From the NCBI GenBank assembly GCA_024762975.1, contig JANTGJ010000010.1:1-50360 (forward strand): a DNA stretch of 50,360 nucleotides. The letters run 5' to 3'. Below the pieces are notes generated by a model that saw nothing but the letters and a program-made list of their open reading frames with translations, made no database searches and was not told the origin of the DNA. The DNA comes from Candidatus Krumholzibacteriia bacterium. Lineage in GTDB: Bacteria; Krumholzibacteriota; Krumholzibacteriia; LZORAL124-64-63. Shown here one piece after another: positions 1 to 50,360 of this stretch. How positions within the stretch are numbered: position 1 is the first letter of the stretch; the number at the start of each line of letters is the position of its first letter. A program made the position numbers and the translations under genes.

Positions 1-230
1 CCCAGAGCAACGATCATCTGGCTGCCGGCAACGACCGCGTCGGCCGGAAGCACCTGCACATCCGAAGGCAGGACCGGCCGCAGGTCTTCGCAGGCCACGA
101 GATCCGTGCCCCGGTTGCGACATCCGTCGCGAATCGCTTCGATCGCTCCGCGGAGATCCGCCTTGGTCGGATTTCCAAAAAGTCCGAGCGTCGAAATTTT
201 CAGGGGGAATTTCGTTTCTTCGTCCGTCAT
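1..230 (-). CDS. nadK: NAD kinase, N-terminal part (runs off window start)
   Basis: Reverse translation gives MTDEETKFPLKISTLGLFGNPTKADLRGAIEAIRDGCRNRGTDLVACEDL...VVAGSQMIVALG, the NadK N-terminus. Start codon overlaps the dxs stop (ATGA). Confidence 0.75.
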   Translation of the reverse strand, partial: MTDEETKFPLKISTLGLFGNPTKADLRGAIEAIRDGCRNRGTDLVACEDLRPVLPSDVQVLPADAVVAGSQMIVAL

Positions 231-2140
231 GACGCGCTCTGTGCCCGCGTACCGCCCCGCTCATCACCAGGGGCCCACTGCCGGATGCGCTCCGCGATCC
301 CGGCCGCATCCAGATTCAGGTTCGCCAGAAGCTCTCCCCGTGCCGCATGTTGCTGGAACTCGTCGGGAATGCCGAGCATCCGCACCCGCGGTCCCCCGTC
401 GATCCCCTGAGCATGGGCCCATTCCAGGACACCCGAGCCGAACCCGCCCGTCAGCGCACCCTCCTCGGCAGTGATCACCAGCGAATGGCGCGCGAAAACA
501 TCAGCCAGTTTTTCCTCATCCAGCGGTTTGATGAATCGCATGTCCACCACCTCGACGGCCAATCCTTCCTTTTCCAGATCCTCGGCCGCCAACAGGGCCG
601 GATGCACCAGGGAGCCGACCGCCAGAATCGCGAGAGATTCTCCCCGGCGGAGCGTCTCAGACCTGCCGATGGGGATGGGACTCGCCGGGCCATCCAGCGG
701 AACGCCCAGCCCCGAACCGCGCGGATACCTCAGGGCCGAAGGTCCTTCCGTGCGAGCCAGGCCGGTGGCCAGCAGATGACGTAGCTGATTCTCATCCCGC
801 GGCGCCATCACCATCATCCCCGGCACCATCCGCAAATAGGTATAGTCGAACACCCCGTGGTGCGTCGGCCCGTCTTCGCCCACCAGCCCGCCGCGGTCGA
901 TCGCGAAAACGACCGGCAGGTGCTGCAGGGCCACATCGTGGATGATCTGATCAAGGGCACGTTGCAGGAAGGTGGAATAGATCGAAACCACCGGACGTTG
1001 GCCGCAGCTGGCCAGGCCGGCAGCAAAGGTCACCGCATGGCCTTCGGCAATGCCGACATCATGGAATCGATCCGGGTGCTCTTCCTTCATGCGGCCCAGC
1101 CCGGTGCCTCCGGGCATGGCCGCAGTGATGCCGTGGATCGCCGGGTCGTCATTCGCCAATTCGCAAAGCGTATCACCGAAGACGCTGGTATAGCTGGGAA
1201 CCGCCGGCCGAACGGCCTGCACGCCGCGGGATTTGTCGAATTTGCCGACTCCGTGATACTTCGCCCGATCCTCCTCGGCAAAGCGATAGCCCTTGCCCTT
1301 GGTCGTCAGGACGTGGAGCAGAACCGGTCCGCCCATTTCGCGCACGGCCTCGAGAGTCCGGATCATCAGCGGTAAATCGTGTCCATCGAGCGGACCGAAA
1401 TACTTGAAACCCAGCTCCTCGAACAGGATGGTGGGCACGACCAGCTGCTTCAGGCTCTCCTTGATGCGCCCGGCCAACAACTGCGCTTTGCTGCCATGCG
1501 GGATCTTGCCCATCAAGTCCCACAGGTCGGCTTCCATGCGATTGTACTGTTTTCCGCTGGTGATGCGCGTCAGATACTTTGAGATGGCCCCCACATTGGG
1601 CGAGATGCTCATCTCGTTGTCGTTCAGGATGACAATCAGATCGGTGCCCGATTGGCCCGTATTGTTCAGTCCTTCGTAGGCCAGTCCGCCCGTCAGTGCG
1701 CCATCCCCGATCAGCGCGACCACCGAATGATCCTCACCCAGGGTATCGCGGGCGATCGCGAATCCCAACGCGGCACTGATCGAAGTGCTCGCATGTCCGA
1801 CGCCGAACATGTCATGTTCGCTCTCGGCCTGCTTCGGGAATCCGGCAATGCCATCGCGGCTGCGGAGCGTATGGAAACGCTCCAAACGTCCTGTCAGCAG
1901 TTTGTGTGGATAGGCCTGGTGTCCGACATCCCATACGATCTTGTCGCGCGGCGTACTGAAGACGCGGTGTAGCGCCACCGTCAATTCGACGACGCCCAGG
2001 CTGGCACCCAGGTGCCCCCCGGTGTGGGACACGGTCGAGATGATCTCTTCGCGGATTTCCCCGCAGAGCTGGAGCAGTTGCTCTTGCGTCAACTCTTTCA
2101 GATCGTCGGGCCCGGAGATTCCCGGCAGTAGCGGATCCAT
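227..2140 (-). CDS. dxs: 1-deoxy-D-xylulose-5-phosphate synthase
   Basis: 637 aa; GHQAYPHKLLTGR, GDGALTGG, FAIDRGGLVGEDGPTHHGVFD motifs. Confidence 0.98.
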   Translation of the reverse strand: MDPLLPGISGPDDLKELTQEQLLQLCGEIREEIISTVSHTGGHLGASLGVVELTVALHRVFSTPRDKIVWDVGHQAYPHKLLTGRLERFHTLRSRDGIAGFPKQAESEHDMFGVGHASTSISAALGFAIARDTLGEDHSVVALIGDGALTGGLAYEGLNNTGQSGTDLIVILNDNEMSISPNVGAISKYLTRITSGKQYNRMEADLWDLMGKIPHGSKAQLLAGRIKESLKQLVVPTILFEELGFKYFGPLDGHDLPLMIRTLEAVREMGGPVLLHVLTTKGKGYRFAEEDRAKYHGVGKFDKSRGVQAVRPAVPSYTSVFGDTLCELANDDPAIHGITAAMPGGTGLGRMKEEHPDRFHDVGIAEGHAVTFAAGLASCGQRPVVSIYSTFLQRALDQIIHDVALQHLPVVFAIDRGGLVGEDGPTHHGVFDYTYLRMVPGMMVMAPRDENQLRHLLATGLARTEGPSALRYPRGSGLGVPLDGPASPIPIGRSETLRRGESLAILAVGSLVHPALLAAEDLEKEGLAVEVVDMRFIKPLDEEKLADVFARHSLVITAEEGALTGGFGSGVLEWAHAQGIDGGPRVRMLGIPDEFQQHAARGELLANLNLDAAGIAERIRQWAPGDERGGTRAQSAS

Positions 2141-2252
2141 GAGTATTCCTTCGGACGAGTGCGCCAGTTGTGCGGCCGCGTGCGGCTACTTCCCCGTTCG
2201 CCACCGCTGACACGTTCGAATCGAAACTTTACGACCGGGAAGGTATCAAATC

Positions 2253-2705
2253 TTAACCCTGTTCGATCCCGAACGCCAGAGCGAAAAGGGCACCGAGGAT
2301 CATCCCCACCAGCACATGGGCCGGGTGATGCGTACGGGGATCCAGATAGTCGGCCACGCGCAGTCGAAGCGGCCCATTCCTGTCCAGGGATTCCACCAGC
2401 CGGTAGACCACGGCTCGCTGCCGGCGCGAGGCAAAACCCAGTTTCACCGAATCGTGGATCTGAATCACGGCCAGGATCAGGGCGAAACCGAACTCGGAAC
2501 TGCCCCACCCGAGTCGCAGTCCGACCAGCACGGCCAGGCAAGTCAACAGGGCGCCCGGCAGACTGGGCAGACCATAGCTCTGCCCCAGCGCAGCGAGCGC
2601 GAACCGGCGGCGCGCTACGGAGTAGGCCAACAACTTGGCAAACTGGACCACGACTCCGCAGAGCCCGACGACCAACCAGATCGGCAGCCAGCGATCACCC
2701 AGCAC
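2253..2705 (-). CDS. Divergent PAP2 family / DUF212 membrane protein (YuiD-like)
   Basis: Hydrophobic 150 aa protein with ...QFAKLLAYSVARRR...IQIHDSVKLGFASRRQ...HHPAHVLVGMILG. Confidence 0.8.
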   Translation of the reverse strand: MLGDRWLPIWLVVGLCGVVVQFAKLLAYSVARRRFALAALGQSYGLPSLPGALLTCLAVLVGLRLGWGSSEFGFALILAVIQIHDSVKLGFASRRQRAVVYRLVESLDRNGPLRLRVADYLDPRTHHPAHVLVGMILGALFALAFGIEQG

Positions 2706-2730
2706 GTACGCCTCCCCTATCGATTCCCAC

Positions 2731-3642
2731 TCAGTGGTCCCGGTTCCAGAGCATTCGCGAAAGATGGATCAATCGCTCGGTGTTCGTCCGTGCCGGCAGG
2801 GTCTCCTGCAATGTGCGCAGGGCGCTGGCACCGTACCGCTTCATCCGCGCCCGGGTCTTCTCCAGCCCTTCCAGCTTCACCCAGGTCGCTTTGCCTGCCG
2901 CCTGGTCCTTGCCGGCACTCTTGCCCATCTGCTCCGCGGTGGCGACTACATCCAGAATATCGTCAGCGCACTGGAACGCCAGCCCCAGTTTCACTCCGGC
3001 ACTCTCCAGCCGGTCGCAAGCCGATGAGTCCATCCCGGCCAACACGCCACCCAATCCATACGATACACCGAGCAGGGCTCCGGTTTTCCGCCGGTGAATC
3101 TTTTGTACTCCGGCCGATCCGATCTCCTGTCCCTCGCTGTCCAGGTCCTCCTGCTGTCCACCGACCATTCCTGCCGGGCCGATGGCTCGCGTGACCCGGA
3201 TGACCGCAGAGGCAGCCCGGCTACCGGAGTTCTCGGCGATTCGTTGCAGCCCCAGCGCCTGCAGACCATCGCCGGCGAGGATCGCCGTGGCCTCGTCGAA
3301 GGCGACATGACAGGTGGGCTGGCCCCGTCGCAGAACATCATCGTCCATCGCCGGCAGGTCATCGTGGATCAGCGAATAGGTATGCAACATCTCCAGACCA
3401 CAGGCCGCGGCCAGCGCCGCCTCGCGATCCACCGGGGTGCGGCGGCGCCCCGCCGCGGCAGCATCCCAGGTCCACAGCATCAGAACCGGTCGCAACCGCT
3501 TGCCTCCGGCCAACAGGCTGTGCCGCATCGCCGCCCGCAGCCGGGAAGGCACCCCCCGTTCCGCGCGCAGAGTCGCGGACAACATCTTTTCGATGCGGCG
3601 TTGCTCGGACCTCAATTCCGTCTGCCAGGCATCCTGCGTCAT
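2731..3642 (-). CDS. ispA: Polyprenyl (geranylgeranyl/farnesyl) diphosphate synthase
   Basis: GGKRLRPVL, LIHDDLPAMDDD and ADDILD motifs. Start taken at MTQDAW, overlapping the folD stop. Confidence 0.93.
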   Translation of the reverse strand: MTQDAWQTELRSEQRRIEKMLSATLRAERGVPSRLRAAMRHSLLAGGKRLRPVLMLWTWDAAAAGRRRTPVDREAALAAACGLEMLHTYSLIHDDLPAMDDDVLRRGQPTCHVAFDEATAILAGDGLQALGLQRIAENSGSRAASAVIRVTRAIGPAGMVGGQQEDLDSEGQEIGSAGVQKIHRRKTGALLGVSYGLGGVLAGMDSSACDRLESAGVKLGLAFQCADDILDVVATAEQMGKSAGKDQAAGKATWVKLEGLEKTRARMKRYGASALRTLQETLPARTNTERLIHLSRMLWNRDH

Positions 3643-4532
3643 CCGTGATCTCCGCGCCGAGTCCTCTGCATCGCTTCCCAGGTGTTTTCGAGCAGCATGG
3701 CGATGGTCATCGGCCCGACGCCGCCGGGAACGGGTGTAATCGCGGAGCACCGATCGGCCACGGCATCGAAATCCACGTCACCCACCAGACGCGTACCGGA
3801 CTTACGTTCTGGTGCCTCGACGCGATTGATTCCCACGTCGACGACCACGGCGCCCTCACCGATTGCTTCCGCGCCCAGAAAACGCGGGACGCCGATCGCG
3901 GCGACGACGATGTCGGCGGCCGCGCAGACCGCCGGCAGATTTCGGGTACCAGAGTGACAGTTGGTGACGGTGGCGTTGCCCAGCGGCCCCTTCAGTGACA
4001 TCAGCAGGGACAGGGGCCGTCCGACGATCACGCTTCGTCCGACGATCGCGACATTCTTACCGGCCACCTCAATGTCATAGTACTCGAGCAGGCGCACGAT
4101 TCCCTTGGGTGTGCAGGAAACAAAACGTGGCACGCCGGCAACCAGACGGCCCAGATTCTCGGGATGAAAACCATCGACATCCTTGCGCGGGTCGACCCGC
4201 AACAGGACACGCTCCTGGTCCAATCCGGCCGGCAGCGGCAACTGCACCAGAATACCGTCGATTGTGGCGTCCGCATTCAGGCGATCGATCAGCGCCAGCA
4301 CTTCCGGCTCGGGAGTATCCGCCAGCAGGCGATGAGTCTCCTGGTGAAAGCCGACCTCCCGGCACCCCTTCTCCTTGTGCGATACATAGACAGCCGAGGC
4401 CGCGTCGTCGCCAACCAGCACCACGGCCAGTCCGGGCGGGCGCTCGGCTTGGCGTACGCGTGAGGTCAACTCCTCCAGGATCCGATCCCGGACCGGTACG
4501 CCCTTCAGCAATCGAGTTTCCATGCGCTGCAT
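3639..4532 (-). CDS. folD: Bifunctional methylenetetrahydrofolate dehydrogenase/cyclohydrolase
   Basis: ILVQLPLPAGLD, VGRSVIVGRP, TPVPGGVGPMTIAML motifs. Confidence 0.97.
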   Translation of the reverse strand: MQRMETRLLKGVPVRDRILEELTSRVRQAERPPGLAVVLVGDDAASAVYVSHKEKGCREVGFHQETHRLLADTPEPEVLALIDRLNADATIDGILVQLPLPAGLDQERVLLRVDPRKDVDGFHPENLGRLVAGVPRFVSCTPKGIVRLLEYYDIEVAGKNVAIVGRSVIVGRPLSLLMSLKGPLGNATVTNCHSGTRNLPAVCAAADIVVAAIGVPRFLGAEAIGEGAVVVDVGINRVEAPERKSGTRLVGDVDFDAVADRCSAITPVPGGVGPMTIAMLLENTWEAMQRTRRGDHG

Positions 4533-4565
4533 CCTTGTATGCGGTGGATCGACACTTCCGCACTC

Positions 4566-6128
4566 CTACTTGGCGTAGGAGGTCGCCCTCGTTTCACGGA
4601 TCACCATGACCTTGATCTGCCCCGGATACTCCAGTTCGCCTTCGATCCTGCGGCTGACCTCTTCGGCCAAAACTGCCGCATCGGCGTCGCTGACCTTCGA
4701 GTGGTCCACCATGACCCGAATCTCGCGGCCGGCCTGGATCGCATAGGACTTTTCGACACCGCTGAAACTATGGGCGATCTCTTCGAGGTTCTCCAGGCGC
4801 TGTACGTAGGTTTCCAGGCTCTCCCGCCGCGCGCCCGGACGCGAGGCCGACACGGCATCGGCGGCCGCCGTAATGTAGGTGTAGGGCGAGGTGGCCTCCA
4901 CGTCCTCGTGGTGCCCGCCGACGGCGTTGATCACCGTCTCGTTCTCGCCGAACTTTTTGCAAAGGCGAGCGCCGATCTGCGCGTGCGGCCCTTCGACCTC
5001 ATGGTCGACCGCCTTGCCGATGTCGTGGAAGAACCCACACCGGCGAGCCAACTTCGGATCCAGCCCCAATTCCGATGCGATCACCGCCGAAACGGCCGCG
5101 ACCTCGCTCGAATGTTTCAGCAGATTCTGGCCGTAACTGGTGCGGTAATTCAGGCGCCCCACGTAATAATAGAATTCAGGATCGATATTCTGCAATCCGA
5201 CATCCAGACAGGCTTGTTCTCCGATTTCGCGGATCTTGTCCATCATCTCGTCGTGGGTCTTGCTTACGACCTCCTCGATCCGCCCCGGATGGATTCGGCC
5301 GTCGCTCACGAGAATGGTCAGCGCCTGGCGCGCGATCTCGCGCCGCACCGGATCGAAGCCGGAAACAACCACGGCGCCGGGGGTATCGTCGATGATGACA
5401 TCGATGCCCGTGGCCATCTCGAAGGCCCGAATATTGCGCCCCTCCCGGCCGATGATGCGCCCCTTCATATCGTCACTGGGAAGATCCACCACCGAGACCG
5501 TACTTTCGGCCACATGCTCCGAAGCATAGCGCTGGACCGCCAGACTGAGGATCTTCATCGCTTCGCGGCGGGAAGTCCGCTCGGCCTCGTCCCGCACCTG
5601 TTTGATACTGCGGGCTGCGGCCAGTCGGGCATCCGAGACCATATTCTGCATCAATTCCTTGCGAGCGTTTTCGGCGGTCAGACCGGCAATCTGTTCCAAT
5701 CGCCGCAGCTGCTCCCCCGCCATCTTTTCGACCTCGGATTCTCGCTCGACAAGCTTGCGCTGCGCTCCCCGCAGTTCTTCGTCCTGCTTCTCCAGGCGAT
5801 GTTCCTTCTGATCGATGAAGGCTACTTTCTTGACGAGATTGGCCTCCCGCTGATCCAGCATTTCCTGACGCCGACGGCTCTCCGTGCGGATCTGTTCGGT
5901 CTCCGAATCGAAGCGCTGGCGCGACTGATAGAACTCCTCCTTGGCTTCGATCTGAGCCTCTTTGAGCAGATCCCGCGCCTCCTGCTGTGCGCGCTCAAGC
6001 AACGCCTGGCGCGCCGCCTCGGACTGACCCTGCTTTTGTTGTTGAATGGACCGGTGGAGGACCCAACCGATCAGAAAGAAGACCACGGCCGAAGCGGCCG
6101 CAGTGAGGTAGGGTACGTAGGGGGTCAT
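4566..6128 (-). CDS. rny: Ribonuclease Y
   Basis: N-terminal TM plus coiled coil, KH domain (GRIIGREGRNIRAFE), HD domain (FFHDIGKAVDHE). Confidence 0.97.
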   Translation of the reverse strand: MTPYVPYLTAAASAVVFFLIGWVLHRSIQQQKQGQSEAARQALLERAQQEARDLLKEAQIEAKEEFYQSRQRFDSETEQIRTESRRRQEMLDQREANLVKKVAFIDQKEHRLEKQDEELRGAQRKLVERESEVEKMAGEQLRRLEQIAGLTAENARKELMQNMVSDARLAAARSIKQVRDEAERTSRREAMKILSLAVQRYASEHVAESTVSVVDLPSDDMKGRIIGREGRNIRAFEMATGIDVIIDDTPGAVVVSGFDPVRREIARQALTILVSDGRIHPGRIEEVVSKTHDEMMDKIREIGEQACLDVGLQNIDPEFYYYVGRLNYRTSYGQNLLKHSSEVAAVSAVIASELGLDPKLARRCGFFHDIGKAVDHEVEGPHAQIGARLCKKFGENETVINAVGGHHEDVEATSPYTYITAAADAVSASRPGARRESLETYVQRLENLEEIAHSFSGVEKSYAIQAGREIRVMVDHSKVSDADAAVLAEEVSRRIEGELEYPGQIKVMVIRETRATSYAK

Positions 6129-6130
6129 CA

Positions 6131-6168
6131 GCCTTCTCCTCCGGATCTATGTAAAACGCGGAGAAGGC
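6131..6168 (-). promoter_or_regulatory. Hairpin covering the rny Shine-Dalgarno
   Basis: Minus strand GCCUUCUCC(gcguuuuacauagauccg)GGAGgAGAAGGC-UG-AUG; 9-bp helix includes the GGAGGAGA SD. Confidence 0.5.
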
Positions 6169-6348
6169 GGCCAAGAATCGAGGCTACAGGGAAACACCCC
6201 GCCCGGACGTGTGTGCCGGAAGCAACTGAACCGAGTTGCTTCAGGTGGGTCCCCTGTCCCCGGCTTCAGCCTCGACCGCGAAGGCCAAGGCATCCGACGG
6301 GAAACTCCGGAGTCCCGCTGATGAAGTGTTGGCTCACTTGTACGACAC
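6165..6348 (-). ncRNA. ssrS: Probable 6S RNA (ssrS)
   Basis: About 180-nt non-coding gap immediately downstream of zapA, the classic ssrS position. Minus strand folds as AACAC...GUGUU outer pairing, 9-bp apical hairpin GCCUUGGCC-UUCGC-GGUCGAGGC, and 3' bubble hairpin CACCU-GAAGCAAC-UCGGUUCA-GUUGCUUC-CGGCA. Ends are approximate. Confidence 0.62.
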
Positions 6349-6351
6349 CAA

Positions 6352-6684
6352 TCACGCCCCGGGCAGGGATTCGATTTCCTCGTCACGGGCCGGTTCGTCT
6401 CCCAGCTCCTGCTTCAGGAGGCGAACGATTTGCGCAGATCTATCCTCGAGCATGGCCATGGACTGGATGCTGCCTTCCTGGGAACGGATCAACTCGTCGG
6501 CGATATTGATCGCCGCCAGGATGGCGACCTTGGACGTCGATGCCATAGCCGAATTGCGCGCGACTTCGTTCATCCGGTCATGGACAAACTCCGCCACCTT
6601 CTGCACATACTCCGGGTTGGCATCCCCCTTCAGGACGTACTCGTTTCCAAAAATCTTGACTGTGACGCTTTCAGGTTCAGTCAT
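6352..6684 (-). CDS. zapA: Cell division protein ZapA
   Basis: VKIFGNEYVLKGDANPEYVQKVAEFVHDRMNEVARN...VAILAAINIADEL. Confidence 0.92.
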   Translation of the reverse strand: MTEPESVTVKIFGNEYVLKGDANPEYVQKVAEFVHDRMNEVARNSAMASTSKVAILAAINIADELIRSQEGSIQSMAMLEDRSAQIVRLLKQELGDEPARDEEIESLPGA

Positions 6685-6708
6685 GGACCATTTCCCGTGC
6701 CCGTGGCT

Positions 6709-7011
6709 CTAGCCCAGGGCCTCCAACTGCTCCAGGAGGCCTCCGACTTTTGCCTCTACTTCTTTCCGCTTCTCCTCATAGACCTCGAGAGCGCCGGCGC
6801 GCTGGCCGACTTCCTCGAGTTCACTCGTCATCCGTGCATTCCGTTCTTCGAGCTCAGTACAACGCGACGTCAGATCGGCACATTGTTCCCGTAAGCCGTT
6901 GTTTTCCTGGCGCAATTGCTTGATCACCTGAATTGCTTCCAGAACTTTGGCTTCCAAGATGTTGAGATTGCTTTCCATAGCCGGTCTCTTCCTCCTAACG
7001 ACAGGATCCAT
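6709..7011 (-). CDS. ZapB-like coiled-coil cell division protein
   Basis: Short coiled coil (MESNLNILEAKVLEAIQVIKQLRQENNGLREQCADL...) directly upstream of zapA; start possibly internal MESNLN. Confidence 0.65.
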   Translation of the reverse strand: MDPVVRRKRPAMESNLNILEAKVLEAIQVIKQLRQENNGLREQCADLTSRCTELEERNARMTSELEEVGQRAGALEVYEEKRKEVEAKVGGLLEQLEALG

Positions 7012-7041
7012 ACCTGGCGTCGCTCGGGACTCTCCCTAGTC

Positions 7042-9507
7042 CTAACCCTCAGAACTTCTATGCTTTATATCCAAGCGGTCTTCCAGTTCCCGCAGAATAT
7101 TTGCAACTGCCTTGTCGACCGCCTTGGCCTTCAAGTTACCTTTATCGGAACGGAACTTCAAGCGAATTCCATAGGCTCCCCGGCCCTCCGGAACGCCCTT
7201 TCCGCGGTACACATCAAAGAGTTCCTGTCCCACCAGCAACGGACCGCCGGAAGCGACGACGGCTTCCTCTATCTGTCCGTAGCGGACTCCCTCGGGCACC
7301 ATCAGCGACAGATCGCGACGCATCCCGGGAAAGCGTGAGAAGGGTGTGTATTCCACGGGTTGAGGCTTCAGATCCAGCCGATCCAGATCGATTTCCGCGA
7401 CGGCCACCGGCACTTCGATCGCGAATCGATCGGCCAATTCGGCAGCCACCCGGCCCGCAGTACCGACGACGTTGCCGCCACCATCCAGGACACTCCACTG
7501 GTTCCCCGCTTCATACCACTTTTCGGGTCCACCCTCCTGAAGTTTCAAGGGAATGCGCAGAGTCACGGACAGTTCTTCCAGTATGCCCTTTATCTCCCGC
7601 AAGTCTCCCGGCAGGGAATCCAGATCGCCGCCGGTCCGACCGGCGACACCGAACTGCAACAGCAGCGGTTCGTGAGGAAGCTGCTTCTCCTCATCACGGC
7701 GCAGCGGACGCGGAGGCGTGACCGCCGGTAGGTAGACACGGTTCATCTGGAACAGGCGAACCGGTACCGGCGCCCCACTGTTGAGATGCCGTCTTGCGAC
7801 ATGCAGCAGCGAAGGCAGCAGCGCCGTACGCAGTCGGGTATCGCCGCCGTGGTGAGGATTGACGACGGCCAGGGTTTCGGCCCGAGGATCGTCGCCGGGC
7901 AGTTCCAGGTTCTCCAGATCCTTCTCGGCGAAGAAGGTCGAGGTCACCATCTCGTGATAGCCATTGTGCGCGAACCAACTGCGAATCGATTGCTGAACCT
8001 CGTCGATACGCCGCCGAGGGTTGCCTCCGCGCCGCGCCAGCCCCTGGTCGGTTGACAATTGATCGAAGCCATGGCAGCGGGCTACCTCCTCGATCAGATC
8101 CACTTCCTGCAGCAGGTCCCGCCGGAAGCTGGGGATCTCAACCATCATGTTCACCGCACTGCGATTGCTGGATTCGGCATTGCCCATCGGCTGCACCTTC
8201 AATCCCAGATTCTGCAACATCTGCGCGACATCACCCGTCGAGAGTTCCGTGCCCAGCACGCGATTGACCTGCCAGGTGCGAAGCGGTACGGGTTCAAAAT
8301 CCTTGTGGTCCGGATCGGCGCGGTCGGCCCAGTCCGAGACCACGCGGGCTCCGGCATATTCCTGCATCAGATACAGCGCCCGACGGGCAGCCTTTTCGAC
8401 CATTCCCCAGTCGGCGCCGCGCTCGAAGCGATACGACGCTTCGCTGATCAGACCCAGCTTGCGACTCGTAGTCCGTACCCGGCCCGGTGCAAAGAATGCG
8501 CTTTCCAGTACGATGTCCCTGGTTTCTCCGCCGACCTCGCTATTGGCCAGTCCCATCACGCCGGCTACGGCGATCGGACGTTCGCCATCCCAGACCAGCA
8601 GATCCTCGGCCGTCATCTCGCGCTCCTGGCCATCCAAGGTGACGACTTTCTGACCGGCTCCGGCGCATCCGACCCGGATGACATCGCCCCGGATCTCGCT
8701 CGCATCGAATGCGTGCATCGGCTGCCCCATCTCCAGCAACACGTAGTTCGTGATATCGACGATGTTGTTGATCGGGCGACTGCCAACGGCCAACAGTCGA
8801 TTCTGCATCCAGCGCGGGGAATCGCCGACACGAACATCCTTGGCCGCGAAGGCCGTGTAGCGGGAGCAATCCTCGTAGTCATCGATCTGTACCTTGAGCC
8901 CCAGGCTCTCGGCGCTCTGCTGGCTGGACCAGCAACGCGGCGTCGAGACCTTGGTCCCGTAGATCGCCGCAATCTCGCGCGCGATGCCCAGGTGATTCAA
9001 CCAGTCGGGTCGGTTCGGAGTCACTTCGATATCCAGGACCACATCGCGAAATCCATAGAGTTCGTCGGCCGAAGTGCCCGGCGGCAATTCGGTATCCAAC
9101 TCCATGATGCCTTCGCTCTCGACCGAGAGTTGTAACTCGGAAGCGGAACAGATCATGCCGAAGGATTCGATGCCGCGGATTTTCGTCTTCTTCAACTTGA
9201 AATCGCCGGGCAGCACGGCGCCCACACGACCGAACAACACGGTCAGTCCTTCGCGCACATTGGGCGCGCCGCAAACCACCTGAACCTCTTCTCCACTGCC
9301 ATCGTCCACGCGGCAGAGGCTGAGGCGATCCGCATTCGGGTGCTTCTGACGATGCACCACCCGCGCGACCACGACGCCGGGATAACTCTGTTCGTACTGC
9401 TCGATACCTTCGACGTTCAGCCCCGCGGCGGTCAGCTTCACTGCCAGCGCCTCGGGCTCGTCCTCCCAGGCAACGAGTTCCTTCATCCAGTCCACGCTGA
9501 TCTTCAC
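7042..9507 (-). CDS. pheT: Phenylalanyl-tRNA synthetase beta subunit
   Basis: 821 aa; tRNA-binding domain, B5 and FDX-ACB regions recognizable. Confidence 0.98.
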   Translation of the reverse strand: MKISVDWMKELVAWEDEPEALAVKLTAAGLNVEGIEQYEQSYPGVVVARVVHRQKHPNADRLSLCRVDDGSGEEVQVVCGAPNVREGLTVLFGRVGAVLPGDFKLKKTKIRGIESFGMICSASELQLSVESEGIMELDTELPPGTSADELYGFRDVVLDIEVTPNRPDWLNHLGIAREIAAIYGTKVSTPRCWSSQQSAESLGLKVQIDDYEDCSRYTAFAAKDVRVGDSPRWMQNRLLAVGSRPINNIVDITNYVLLEMGQPMHAFDASEIRGDVIRVGCAGAGQKVVTLDGQEREMTAEDLLVWDGERPIAVAGVMGLANSEVGGETRDIVLESAFFAPGRVRTTSRKLGLISEASYRFERGADWGMVEKAARRALYLMQEYAGARVVSDWADRADPDHKDFEPVPLRTWQVNRVLGTELSTGDVAQMLQNLGLKVQPMGNAESSNRSAVNMMVEIPSFRRDLLQEVDLIEEVARCHGFDQLSTDQGLARRGGNPRRRIDEVQQSIRSWFAHNGYHEMVTSTFFAEKDLENLELPGDDPRAETLAVVNPHHGGDTRLRTALLPSLLHVARRHLNSGAPVPVRLFQMNRVYLPAVTPPRPLRRDEEKQLPHEPLLLQFGVAGRTGGDLDSLPGDLREIKGILEELSVTLRIPLKLQEGGPEKWYEAGNQWSVLDGGGNVVGTAGRVAAELADRFAIEVPVAVAEIDLDRLDLKPQPVEYTPFSRFPGMRRDLSLMVPEGVRYGQIEEAVVASGGPLLVGQELFDVYRGKGVPEGRGAYGIRLKFRSDKGNLKAKAVDKAVANILRELEDRLDIKHRSSEG

Positions 9508-10532
9508 TGCACACCTCGGAATTGGTTCAAGAAGCGATGATCGTTTTCGTACAAGAGGCGGATATCATCGATGCCGTACTTGAGCATCGCGATGCGATCG
9601 ATGCCCATCCCGAATGCGAATCCGGTGTATTTGTCCTCGGGATAGCCGGCGGCATGGAACACGTTCGGGTGCACCATGCCGGCGCCCATGATTTCCAGCC
9701 AGCCCGTCTGCCCACAAACTCCGCATCCGGCGCCGCGGCATTTCACGCACTGCATATCGACCTCGACCGAGGGCTCGGTGAAGGGGAAGAAATGGGGCCG
9801 GAAACGAGTGGGCTCGGCGGCACCGAAGAACAGTCGGACGAAGGTATCGACGGTTTCCTTCAGGTCGGCCATGCTGATCGATTTGTCGACCACCAGTCCC
9901 TCGAGCTGGTAGAACTCCGAGGAATGCGACGCGTCGGAATTTTCGTTCCGGTAGACGCGGCCCGGAAAGATGCACGCCAACGGCGGATCCTGGGTCTCCA
10001 TCGTCCGCACCTGCACCGGTGAAGTCTGTGTTCGCAGGCACACCTCGTCATTGATATAGAACGTGTCCTGGATATCGCGCGCCGGATGATCATCCGGAAA
10101 ATTCAACGCCGTGAAATTGTAGTAGTCGAGTTCGACTTCGGGACCATCACTCCGGGTGAATCCCATCCCGTAGAAGATGTCGCAGATCGACTCGAGCACG
10201 GTCAGCAGTGGATGCAGGGTTCCGCCCGAGGTCGGAGCCACCCCCGGCAACGTCAGATCGATCGCCGCGGCTTCGGCCATCGACCCCGTCGCCTTCAACT
10301 CCACCAGACGCGATTCCAGCGCTTCGGTCAATTCGACCTTCAGCCGGTTCAGTTCCGCTCCCATCGCCGGCCGTTCCTCCGCGGGAACGTCCTTCAGCCC
10401 CCGCAGCAGACCGGTGATCTCGCCTTTGCGCCCCAGCAGGGCGACGCGGATTTCCTCGACTTGCGATGCCGTCGTCGCAGCTTCGATGCGGCTTGCCCCG
10501 TCTTGGCGCAACCGTTCGATCGTCTCCTTCAT
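9504..10532 (-). CDS. pheS: Phenylalanyl-tRNA synthetase alpha subunit
   Basis: LHPLLTVLESICDIFYGMGF..., GMGIDRIAMLKYGIDDIR. Confidence 0.98.
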   Translation of the reverse strand: MKETIERLRQDGASRIEAATTASQVEEIRVALLGRKGEITGLLRGLKDVPAEERPAMGAELNRLKVELTEALESRLVELKATGSMAEAAAIDLTLPGVAPTSGGTLHPLLTVLESICDIFYGMGFTRSDGPEVELDYYNFTALNFPDDHPARDIQDTFYINDEVCLRTQTSPVQVRTMETQDPPLACIFPGRVYRNENSDASHSSEFYQLEGLVVDKSISMADLKETVDTFVRLFFGAAEPTRFRPHFFPFTEPSVEVDMQCVKCRGAGCGVCGQTGWLEIMGAGMVHPNVFHAAGYPEDKYTGFAFGMGIDRIAMLKYGIDDIRLLYENDHRFLNQFRGVQ

Positions 10533-10674
10533 GGAGGATTCCTTCCGCCGGTCGGACCGGTCGATGATGCAAGGTCCCGATGGTGCCGGGGTGAGCTTGC
10601 GTTCCCCGAACGAGAGGAACCGGGCCTGCCGTGCGGATTCCTGTCACGCGGCCGGTCCGGTTCCCAATCGACAA

Positions 10675-11028
10675 CTAGCGAGCGTTCTTGGCGGCCTCCG
10701 CCAGCTTCGCAAAAGCGCCCTCGTCGTGGACGGCCAGGTCAGCCAGCATCTTGCGATCGATATCGATCTCGGCCAACTTCAGGCCATTGATGAAATGGCT
10801 GTAGCTCAGGCCATGCAAACGTGCTGCCGCGTTGATCCGGGTGATCCACAGGCGTCGGAAGTCGCGCTTCTTGTTGCGACGATCCCGGTACGCATAGGCC
10901 AAGGCGCGTTCGACCGTCTCGCGAGCCTGGCGGTACTGGTTTCCGCGCCCGCCGACGAAGCCCTTCGCCCGCTTCAGATACTTTTTCCGCCGTTGTTTGG
11001 CGGCAGGATTGTTTGTTGCTCTTGGCAT
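10675..11028 (-). CDS. rplT: 50S ribosomal protein L20
   Basis: [56 protein letters not shown]. Confidence 0.98.
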
Positions 11029-11046
11029 GTTTCCATCTCCTCGATG

Positions 11047-11080
11047 CCCGGTTCTTGAACTGATGAGCCGGGTCGTTCAA
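11047..11080 (-). promoter_or_regulatory. Pseudoknot-capable element between rpmI and rplT
   Basis: Minus strand UUGAAC-GA-CCCGG-CUCAUCA-GUUCAA-GAA-CCGGG (a-b-a'-b' order) upstream of the rplT SD. Confidence 0.45.
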
Positions 11081-11088
11081 AATTAACC

Positions 11089-11289
11089 CTACTTGCCCAG
11101 CATCTTGCGGGCTCGAGACTCGTCACAGGCCGCCAGCATGCTCGCGCGGCGCAGATTGCGCAGCCGCTTCGGGCTCTTGGCCGTGAAAAGGTGACCGTGG
11201 TAGGCCTTGTTGCGCTTGATCCGCCCGCTGCCGGTCAGCTTGAAGCGCTTGGCAGCTGCGCGGTTGGTCTTCATCTTTCCGTTACCCAT
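11089..11289 (-). CDS. rpmI: 50S ribosomal protein L35
   Basis: KMKTNRAAAKRFKLTGSGRIKRNKAYHGHLFTAKSPKRLRNLR. Confidence 0.97.
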   Translation of the reverse strand: MGNGKMKTNRAAAKRFKLTGSGRIKRNKAYHGHLFTAKSPKRLRNLRRASMLAACDESRARKMLGK

Positions 11290-11389
11290 GACACTGTCCT
11301 TTGCTCATTCGCACCCTGCGGCGCACTCTACTCCGGGAATCGAACCGGAGCGTTCGACTCGACATTGGTTTCTCCGGCGACTTTTCCGA

Positions 11390-11908
11390 TCAGGCCTTCT
11401 TGGGCGCCATCACAAAACTGATCTGCCGTCCTTCGCGCTGCGGACGGGACTCCGGGGCCCCGTACTCCTCGAGCTCGGTATTGAGGTTGTTCAGAAATTC
11501 CAGGGCGAGGTCCATGTGGGAGATCTCGCGGCCCCGGAAACGCATCACGATCTTGACCTTGTTCCCGGCTTCCAGGAACGAGATGATGTGCTTTTTCTTG
11601 AACTGATAATCATGGTCATCGGTTTTGGGCCGGAACTGGATCGTCTTGACCTTCACGGTATGGGACGCCTGCCGGGCCTTCCGCGCCTTCTTGCTCAGCT
11701 CGTACTTGTACTTCCCGTAATCCATGATCTTGCATACGGGAGGGCGAGCCGTGGGCGCCACCTCGACGAGGTCCAGCCCCTTTTCCTCCGCCATGCGAAG
11801 GGCTTCCGCCGTGTCCAGAACTCCGAGCTGCTCGCCGTCATCGTCGACGACCATCACTTTCGGGATCCTGATCATCCGATTGACCCTGGTCACCTTATTG
11901 GCCTTGAT
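11390..11908 (-). CDS. infC: Translation initiation factor IF-3, ATC start
   Basis: IF3 sequence (VDDDGEQLGVLDTAEALRMAEEKGLDLVEVAPTARPPVCKIMDYGKYKYE). In-frame ATC at 11908-11906, 8 nt after AGGAGG, gives (M)KANKVTRVNRMIRIP. No upstream ATG and no better placed start. Confidence 0.85.
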   Translation of the reverse strand: MKANKVTRVNRMIRIPKVMVVDDDGEQLGVLDTAEALRMAEEKGLDLVEVAPTARPPVCKIMDYGKYKYELSKKARKARQASHTVKVKTIQFRPKTDDHDYQFKKKHIISFLEAGNKVKIVMRFRGREISHMDLALEFLNNLNTELEEYGAPESRPQREGRQISFVMAPKKA

Positions 11909-11959
11909 AGGACGAACCTCCTGGTCGAACCCTTGTTTGCAGGCGAATCCACCGCATAC

Positions 11960-11985
11960 AAAAAAAGCGGACCCATAGGTCCGCC
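11960..11985 (-). terminator. Intrinsic terminator (attenuator) upstream of infC
   Basis: Minus strand GCGGACC-TATG-GGTCCGC-TTTTTTT. Confidence 0.85.
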
Positions 11986-12047
11986 GTCGGCTGGGGAACC
12001 GTTCCAGTCCCGATCCCTGCCGGGATGCGGGCCAGACACGGTGAGAG

Positions 12048-12056
12048 GGCGGACCT
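12048..12056 (-). promoter_or_regulatory. Anti-terminator segment of the infC leader
   Basis: AGGTCCGCC is perfectly complementary (9 bp) to GGCGGACCT, the 5' side of the terminator at 11977-11985. Confidence 0.6.
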
Positions 12057-12121
12057 CTGCTTGTACCTGGGAGCCGGAGAACAGCCTGATCTCCGGCTCG
12101 CTATCGATGTAGCAAGAGAAA

Positions 12122-14041
12122 CTAGCCTCTTTGGGCTATTACGTCAAGCATTTCATCGATTACCGCCTGCACGGGACGGCTTCCCTGGTCGCCCTGATGG
12201 CGAATGCGCAAAGAAACCTCACCACTCTGCGCTTCCCGGCCGCCCACGACCAGCATCCAGGGTACGCGCAGCACCTCGCCCTCCCGGATCTTGAAACCGA
12301 TTTTCTCGTCCCGGACATCGGTGCCGGCGCGCAGACCGGCAGCGCGCAACTGCTCCGCCACCTGCTCAGCATAGGCGTGTTGATCCCGGCTGACGGACAT
12401 CACTCGCACCTGTTCCGGCGCCAACCAAAGCGGGAAATCACCGGCGAAGTGCTCGGTCAGAATACCGATAAAGCGTTCTAGCGAGCCCATGATGGCCCGG
12501 TGCACCATGTAGACGTACTTCTCCTCGCCGTCGCTGTCGGTGTACTTCACGTCGAAGCGTCGCGGCAGGTTGAAGTCGAACTGGATGGTGCTGGTTTGCC
12601 AGCGGCGGCCGATCGCGTCGATCAGCTTGACATCGATCTTCGGCCCGTAGAACACCGCTTCGCCCTCTTCGCGGGTGTAGTCCAGGCCGTGCTTGTCCAG
12701 GGCCTGGATCAACGAAGCCTCGGCCGCATCCCATTCCTCATCGGTCCCGGCGTACTTCTGCTTGTTCTTTGAGTCCCGGACCGACAGCTCCACCTTGAAA
12801 TCATCGAAGCCGAAGGCGCCCATAATTTCCTTCACCAGATCGATGCACAAACTGACCTCGTCCAGCAATTGATCCGGGGTACAGAAGTGATGAGCATCGT
12901 CCTGGGTGAAACCACGCACACGCATCAGACCGTGGAGCGCCCCGTGATCCTCGGCGCGATAGACCGTACCCAGTTCAGCATACCGTACGGGCAGATTGCG
13001 CCAACCCCGCGTCCGGCGTTTGAACATCAGGATGTGGCCGGGGCAATTCATCGGCTTGACGACGTATTCGCGTTCGTCCTGCTCGAATACGTACATGTCG
13101 TCGCGATAAAACTCCATGTGTCCCGACGTATTCCACAGGCCGGCCTGGGAGATGTGCGGCGTGGTAACGGTCTCGTAGCCGTTGGCACGATGCACGTTCT
13201 TCCAGTAGTCGATGATCTGCTCTCGCAGGATGTCGCCGCGCGGGAACCAGTAGCTCAGGCCCGGACCGGCCTCTTCCATGATCCCGAAGAGATCCAATTC
13301 GCGACCCAGCTTGCGGTGATCGCGCTTCTTGGCTTCTTCGAGCATCTGAAGATGCGCATCGAGATCCTTCTTCTTGTAGAAAGCCGTTCCGTAGATCCGC
13401 TGCAGCATCGGACGCGAGGCATCCTTCTGCCAATACGCTCCGGCGATACTCAGCAGCTTGAAGGCTTTCAGGTCGCCGGTGCCGGGAACATGCGGCCCTT
13501 CGCACAAGTCGGTGAACTCCCCCACCTGATAGGCCGACAACTGCTTCTCGCCCAGGTCGGCGATCTGCTCCAGCTTGTAGGGTTGATCGGCAAAAATCCT
13601 TTCCGCCTCGTCGCGCGATATTTCGCTGCGCACCAGCGGCAACTTTTGTGCTGCCAACGCCTTCATTCTATTCTCGATGGCCTCCAGGTCGCTCTCGCTG
13701 AAGGGCTCTTCGCGATCGAAATCGTAGTAGAAGCCGCTGTCGATATCCGGGCCGAACGCGAATTTGGTGCCCGGATACAGTTCCTGCACGGCCCAGGCCA
13801 TCAAGTGCGCCGTCGAATGTCGCAGGGCACCCAGGCCTTCCTCGCTGTTCTTCGTGATGACGGTCAGTTCGCCCCCATCCCGCGCAGCCTCGGCCAACGG
13901 ATGGTGGACGCCGTTTACGGTAACGGCAGCCGCGTTGCGCAACAGTCCCTCACCAATGGCCCTGACGGCCTCGGAATACGACTCGCCCTCGGGAACGGAA
14001 ATCGAATTTCCATCCGGCAACTGGAAGCTGATCTGCGACAT
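12122..14041 (-). CDS. thrS: Threonyl-tRNA synthetase
   Basis: TGS domain, class II motifs, MNCPGHILMFK; start at MSQISFQLPDG after an SD. Confidence 0.98.
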   Translation of the reverse strand: MSQISFQLPDGNSISVPEGESYSEAVRAIGEGLLRNAAAVTVNGVHHPLAEAARDGGELTVITKNSEEGLGALRHSTAHLMAWAVQELYPGTKFAFGPDIDSGFYYDFDREEPFSESDLEAIENRMKALAAQKLPLVRSEISRDEAERIFADQPYKLEQIADLGEKQLSAYQVGEFTDLCEGPHVPGTGDLKAFKLLSIAGAYWQKDASRPMLQRIYGTAFYKKKDLDAHLQMLEEAKKRDHRKLGRELDLFGIMEEAGPGLSYWFPRGDILREQIIDYWKNVHRANGYETVTTPHISQAGLWNTSGHMEFYRDDMYVFEQDEREYVVKPMNCPGHILMFKRRTRGWRNLPVRYAELGTVYRAEDHGALHGLMRVRGFTQDDAHHFCTPDQLLDEVSLCIDLVKEIMGAFGFDDFKVELSVRDSKNKQKYAGTDEEWDAAEASLIQALDKHGLDYTREEGEAVFYGPKIDVKLIDAIGRRWQTSTIQFDFNLPRRFDVKYTDSDGEEKYVYMVHRAIMGSLERFIGILTEHFAGDFPLWLAPEQVRVMSVSRDQHAYAEQVAEQLRAAGLRAGTDVRDEKIGFKIREGEVLRVPWMLVVGGREAQSGEVSLRIRHQGDQGSRPVQAVIDEMLDVIAQRG

Positions 14042-14153
14042 CTCCAACCTTTCCTTCTCGATGTGGTACAACGAACAGAGCGACGCGCGGCCCCGCCGGC
14101 GCTGAAACTACCCGACCGTGCCGGCAGATACCATCAGCATCTTTTCAGCAAAC

Positions 14154-14188
14154 AAAAAAAGCTCCCCGCCGCGTTCCGGCAAGGAGCT
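14154..14188 (-). terminator. Intrinsic terminator after tRNA-Val
   Basis: GCTCC..GCCG..CGGC..GGAGC followed by TTTTTTT on the minus strand. Confidence 0.85.
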
Positions 14189-14201
14189 TTCAGGATCTCG
14201 G

Positions 14202-14279
14202 TGGTGGGCGATACTGGACTTGAACCAGTGACCCCTTGCGTGTCGAGCAAGTACTCTAACCAAGCTGAGCTAATCGCCC
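14202..14279 (-). tRNA. tRNA-Val (GAC), encoded CCA; unusual C33
   Basis: GGGCGAT/ATCGCCC acceptor, anticodon arm CTTGC-TCGACAC-GCAAG, T-arm ACTGG-TTCAAGT-CCAGT, ACCA. Confidence 0.9.
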
Positions 14280-14292
14280 ACCGGAACGGCGA

Positions 14293-14321
14293 AATAAAAC
14301 CACCACGTCGATTCTTGTCAA
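14293..14321 (-). promoter_or_regulatory. Promoter for tRNA-Val: TTGACA-N17-TTTATT
   Basis: Perfect -35, 17-nt spacer, 14 nt upstream of the tRNA 5' end. Confidence 0.6.
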
Positions 14322-14368
14322 CGCAAAAACCGAAATTTCGGACAAGGCGGAATCCACCCCAACGAAAA

Positions 14369-15223
14369 TCAGTTCAGGTAGTCGACCAATCGCTCGCCGT
14401 GGCCGTGCTGGCGCATTTTGTTCAGCGCCTGGTTTCGGATCTGGCGGACGCGTTCGCGGGAAAGATGAATATCCTGCCCGATGGTCTCCAGCGAAGCGGT
14501 CTCGACCGCTCCCAGACCGTAGTACCGGGTCACGATATCCTTCTCACGAGCAGTCAGCAGGCTCATCGCACCATCGAGCTCCGCGCTCAGCTGCATGCTG
14601 GCAAATCCCTCATCCGGAATGACGTCATCAGGATTCGCAAGAACCTCAGCCAGAGTCACCGATTCTTCGTACATCGGCTGATCGAGACTGACCATGGGCC
14701 GACTGGCGGCACGGATCTGCCCCATCTTGCGCGTCGAGAGGCTCATGGCCTCGGCCAGTTCCTGCTCGTCGACACTGCGGTGCAGTTTCTGCTCGAGCTT
14801 GCGACTCATCTTTTTCATACGCTGTGCCTGCTGCGACCGGTTGATCGGCAACCGCACCGTATTGGTCTGCTCGGCGATCGCCTTCTGGATCGCCTGGCGA
14901 ATCCACCAGACCGCATACGAAATGAAGCGGAATTCCCGCCGTTCATCGAAACGCTTGGCGGCGGTAATCAAACCGATGTTGCCCTCGGCGATCAGGTCCA
15001 TATAGCTCAGTCCCTGATTCAGGAACTTCTTGGCCACACTGACCACGAAGCGCAGGTTCGAATTGACGAGCTTGTCGAGAGCCGCCTTATCACCACCGCG
15101 AATCCGCGTTGCGAGTTCAAACTCTTCCTCTCGAGTCAGCAACCGGTGCTTGCCGATGGTCTGGAGGTAGTGCTGCAAACTGGAATCTTCTCGCCGATCG
15201 CGGCTCAGTTCTACTTCGTACAC
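14369..15223 (-). CDS. RpoD/SigA-family sigma factor
   Basis: Region 2 (NLRFVVSVAKKFLNQGLSYMDLIAEGNIGLITAAKRFDERREFRFISYAVWWIRQAI), regions 3 and 4 present. GTG start with GAGGAGG SD. Confidence 0.95.
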   Translation of the reverse strand: MYEVELSRDRREDSSLQHYLQTIGKHRLLTREEEFELATRIRGGDKAALDKLVNSNLRFVVSVAKKFLNQGLSYMDLIAEGNIGLITAAKRFDERREFRFISYAVWWIRQAIQKAIAEQTNTVRLPINRSQQAQRMKKMSRKLEQKLHRSVDEQELAEAMSLSTRKMGQIRAASRPMVSLDQPMYEESVTLAEVLANPDDVIPDEGFASMQLSAELDGAMSLLTAREKDIVTRYYGLGAVETASLETIGQDIHLSRERVRQIRNQALNKMRQHGHGERLVDYLN

Positions 15224-15393
15224 TGGGTCCTCCTCGTGCCCGGGCTGCCGGGCATTCTATATTCTGACCGAAGCGGTCAATTTTTTATTTGCACGAATCG
15301 TTCGTATTACGCAACAGTACCGAATTAGTTCCCATTATCCCCAGATCGGCACGTCGCGGGCTTTCTTTATTCGCGAACGATTCCGGTTAGCAG

Positions 15394-15422
15394 ATTCTAA
15401 TAGACCGACACCCGCACGTCAA
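15394..15422 (-). promoter_or_regulatory. Candidate promoter of the sigma factor gene: TTGACG-N17-TAGAAT
   Basis: Read on the minus strand, about 170 nt upstream of the CDS in an AT-rich intergenic region. Confidence 0.55.
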
Positions 15423-15464
15423 AGACAGTTTTAATCCATTTTCAACTTCGTTGCGGGAGTTGTC

Positions 15465-15495
15465 GGGTCGGGTGCGCTTTGCCACACACCCGACC
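15465..15495 (-). repeat. Inverted repeat downstream of dnaK (possible terminator without a U-tract)
   Basis: GGGTCGGGTGTG...CGCACCCGACCC on the minus strand. Confidence 0.55.
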
Positions 15496-15545
15496 CTACC
15501 AGATGAACATCGAATTGCAAGTGAAATCCGACCGGTTTGCTCTAC

Positions 15546-17465
15546 CTAGTCATCGTCCACGACCTCGTAGTCTGCATCGACAGCGCCGTCGTCGCCGCCC
15601 TGGTTGGGCGTCTCCGCTTCGGGGCCGGCCTGTTGGGCCTCGTCCGCACCGCCTCCCTGGGCAGCCGAAGCCTTCTCGTAGGCCTTGCTGGCCAGGGCCT
15701 GGACCGCAGTCATCAGCGCATCACTGGCCGTACGGATCATCGCGACATCTTCGCTGGTCATGACTTCCTCGAGCGCCTTGATCTTCATCTCGACGTCGGA
15801 TTTCAGCTCCGCATCCAGGTCATCGCCCAGATCCTCCATGCTCTTGTTCGCAGCATGGATCCTGGCTTCGGCCTCATTGCGCACGTCAATCAGCTCGCGG
15901 CGCTGCTTATCCGCGTCGGCGTTCGCCTCGGCGTCATGCACCATCCGTTCGACTTCCTCATCGGACAGGCCGCTCGACGCCTGGATCTTGATCGACTGCT
16001 CCTTGCCCGTCGCCTTGTCGACCGCACTGACCGACAGGATGCCGTTGGCGTCGATATCGAAGGTGACTTCGATCTGCGGGGTGCCGCGCGGCGCCGAGGG
16101 AATTCCCGTCAGCTGGAAACGACCGATGGTCTTGTTGTCGATCGCCATTTCCCGCTCCCCCTGGAGCACGTGAATATCGACCGTCGGCTGATTGTCCGCG
16201 GCCGTCGAGAAGATCTGGCTCTTTTTCGTCGGAATGGTCGTATTGCGGTCGATCAGCCGGGTCATCACACTACCCAGGGTTTCGATTCCCAGGGAAAGCG
16301 GGGTGACGTCCAGCAGCACGATGTCCATATCTTCGCCACCCAGGACGCCCCCCTGAATCGCGGCACCCATGCCTACAACCTCATCCGGGTTCACCGTCCG
16401 GTTGGGCTCTTTGCCGAAGAGTTTTTCCACCTGTGCGGCCACTGCGGGAATGCGTGTGGAACCACCGACCAGCAGAATCTCATCGATATCCGACGGAGAC
16501 AGGCCCGCGTCCTTCAGACAGCTCAGACACGGCTGTGCCGTACGTTCCACCAGATCCTCCACCAGGCTCTCGAACTTGGAGCGGGTCAGCGTCAGGGTCA
16601 GGTGTTTCGGCCCGTTCTGATCCGCGGTGATGAACGGCAGATTGATCTCGGTCTGGCTGGAGCTGCTCAACTCCCGCTTGGCCAACTCCGCCGCCTCCTT
16701 CAGGCGTTGCAGCGCCATCGGATCCTTGCTCAGGTCGATGCCCTCCTGTTTCAGGAAGGTATCCACCAGGTGGTCGATCACGCGCTGATCGAAGTCGTCA
16801 CCGCCCAGGTGGGTATCTCCATTCGTGGCCAATACCGAAAACACACCGTCGACGATCTCGAGAATCGAGATATCGAACGTTCCGCCGCCGAGATCAAAGA
16901 CCGCAATGGTCTCCTCCCCCTTGCGTTCCAGGCCGTAGGCCAGCGCAGCCGCCGTCGGCTCGTTGATGATGCGCTTGACCTCCAGGCCGGCGATCTTGCC
17001 CGCATCCTTCGTGGCCTGTCGCTGGCTGTCATTGAAGTACGCCGGCACGGTAATCACGGCCTCGGTAACGGATTCGCCCAGATATTCCTCCGCCGTCTCC
17101 TTCAGAGATCGAAGGACCTGCGCCGAGATCTCAGGCGGCGTGAATTGGCCGTGACCGGTTTTGATGGTCACTTCACCGTGCGCACCCTTTTCGATGGTGT
17201 AGGGCACTTCCTGCATTTCATTGGAAACTTCATCGAATCGACGCCCCATGAAGCGCTTGATCGAGTAGACCGTATCGGTAGGGTTGGTGACTGCCTGCCG
17301 CTTGGCCAGCAGACCGACCAGCCGTTCTCCCGCCTTGTTCCACGCGACCACCGACGGCGTCGTGCGGTTGCCTTCGCTGTTTTGAATGACCTTGGGCTCT
17401 CCGCCCTCCATGACTGAAACAACACTGTTGGTCGTTCCCAGATCGATCCCGATAATCTTGCCCAT
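15546..17465 (-). CDS. dnaK: Chaperone DnaK (Hsp70)
   Basis: [22 protein letters not shown]...; 639 aa; C-terminal acidic tail [10 protein letters not shown]. Confidence 0.99.
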
Positions 17466-17675
17466 GAGACACTCCTTGATTCGAGGACGAAATCCACTTT
17501 GCTTGATGCCTCTACGGCAAGGCGTGTGCCATTCCTGAAGCGTCGCCGATACAATTCGATCTTGTTGAAATACAGCGTGTTAACAATTGGCGGGGAATCC
17601 CACGGCTCAGAAGTAGAATCCGACAATTCGAAGAAGCGTGTCACCTCGTCAGGTAATTCGCGCCATAATGGCACC

Positions 17676-18641
17676 TCAATCCGCGATGTCTGTCACGCCA
17701 CGCCGGTAACAACACAACACCGCCAGATTCATCAGACCGAAGTACAGACGCTCCCAGCGCGGCTTCGCCGTCGCGGTTGCAGGCCAGCGCTGCAACAACT
17801 GCGGCAGGGAGCTACCCAGGGGCGAGTCCGCCAGGAAACGGAAAAGTACTGCCGCCGGCCCCGGCCGGGTTCCCGGAGCATCGACCACCAGATCCAGGCG
17901 CATTTCCACGAGGCGCTCCGGGTGGATCTCGGCGATGCGCGGCAGACTGAACCTGCCGCATTCTACCTTCTTTGCGAAATACTCGGCCAGTGTGTGATGA
18001 TGGACGTGAAGCGGTACCGGCGTTGGGAGCGTTCGAAATCGGACTCCCGCAACCGATTCCAATCGAAAAGCCACTTCCATATCTTCGAATCCGTAGGCGG
18101 AAAATTCTTCGTCGAATCCACCAATGGACAGGAACTGATCCCGCGGAACAGCGGCGTTCTGCGTCACAAAATAGCGGGCCGGAGCGGGGCCGGCCGGCAA
18201 CTTCGAGGCCCCCCGGGTATCCAGGTATCGAAAATGCGGCGCATCGATGACTTCCGGGGCGGTCACCGCATAGCCAATCGTACCGCATCCCGGGAACTCG
18301 CGCAGCAGTCGTACGTGGGCACCCGGCAGATCGGGCGGGACCACGATGTCATCGTCCAGAAACAGGATCCACTGCCCCACCGCATTGCGGGCTCCCAGAT
18401 TCCGGGCACGGGCACGTCCCAGATTCATGCCCGGAGCGACCACATGCAACGCGGGTTGATTGCCCACGTGGGACTCGACCCGTTCGCGCAGAAAGTCCCC
18501 CGTTTCGTCGGTCGAACCATCGTCGACCACGATGATCTCCCAGGGTTCATCCAGTCCCGACTCCTCCTGGAGCAGAGCATCCAACGTTCGCCGCAGCAGG
18601 GAGACCTTGTTCATCGTGGGAATGACCACCGAAAGAATCAT
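17676..18641 (-). CDS. Glycosyltransferase family 2
   Basis: LSVVIPTMNKVSLLRRTLDALL...VVDDGSTDETGDF...LFLDDDIV. Confidence 0.92.
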   Translation of the reverse strand: MILSVVIPTMNKVSLLRRTLDALLQEESGLDEPWEIIVVDDGSTDETGDFLRERVESHVGNQPALHVVAPGMNLGRARARNLGARNAVGQWILFLDDDIVVPPDLPGAHVRLLREFPGCGTIGYAVTAPEVIDAPHFRYLDTRGASKLPAGPAPARYFVTQNAAVPRDQFLSIGGFDEEFSAYGFEDMEVAFRLESVAGVRFRTLPTPVPLHVHHHTLAEYFAKKVECGRFSLPRIAEIHPERLVEMRLDLVVDAPGTRPGPAAVLFRFLADSPLGSSLPQLLQRWPATATAKPRWERLYFGLMNLAVLCCYRRGVTDIAD

Positions 18642-19786
18642 CGTGTTCCCCCGGTACCCGATGCCAGCGACGCCAGTCCGAACTCCGTCGGCCAGGTATT
18701 CGAGCCCTCGACCAGACTCCGGTAGATCTTTGATACCGCCTCCATGTTGGTATCGAATCCGGCGCAGGCGCGCGCAATTTTCAGCGCAGCCTGTCCGGCA
18801 TGGGAGCGAAAATCGGCGTCCCTTGCGAAGCGGAGCATCGCCGCCTCCAGTGCCTCGGTATCTCGCGGTGGGACCACCAGTCCGGACTGCCCGTCCTCGA
18901 CGAATTCCATCGCCGAAGCCAGTCCCGAGACCACGATCGCCGATCCGCAGGACATCGCCTCCAGGAGGCTGACCGCCGTCGCATCGACCGAGGGAACGGA
19001 GATGAATACATCGGCAGCATTCAGCGCCAGATGGAAGTCCTCGTGTGGGATGCGGCCCACGAAGACCATCGCCTGACCGATCCCGGCGGCTTCGGCCATT
19101 TCGCGGAAGGGGCCGGGCTCGCCCTCATAGCCGGCAAACAGAAACCGGGCGCGCGGCTCCTGCCGAAGAATCCGCGCCGCAGCCTCGATCACCACATCGA
19201 TATTGTAGTAGGGCTGGGTATAGCTTCGTGGCGAGAAGTACACGATGTCATCCGGTCCGAACCCCAGACGCGTTCGATAGTCCGTCGCATCCACGGGCCG
19301 GAACCGGGCGAAGTCGACTCCCCACAGAACACGGTAGGCACGATTCCGATCCGCATCCAACTCCACGGAGCATTGCAGGATATCGACCGAATCGCCGGTC
19401 AGCGCATCGCAGTGACGCAGGGCGCGCCGGGCCAGCCACTTTTTCAGTGTCGACTCGTACGGTGTCACGTAGACATCGTCTCCCCATACCGTCAACACAT
19501 TCGGATGAAATCCGCTGAAGTCGCCCCAGTATCCGTAACCGGTCAGGAAATGGGTGTTCAGCAGGTCGGGTCGGATCTCGGCGAGCAGTCGTTTGACCTT
19601 GCCCAGGGAACGCCAGTAGCGAAACGGTTTCGGTCCGACGCCGGCAGAGATGTCGTGAACCTGAACGCCGGGCACCGGCCCGGGCTGGACTGTCAGTAGA
19701 TGGCATTCGTGGCCCCGCTCAGCGAACCAGCGAATCCAGCGCTCGGTGTGAATGTGGCGGCCAATGGAAAGGAATGCGAGGCGCAC
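18638..19786 (-). CDS. Glycosyltransferase family 4
   Basis: Two Rossmann domains, VFISVPSVDATAVSLLEAMSCGSAIVVSGLASAMEFVEDGQSGLVV. GTG start at 19786 after AAGGAGAG; the longer ORF N-terminus is translated tRNA-Leu. Confidence 0.9.
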   Translation of the reverse strand: MRLAFLSIGRHIHTERWIRWFAERGHECHLLTVQPGPVPGVQVHDISAGVGPKPFRYWRSLGKVKRLLAEIRPDLLNTHFLTGYGYWGDFSGFHPNVLTVWGDDVYVTPYESTLKKWLARRALRHCDALTGDSVDILQCSVELDADRNRAYRVLWGVDFARFRPVDATDYRTRLGFGPDDIVYFSPRSYTQPYYNIDVVIEAAARILRQEPRARFLFAGYEGEPGPFREMAEAAGIGQAMVFVGRIPHEDFHLALNAADVFISVPSVDATAVSLLEAMSCGSAIVVSGLASAMEFVEDGQSGLVVPPRDTEALEAAMLRFARDADFRSHAGQAALKIARACAGFDTNMEAVSKIYRSLVEGSNTWPTEFGLASLASGTGGTR

Positions 19787-19860
19787 GCGGATCTCTCCTT
19801 GCCGAAACCCGGTGGTTCCGGCCCAAGCACTATTGCCGCGCTGCGGCGGATTGTCCAAGC

Positions 19861-19948
19861 TGGTGCCGGGAGCCGGAATCGAACCGGCACGGAGCAACGC
19901 TCCGAGGGATTTTAAGTCCCTTGCGTCTACCAGTTTCGCCATCCCGGC
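19861..19948 (-). tRNA. tRNA-Leu (UAA), encoded CCA
   Basis: GCCGGGA/TCCCGGC acceptor, anticodon loop CTTAAAA, long variable arm CGGAGCGTTGCTCCG. Confidence 0.95.
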
Positions 19949-19969
19949 ACCGATCGATGTTGCTCACCG

Positions 19970-19998
19970 ATCATCGAGTTGCGCGCAGCCGGTGTCAA
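19970..19998 (-). promoter_or_regulatory. Promoter for tRNA-Leu: TTGACA-N17-GATGAT
   Basis: Perfect -35 directly after the terminator T-run. Confidence 0.5.
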
Positions 19999-20003
19999 TC
20001 AAC

Positions 20004-20026
20004 AAAAAACCGACGCGAAACGTCGG
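20004..20026 (-). terminator. Intrinsic terminator after tRNA-Cys
   Basis: CCGACG-TTTCG-CGTCGG-TTTTTT on the minus strand. Confidence 0.88.
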
Positions 20027-20056
20027 CAAGCATCCATTCGTCGGGCAGTGTTGGAC

Positions 20057-20131
20057 TGGAGGCGGCACCCGGAGTCGAACCGGGGGTAACGATTTTGCAG
20101 ACCGTCGCCTTAACCACTTGGCCATGCCGCC
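20057..20131 (-). tRNA. tRNA-Cys (GCA), encoded CCA
   Basis: GGCGGCA/TGCCGCC acceptor, U73, loop CTGCAAA. Confidence 0.94.
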
Positions 20132-20141
20132 CCGTACCGGA

Positions 20142-20170
20142 ATTATCGTGCGACCCGGGAAAGATGTCAA
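20142..20170 (-). promoter_or_regulatory. Promoter for tRNA-Cys: TTGACA-N17-GATAAT
   Basis: Near-consensus sigma70-type promoter 11 nt upstream of the tRNA 5' end. Confidence 0.75.
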
Positions 20171-20203
20171 CCGGTCGCGGACCGCCCCATCCGGCAATAA
20201 AAA

Positions 20204-20279
<76 letters not shown>

Positions 20280-20294
20280 TCCGAAGATTCCGAA

Positions 20295-20323
20295 GAGATA
20301 ATGAATCACCGACGAGTTGTCAA
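20295..20323 (-). promoter_or_regulatory. Promoter for tRNA-Gly: TTGACA-N17-TATCTC
   Basis: Perfect -35 with 17-nt spacer. Confidence 0.6.
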
Positions 20324-20335
20324 ATGGATTTTGCG

Positions 20336-21463
20336 TTATCCCCCAGTCAGTTCGTGGTAAACGTCGGCCGTCAACTCCGCGACACGATCCCACGAATAGG
20401 TCTCGATGGCATGCAACTGGGCTGCCTCGCCCCATTGGCGACGTTGATCCGGGTTGGCCAGCAATTCCGTCAACTTTGCCGCCAGGTCAGTGACCTCCCC
20501 GCTGCGAAAGACCGCACCGTTTCCGGACAGAGCCTCCAGGTTCGGCGGAATGTCGCTCACCAGGCAGCACCTCGCGTAGCTCATCCCCTCCAGGAGCGTA
20601 ATCGACAGCCCCTCCAGCGTAGACGGCAGCACCACGATTTCCGCACTGGTATAGAGCTCGGCCAGGATCGGCCCATGCACATAGCCAAGAAAGACAACGC
20701 TCTCGTGCGCCATGGCTTTCAGGCTCTCAACGTACCCGGGAGTGAATCCGGCGTCGCCCGCGATCACCAGTTGGCGATTGCCGCGGACCTCGGGCGGGAG
20801 ACTCGCCCACGCCTCCAGCAACAGGTGACACCCTTTCTCGGGCACCAACCGGCCGACAAAGAGCAGGTACTCTCCCCGGACGCCCGCGGCGCGCATCAGA
20901 TCCGGTGCTCGATATTCCGGTGGCGTGATGCCATTGGGAATGAACTCGGTGACCTGCCCATGTTCGCGGCGAAAATGCTCCTGCAACGCCTGCGAAACCA
21001 CGATCGTTCGATCCGGAAACCGAACGCTGCCGGTCTCCCCCCACTTCAGGATTCGCTTGGCGAAACCGCCCCACTTGTCCCGCTGCCAGTCCAATCCGTG
21101 AACCGTGACCACCGTGGGAATACGCGACATCCAGCGGGGAATTCCGGCCAGCAAGCCGGGCCCCAGGGCATGGTAGTGCACAACATCCGGACGCGTCCGC
21201 AACACATCGCCGGTAGCCAGGATCGAATGACTGATCGCGTCGAGATGCTTGGTGGGAATGCTCGGCAACCGGCGGACCCGGACACCGTCCAGATCCGCCG
21301 GGCCATCCTGGTCGCTGTAGTGCGGCCGACTGTAGATCTCGGTCGCAACTCCCCATGGCCCCAGCCGGGCAGCCAATTCGGCCACGTGCTTCTCGATTCC
21401 GCCGTGGACGGGGGGATACCCCTTCTGACCAATCATGGCCACGCGGATGGGACGATGGGTCAC
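20336..21463 (-). CDS. Glycosyltransferase family 4
   Basis: VAMIGQKGYPPVHGGIEKHVAELAARL...VLPSTLEGLSITLLEGMSYARCCLVSDIP; GTG start inferred. Confidence 0.9.
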   Translation of the reverse strand: MTHRPIRVAMIGQKGYPPVHGGIEKHVAELAARLGPWGVATEIYSRPHYSDQDGPADLDGVRVRRLPSIPTKHLDAISHSILATGDVLRTRPDVVHYHALGPGLLAGIPRWMSRIPTVVTVHGLDWQRDKWGGFAKRILKWGETGSVRFPDRTIVVSQALQEHFRREHGQVTEFIPNGITPPEYRAPDLMRAAGVRGEYLLFVGRLVPEKGCHLLLEAWASLPPEVRGNRQLVIAGDAGFTPGYVESLKAMAHESVVFLGYVHGPILAELYTSAEIVVLPSTLEGLSITLLEGMSYARCCLVSDIPPNLEALSGNGAVFRSGEVTDLAAKLTELLANPDQRRQWGEAAQLHAIETYSWDRVAELTADVYHELTGG

Positions 21464-21482
21464 ATCTACTCCGTCGTTCCGA

Positions 21483-22502
21483 TCAGTACTCCATGCGCAG
21501 CGGCGCACCATTGCGGCGAATCGACTCGCAAGCCTGCTCCAGCACCTGTACGACCTTCAGACCGTGATCGCCGGTGCTGAGAGGCACCTCGTCACCAACA
21601 ATGATATCGCGGAAGTGTGCGGTCTCGGCCTTCAGGGGTTCGACCGTGTCGACCGTCGGGACATGGATATCACCCGACCGGTACAACAACTGGAATTCTC
21701 CGAAGTTGTCGTAGTGCGGTTGCACATCGACTCCCTTGTCGTACACCTTCACCTTTTCACTCGGATCAATGTCGTCATACACGAGCATCTTGCGGCTGCC
21801 CACGAAGGTGCACTTGCGGATCTTGTTCGGATCCAGCCAGCTGACATGGATGTGCGCCAGGCGCCCACCGGGATACTCGAGGGTGATGAAAGCCACGTCC
21901 TCGATATTCTTTTCCTTTTGTACGTAGCAGTGTCCGTAGGCACTGACGCTGACCGGCCACGACTGGAACAGGTAGTTCAGCATCGCCACATCGTGCGGTG
22001 CAAGATCCCAGACCACATTGGCGTCCTTCTGGAAGATCCCCAGATTCACCCGCGAGATGTTCACGTAGTAGATATCTCCCAGTTCACCTTCATCGATGAA
22101 CTGCTTGATCTTGCGGACCGCAGGCGTGAACACGAAGGTGTGCCCCACCATGATGTGCAGCCCCCGGGCCGCGGCGATCTCGTTCAGGGCGCGGCAATCG
22201 GCGCTGTTGGTCGCCATCGGCTTCTCGAGAAACAGATGCTTTCCGGCCTCGAGTACTTCCTTGCCGAGCGGAAAATGAGTCGACATCGTCGTCGCTACGA
22301 CCACGGCGTCGATCTCATCATCCTGCAGGATCTCCCGATAGTCCTGAGTTTTCCCGGTGTTCGGGTAGAGCAGTCCGACATGGCCCAGGCGCGTTTCGTT
22401 CAGGTCGCAGATGGTCTTCAGCTCGACATCGGCCAAGCCGTTGAAGTTCCGAATCAGGTTAGGTCCCCAATAACCACATCCGATGACACCGACTTTCAAC
22501 AT
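21483..22502 (-). CDS. Gfo/Idh/MocA family sugar oxidoreductase
   Basis: MLKVGVIGCGYWGPNLIRNF...GKHLFLEKPMA. Confidence 0.93.
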   Translation of the reverse strand: MLKVGVIGCGYWGPNLIRNFNGLADVELKTICDLNETRLGHVGLLYPNTGKTQDYREILQDDEIDAVVVATTMSTHFPLGKEVLEAGKHLFLEKPMATNSADCRALNEIAAARGLHIMVGHTFVFTPAVRKIKQFIDEGELGDIYYVNISRVNLGIFQKDANVVWDLAPHDVAMLNYLFQSWPVSVSAYGHCYVQKEKNIEDVAFITLEYPGGRLAHIHVSWLDPNKIRKCTFVGSRKMLVYDDIDPSEKVKVYDKGVDVQPHYDNFGEFQLLYRSGDIHVPTVDTVEPLKAETAHFRDIIVGDEVPLSTGDHGLKVVQVLEQACESIRRNGAPLRMEY

Positions 22503-22660
22503 GGCCGACTCGCTTTCTTTACCGTGGAAGGCTCCTGGACCCGGCGCTCCGCCCCCTGTGGCGTGCCTTGATCCAACAGATTGACTAGAAGCTTGTGGGC
22601 AGGATGCGAGGCGTCCGCGACACCGTCAAGTGGAATCCCGTCGCCTCATCCGGCCGGCGT

Positions 22661-23395
22661 TCAATACCCGCCGGTGCCCCAGAGAACTACCGGGATCGTA
22701 CGTAGAATGATGGCAACATCCCAAGCCAGGGACCAGTCATTGATATACTGGACATCCAGCCGAACCATTTCTTCGAAAGAAACGGAACTGCGACCACTGA
22801 CCTGCCAGAGCCCTGTCAAACCGGGTACCGCTTTCAGACGCTCCATGTGCCAGGGTTGGTAGTTTTCGATCTCGTAGGCGATGGGCGGTCGGGGGCCGAC
22901 CACTGACATTTCACCCTTGAGGATATTGAAGAGCTGGGGAAGCTCGTCCAAAGAGGTCTTGCGCAACCAGGCGCCAATCGGTGTGACGCGCGGGTCAGCC
23001 TTCAACTTGAAGACCTTGTCGCCGGCATTGGACTCGGCACAACCCGACTCGTCGCCGGAAATGAACATCGCGGCGAACTGGCGATGGATCGCATCGTCAC
23101 TGTTGTATTCCATCGAACGGAATTTGTAGAAGGTAAACGGGCGACCGTCCCGCCCAAGACGTTCCTGTTTGAACAGGACCGGTCCCGGGCTGGATCGTTT
23201 GACAAGCAAGGCCAGCAACAACATCACCGGGCTGAGCACGACCAGGGCCAGAGTGGACAGTACAATATCCATCACACGCTTGGCCGTGGCCCAGTGGCTG
23301 TAGTATCGGGTGGTGTCGGCGGGAATAAAAAGCTTCGGGGATACTACGTGGTAGTCACCTTCAACGATCGCTGCCGCTGCCGCGTCTTGCTTCAT
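22661..23395 (-). CDS. Undecaprenyl-phosphate sugar phosphotransferase (bacterial sugar transferase)
   Basis: KRVMDIVLSTLALVVLSPVML...SLDELPQLFNILKGEMSVVGPRPP...VPGLTGLWQVSGRS. Confidence 0.93.
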   Translation of the reverse strand: MKQDAAAAAIVEGDYHVVSPKLFIPADTTRYYSHWATAKRVMDIVLSTLALVVLSPVMLLLALLVKRSSPGPVLFKQERLGRDGRPFTFYKFRSMEYNSDDAIHRQFAAMFISGDESGCAESNAGDKVFKLKADPRVTPIGAWLRKTSLDELPQLFNILKGEMSVVGPRPPIAYEIENYQPWHMERLKAVPGLTGLWQVSGRSSVSFEEMVRLDVQYINDWSLAWDVAIILRTIPVVLWGTGGY

Positions 23396-23803
23396 GGGAC
23401 ACAGTCTCCTCTGCCATTGCGCAGTTGTTGTTTCTCCGGACTGAAAGACTCAACGCATTAGCTTCGGATCATCTGTCCCCTTCAGAAGCTTAGGAGGTAC
23501 GTAGGTACCCACAGGCAATTTCGCGATTGAGAATGTAGTATAACACGTGATGTTCTGTCCCGTCTACCCCCTTCTTACCATTTTTTTTGCCCTTTACGGT
23601 TTTCTAATGAAAGGATTCCCTCCCGGCCACCCGGTTGAAGCTGTCCTGGATTCAGGTAACCCGCGATTTCCGAGCGAAATCCAGGGGTTATGATTCCCGG
23701 GAATGCCTGAAACTTTCTTTTGCCTTCCCCGCGTCGAAAACCTATCCTGGACTAGCTGATTTCCGCCACAGAGGGCAAGTTACTTGGAGAGGAGCTACAA
23801 AGC

Positions 23804-25123
<1,320 letters not shown>

Positions 25124-25149
25124 ATTGGTTGGATGATCTTACCTGGAAC

Positions 25150-25187
25150 GAAACCGGCTCCGCATCCCGTGGAGCCGGTTTCTTTTC
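25150..25187 (+). terminator. Intrinsic terminator after ino1
   Basis: GAAACCGGCTCC-gcatcccgt-GGAGCCGGTTTC-TTTTC. Confidence 0.85.
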
Positions 25188-25219
25188 CGCCGCAAAGCGG
25201 CGAGCGCGAAGGAACGACC

Positions 25220-25855
25220 ATGGAATGGAAAGTGGAGGTGCGCCCGGTCGGCCCGCTGCAGATGAACTCGGTGTTGATCACGGGCGTGGGCGCGGACGGG
25301 CCGGAAACCATTCTGATCGACCCGGGCGCCGAGCCGGAGAAACTCCTCGAGTGGGTCGGTCATTCCGGCGGCCGGCTGGTTGCCCTGCTGGCCACGCACG
25401 GCCACTTCGACCATGTCGGTGCTGCGGCCGAGATCCAGGACGCGCACGATCTGCCGCTGCGCTGCCACAGGAACGACCTCGAGCTGATCCGTCAGATGCC
25501 GCAGATCCAGGAATCCTACGGATTTCCCGCCACCCGGATCCCACGCTGCGCGTCGGACCTGGACGAGGGCGTGCGGATCCCGTTTGCCACTGGTGAAATC
25601 AAGGTCAGGCATGTCCCGGGCCATTCCCCCGGACAGCTGATGTTCATCCTGCCCGGACAGGCCATTGTCGGCGACTGCCTCTTTGCCGGGTCCGTCGGGC
25701 GCACCGATCTACCGGGCGGGGATTTCGCCACCCTGGAAAAAAGTATCCGGGAACGCATCTATACGCTCCCGGACAACACCGTCATCATTTGTGGGCACGG
25801 TCCCGATACGACCGTTGGTCGCGAAAAAGAGTCGAATCCGTTCGTCCGCGGCTAG
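25220..25855 (+). CDS. MBL-fold metallohydrolase (glyoxalase II-like)
   Basis: LLATHGHFDHVGAA, HVPGHSPGQLMF, VGDCLFAGSVGRTDLPGGD, CGHGPDTTVGREKESNPF; start at MEWKVE. Confidence 0.93.
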   Translation: MEWKVEVRPVGPLQMNSVLITGVGADGPETILIDPGAEPEKLLEWVGHSGGRLVALLATHGHFDHVGAAAEIQDAHDLPLRCHRNDLELIRQMPQIQESYGFPATRIPRCASDLDEGVRIPFATGEIKVRHVPGHSPGQLMFILPGQAIVGDCLFAGSVGRTDLPGGDFATLEKSIRERIYTLPDNTVIICGHGPDTTVGREKESNPFVRG

Positions 25856-25891
25856 GCGCCGAACCGGTCACGCAGCCAACGGGGCGTCAGC

Positions 25892-26731
25892 CTAGGCGGG
25901 CGGATTGTCTCGCGCCGCCTCCAGAGCATCCTGGCGTTCCACCTTCTGCTTCTCCAGCTTCTGGTGCTTCTTCAGGAACTCTTTCTTGATCCAGTCACGA
26001 TAGAGCGAAGCACCCAGGCACCCCGAATCGTAGGCATAAATGCTCTGGGAATTGGCCGGGGCCTCTTCGATCTTGATATTGTTCGTGATGATCGTCTTGA
26101 AGATGTCCGCCGCCGGGAAGACCTGGCCCAGTTCGCGACGCACCGGCTTCTGCAACGGGGTACGGCCATCCTTCTGGGTGATCAGCACGCCCAGCAATTG
26201 CAGCCAGATGTTCTGGCGCTGCTGGATCTTTTCGATCATTTCCTTCACCTGACGGATCGGCGGCACCGCCAGACCACTGCACTGCGTCGGGATCAGCGCG
26301 TAGTCGGCGGCAACCAACGCGTTCTGTGTCAGCACGCCCAGATTCGGGGGAGTATCGATGATGATCCAGCCGTACGATGTCGACAGCGCTCCGACTACCT
26401 TCGCCAACCGGTCATTGATCTGCGTCTTGGCCATGCTCTCGAGGGTCGGCGTCGAGGGCAGAATATCCACATTCTCGTCGTAGATCGTTGATGAGATTCC
26501 ATCCTGCGGGGTGATTGCGCGGCGCAATACGTCAAATACGCTGCGGGCCGGCGGCTCACCGTCCATCTTGCCCAGCAGCGAACTGGTCGCGCTACCGTTC
26601 GGATCCATATCGATCAGCAGACAGGACGAGGTCACGTCGCTGTAGCGAGTCAGGCCAGCCGCCAGATTGATTGCCGTAGTGGTCTTACCCGTTCCACCCT
26701 TGTGGTTCACGACAGCGATCACGTTGCTCAT
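25892..26731 (-). CDS. ParA/Soj-family ATPase (orphan)
   Basis: VVNHKGGTGKTTTAINLAAGL deviant Walker A, IIIDTPPNLGVLTQNAL; no adjacent ParB. Confidence 0.9.
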   Translation of the reverse strand: MSNVIAVVNHKGGTGKTTTAINLAAGLTRYSDVTSSCLLIDMDPNGSATSSLLGKMDGEPPARSVFDVLRRAITPQDGISSTIYDENVDILPSTPTLESMAKTQINDRLAKVVGALSTSYGWIIIDTPPNLGVLTQNALVAADYALIPTQCSGLAVPPIRQVKEMIEKIQQRQNIWLQLLGVLITQKDGRTPLQKPVRRELGQVFPAADIFKTIITNNIKIEEAPANSQSIYAYDSGCLGASLYRDWIKKEFLKKHQKLEKQKVERQDALEAARDNPPA

Positions 26732-26896
26732 AAGCGATAACCTCGAAGATTGGGGCCGGATACGGTAGCGGAATCAAGCAGGCAATATAAACGGACTCCC
26801 GAGCGCTTGAAAGGAAAAAGCCATTTTCTGCCCATAATGCCCTCCAGCGAGGACGTTTTTACTGAAAACCAGATACGATTCGCAAAAATCAACGAT

Positions 26897-27967
26897 TCAG
26901 GAACGAGGTCGCTCGGTCGCAAATGTGGATGCGACCGCCTCCATTTTCCGGAACATGGGCATCTTGTCCATCCCGGGGGCATAGACCAGGAGATCCAGGC
27001 ACCAGAGTCGTCCGTGTTGTTCATCAGGAATGAAATAGCACCAGAAGGCACCACCGCCGTCAAAACGATTGCTGGTCCATGCACCTTCCAGTTTCAGAAT
27101 TTTGCGATCGCCCCATTCCACGGTGGTCCACTCGAAAGTTTGCGGCAGAATTTCTTCGCTGTGCATTTTCAGGCCCATCTGCTCGCGCATCTCGATCAGG
27201 CGGTCCCGGTCCGCCAGCACCCCACTCGGCTCCGTGGTTTCCTGCCAGGTGACGGTGATGCCACGCGACGGCCGCTGCCGCAGCATCTCGACACCGGGAA
27301 ACCCATCCGGCTCCAACTGGTTCTGCTGGTACTGCCCCGGCACCTCAAGAAAGAAACCCAGGCGATCCATATTCGCGTTTACGAGGTTGGTATTCAGCCC
27401 GTCGTAGCGATTGCGGCGCAGAATTCTCTCCCGATTGCTGTCCTCGAAGATCTTGCGGATCTTTCCGACATTCCGGTTCAGAATACTGCCCAGATTATTG
27501 CGGTCGCGGGACGCGGCGACGACCAGGTGCTGATAGGTGGACCAGGGATCCTTGGCCTGAACGACTCCACCGCCACCGGAGAGCAGGCGCTCCCAGGTCG
27601 GCTCGGAGATCTCGCCGCGGGCGGCCTTCTCGGCTCCACCCCCCTTGCCCAACGCGACGAGCATCAGCACATTCTTGTAGCCCTTGGCAAGCTCCCAGCG
27701 ATCCGGCTCGAAGATATCCACCTTGAAGGACGGCTCGGGCTTGATCACGAAGGTTTTCTCGGTCACGAATTGAGCCACGAAACGGTCCGCTACCGGACGC
27801 AGGTCCCGGTCGGATACGACAACCGCCAGATCCCCATAGGATCCGGCGGCCATCAGGATGCCTTTTTCCTTGTCCATTCCGCAACCGCCGGTCAACAGGG
27901 TCACGGCGCAAGCTGTCAGGATCAGCCAGTTCTTCAAGTTCTTCCTCCGACCGGTAGCGGGATGCAT
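26897..27967 (-). CDS. DUF4837 family lipoprotein
   Basis: Lipobox LLTGGC; about 350 aa; resembles DUF4837. Start uncertain (27967 or 27988). Confidence 0.75.
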   Translation of the reverse strand: MHPATGRRKNLKNWLILTACAVTLLTGGCGMDKEKGILMAAGSYGDLAVVVSDRDLRPVADRFVAQFVTEKTFVIKPEPSFKVDIFEPDRWELAKGYKNVLMLVALGKGGGAEKAARGEISEPTWERLLSGGGGVVQAKDPWSTYQHLVVAASRDRNNLGSILNRNVGKIRKIFEDSNRERILRRNRYDGLNTNLVNANMDRLGFFLEVPGQYQQNQLEPDGFPGVEMLRQRPSRGITVTWQETTEPSGVLADRDRLIEMREQMGLKMHSEEILPQTFEWTTVEWGDRKILKLEGAWTSNRFDGGGAFWCYFIPDEQHGRLWCLDLLVYAPGMDKMPMFRKMEAVASTFATERPRS

Positions 27968-27987
27968 CGCCGCCCCACGGACGGTCA

Positions 27988-28683
27988 CTAATCCTCTAGA
28001 TCTAGGGCCTTCGGACCACTGGTGTCAAGCTGTGCCTGCATCTGTCGAATCTGACGCTGGGCCTGGACCAGGGCGCCGGTCAGCGCCCGATTCTCCCCTC
28101 GCAGGCGAGTAATCGTCACCAGATCGGCGCGGTCGCTTCCGGACCATCCACCTTCCAGCCGCAGACGACGATCCACCGGCTGTTGGGCGATTCCGGAAAC
28201 CTGCCTCTGCAGTCCACTGCGCCCCATGCCGCTCCAACGAAGATTCGTTTCCAGCGGCAGGCGATCGGAAATCGTTTCGGCCAGCGCCCGGTTCTCGGAG
28301 AGCGGACGAGAAGCCGGGGGCGCACCCGTCGGTCCCAGGAAAATCGCCACGGTCAGGACGGCAGCCATGCCGACGGCCGCGGCAGCGCCGAAATTGCGCA
28401 ACCATGCCCAGCGGTCGGTGCGTGCCTCCTCCCAGGGGAAAGCCGCTTCGCCGGCGGTTTCCTTGAGAGTCTGGTTCAAACGCAACTGCAGTTTCCAGTC
28501 GAAATTCTCGGGCAGCTCCGGTTCCGTTGCGGCAAGCAATCGCCTGCCCAGCAGCAGATCCGTGCGATACGCCTGACAGTCCGCGCAAGAGTCGAGGTGG
28601 GTTTCCAGTAGGCCCGCGACATCCGGTGGGGTTCGGCCGTCCATCTCCAGGCTCAGGTACTCTCGGGCCTTGTTGCAACGCAT
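27988..28683 (-). CDS. Zinc-finger anti-sigma factor with one TM helix
   Basis: HLDSCADCQ ZAS-like motif, TM segment AAAVGMAAVLTVAIFLG, adjacent to ECF sigma. Confidence 0.82.
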   Translation of the reverse strand: MRCNKAREYLSLEMDGRTPPDVAGLLETHLDSCADCQAYRTDLLLGRRLLAATEPELPENFDWKLQLRLNQTLKETAGEAAFPWEEARTDRWAWLRNFGAAAAVGMAAVLTVAIFLGPTGAPPASRPLSENRALAETISDRLPLETNLRWSGMGRSGLQRQVSGIAQQPVDRRLRLEGGWSGSDRADLVTITRLRGENRALTGALVQAQRQIRQMQAQLDTSGPKALDLED

Positions 28684-28686
28684 CGC

Positions 28687-29388
28687 TCAATCCTCTCCTC
28701 TTTGATTGTCCTTCTCGGCCAAGGCTCGGGCCTCGATCTGCTCCAATTCCTCCAGCAACGACTCGTTCCGCAACATCGGTTTGATCAGCTGGCGAAAACG
28801 GCCACGTGCCCGGTTGATCCGCGAACGGACCGTCCCCAACTTCAGGCCGGTTACCTGCTGGATCTCTTCATAGCTGAGTTGATCCACCTCGCGCAGCAGG
28901 AACGGAATGCGGTACTTTTCGGGAATCTGCGCCGTGGCTTCCCGGATCAAACGCCCCAGTTCCTCGCGTTCCACTTCGTTCGAGGTATCGGCCACCATAT
29001 CGGGCGGATCGACCGGCATTTCGCCCTCGTCCGGTGCCGGATTCAGGGAAATCAAGCGAGGTCGACGTGATCGCTGGCGCATCTTGTTGCGCACCAGATT
29101 CGTGGCGATCGTAAATACCCAGGTCGAGAATTTTGCGATCTCACGATATTTCGCAGCGTGGACGTAAACGCGGATCAACGTCTCCTGTGTCAGTTCTTCC
29201 GCCAGATCGGGTTCCTTGACCATACGCAGGATGAAGCTGAAGAGGCGCCCCTTGTAGCGGGTTACGATCTCGTCATAGGCGCGTCGCTGTCCATTCTGGA
29301 CCTGAACGATCAGATCCTCGTCACGGATCTCTTTCAGATCCGCAGCCAACTGCCGAGCGCGTTGATGTTCGTCCCTTGATAGATTCAC
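28687..29388 (-). CDS. ECF RNA polymerase sigma factor (RpoE-like)
   Basis: YKGRLFSFILRMVKEPDLAEELTQETLIRVY...FSTWVFTIATNLVRNKMR...LSYEEIQQVTGLKLGTVRSRINRARGRFRQ. Confidence 0.93.
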   Translation of the reverse strand: MNLSRDEHQRARQLAADLKEIRDEDLIVQVQNGQRRAYDEIVTRYKGRLFSFILRMVKEPDLAEELTQETLIRVYVHAAKYREIAKFSTWVFTIATNLVRNKMRQRSRRPRLISLNPAPDEGEMPVDPPDMVADTSNEVEREELGRLIREATAQIPEKYRIPFLLREVDQLSYEEIQQVTGLKLGTVRSRINRARGRFRQLIKPMLRNESLLEELEQIEARALAEKDNQRGED

Positions 29389-29446
29389 GGCGTCTTCCGT
29401 TCTGTCCTTTTGGGGTTGATGCACACGAGTTGATACCCGCGATTCC

Positions 29447-30271
29447 TTACCGGGTTCCCGGAAAAATCTCATCCTCCGGCACGACGTCACGCAAAGGCCA
29501 CAGCGGCAGGAAGATCTCCGGCGGCACCGCCCTTTTCTCGAAACGCAGGATTTCGAAGTCGAGCGATCCCGGTCTCCGCGAACTGGCCAGATGTCCGCGA
29601 CTGCCGGCGGGCCAAGCGCCTCCCTCCTGTCCGGGATTCCAGACCGTGAGCAGGGCGACCTCCCGATCGTCCCCCCGGCCCCGTCCCCGCCAGGTCCAAC
29701 GTTGCCGGAACCCCCGGTCGGCACGAGTCCGGGACTCTGCGGAGTTCGCCCGCAAATCGATTACCGGCAGGACCCACCGAATCCTGGCTGTCGGAGGATC
29801 CCCCCCCCGGCTTCCCCGGAACCTCCTGCGGGGCAGGGGATTCCCGGTGGCCATTCGACTGTTGTCCGTACCGGTTCCCCCGGGCACCAGAATCTGACGA
29901 ATCCATTCTTCCCAACCCGGTGATGGTTTGCTCCACGCTTCTCGCCAGGGATTGAAAGTGCCTTCTCCGGGTTCGCCCAGCACGACCGACCAGCCGATTC
30001 CCGCCTGTCTGAAAATTGATTGGAGAGGCGAGGCGGCGCGGCCCTTCTCGCTCAGCACTTCGAGCCGCAGCGCACCGCTGCCGTCCAGCGCCCAACAGGC
30101 GTACCCTTCGAAATCGTAGATCCAGGCCGACGCCCTCCAGCGGGCAAAACGGTACCCGGCCTCGCCCGTCTGCGCCAGGGCGCCACCGGTGAGACCGACC
30201 AGCAGAAGCAGGGCAAGGAGTGTGCGACTTCCCGGCCAGCAGGAAGTGGGATTCGTTGCAGGTGTCGGCAC
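29447..30271 (-). CDS. Hypothetical secreted protein containing a G9 tract
   Basis: Signal-peptide-like N-terminus SRTLLALLLLVGLTGGALAQ; coupled to the TPR gene; no family recognised. Confidence 0.65.
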   Translation of the reverse strand: MPTPATNPTSCWPGSRTLLALLLLVGLTGGALAQTGEAGYRFARWRASAWIYDFEGYACWALDGSGALRLEVLSEKGRAASPLQSIFRQAGIGWSVVLGEPGEGTFNPWREAWSKPSPGWEEWIRQILVPGGTGTDNSRMATGNPLPRRRFRGSRGGDPPTARIRWVLPVIDLRANSAESRTRADRGFRQRWTWRGRGRGDDREVALLTVWNPGQEGGAWPAGSRGHLASSRRPGSLDFEILRFEKRAVPPEIFLPLWPLRDVVPEDEIFPGTR

Positions 30272-30275
30272 GCAC

Positions 30276-32117
30276 CTACCTCCCGGCAGCGTCCTCGAGA
30301 CGGGACTCGACCGATTCGAGCACTTCCTGGAGGCGCTCGCGATCACCGCCGAGGCTGATGGCGCGCCGGATCAGGTCCCTTGCCTCCACGGCTTGCCCCA
30401 GTTCGAGCATCGTCAGTCCGACATGTTCGAGAATCACCGGATCGTCGGGCTGTGCGTTGACAGCACGGACCAACTGATCCAAGGCGTCTTCGTAGCGGCC
30501 CAGGCGATAGTAGACCCAGCCCAGGGAATCCAGATAGGCACCGTTTCCCGGTTCACTGTCGATCGCCTCGAGGACCAGCTGTTCGGCCAGCTCCAGGTCC
30601 TGCCCCTTCTCGGCCAGGAAATATCCCAGTGAGTTGGCCACTTCGGCATTGTCCGGATATTCGTTGCGCAGGGTCTCAAGCGTCGTACGGGCGCGCCGAA
30701 CTTGATCCATGCGATCGAGGCAAACACTCATCTGCGTGAGCGCCGTAATCCGGTACTCCGGATTTTCCCCGGCCAATTCGAATCGGTACGCACCGCGTTC
30801 AAAATCCTCCAGCGTCAGAAAAGCATAGCCCAGAACCAACTGTCCCTCGGCATCCCCGTCGGCCGTGATCATCGAAGCGACCATCGCCTGTCTGCGCAAA
30901 TCGGACCGATTCGAGTCGGCCAACGCTCCCGCCGCCTGAAAACCGCCGTTGCGCTCCCCGGTGACGAGCAGGGCCCGCACCAGGCCGAGTCGAATTTCCG
31001 GATCGTGAGCTGCCAGATCCGCTGCACGCCGGTAGTGTGTTACGGCTTCGGGCCAGTTGTCGTCGGCCTCGGCAACCTTGCCGCGCAGGAACCAGGCTCG
31101 CGCGGAATCCGGATGGCGCTCGAGCAGATGTTCGACCAGGGCAGTCCCTTCTTCGGAACGCCCACTGCCGAGATACAACCGGGCCAACCAGAGGCTGGGA
31201 GTCAGTTCCAGCTCGCCCGCCGCTTCCAACGGCGCCAGCAGGCCTACGGCCCTTTCGATCTGGCCGTGCTGCGCATAGTGATCCGCCAATTCGATCGTGA
31301 AGAATTGCGGCGATTCGGGAACCGGGCCGCCCCCTGCGGTGACCTCGCTCATCGTGATCGAGTCTCGCGAGGCTCCGGCGAACAGACCGGCAAACCGTCG
31401 GGTCGCATCAGCGGCGGCAGCGGCCGCCTCTTCGTGGCGATCCAAAGAGGCCAGCGCCCGCAACAGAACCAGCCACAGAGCCGAATCCATCGGACGGACC
31501 TGCAACGAATCCCGGATCAATTCCGGGATCTGTTTCAGGTGCCCCTCCTGTTGAAGGATCGAAGCCATGCCCAGCGCAAAGCGCGCAGTCTGGGCCGGGA
31601 ACAACGTTTGTCCTTCGCGAAAGACTGCCAACGCCCGCTCCGGCTGTCCGGCCCCCGCCAGCAGAGTTGCCTCCGCAGAGATGACCGCCGGCGTCGCCGC
31701 ACCCGCCTCGCGAATCCTCCGCAGGTCCTCAAGCGCCTTGTCGCGGTGCCCTGCCTGCAGATTCAAATTCGAACGGCGCAGCAGGTAGGTCTGCGAATCG
31801 GGCCAGGCGGCGACCAGTGAATCCATGACCTCCAGGGCATCGCTGAGATAACCTCCCTCGGCGAGCGCTTCCTGGAACGTCATCGCGATGGCCTGTACGC
31901 CGGGTTGGGCGCGGTAGGCGTAGTGCAGGTAGGGGAGCGCGTCGGCCGTCTTTCCCTCCTGCAGCAATTGACGCCCCAGAAGCCAACTCGAGGCAACGCC
32001 GTAGGGAACATCCTCGTCGGCGATTCCGTCGCCGGGACCGGGGATGTCCGCCAGCGCGCCGGAAGCCAGCAGGCAAACCAACAGGCAAGTCAACAGTCGG
32101 GAAGAAATTTGTTTCAA
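30276..32117 (-). CDS. TPR-repeat protein with signal peptide
   Basis: Signal peptide LLTCLLVCLLASGALA and repeated TPR motifs (PGNGAYLDSLGWVYYRLGRYEDALDQLVRAVNAQPDDP). Confidence 0.9.
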   Translation of the reverse strand: MKQISSRLLTCLLVCLLASGALADIPGPGDGIADEDVPYGVASSWLLGRQLLQEGKTADALPYLHYAYRAQPGVQAIAMTFQEALAEGGYLSDALEVMDSLVAAWPDSQTYLLRRSNLNLQAGHRDKALEDLRRIREAGAATPAVISAEATLLAGAGQPERALAVFREGQTLFPAQTARFALGMASILQQEGHLKQIPELIRDSLQVRPMDSALWLVLLRALASLDRHEEAAAAAADATRRFAGLFAGASRDSITMSEVTAGGGPVPESPQFFTIELADHYAQHGQIERAVGLLAPLEAAGELELTPSLWLARLYLGSGRSEEGTALVEHLLERHPDSARAWFLRGKVAEADDNWPEAVTHYRRAADLAAHDPEIRLGLVRALLVTGERNGGFQAAGALADSNRSDLRRQAMVASMITADGDAEGQLVLGYAFLTLEDFERGAYRFELAGENPEYRITALTQMSVCLDRMDQVRRARTTLETLRNEYPDNAEVANSLGYFLAEKGQDLELAEQLVLEAIDSEPGNGAYLDSLGWVYYRLGRYEDALDQLVRAVNAQPDDPVILEHVGLTMLELGQAVEARDLIRRAISLGGDRERLQEVLESVESRLEDAAGR

Positions 32118-32959
32118 GAGGATCCCTTTTCGGTTTCCTGGCGCCCCAGGAAATCCGGATCCTCCTCCAGGATCTTGAGGGCTTCCTGAGCCGCACTCTG
32201 TTCCGCCGATTTCTTGTTGCCCCCGGATCCGGTACCCAACACGGTGCCGCTGTAGGTCACCGCGACCCGGAAGACCCGATCGTGGTCAGGGCCCTCCACA
32301 CTCAGGATCCGGTATCGGGGCGGACTCTTGTAGCGGGCCTGGATCAGTTCCTGCAATCGACTCTTGAAGTTGCGCAGGGAACGTCGTGCCAACACATCTT
32401 CGCTTCCCTCCAGCACGACCTTGGAGATCATCGCACGAGCAGCTTCCAGTCCACCGTCGAGGTAGATCGCGCCGATCAGGGCTTCCATGGTATCGGCCAG
32501 GATCGACGAACGTTTACGCCCACCGGTGGCCGCCTCCGAACGGCTCATGCGAATATGCTGACCGATCTCGTTGGCCTGGGCAACCTCGGAAAGCCGCGCG
32601 CCGCACACCAGCAGTGACTTCATCTTGGTCAGGTCGCCTTCGGAGCGGCCCGGAAACTCCCGGTACAACTTTTCGTTGACGACCAGACCCAGAACCGAGT
32701 CACCGAGGAACTCGAGTCGTTCGTTGGACTCCTCCCGTTCCTGTCCGGTCACATGGATATGGGATCTGTGAAGGAGCGCATTGGCCAGAAGTTCCGGGTT
32801 CGCGAAAACGTGGCCGAGCTTCGTCTGCAGGGCCGGAAGATGGTCGGCCAGAGAATAGGCTTCGGTATTGGGGAGCGGAGGTTCGGATGGTTCCGGGCCG
32901 GTCGGAGAATGATCTCCGAGACGGCCCATCCACTGCTGCAGCGTGTCCTTCAGTCCCAT
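32114..32959 (-). CDS. rnc: Ribonuclease III
   Basis: NERLEFLGDSVLGLVV, DTMEALIGAIYLDGG, C-terminal dsRBD. Confidence 0.97.
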   Translation of the reverse strand: MGLKDTLQQWMGRLGDHSPTGPEPSEPPLPNTEAYSLADHLPALQTKLGHVFANPELLANALLHRSHIHVTGQEREESNERLEFLGDSVLGLVVNEKLYREFPGRSEGDLTKMKSLLVCGARLSEVAQANEIGQHIRMSRSEAATGGRKRSSILADTMEALIGAIYLDGGLEAARAMISKVVLEGSEDVLARRSLRNFKSRLQELIQARYKSPPRYRILSVEGPDHDRVFRVAVTYSGTVLGTGSGGNKKSAEQSAAQEALKILEEDPDFLGRQETEKGSS

Positions 32960-32990
32960 ATCGGGCTCCGTCCGCCCTGGTTCTGCGAGC

Positions 32991-34226
32991 CTAACGTGCC
33001 CGCAGGCAGAGCGTCACATTGTGGCCGCCAAATCCGAAGGAATTGGACAGCGCATATTCCACGCCCTTTTCCACTGCGGTATGGGCGCAGTAGTCCAAGT
33101 CACATTCCGGATCCGGTGTCTCGAGGTTGATGGTCGGCGGCAGGATGCCATTCTTCAGGGCAAGCGCCGTGATGACCGCTTCGACTCCGCCGGCGGCGCC
33201 CAGCAGGTGACCGATCATCGACTTGGTCGAGCTGATCTTCAGTTCGTCGGCATGGTTTCCAAAGACCGTGCGGATGCCCAGCGACTCGCCCTTGTCGTTG
33301 AAGTAGGTCGAGGTGCCGTGGGCATTGATGTAGCCGACCTGTTCATTGTTGATGCCTGCGCTCCGGATCGCCTGTCGCATCGAACCGATGGCGCCGCGCG
33401 CCTCCTGGTCCGGCTGGGTCATATGATAGGCATCTCCCGTCATTCCGTACCCGGCCAGTTCACCCAGGATTTCGGCTCCACGCGCGCGGGCGTGCTCCTC
33501 GGATTCCAGGACGAGGATCCCCGCACCCTCTCCCAGTACGAAACCGTCGCGATCCTTGTCGAACGGGCGACTGGCGTGTTCGGGATCATCATTGCGCGTC
33601 GAAAGCGCCTTCATGTTCGCAAAACCGGCCAGGGCCATCGGACAGATCGCCGCCTCGGCTCCTCCGCAAACCATCACGTCGGCGTGGCCGAGGACGATCT
33701 GATCGTAAGCGACTCCAATGGCGTGCCCACCCGATGCACAGGCACTGACCGTGCAGAAATTCGCGCCCTTGAATCCGTAACGGATCGAAACGAGGCCCGC
33801 CGCCATGTCACTGATCATCATGGGAATGAACATCGGGGAAACGCCCCGCGGCCCCCGTTTGATCAAACGGCTGTGCTGCTCCTCGAAAGTGTGCATACCG
33901 CCGATGCCGGATCCGATGATCACTCCGTACCGGAACGGATCGTCCGGCTCACCCAGCCCCGATTGCTCGACAGCCTGCTGTGCAGCCGACATGGCCAATT
34001 GGCAGTAGCGATCGGCCTTGCGGGCCTCCTTCGCGTCCATGGCTACCGCGGGATCGAATCCCCAGGCCTGACCACCGAAAGTAACCTTGAAGTCGGTTGT
34101 ATCCATGAAATCCAGGGCATGGATCCCATTTTTTCCCTCGACGAGGGCCTGCCAACTACTCTCGCGATCCAGCCCTGCGGCATTGACCATGCCCAGTCCG
34201 GTAATGACCACTTTACGCCCGTCCAA
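32991..34226 (-). CDS. fabF: 3-oxoacyl-ACP synthase II (TTG start)
   Basis: KVVITGLGMVNAAGLD, TVSACASGGHAIG, NAHGTSTYFNDKGE, GHLLGAAGG. Confidence 0.97.
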   Translation of the reverse strand: MDGRKVVITGLGMVNAAGLDRESSWQALVEGKNGIHALDFMDTTDFKVTFGGQAWGFDPAVAMDAKEARKADRYCQLAMSAAQQAVEQSGLGEPDDPFRYGVIIGSGIGGMHTFEEQHSRLIKRGPRGVSPMFIPMMISDMAAGLVSIRYGFKGANFCTVSACASGGHAIGVAYDQIVLGHADVMVCGGAEAAICPMALAGFANMKALSTRNDDPEHASRPFDKDRDGFVLGEGAGILVLESEEHARARGAEILGELAGYGMTGDAYHMTQPDQEARGAIGSMRQAIRSAGINNEQVGYINAHGTSTYFNDKGESLGIRTVFGNHADELKISSTKSMIGHLLGAAGGVEAVITALALKNGILPPTINLETPDPECDLDYCAHTAVEKGVEYALSNSFGFGGHNVTLCLRAR

Positions 34227-34240
34227 GACGCTACCTCCCT

Positions 34241-34304
34241 ATCCCGCTCCCACGGGATGGTTCAATATTCGACACGGTCCCATCCTGTCTCCAGGACGGG
34301 ACCG
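34241..34304 (-). promoter_or_regulatory. Two tandem stem-loops between acpP and fabF
   Basis: CGGUCCCGUCCUG-GAGA-CAGGAUGGGACCG (34275-34304; 13 bp, GNRA loop) and AUCCCG-UGGGAG-CGGGAU (34241-34258). Confidence 0.7.
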
Positions 34305-34346
34305 GGTGCGTTTTCCAGGCGGGGCGAACCCCTGAAATCCTGTCCG

Positions 34347-34583
34347 CTAGTCCAGGTGCTGCTCGAGGTAATCGATGGCGTCCTGCACCGTGCGGAGCTT
34401 TTCCTGATCCTCTTCCGGGATCGTGATGTTGAACTCCTCTTCCAGATCCATCACCAGCTCGACAGTGTCGAGGCTGTCCGCGCCCAAATCCTCGGTGAAC
34501 GAGGCCTCGGGAGTGATCTGCTCCGGGTTGACCGAGAGCTTACGCTGGATGATTTCGTACACCTGTTCCTGAATCGACGCCAT
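34347..34583 (-). CDS. acpP: Acyl carrier protein
   Basis: [23 protein letters not shown]. Confidence 0.98.
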
Positions 34584-34653
34584 TTCCGTGTACCCTCCTG
34601 GGGAACGTGAAAGGTGATCCAGCTCGTGCTGGATTCTCTACCGGACTTTGGAG

Positions 34654-35385
34654 CTAGGCAATCATGCCTCCGTCCACCACCAGGACCTGCCCGGTAATGT
34701 ACGATGCTTCCGCGGATAAAAGGAACTTCACGACACCGGCGACATCTTTCCCTTCGCCCAAGCGCTTCAGGGGAATCTGCGCCAGCATGCCGGCCTTGAC
34801 CTTGTCAGGCAGGTCGGCGGTCATGTCGGTGGCGATAAAGCCGGGTGCGACGGTATTCGCCGTCACGCCGCGACCTCCGAGTTCCTTGGCCACCGATTTC
34901 GTCATCGCCGCTATTCCCGCCTTCGAGGCGGCGTAGTTGGCCTGGCCGGCATTGCCGGTCACGCCAATCACCGAGGAGATGTTGACGATTCTCCCCCGGC
35001 GCTGCCGCATCATAAGAGGGGCCACGGCTCTTGTAAAGTAGAAGGTCCCGTTCAAATTGACGTCAATGGGTTTCTGCCAAGCCTCCGGAGTCATACGGAC
35101 GAACAGGCCGTCCTGAGTGACTCCGGCATTGTTGACAACGCCCCAGATGGCGCCGAAATCCTCGTTCGCCTGGGTCACGATTCGCTGCGCATCATCCCAC
35201 TGCGAGATGTCGCCGGCGTAGGCCTTGACCTTGGTTTCACCGTTGAGTTCCGCGGCCAGCGCTTCCAACCGCTCGGCGCCACGGGCAACGATTGCCAGAT
35301 CATAGCCGGCCGCGGCCAGTTCCCGGGCAATGGCCTCGCCGATGCCGCGACTGGCTCCGGTCACGATCACGCATCCATCACTCAT
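34654..35385 (-). CDS. fabG: 3-oxoacyl-ACP reductase
   Basis: SDR: VTGASRGIGEAIA, NNAGVTQDGL, YAASKAGI. Confidence 0.97.
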   Translation of the reverse strand: MSDGCVIVTGASRGIGEAIARELAAAGYDLAIVARGAERLEALAAELNGETKVKAYAGDISQWDDAQRIVTQANEDFGAIWGVVNNAGVTQDGLFVRMTPEAWQKPIDVNLNGTFYFTRAVAPLMMRQRRGRIVNISSVIGVTGNAGQANYAASKAGIAAMTKSVAKELGGRGVTANTVAPGFIATDMTADLPDKVKAGMLAQIPLKRLGEGKDVAGVVKFLLSAEASYITGQVLVVDGGMIA

Positions 35386-35425
35386 CGTGTCATTCCGTTT
35401 CGCTGGGATCCGGCTGCGGATTCGC

Positions 35426-36373
35426 TCAAACGAGCTTCTCCGCCAGCAGGTCCTTGATTCCGGCCAACTCGACAGCAGTCCCGACGGTCAGGAAATCTAC
35501 TTCGGGATAGGCCCTCTTGGCAAGATTCGTCAGCACTTTGCCCGGACCCACTTCCAGTACCACCGACGGACGGTCTCCAGCTCCGCCCGCGATGTGTTTC
35601 ATGATCTCATGCCACCGAACCGGTGAGGTCAACTGCTCGGCGAAACCGGCCTTCAATTCGGCACCGGCGCTGACCGGAGCCGCGCTCACATTGGCGATCA
35701 GGGGCACCGTCGAATCGGCCACCTCGATGTCTTGCAGGAAATCCGAGAACTCTTCGGCGGCGCCCTCCAACAGGGGCGAGTGGAAAGCTCCGCTGACATT
35801 CAGGGGAATGACGCGCCGAGCACCGGCATCCTTCAAGGCCACCCCTGCTGCTGCCACCGCTTCGACCTCGCCCGATATCGCCACCTGGTTGTCGGAATTG
35901 TGGTTGGCCAGGACGACCACGCCATCGACCGATGCGCAGACCTCTGCCACCCGGGACCCGTCGAGCCCCAGGATCGCAGCCATGGTACCGGGACGCTCCC
36001 GGCCGGCAGCGAACATCAGTTCCCCCCGGCGCCGTACAACACGCAACGCATCCTCCGGGCGCAGGGCGCCGGCGGCAGCAGCGGCACTGAACTCACCCAA
36101 TGAATGCCCGGCGACCAGGGAGGGCACGATGCCCATCTCACGCAGTTCCAGGGCAACGGCGACCGAGTGGGCCAGGATTGCCGGCTGGGCGTTGCGGGTC
36201 TCGGTCAGGCGTTCGGCAGGTCCTTCGAACATGGTGGCGGTCAGGTTTTCGCCCAGGACCTCGTCGACTCGGCCCAGAAATTCGGCAGCCGGCCCGTTGC
36301 CCGCGGCCAGATCCTGCGCCATGCCCACAGCCTGGGAAGCCTGGCCGGGAAAAATCATGGGAACGGTGAACAT
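35426..36373 (-). CDS. fabD: Malonyl-CoA:ACP transacylase
   Basis: IFPGQASQAVGM, VAGHSLGEFSA; start at MFTVPM. Confidence 0.96.
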   Translation of the reverse strand: MFTVPMIFPGQASQAVGMAQDLAAGNGPAAEFLGRVDEVLGENLTATMFEGPAERLTETRNAQPAILAHSVAVALELREMGIVPSLVAGHSLGEFSAAAAAGALRPEDALRVVRRRGELMFAAGRERPGTMAAILGLDGSRVAEVCASVDGVVVLANHNSDNQVAISGEVEAVAAAGVALKDAGARRVIPLNVSGAFHSPLLEGAAEEFSDFLQDIEVADSTVPLIANVSAAPVSAGAELKAGFAEQLTSPVRWHEIMKHIAGGAGDRPSVVLEVGPGKVLTNLAKRAYPEVDFLTVGTAVELAGIKDLLAEKLV

Positions 36374-36398
36374 GCTACCCCTCTTGGAACCGGTGGAA

Positions 36399-37394
36399 TC
36401 AGGAATCGTGGGCCGCCGCCAATTTCGAAGGCAGGTCATGATCGATCTGCATCCAGGCCTGACGAATCGCATTCTGGATCGCCAACTCGGAGCTGCGACC
36501 GTGGGCGATGATGCTGATACCGGCCACTCCCAGCAACAGCGCACCGCCGTAGACCTCGTAGGAGAAATCTCGCATCAGCACACCCAACACCGGGCGGATG
36601 GCATGTTTCTCGGCATCGCTCAATTCGTCGCGCTCGGACAAGGCGGCCAGGAAACGTGCAAAACCCTCGACCAGCTTCAGAGTGTTGTTGCCCGTAAATC
36701 CGTCGGTAACGACGACATCGCAGGGTCCGAGCATGAACTCGTTGCCCTCGACGTTCCCGATGAATTCAAAGTCCTCCCGGGAAAGCAATTCATAGGAGGC
36801 CGTGCACAGGTCGGGACCCTTCTTGGCCTCGCCGCCGATATTCAGCTGTCCGATGGTGGGTTTCTGCACGCCCAGGATTTCGCGAACAAACACTTCCCCC
36901 ATGCGAGCAAACGAAACGATCTGCTCGGGAGTGGCCTGTACATTCGCGCCGACGTCCAGCATCAGCAACTCGCCCCGGATGGTCGGAATCTGTGTAGCGA
37001 TCGCGGGGCGGTTCACGCCCGGCAGACGGCCCAGCAGGAAGATACTCCCCGCTACCATGGCCCCGGTGGATCCCGCCGAGACCACCGCGTTGACCTTGCC
37101 GGCCTTGTGGTCGGCCATCGCGCGGACAATCGGGCAATCCGGCTTGTTCTTGATCGCGGCAGCCGGGGATTCCCCCATGTCGATGTCCTGTCGACAGTCG
37201 ACAATGGAGATCGGCAGGCCATCGGTCTCCAAGGGGTCCAGCTCGGCCTGGATCTCCTCGGTACGGCCATACAGCGCCAAACCGAAATCGGCATCGGCGG
37301 ACATTGCAGCGACAGCACCGGGCACCACCACGGAGGGTCCGTGGTCTCCGCCCATGGCGTCGACGGCGATCGTGGGTTTGTCGGTACGGCTCAA
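36399..37394 (-). CDS. plsX: Phosphate acyltransferase PlsX (TTG start)
   Basis: IAVDAMGGDHGPSVVVPGA...VVTDGFTGNNTLKLVEG. Confidence 0.97.
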   Translation of the reverse strand: MSRTDKPTIAVDAMGGDHGPSVVVPGAVAAMSADADFGLALYGRTEEIQAELDPLETDGLPISIVDCRQDIDMGESPAAAIKNKPDCPIVRAMADHKAGKVNAVVSAGSTGAMVAGSIFLLGRLPGVNRPAIATQIPTIRGELLMLDVGANVQATPEQIVSFARMGEVFVREILGVQKPTIGQLNIGGEAKKGPDLCTASYELLSREDFEFIGNVEGNEFMLGPCDVVVTDGFTGNNTLKLVEGFARFLAALSERDELSDAEKHAIRPVLGVLMRDFSYEVYGGALLLGVAGISIIAHGRSSELAIQNAIRQAWMQIDHDLPSKLAAAHDS

Positions 37395-37474
37395 CTTCCG
37401 ACCTCCCTATCGGAGAGCGAGACTCCCGGCCTCGGCGTATGGACGCGAGGCCGTCTGCCTCGGGCAAACGACGT

Positions 37475-37654
37475 CTACTTTTCGACGACGATCACTTCAC
37501 GCTCACCGTAGTAACCGCATTCGCGACAGACGCGATGGGGCAGGCGAGCGGCGCCGCAGTGCGGGCACTTGTTGTGGTCGGGCTTGGTCAGGTGCCAGTT
37601 CGCGCGGCGCTTGCCCTTGCGAGACTGGGAGGTTCTTTTCTTGGGAACTGCCAT
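37475..37654 (-). CDS. rpmF: 50S ribosomal protein L32
   Basis: MAVPKKRTSQSRKGKRRANWHLTKP...CPHCGAARLPHRVCRECGYY. Confidence 0.96.
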   Translation of the reverse strand: MAVPKKRTSQSRKGKRRANWHLTKPDHNKCPHCGAARLPHRVCRECGYYGEREVIVVEK

Positions 37655-37719
37655 CGTATTCTCCTGCTGTGGCCTCGTGATTCGGGGCCGGTCCCGGTCA
37701 CCCGGCGCGACATCCGCCG

Positions 37720-38202
37720 CTACTCGGGCAACCCTTCCCATCGCGGATCCACGTCTTCGGCGACGCATCCGCAAGGATTCTGATTCAAGTCGGCACCACA
37801 CTGGGCGCAGATTCCGCGGCAATCGTCACGGCAGATCGGAGCCGGTGGCAATGCCAACACCGCGCATTCACGCAGCGGTTCGGTCAGGTCCACCACTCCC
37901 TTTTTCTGATGGAGCACCAGGGAGTCGTCCGAGCCTTCGTCGGAATGGACGTCCCGCAACACCATGATTTCGACCGGAACCTCCCACTCCAGGCGGAAGG
38001 AATCGAGACAACGGGCACAATCGGCCTGCCCGGTCGCCCGCAGTGTTCCGTTGATCAGAAAGCGGCTTCCTACATTGTCGACCGTCAGCTCGCCATTGAG
38101 TTCTGCACGCTGTGGCCAGTCTTCGGGCAACTCCAATTCGACCCCTCCGGCCACCGCCAGAATGGTCCTGCCCTCGCCTTGCCTTTCAAGATCCAGTTTC
38201 AT
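37720..38202 (-). CDS. DUF177 (YceD-like) protein
   Basis: CARCLDSFRLEWEVPVEI...CRDDCRGICAQCGADLNQNPCGC, upstream of rpmF. Confidence 0.88.
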   Translation of the reverse strand: MKLDLERQGEGRTILAVAGGVELELPEDWPQRAELNGELTVDNVGSRFLINGTLRATGQADCARCLDSFRLEWEVPVEIMVLRDVHSDEGSDDSLVLHQKKGVVDLTEPLRECAVLALPPAPICRDDCRGICAQCGADLNQNPCGCVAEDVDPRWEGLPE

Positions 38203-38213
38203 GCAGGCGCCAC

Positions 38214-38259
38214 ACCTTAATAGCCGCCCCCCGAGGTGTCAAGTTTTGCCGCGGGGGGC
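38214..38259 (-). promoter_or_regulatory. Candidate promoter of the DUF177-rpmF-plsX-fab operon inside an inverted repeat
   Basis: TTGACA (38242-38237)-N17-TAAGGT; the -35 lies in the loop of GCCCCCCG(38226-38233)/CGGGGGGC(38252-38259). Confidence 0.45.
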
Positions 38260-38280
38260 ATTTAAGCCGATTGAGAGTCC

Positions 38281-38688
38281 CTACTGGCCGAAGATCAGAC
38301 CCAACTCCCGGGCGGCATCGTCCGCGTTCGCCGAGGCGTGGATCGCATTGTTCTGCAAGGACGCGCCATACAGATCGCGAATGGTTCCGATCGCCGCATC
38401 GGCGGGATTCGTCGCGCCAATCAACTCGCGCAGGGCGGCCACCGCGTTCTCGCGCTCGAGGCGCAACGCCACGACCGGACCACTGTTGATATAGTCGCAG
38501 AGTTCACCGTAGAAGGGGCGTTCGCGGTGCTCTCCGTAGAAATCCTCGATCAGGGCGCGGTCGAGTTGACGGAGTTCCATGCCCGTAATTCGGAACCCAG
38601 CCCGGTTGATGATGGCCAGAATTTCGCCGATCTTCTGTTCGCCGGCAGCCACGATCTCGGGCTTGATCATCGAATAGGTCTTCTGCAT
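38281..38688 (-). CDS. ndk: Nucleoside diphosphate kinase
   Basis: TYSMIKPEIV...ATNPADAAIGTIRDLYG...NAIHASANADDAARELGLIF. Confidence 0.95.
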   Translation of the reverse strand: MQKTYSMIKPEIVAAGEQKIGEILAIINRAGFRITGMELRQLDRALIEDFYGEHRERPFYGELCDYINSGPVVALRLERENAVAALRELIGATNPADAAIGTIRDLYGASLQNNAIHASANADDAARELGLIFGQ

Positions 38689-38781
38689 TTCCTTCTCTCC
38701 TGTTTGCCCTGCGGGCACTTCCGGATGGTCCACGGCGGGCACCCCGTCCGGAGCGCCCGCCATTGCGTCCCCACTACTTCT

Positions 38782-39657
38782 CTAGCGCTTCCAGATCTCC
38801 TGCAACGCCGGAACGATGTCCATCGGCCGTTCGGCAACGGGGATGCCCGCCGCCTCGAGGGCCTTCTTCTTCTCGGCCGCCGTACCGCTGCCGCCACTCA
38901 CGATAGCACCAGCATGCCCCATCCGCTTGCCCGGAGGCGCCGTCTGGCCGGCGATGAAGCTGACGACAGGCTTTTTGCAATTCTCCTGGATCCAGGCCGC
39001 GGCCTGTTCCTCTGCGTCGCCGCCGATCTCGCCGATCATCACGAAAGCCTCGGTCAGCGGGTCATTGTTGAAGGCTTCGATCGCGTCCATGAAGTTGGTG
39101 CCGATGACCGGGTCACCGCCGATGCCCAGACAGGTAGTCTGTCCCAGTCCCGCCGCCGAAAGCTGGTACACGACCTCGTAGGTCAGCGTCCCCGAGCGGG
39201 AGACCAGTCCCACCGGCCCCTCCTTGACGATGCTCGTGGGCAGGATACCCAGCTTGGCAATGCCCGGCGCAAGAAGGCCGGGGCAGTTCGGGCCGATCAG
39301 CCGCACACCACGTTCCTGGAGGTACGGCATGACCTTGACCATATCTACCGTGGGTACCCCCTCGGTAATACAGACGATCAGCTTGCATCCGGCGTCCGCG
39401 GCCTCGTAGATCGCGCCGGCCGCACCGAACGGGGGCACGAAGATGACCGACGTATTGGCCCCCTTCTCCTCGACGGCCTGCTTGACGGAATTGTAGACCG
39501 GGACCTTGTCCTCGAACATCTGGCCACCGCGTCCGGGGGTCACACCCGCGACGATATCGGTACCGTAGGCCAGCATCTGGCTACTGTGGAATCCGCCATC
39601 CCTGCCGGTAATTCCCTGCACGACCACTTTGGTATTCTGATCGACGAAAATCGCCAT
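38782..39657 (-). CDS. sucD: Succinyl-CoA ligase alpha subunit
   Basis: [23 protein letters not shown]...[10 protein letters not shown]...GHAGAIV. Confidence 0.97.
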
Positions 39658-39710
39658 GGTTCCTCATCTCCTTTGCGTTGGCGCGTCGGGGCGCCGAATC
39701 GGTTTCAAGC

Positions 39711-40853
39711 TCAGGAAGCGGCGCCGGCCAGTTCGTTGGCCTTCTGCACCGCCTCGTCCATCGTCTCGGCCGGAACGAGGTCGGTTTCGGCCAGCAGCGC
39801 GCGGGCCTCTTCCTCGTTGGTGCCGGTCAGACGGACGACGATGGGAACGTGGATGTCCATGGACTCGGTGGCCGCGATGATGCCCTTGGCCACGTCGTCA
39901 CAGCGGGTGATGCCGCCGAAGATGTTGAACAGGATCGCCTTCACCTCGGGGTCGGACAGAATGATGGTCAGCGCGTTGACGACCTTCTCCGGCTTGGACG
40001 ATCCGCCGATGTCCAGGAAATTGGCAGGACGGCCCCCGTAGTACTTGACCAGATCCATCGTGGCCATGGCCAGTCCGGCTCCGTTGACCAGGCAACCGAC
40101 GTTTCCTTCGAGCTTGACGAAGCTGAGTTCGGCCTGCCGGGCCTCGCGTTCGCTCGGATCCTCGGCGTCCAGATCCCGCAAATCCTCGTAACCGGGATGA
40201 CGGAACAGGGCGTTGTCGTCCAGGTTCACCTTCGCGTCGATCGCGTGCCCCTTGCCCTCGGGCGTGAAGATGAAGGGATTGATCTCGGCCAGGCTGGCGT
40301 CCGAGTGCATGAACGCGACGTAGAGTTTCTGCATCGCCGATGCCAACTGCCGGGCCTTCTTGATGTCATCCGGGCACAGGCGCATCCCCATGTCCAGCGC
40401 TTCGTGGTCCAGAAGACCGAAACGGGGATCGATCGGCTGTTTGAAAATCAGTTCGGGCGTGTCCTTGGCCACCTGTTCGATCTCGACGCCGCCCTCGGCA
40501 CTGGCCATCAGCAGGACACGCTTGGTGTTCCGGTCGATGAGCATGCCGATGTAGTACTCCGACTCGATATCCACGGCCGGGGTGATCAGGACCTTGTGGA
40601 CCGTGTGCCCCTTGATGTCCATGCCGAGAATCGCCTCGGCGTTCTTGCGCACGTCGTCCTCGGTCGGACTGAATTTGATACCGCCCGCCTTGCCGCGGCC
40701 GCCGGTCAGCACCTGGCACTTGACCATGACGGGGTAACCGTACTCGTTGGCCAGATCGACCGCCTCGTCGACCGTGGCGGCGACCTTTCCGCCGGGCACC
40801 GGCAATCCGAAGTCGCGGAAGATGTCCTTGGCCTGATACTCGTGGATATTCAC
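39711..40853 (-). CDS. sucC: Succinyl-CoA ligase beta subunit
   Basis: MNIHEYQAKDIFRDFGLPVPGG...ATP-grasp...NIFGGITRCDDVAKGI. Confidence 0.97.
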   Translation of the reverse strand: MNIHEYQAKDIFRDFGLPVPGGKVAATVDEAVDLANEYGYPVMVKCQVLTGGRGKAGGIKFSPTEDDVRKNAEAILGMDIKGHTVHKVLITPAVDIESEYYIGMLIDRNTKRVLLMASAEGGVEIEQVAKDTPELIFKQPIDPRFGLLDHEALDMGMRLCPDDIKKARQLASAMQKLYVAFMHSDASLAEINPFIFTPEGKGHAIDAKVNLDDNALFRHPGYEDLRDLDAEDPSEREARQAELSFVKLEGNVGCLVNGAGLAMATMDLVKYYGGRPANFLDIGGSSKPEKVVNALTIILSDPEVKAILFNIFGGITRCDDVAKGIIAATESMDIHVPIVVRLTGTNEEEARALLAETDLVPAETMDEAVQKANELAGAAS

Positions 40854-40930
40854 GGAATTCCTCCCAGGGAGAGAGTCGGGTCGGCCGGCCGGCTCCCGCA
40901 GGAGACGGCCGGCACTCTATCTAGTGATCG

Positions 40931-42247
40931 CTAACCGATGAACTTGGCCAGCAGCTGCTCCAGGTTCGGCTCACCGATCTCCTGCAACTCGTACTTCACG
41001 CGAACCGTCGGCTTGTCGATCTTTACGATCCGGGTCAGGTCGATCGGGGTACCGATCACCACGGCGTCACACTCGACGGCGTTGATCGTCTTCTCCAGAT
41101 CGGCGACCTGCTCGTCACCGTAGCCCATCGCCGGCAACAGCGTGCCGATCTCGGGGTAGATCTCGAACGTCTCGGCCAACTTGCCGGTAGCCCAGGGACG
41201 CGGGTCGACCAGCTCTTCGGCCCCCATGCGCAGAGCGGCAACCACACCCGCTCCATACGTCATGTTGCCGTGCGTCAACGTCGGGCCGTCTTCGACCACG
41301 AGAACCTTCTTGCCGGCAATGTCGAAATCGCCTTCGATCGTCAGCGGGCTGGCGCCATCGATGATGATCGCGTCCGGATTGATGTCGCGAATATTGTCGC
41401 GTACCTGCTCGATGTTCTCGAACTCGGCCTCGACGACCTTGTTGATCACGACACAATCGGCCATGCGGACGTTGGTCTCGCTCGGGAAGTACGTATTCTC
41501 GGCACCGGCACGATGCGGATCGGCGACGACGATGTGGAAATCACTCTTGTAGAACTGCGTATCATTGTTGCCGCCGTCCCACAGGATGATGTCGGCTTCC
41601 TTCTCGGCCTCCCGCAAGATGGCCTCGTAGTCGACACCGGCGTAGATCACGCCCCCGGCCACGATGTGCGGCTCGTATTCTTCCATCTCCTCGATCGTAC
41701 ACTTGTGCTTCTTGAGATCGCCGACCTCGGCAAATCGTTGCACCCGCTGGGCGACCAGATCACCGTAGGGCATCGGATGGCGGATCGCGACGACCTTCTT
41801 GCCCGCCTTGCGCAGGATCTCACAGATGCGGCGGCTGGTCTGGCTCTTGCCGCAACCGGTACGCACGGCCCCCACACTGATCACGGGCTTGGTGCTCTTG
41901 AGCTGCGTGTCGCGCTCCCCCATCATCATGAAATCGGCGCCTGCGGCGTTGACGATCGAACCCAGGCTCATGACCTGCTCGTAGGAGCGGTCACTGTAGG
42001 ACATGACACACATATCGGCGCCGGTCTCGGCGATCAATCCGACCAGTTCACTTTCGTCGTAGATGGGGATGCCTTCGGGGTACAGTTCGCCGGCCAACTC
42101 GGCGGGGTACTTGCGGCCGTCGATATCGGGAATCTGGGTCGCGGTGAAGGCCACGACCTCGTAGGCCTCATTCCCGCGGTACCGGCAATTGAAATTGTGG
42201 AAATCACGTCCGGCAGCGCCGAGGATGATGATCTTCTGCTTGCTCAT
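40931..42247 (-). CDS. Cyclic 2,3-diphosphoglycerate synthetase-like GTPase/ATPase
   Basis: MSKQKIIILGAAGRDFHNFN..., P-loop VGAVRTGCGKSQTSRR, LWDGGNNDTQFYKSDFHIVVADPHRAG. Confidence 0.85.
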   Translation of the reverse strand: MSKQKIIILGAAGRDFHNFNCRYRGNEAYEVVAFTATQIPDIDGRKYPAELAGELYPEGIPIYDESELVGLIAETGADMCVMSYSDRSYEQVMSLGSIVNAAGADFMMMGERDTQLKSTKPVISVGAVRTGCGKSQTSRRICEILRKAGKKVVAIRHPMPYGDLVAQRVQRFAEVGDLKKHKCTIEEMEEYEPHIVAGGVIYAGVDYEAILREAEKEADIILWDGGNNDTQFYKSDFHIVVADPHRAGAENTYFPSETNVRMADCVVINKVVEAEFENIEQVRDNIRDINPDAIIIDGASPLTIEGDFDIAGKKVLVVEDGPTLTHGNMTYGAGVVAALRMGAEELVDPRPWATGKLAETFEIYPEIGTLLPAMGYGDEQVADLEKTINAVECDAVVIGTPIDLTRIVKIDKPTVRVKYELQEIGEPNLEQLLAKFIG

Positions 42248-42291
42248 TTTGTTCTCCTTGAGGCCACGGGGGCCAGCATGAGCCACAACGA

Positions 42292-42777
42292 TCAGGGCAT
42301 TCGCCGGATCGCTGCGATAATTTGGGAGGTCGATTTACCTTCCACCATGGGAACCCGATGAATGCGTCCGCCCCAGGAACGGACTTCGGCAGCGCCCACG
42401 ATATCGGCTTCCTCGTACTCGGACCCCTTTACGAGTACGTCCGGCCGGACCGCCAGGATCGTTTCCAGCGGAGTTGGCTCGTCGAAAATAGTGACCAGTG
42501 AAACGGGCCGCAAGGCGGCAATCAATGCTGCTCGTTCGTCTTGCGTGAGAATGGGCCGTCCTTCTCCCTTCAACTGTCGTACCGAGGCATCGCTGTTCAG
42601 GGCAACGACGAGTTCGTCGGCGCCACCGGCAGCCTGTTCCAGGCTCGCCAAATGCCCGGCGTGGAGCAGGTCGAAGCATCCGTTCGTAAAAGCGATCGTC
42701 CGCCCGGCGGCGTGCACTTCCCCGGCCCAGGCAGGCAGATCAGCTCGCTCCAGCACGAGGCCGCGCCGAACCGGCAT
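42292..42777 (-). CDS. rfaE2: D-glycero-beta-D-manno-heptose-1-phosphate adenylyltransferase
   Basis: FTNGCFDLLHAGHLASLEQA...LVKGSEYEEADIVGA. Confidence 0.95.
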   Translation of the reverse strand: MPVRRGLVLERADLPAWAGEVHAAGRTIAFTNGCFDLLHAGHLASLEQAAGGADELVVALNSDASVRQLKGEGRPILTQDERAALIAALRPVSLVTIFDEPTPLETILAVRPDVLVKGSEYEEADIVGAAEVRSWGGRIHRVPMVEGKSTSQIIAAIRRMP

Positions 42778-43760
42778 CAGGACACCTCCGGATCCAGGAT
42801 GGCTTTCAACTGATCGGCCGTCACCGCGGCGGTACCCAACTCACGCACCGCGATACCCGCGGCGTGGTTCGCCAGAGCCGCCGAGGAGAAAAAATCCGCG
42901 CCGGTGGCCAATCCGGCCGTATAGACGGCGATGACGGTGTCGCCGGCACCGGTGACATCGTAGACCATCGTCGCTTCGGTATCCAGATGATGCTCCTTGC
43001 CAGCGGGTTCGAACAATGCCATGCCGTTTTCGCCGCGCGTGACCAGTACGGCCTCGGACCGGGTCCGTTGCAGGAGTGTGGCACCGACTCGCGACAGGGA
43101 CTCGGCATCCACGATGGGATCGGCGCAAGCCTGTTCGGCTTCCTTTTGATTCGGAGTCAGCGAGGTCACACCGGCATACTGGCTGAAATCGCCTTTCTTC
43201 GGATCGACGACCGCGGGGATCCCCTGTTCACGCGCGAAGTCGATCAGATCGGTGAGCACCGACTTCGGCAGTACGCCCTTGCCGTAATCACTGATGATCA
43301 GACCATCGAACTTCCGCCCCGCACGGCGCCAGCCTCCGACCAGCCTTTCGGCCACCTCGCCGGCCACCGCGGTATCATCCTCACGGTCTGCACGGACCAC
43401 CTGCTGGTTGTGGGCGATGATCCGGGTCTTGATCGTCGTTGGACGATCCGCGGCACGCACCATGCCGTCGGCATCGATCCCGCGCTCGGACAGTAGTTCG
43501 CTCATACGATCCGCCTCGGAATCATGACCCCAGACCCCGAACAGGGTCACGTCCGCGCCGAGGGCGCGGATATTCGCCGCCACATTCGCGGCCCCGCCCA
43601 GTTTGATCGTTTCCTTTTCGAGCCGGACTACGGGCACGGGAGCCTCGGGACTGATCCGATCGACCCGACCCCAGAGAAATCGGTCCAGCATGCTGTCGCC
43701 CACCACGGCAAGTCGGCGTCCCGGGATCTCGTCGATGATCTGCTTGAATTTGGGGGACAT
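42777..43760 (-). CDS. rfaE1: D-glycero-beta-D-manno-heptose-7-phosphate kinase
   Basis: PfkB fold: VGDSMLDRFLWGRVDRISPEAPVPV...GGAANVAANI...DVTGAGDTV. Confidence 0.95.
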   Translation of the reverse strand: MSPKFKQIIDEIPGRRLAVVGDSMLDRFLWGRVDRISPEAPVPVVRLEKETIKLGGAANVAANIRALGADVTLFGVWGHDSEADRMSELLSERGIDADGMVRAADRPTTIKTRIIAHNQQVVRADREDDTAVAGEVAERLVGGWRRAGRKFDGLIISDYGKGVLPKSVLTDLIDFAREQGIPAVVDPKKGDFSQYAGVTSLTPNQKEAEQACADPIVDAESLSRVGATLLQRTRSEAVLVTRGENGMALFEPAGKEHHLDTEATMVYDVTGAGDTVIAVYTAGLATGADFFSSAALANHAAGIAVRELGTAAVTADQLKAILDPEVS

Positions 43761-43818
43761 GGCCGCTTTCTTTCACGGGTACGGGAGTGACGGGTCGCGG
43801 ACCGGAATCCGCCGCCGG

Positions 43819-43847
43819 AAGCTATCATCCGGCCAGCGGCGTGTCAA
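43819..43847 (-). promoter_or_regulatory. Candidate rfaE1 promoter: TTGACA-N17-TAGCTT
   Basis: Minus strand, perfect -35, in the intergenic region with divergent DUF3467. Confidence 0.5.
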
Positions 43848-43905
43848 CGCACGCACCGGTCGCCGGTTCCACCGTTTTACGAATCCAACGGGTGAGGATA
43901 CGAAC

Positions 43906-44214
43906 ATGAATGCCAAGCAACCGCAACAGCAGCGGATCACCGTCGACCTGAACGAGAAGGAAGCCGAGGGGATCTATTCCAACCTGACGCTGATTTCCAG
44001 CAGCCCCGCCGAGTTCATCCTGGATTTCGCCCGCATCGTGCCGGGCATGCCCAAGGCGAAGGTTCATGCGCGCGTGATCATGACGCCCCAGGCCGCCAAG
44101 GGGCTGTTGCAGACCCTCGGCAAGAATATCGAGCGTTTCGAGGCCGCCAACGGTGAGATCAAGTTGGCCGGTCAGCCGGATGCCGCCACCGGCATCGGTT
44201 TCCAGACCGACTAG
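43906..44214 (+). CDS. DUF3467 family protein
   Basis: EGIYSNLTLISSSPAEFILDFARIVPGMPKAKVHARVIMTPQAAKGLLQTL; start after GGTGAGGATACGAAC. Confidence 0.88.
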   Translation: MNAKQPQQQRITVDLNEKEAEGIYSNLTLISSSPAEFILDFARIVPGMPKAKVHARVIMTPQAAKGLLQTLGKNIERFEAANGEIKLAGQPDAATGIGFQTD

Positions 44215-44230
44215 CTCGACCGGCCGCTGC

Positions 44231-45457
44231 CTATCCCAGGGCGTGGCGCCTCAGGCGCCACGTCGCCAGGCTGATCAACACGACGAACCACAGCGTCAGC
44301 CCCAGCAAAAGAGGCGACAATTCCGCGACTCCGTATCCGCGACCAATGAGGTCGTGGAAGATGGTGATCGCTTGTCCGGTCGGCAACGCCTTGCCGATCG
44401 TCTGCATGAATTCAGGAACGATCTCGAGCGGCCACCACAGCCCGCCCACGGCAGCCATCGTCATGGTCACAGCCATCCCCAGTCCATCGGCCTGCGCGGT
44501 GGAACGAGCCACGCAGCCCAGCAGAATCGAGGCTGCCGAGGCCACACCGGCCGTCAGCAGAACCACGAGTACGAGCCCGGCCACCGAATCGCCGTAGTCC
44601 AGACCGAAGGCCAGCGAGTTGAGAACCAGCAGGATGCCAGCCTGGATCAGGCCGACGCTCATGCCGGCCAGGAAATATCCCAGCACCAGGTCCAACGTCG
44701 AGGCCCGACTGGCCACCAACCGGGCCAAGGTGCGGTCCTTGCGCTCGGCCACCAATTCCTTGGCCGACATCATCAGGAACATCAGCACAAAGAAAATGAT
44801 GTAGGCCGGCCCGACATGTTGGCTGGCACGGGTCAGGGCAAACTCTTCCGTTTCGACCCGCCCCAGGGTTTCCGCCTCGAGGAAAACGCGAGGATCGTTC
44901 CACCAGCGTTCGAACGTCGCTTCGTCGAACGCGCGCGACTCCCCCGGCAACAAGGCTGCCGATTCATCCTCGCGGACCAGTCGGCGAGCCGCGGCTATGG
45001 CGTTTCCGCGCAGGATCGATTCCTCGAGCACCGTCCGCACCGTCTGGCTGCTCAAACGGTCCGAGTCGTAGAACAGCCGCAGCGGCGCGGCAGTGGAATC
45101 ACCAAGCGTCTCGGCGAAATCCGCCGGTATGTACAGGGCAGCGGTGATCCGGGATCGATCCAGCCAGTCGCGAACGACTTCCTCGGCGATCGTCGTGTCG
45201 CGACGATCCAAGCGGAACTTCGCGTTGTCCTGCAGGGGGGCCAGCAACGAGTCCACCTCGGCGCCGCTTCCGGGCGCGACGACCAGACAACGGGGCAAGC
45301 TGCCGGCGCTGCCCCCACCCCAGTCTCCCATCAGCTGTCCCATCAGGAACGAGAAGACCATCGGCATGATGAGCAGCCAGATCAGGCTGGTACGATCGCG
45401 CAGGATGCGCAGCAGGCGCAACGCGACCAACGATCGAAGGATGCCGAAGTTGATCAC
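44231..45457 (-). CDS. ABC-2 type transporter permease
   Basis: Six-TM ABC2 permease, ERKDRTLARLVASRAS. Confidence 0.85.
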   Translation of the reverse strand: MINFGILRSLVALRLLRILRDRTSLIWLLIMPMVFSFLMGQLMGDWGGGSAGSLPRCLVVAPGSGAEVDSLLAPLQDNAKFRLDRRDTTIAEEVVRDWLDRSRITAALYIPADFAETLGDSTAAPLRLFYDSDRLSSQTVRTVLEESILRGNAIAAARRLVREDESAALLPGESRAFDEATFERWWNDPRVFLEAETLGRVETEEFALTRASQHVGPAYIIFFVLMFLMMSAKELVAERKDRTLARLVASRASTLDLVLGYFLAGMSVGLIQAGILLVLNSLAFGLDYGDSVAGLVLVVLLTAGVASAASILLGCVARSTAQADGLGMAVTMTMAAVGGLWWPLEIVPEFMQTIGKALPTGQAITIFHDLIGRGYGVAELSPLLLGLTLWFVVLISLATWRLRRHALG

Positions 45458-46791
45458 AGCACGCCTCCCTTCGCACGCCGAATCCGGTAGGCGACCAGGC
45501 TGGCCACCAGGAACAGTACCGTACTGCCGCCCAGCATCAGCAATGGCTGCGGCGTAGCCAGCAGATTTTCGTCCGAGACCATCACGCGGCTGAACGAAAC
45601 ATTGGCCCAGTAGTTGAAGAAGTACTGCCCGACGGATCGCACCCAGTCCGGAAGCTGATCCACCGGCATCATGTTGCCGCCGAGCATCGCGGCGGCCAGC
45701 ACCGTGATGGTGCTCAGAGTGTCGGCCACCTTCTCAGTCCGGCACACCAGAGTGATCAAAAGGAAAAAACCGGCGGCGGAAGTGCAGGTCAGGATCACGG
45801 CCAGCGGGAGCGACCATGGATCCGAGCCCAGATTGACCCGGAACAGGACCGCACCGGCCAGGAAAAGCACCAGCAGTTGAATGCTGCCCTGGATCGCGGC
45901 GGCCATCCATTTGCCCAACACGAAGTCACGATCGTTCAACGGGGATAGCAACTGCCGGTTCAGTGTACCCATCTCGCGTTCGCGGTGGAAATCACGGGCG
46001 GCCGCAGCGACGCCGAACATCAGGAAAAAGACCGAGAATGTGGGCAGGAAATAGTTGAAGAGATTCACGTCATCCTGCGGACCCTCCGCATCGGTCATCG
46101 CCTTGTTCTCGACTTCCAATGCAACGCCCGGACCTTCCATGGCGTCCGAGAGGGCCGCCTGCCGATCCATGATCCGGGTGAACTCCCTCTGGAAGATATC
46201 CCAGAAGGGATCCTCGTCGGCCTGCTTCCATTGCTTCCAGACGGACTGTACGTCTCCCTGGAAGTAGCTCTCCAAAGTGGAGGTCCACTCCTGGTTCCGC
46301 TGCGGCTGGATATCTTCGGGCCACAGACCGGCATAAACCGCTTCGCCCGCCTGGATCGGGCTCAAGGAACGCTCGATCACCTGCTCGACGATGCCGGCCT
46401 TCAGGGGACTGCCCGGATCCTTCCAGACCCGAATGCGGATCGGTTCGAACTGGAAAAAGCGCTCGACCAGATCATCCGGCAGCACGATCGCCGCAGCGGC
46501 CTCGCCGCCGCGCACCATTTCGTCCGCGGTGTTCGAATCGGCCCAGGTGACGGAAAAGAATCCCGTCTCCTCGAGACCTTCGGTCAGGGGGTCCCGCAAC
46601 ATCTGCGGGATCCCGTCGGTCACGCCGACGATCCGAATCGCACTGATTCCCTTCTTGCCGAAAACGCCCCCTCCGAAGGACAACCCCATGATGAAGGTGA
46701 TGATCAACGGTAGGACCAGGGAGACGACCAGCGCACGCCGGTCCCGGAAGAAGCGCAGCAAATCCTTGCGCACGACCTGGAGCATTCGCAT
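45454..46791 (-). CDS. ABC-2 type transporter permease
   Basis: FFRDRRALVVSLVLPLIITFIMG...REREMGTLNRQLLSPLNDRDFVLGK. Confidence 0.87.
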   Translation of the reverse strand: MRMLQVVRKDLLRFFRDRRALVVSLVLPLIITFIMGLSFGGGVFGKKGISAIRIVGVTDGIPQMLRDPLTEGLEETGFFSVTWADSNTADEMVRGGEAAAAIVLPDDLVERFFQFEPIRIRVWKDPGSPLKAGIVEQVIERSLSPIQAGEAVYAGLWPEDIQPQRNQEWTSTLESYFQGDVQSVWKQWKQADEDPFWDIFQREFTRIMDRQAALSDAMEGPGVALEVENKAMTDAEGPQDDVNLFNYFLPTFSVFFLMFGVAAAARDFHREREMGTLNRQLLSPLNDRDFVLGKWMAAAIQGSIQLLVLFLAGAVLFRVNLGSDPWSLPLAVILTCTSAAGFFLLITLVCRTEKVADTLSTITVLAAAMLGGNMMPVDQLPDWVRSVGQYFFNYWANVSFSRVMVSDENLLATPQPLLMLGGSTVLFLVASLVAYRIRRAKGGVL

Positions 46792-46794
46792 CGG

Positions 46795-47727
46795 CTACTC
46801 CCTCAGACCGCGACCGGTGAGATTCAGGTACAGGGTTTCCAGATTCGGTCGCTCCACTTCCAGTTGCTCCAGCTGTTCGCCCTGGGCCGTCATCCAGGAC
46901 TGGAGGTCGGGCAGCAGGCGGGCACCGTCGGTCGCCAGCAGTTCCATCTTGCCACGTACCACACCGGACACGACACAGTCCTGTCGGCCGGAAAAGGCGC
47001 GGGTGAATTCATCGATCCGCGCCGTCGGCAGGTGGAACCGGATGTGGTCCTGGTCCCCGACCTGGTCGATCAGTTCTTCCTTGTCACCGAGAGCGACCAT
47101 GCTTCCCCGATCGATCACCCCGATGCGATCACAGAGATGCTCCGCTTCTTCCAGATAGTGCGTGGTGTAGATGACCGTCAGACCGGAGCCGCTCAATTCC
47201 TTGATCAGTTCCAGGATCCGGCCCCGCGCCTGGGCGTCGATCCCGACCGTCGGCTCGTCCAGGTAGAGCACCTCGGGCGCGTGAATCAGACCCACCACCA
47301 GGTTCAGCCGCCGCTTCATCCCGCCCGAGTAGGTTTCGACCTTCTGGCCGGCCTGTTGCCGCAGATCCGCCATTTCCAGCAGTTCTTCCACTCGCATCCG
47401 CAGGGCCTTGCCGGACATCCCATACAGGCGGCCCCAGAAATTCAGGTTGTCACGCGCCGGAAGATCCTGATAGAGGGCGATCTCCTGCGGTACGATCCCG
47501 ATCAACCGCCGTACTGCCGAGGGATCACCCGCAACATCGTACCCCCCGATCGACGCCGTTCCCCCGTCCGGAGGCAGCAGCGTGGAAAGGACATTGATCG
47601 TCGTCGTCTTGCCGGCGCCGTTGGGCCCGAGCAATCCGAAGAGTTCGCCCTTCTGCACCGAAAACGAGATGCCATCAACAGCTCGAATCGAGCCGAACTT
47701 CTTGACGAGATTTTCGATCTGAATCAA
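46795..47727 (-). CDS. ABC transporter ATP-binding protein
   Basis: GLLGPNGAGKTTTINVL, TYSGGMKRRLNLVVGLIHAPEVLYLDEPTVGID. Confidence 0.96.
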   Translation of the reverse strand: MIQIENLVKKFGSIRAVDGISFSVQKGELFGLLGPNGAGKTTTINVLSTLLPPDGGTASIGGYDVAGDPSAVRRLIGIVPQEIALYQDLPARDNLNFWGRLYGMSGKALRMRVEELLEMADLRQQAGQKVETYSGGMKRRLNLVVGLIHAPEVLYLDEPTVGIDAQARGRILELIKELSGSGLTVIYTTHYLEEAEHLCDRIGVIDRGSMVALGDKEELIDQVGDQDHIRFHLPTARIDEFTRAFSGRQDCVVSGVVRGKMELLATDGARLLPDLQSWMTAQGEQLEQLEVERPNLETLYLNLTGRGLRE

Positions 47728-48626
47728 TTCGTTCCCTCCGGGGGGCGGGTTTTCCAGCGACGATGCAACCAGAAATACAGTTCAGGTGCCTGATGGATCG
47801 CTTCTTCCAGCAGGCGGACATGGACCCGGGTCAGTTCGCTCAGGGCCTCTTCCTCCGTCCAGTCAGGGTTCGGGTGAACCAGCGGTTTGATGCGAGCCAC
47901 ATGGGAACCATCCGGACGACGAAAAATATAGCCATGCAACAGGGGAACATTCAGTTTCCAGGCGAAATAGGCCGGCCCCTTGAAGACCGAGGCCTGCCGT
48001 CCCAGGAATTCCTCGAATACCCCGTCCGCACCGGCGTCCTGGTCCGCGAGCATCGCCACGAGTTCCTTCGATCGCAGCGCGCGGACCATGTTCTTGATCT
48101 GCGCTCCCGAACGGATGGTCCCGATTCCGGCACGATGCCGGATCCGGTTCTGCACACGGTCCACGTCCTCGTTCGACTGTGGTTTGACCACGAAGCTGAC
48201 CGGTATGTCCTGGCTGGCAATACGAGCCCCCAGAAGTTCCCAGTTGCCGAAATGGCCCGAAACCAGCAGTCCGCCACGCCCCAGGTCGACAATCTCCTGC
48301 AGGTGTTCCTCACCTTCGATATCCACCAGGTCGACGATCTGCTGCCGACTGAAACGGGGAAAGGCGAGAAATTCCATCAACGTGACGCCCAGGTTACGGT
48401 AGAACTCGCGGGCAAGTTGCCGAATTTCCGTTTCGTCTTTTTGCGAGCCGAAGGCATGGCCGAGATTTTCGAGCACGATCGAACGCCGGAATCGAACGAC
48501 ATGCCAGACGAATGATCCCAGCCCTCGGCCGAACGCCCGCAGCCACTTCAGCGGCAGCGGTCGGGCCAGACCGTAGAGCATCATCAGCAGGGCAAAGTCC
48601 AGTTTCTTGCGCAGCGGGGAGGCCAT
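47724..48626 (-). CDS. Lipid A biosynthesis acyltransferase (LpxL/HtrB family)
   Basis: LLVSGHFGNWELLGARI, LADQDAGADGVFEEFLGRQASVFKGPAYFAWKLNVPLLHGYIFR. Confidence 0.92.
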   Translation of the reverse strand: MASPLRKKLDFALLMMLYGLARPLPLKWLRAFGRGLGSFVWHVVRFRRSIVLENLGHAFGSQKDETEIRQLAREFYRNLGVTLMEFLAFPRFSRQQIVDLVDIEGEEHLQEIVDLGRGGLLVSGHFGNWELLGARIASQDIPVSFVVKPQSNEDVDRVQNRIRHRAGIGTIRSGAQIKNMVRALRSKELVAMLADQDAGADGVFEEFLGRQASVFKGPAYFAWKLNVPLLHGYIFRRPDGSHVARIKPLVHPNPDWTEEEALSELTRVHVRLLEEAIHQAPELYFWLHRRWKTRPPEGTN

Positions 48627-48695
48627 CGCTCATCCTCGTCCAGGTGTACCCAGGGAAATCGCCCGGACAGTCCGGTGGATAGCGCCGAACCCCGG

Positions 48696-49613
48696 TCAGG
48701 GCCGCCAGATTGTACGCGCCAGCCGTCCGCCGGGCAACCTCCGGATCAATCCTGCCAGCTCGAGGTCCAGCAGTCCCCGCTGCCATCCTTCTTCATTGCC
48801 CGGCCACCGCTCGCGCAGGACATCCCTCCCGACGCCTTCCAGGTCGATACGATCATGGATCCATGCCGCGGCCGAGCCCGGATCGGGCTCGGCGCGCTCG
48901 GTTACCGGAAGCCGAGGCCCCACCTCACCCAGGACCCGACTCAGGTCCTGCGGCCCCTCCAGCAGATGAGCACCCTCCCGCAGAAGGCGGTGACAGCCGC
49001 GACTGGTATCCAGATCCACCGGACCCGGCACGGCGAATACCTCCCGATTGTAGTCCAGCGCCAGGTAGGCCGTCAGCAACGCTCCGCTCTTGATGGGCGC
49101 CTCGACGACGATCAATCCCCGTACGATTCCCGCGATCAGGCGATTCCGCCGCGGAAACTGGAAGCGGCGGGGACCGGTGCCCAACTCGCATTCCGTGACG
49201 ACACACCCGCGGTTCTGCAACCCGGCCCGCAGTTTGCGATGAGCCGCGGGGTAGGTCAGATCGATGCCCGTGGCCATGACGCCCACGGAACGACCGCCCA
49301 CTTCCAGGGCTCCGCGGTGCGCGGCGCCGTCGATCCCCCGGGCCAAGCCACTGACTACGGTCCAACCGAGCGCCGCCAGCGCCGCCCCCAACCCGTGCGC
49401 AACCGCCAGTCCGCGCGGCGTGGCTCGCCGGGTACCGACGATTCCGACCGCCGGCGCGGTCAGGACCGAAGCATCGCCGGCCACATAGACCTGTTCGGGA
49501 GGATCGTTCATCTCACGCCAGCCGGCCGGCCAGCAGTCGTGTGCGGGGGTCATTCGGATCGAATCACTCGAGGCCGGTCGGGTGCCGGCAGGGCGCGCAG
49601 GTTGGATCGACAT
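48696..49613 (-). CDS. dprA: DNA processing protein DprA
   Basis: VGIVGTRRATPRGLAVAHGLGAALAALGWTVVSGLARGIDGAAHRGAL...FPRRNRLIAGI; C-terminal WH domain. Confidence 0.93.
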   Translation of the reverse strand: MSIQPARPAGTRPASSDSIRMTPAHDCWPAGWREMNDPPEQVYVAGDASVLTAPAVGIVGTRRATPRGLAVAHGLGAALAALGWTVVSGLARGIDGAAHRGALEVGGRSVGVMATGIDLTYPAAHRKLRAGLQNRGCVVTECELGTGPRRFQFPRRNRLIAGIVRGLIVVEAPIKSGALLTAYLALDYNREVFAVPGPVDLDTSRGCHRLLREGAHLLEGPQDLSRVLGEVGPRLPVTERAEPDPGSAAAWIHDRIDLEGVGRDVLRERWPGNEEGWQRGLLDLELAGLIRRLPGGRLARTIWRP

Positions 49614-49665
49614 CGGTTGGTCCCACCGGGAGGTGATTCCGGAGACGCCGGGGGCGTCGTGGGCC

Positions 49666-50360
49666 TCAGTCCGAGGCCGTGTGGTGATCGTAGAGCCGAG
49701 AGAGCAACCCCCGCAACTGCGGCAGTCCGGCTTGCGAGACCGCCGAGAAAATCTGGGTCTCGAGCGCACCGTGGGCGTCACTCCAGGCCTTTACTGTCGC
49801 GAGAACCTCGTCCGCTTCATCGTCCGTCATCAGATCCCGTTTGCTGATCGCCACGGCGAAAGGCAGGTCCGGCAGCCGATTCCCATGCCGCTCGAGTTCG
49901 CCGCGCAATACATCCAGGGTCTCGCAAGGATCCTCCAGTGACGGGTCGACCAGCATCAGCAAGGCACGGGTACGCTCCACGTGGCGCAGGAACTCATGGC
50001 CCAGGCCGCGGCCTTCGCTGGCTCCCTCGATCAGTCCGGGAATATCGGCCAACGTACAGGAGCGGAAATCCCCCAGATCAACGATGCCCAGATTCGGGAC
50101 CAGAGTCGTAAAGGGATAGTCCGCCACTTTCGGTCGCGCCGCCGTCACCACCGACAGCAACGTGCTCTTGCCGGCATTCGGCATGCCGACCAGTCCAATG
50201 TCGGCAATGAGCTTGAGCTCGAGCCGCACCTGCAAGGATCGCCCCTCCTGCCCCGGCTGGGCGCGCATCGGAGTCTGGTTGCGCGCATTGCGGTACTCCC
50301 AATTGCCCTTACCGCCCTTGCCGCCGTTGAGCAGGCGTAACTGATCGCCATCCTCCAGCA
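49666..50360 (-). CDS. obgE: Obg/CgtA GTPase, C-terminal part (runs off window end)
   Basis: LLNGGKGGKGNWEYRNARNQTPMRAQPGQEGRS...GLVGMPNAGKSTLLSVVTAARPKVADYPFTTLVPNLGIV. Confidence 0.96.
   Translation of the reverse strand, partial: LEDGDQLRLLNGGKGGKGNWEYRNARNQTPMRAQPGQEGRSLQVRLELKLIADIGLVGMPNAGKSTLLSVVTAARPKVADYPFTTLVPNLGIVDLGDFRSCTLADIPGLIEGASEGRGLGHEFLRHVERTRALLMLVDPSLEDPCETLDVLRGELERHGNRLPDLPFAVAISKRDLMTDDEADEVLATVKAWSDAHGALETQIFSAVSQAGLPQLRGLLSRLYDHHTASD

Follow-up and report, generated by a model that had tools for sequence, protein, structure and literature searches.

The region between thrS and infC in the window, by which we mean the whole 50,360-nucleotide stretch of DNA analyzed here, very likely encodes an L20-type attenuator, in which ribosomal protein L20 holds a hairpin of the leader (H2) and causes termination, and in which, without L20, an antiterminator formed by two leader segments (segments 1 and 2) gives readthrough. 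Both L20 as the ligand and the direction of the response are proposed from sequence. The leader precedes infC (IF3; 11390..11908; NCBIfam TIGR00168) with its AGGAGG Shine-Dalgarno sequence (11922-11917), rpmI (L35; 11089..11289; TIGR00001), and rplT (10675..11028; TIGR01032), the product of which, L20, would be the leader ligand. NCBIfam confirmed the identities of thrS, infC, rpmI, rplT, and pheS. All genes and leader elements given below lie on the minus strand unless noted otherwise.

The leader is ordered as a promoter (TTGACG-N17-TAGTTT), a hairpin (P0), a core of the form AAGN-[H2]-CACC...GGU in which CACC and GGU belong to a second helix (H1), and a terminator. The -35 element TTGACG (12142..12147) lies inside the thrS end and the -10 element TAGTTT (12119..12124) overlaps the thrS stop codon TAG, which would place the transcription start near 12112. 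P0 (12071..12099) is formed by GAGCCGGAGA (12099-12090) and TCTCCGGCTC (12080-12071), and its loop GGCTG (12086-12082) is complementary to CAGCC (11989..11993), a probable pairing. AAGC (12059..12062), whose AA may be the dimer recognized by L20, lies 5' of the H2 hairpin AGAGG-TCCGC-CCTCT (12044..12058). Segment 1, AGGTCCGCC (12048..12056), consists of the H2 loop and part of both arms and forms the 5' strand of the antiterminator. The H1 strands are ACCGT (12038..12042, the CACC box) and ACGGT (11998..12002, the GGU box). Segment 2, GGCGGACCT (11977..11985), serves as both the 3' strand of the antiterminator and the 5' arm of the terminator, GCGGACC-TATG-GGTCCGC-T7 (11960..11984), which includes the loop TATG (11977-11974), segment 3 (GGTCCGC, 11973-11967) as the 3' arm, and a run of seven T residues 3' of it (11966-11960). 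A preliminary description of this DNA had reported the three segments and the 10-bp P0 hairpin, and all of them lie where it placed them when the minus strand is read. The perfect 9-nucleotide complementarity of segments 1 and 2 is likewise present, as is the terminator formed by segments 2 and 3 with its T7 run, a site that a terminator scan also listed as intrinsic-terminator-like.

We compared the infC-upstream regions of the window's family and seven other families of its class (f1 to f8). All 62 complete leaders contained AAGN, H2, CACC, and a distant GGU closing H1, with H1 unclear in the two f5 leaders and the H1 end placed by hand in 7 of the 62. The core was absent from two infC-upstream stretches. 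One, L106, is located at the end of a contig; the other, L105 (G009:C274), is on a leaderless contig of 654 bases whose IF3 gene is a second one, sharing 48% identity with that of the window and representing contamination or a paralogue. Over 30 aligned cores, in which AAG 5' of H2 and CACC with GGU in H1 are the invariant letters, 94.8% of the H2 and H1 cells were standard pairs, and shifting the partner by one column reduced pairing to 57% or less. Two-sided changes occurred in 8 of the 11 H2 and H1 pairs, with all six pairs of H2 covarying, and none of 500 shuffles reached the covariation score, a comparison uncorrected for kinship. The segment-1 core was also found by BLASTN within the thrS-infC gap of 16 of 37 related genomes, with most matches covering the stretch starting CAAGCAGAGGTCCGCCC. 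R1, a covariance model built from the core, scored one site strongly in the window (52.7 bits; the next scored 7.2) and gave a match in 45 of the 48 good genomes from the window's phylum, which one class represented in the search.

The switch itself is also kept in relatives. The preliminary description had proposed an attenuator ahead of infC-rpmI-rplT and had made covariation of its 1:2 and 2:3 pairings in relatives its own test; both pairings are maintained there with changed letters. In f1, f2, and f4, the terminator 5' arm is complementary to the H2 loop and 3' arm, with differing letters: AGGTCCGCC:GGCGGACCT in the window, CGGTCC:GGACCG in L075, GAACTGCTTCT:AGGAGCAGTTC in L083, CGGTCTGCTT:GAGCAGACCG in L085, and GTGTCACCT:AGGTGACGC in L090. 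The mean score of the segment 1:2 pairing was 20.4, compared with 18.1 ± 0.5 when partners were permuted (reached in 0 of 5,000 permutations), and f1 alone gave a p value of 0.016, with relatedness uncorrected in both tests. We did not detect a clear pairing of H2 with the terminator arm in three f1 leaders (L033, L081, and L082) or in families f6 and f8. For f3 and f7, we rejected this pairing (observed score of 10.07 versus 10.14 for permuted partners). An alternative antiterminator in these two families pairs GGUUUCAUC, behind H1, with the terminator arm, scoring 17.15 compared with 10.23 ± 0.62 for shuffled sequences. The perfect 9-nucleotide complement of segment 2 lies 62 nucleotides upstream of it. 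A perfect complement of this length arose by chance in the upstream leader in 14 of 5,000 dinucleotide shuffles (approximately 0.3%), and the leader folded better than its own shuffles (z = -3.2); the question of a chance origin is settled by conservation in relatives. In foldings of the window's leader, the antiterminator was 5 kcal/mol better than H2 before segment 3 was made, and H2 with the terminator was 2 kcal/mol better once segment 3 was made, as in a leader that gives readthrough by default and terminates only when H2 is held.

Three features of L20 leaders were observed: the junction of H2 and H1 is conserved and carries AAG and consecutive G-C pairs, the leader lies upstream of infC-rpmI-rplT, and an intrinsic terminator excludes an alternative pairing. 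The consensus of the Rfam L20_leader family RF00558, AAGaAGAAGCACCCGCUUCUCgCCU...CAGGc followed by a terminator, has the same AAG, H2, and H1 as the window, and its core, AAG-H2-(A/G)CC...GG(U/C), is shared with the window's class. An Rfam scan at the gathering score gave no match at the window's leader. The RF00558 search that the preliminary description had proposed as a check scored this leader at 17.2 bits (E of 2.2), below the gathering score of 58.7, and scored two class members outside the window's family at 53.0 bits (E of 3.6e-8) and 40.0 bits, also below it. Each of the latter matches was the best in its genome and each lay before infC, and the f3 members, with their 53 bits, can be aligned to the leader as it occurs in the window. 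None of 34 genomes of relatives exceeded the gathering score, and weak RF00558 matches in f1 genomes lay mostly elsewhere, so that scores of 17 to 32 bits mean little alone. The shared core and the scores of these sister families contradict the earlier impression that the sequence does not resemble the Firmicutes L20 class and do not support its being an independent leader; the suggestion of the preliminary description that this is an L20 leader in another phylum is most likely right.

The H1/H2 junction is the L20-binding site of the Bacillus subtilis leader, and L20 bound there stabilizes the terminator (PMC6097659). In L20 leaders, two consecutive G-C pairs occur together with an AA dimer, as they do in 23S rRNA (PMC7247131). 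The window's leader resembles the B. subtilis infC leader and RF00558 in its terminator/antiterminator switch upstream of infC-rpmI-rplT and in the order of AAG, H2, H1, and terminator, and the invariant letters of the window's class fall at the H1/H2 junction, the site of L20 binding in the B. subtilis leader. By analogy, the invariant AAG and ACC:GGU would represent the same L20 contacts. In contrast to RF00558, the window's leader is GC-rich, has a long variable H1 interior, comes from a different phylum, has an additional P0 with a probable loop pairing, and has a promoter overlapping the thrS stop codon.

We also searched 80 named IF3 loci with R1. The infC-upstream regions of one Gemmatimonadetes genome (29 bits) and of eleven Actinobacteria (11 to 20 bits) contained the core, and no R1 match lay just upstream of infC in the named Proteobacteria, Acidobacteria, and others among these loci. 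Three more Actinobacteria showed the core by eye and one further locus was too short to tell, so that 14 of 14 testable Actinobacteria carry it. Single actinobacterial R1 scores are near genome-wide noise, and we accepted the actinobacterial core because of its constant place and its alignment. In a sample of the Gemmatimonadetes phylum, 19 of 81 genomes passed an E value of 1e-4, and nine of the matches fetched had IF3 directly downstream of the motif. No Rfam family matched at its gathering score the six core-bearing infC-upstream loci tested from this survey. The actinobacterial terminator is located further downstream than that of the window. For Mycobacterium tuberculosis, one paper described an infC 5' UTR of 326 nucleotides whose signal was 2.6 to 4.9 times as strong as the signal of the gene, the pattern that attenuation would produce, and named L20 control only by analogy (PMC3207917); the core is present in other mycobacterial and nocardial infC leaders.

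These cores bear on whether the same protein-binding motif could have arisen independently in the window's phylum, making the leader an L20 leader by convergence. The L20 leaders of Escherichia coli and Deltaproteobacteria present one and the same rRNA-like motif on different scaffolds (PMC7247131), the Rfam score of the window itself does not rise above noise, and antiterminators vary between families. Against these points, AAG, H2, H1, and the terminator occur in the same order and spacing before the same operon, the 53-bit f3 members align with the window's form, and related cores occur in Gemmatimonadetes and Actinobacteria, and we regard convergence as unlikely. The Deltaproteobacteria candidate of Eckert and Weinberg (2020) is, like the window's leader, a prediction, and it likewise combines an AA dimer with two G-C pairs (PMC7247131), but it was described as another structural scaffold, and no Rfam family of it matched the window's leader. 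The case is evenly balanced for a broader proposal, in which the L20 leader would be an old switch common to the window's phylum, Gemmatimonadetes, Actinobacteria, and Firmicutes, with the core kept, the antiterminator rebuilt more than once (f1, f2, and f4 using the H2 loop and f3 the strand that follows H1), and a pseudoknot closing the L20 site gained in the window's family.

An attenuator with the same mechanics might instead sense IF3, L35, or another factor, which we consider very unlikely. infC is the first gene of the operon, and E. coli IF3 controls its own gene (PMC10931766), but such a core is not used in that control, the core observed here fits the L20 leader consensus and known L20 determinants, and rplT lies within the operon. 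As in the proposed attenuator, L20 in E. coli regulates the gene cluster that encodes it, and a pseudoknot forms part of the E. coli L20 site (PMC10931766). In contrast to what we propose for the window, E. coli L20 acts on rpmI-rplT translation through sites within the cluster; infC is not subject to L20 control there, and no attenuator precedes infC.

The preliminary description overlooked the leader's own conserved promoter at the thrS end. The pattern TTGAC[GCT]-N17-TANNNT, with the -10 element on the thrS stop codon, was present in 60 of 62 leaders; the other two, both in f2, miss the strict pattern and by eye have TTGACA followed 18 nucleotides on by TAGATC or TATTCG. The Leu codon carrying the -35 element in f1 is CTT in 36 of 36 cases, and CTT accounts for only 11% of f1 Leu codons. 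In f3, the base 5' of TTGAC is mostly G, indicating that the residue differs and the DNA is kept. In L086 (f4; L086/L029), a tRNA gene occupies the place expected for thrS, and the promoter and leader are still ahead of infC. Judging from these patterns, the promoter is probably active. With a promoter between thrS and the terminator, the terminator would cut infC's own transcript. That it is a plain terminator of the thrS transcript with incidental extra complementarity is extremely improbable, since the good intrinsic terminator between two genes and the rare chance complement that favor this idea are opposed by the phylum-wide core with its covariation and by the conserved promoter.

The preliminary description had P0 precede the switch; its position holds, and P0 is probably part of the switch, as its loop is complementary to the strand immediately 5' of the terminator. 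This complementarity is GGGU:ACCC in most leaders, with variants CGGGAU:AUCCCG (L014), CGGGAA:UUCCCG (L016), CAGGAU:AUCCUG (L057), and GGCUG:CAGCC (window). The pairing scored 12.47, compared with 10.85 ± 0.38 for letter shuffles, and a permutation test gave weaker support (p = 0.008 for all leaders and 0.053 for representatives, kinship uncorrected). The most variable position was U:A in 14 leaders, A:U in 6, and A:A in 1 (Fisher p = 1.3e-4 by sequence and 0.048 by genus). About a third of the window's family lacks both partners. The P0 loop and linker probably pair to close a pseudoknot around the core. By eye, L138 and other actinobacterial loci have GACCG (GACCAG in Coriobacteriia) upstream of the core, complementary to CGGUC (CUGGUC) right behind H1, which is perhaps a counterpart of the P0-loop pairing.

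In the L20 attenuator that we propose, RNA polymerase would start at the thrS-end promoter, and the leader would fold P0 first and then the H2/H1 core. When free L20 is scarce, segment 1 would pair with the emerging segment 2, no terminator would form, and the operon would be transcribed. Free L20 in excess would bind the H1/H2 junction, with AAG beside the CC:GG pairs, and lock H2, perhaps aided by the P0-loop pseudoknot. With H2 locked, segment 2 would be free for segment 3, and transcription would stop at approximately 11960.

Leaders that respond to ribosomal proteins are regarded as having a narrow distribution. This picture would change with a phylum-wide relative of the L20 leader and with cores in Actinobacteria, mycobacteria among them, and the window's class and the actinobacterial cores would offer new L20 leaders to test. 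The families would also provide a natural series in which the protein-binding core stays constant and the antiterminator coupled to it varies. The Firmicutes type of L20 leader has been assigned to Firmicutes only (PMC6097659) or to Firmicutes and Thermotogales, with a re-examination of lineages seeming to lack the leader urged (PMC3766115). These assignments come from open-access papers, and an earlier report may exist elsewhere.

Other observations concern infC and the surrounding DNA. The infC start codon is apparently AUC rather than AUG (11906-11908), 3' of AGGAGG, and AUC or AUU is found at this position in most relatives, as expected under autocontrol by IF3 through the start codon. A strong intrinsic terminator (14157-14191) directly follows tRNA-Val (14202-14279) and precedes thrS. 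Long antisense open reading frames on the plus strand at 12869-15328 (819 amino acids, opposite thrS and a sigma factor gene) and 15537-17417 (626 amino acids, opposite dnaK) are probably a by-product of codon bias. Finally, we detected a 6S RNA at 6192-6372, scoring 67.2 bits against a cutoff of 46.4.
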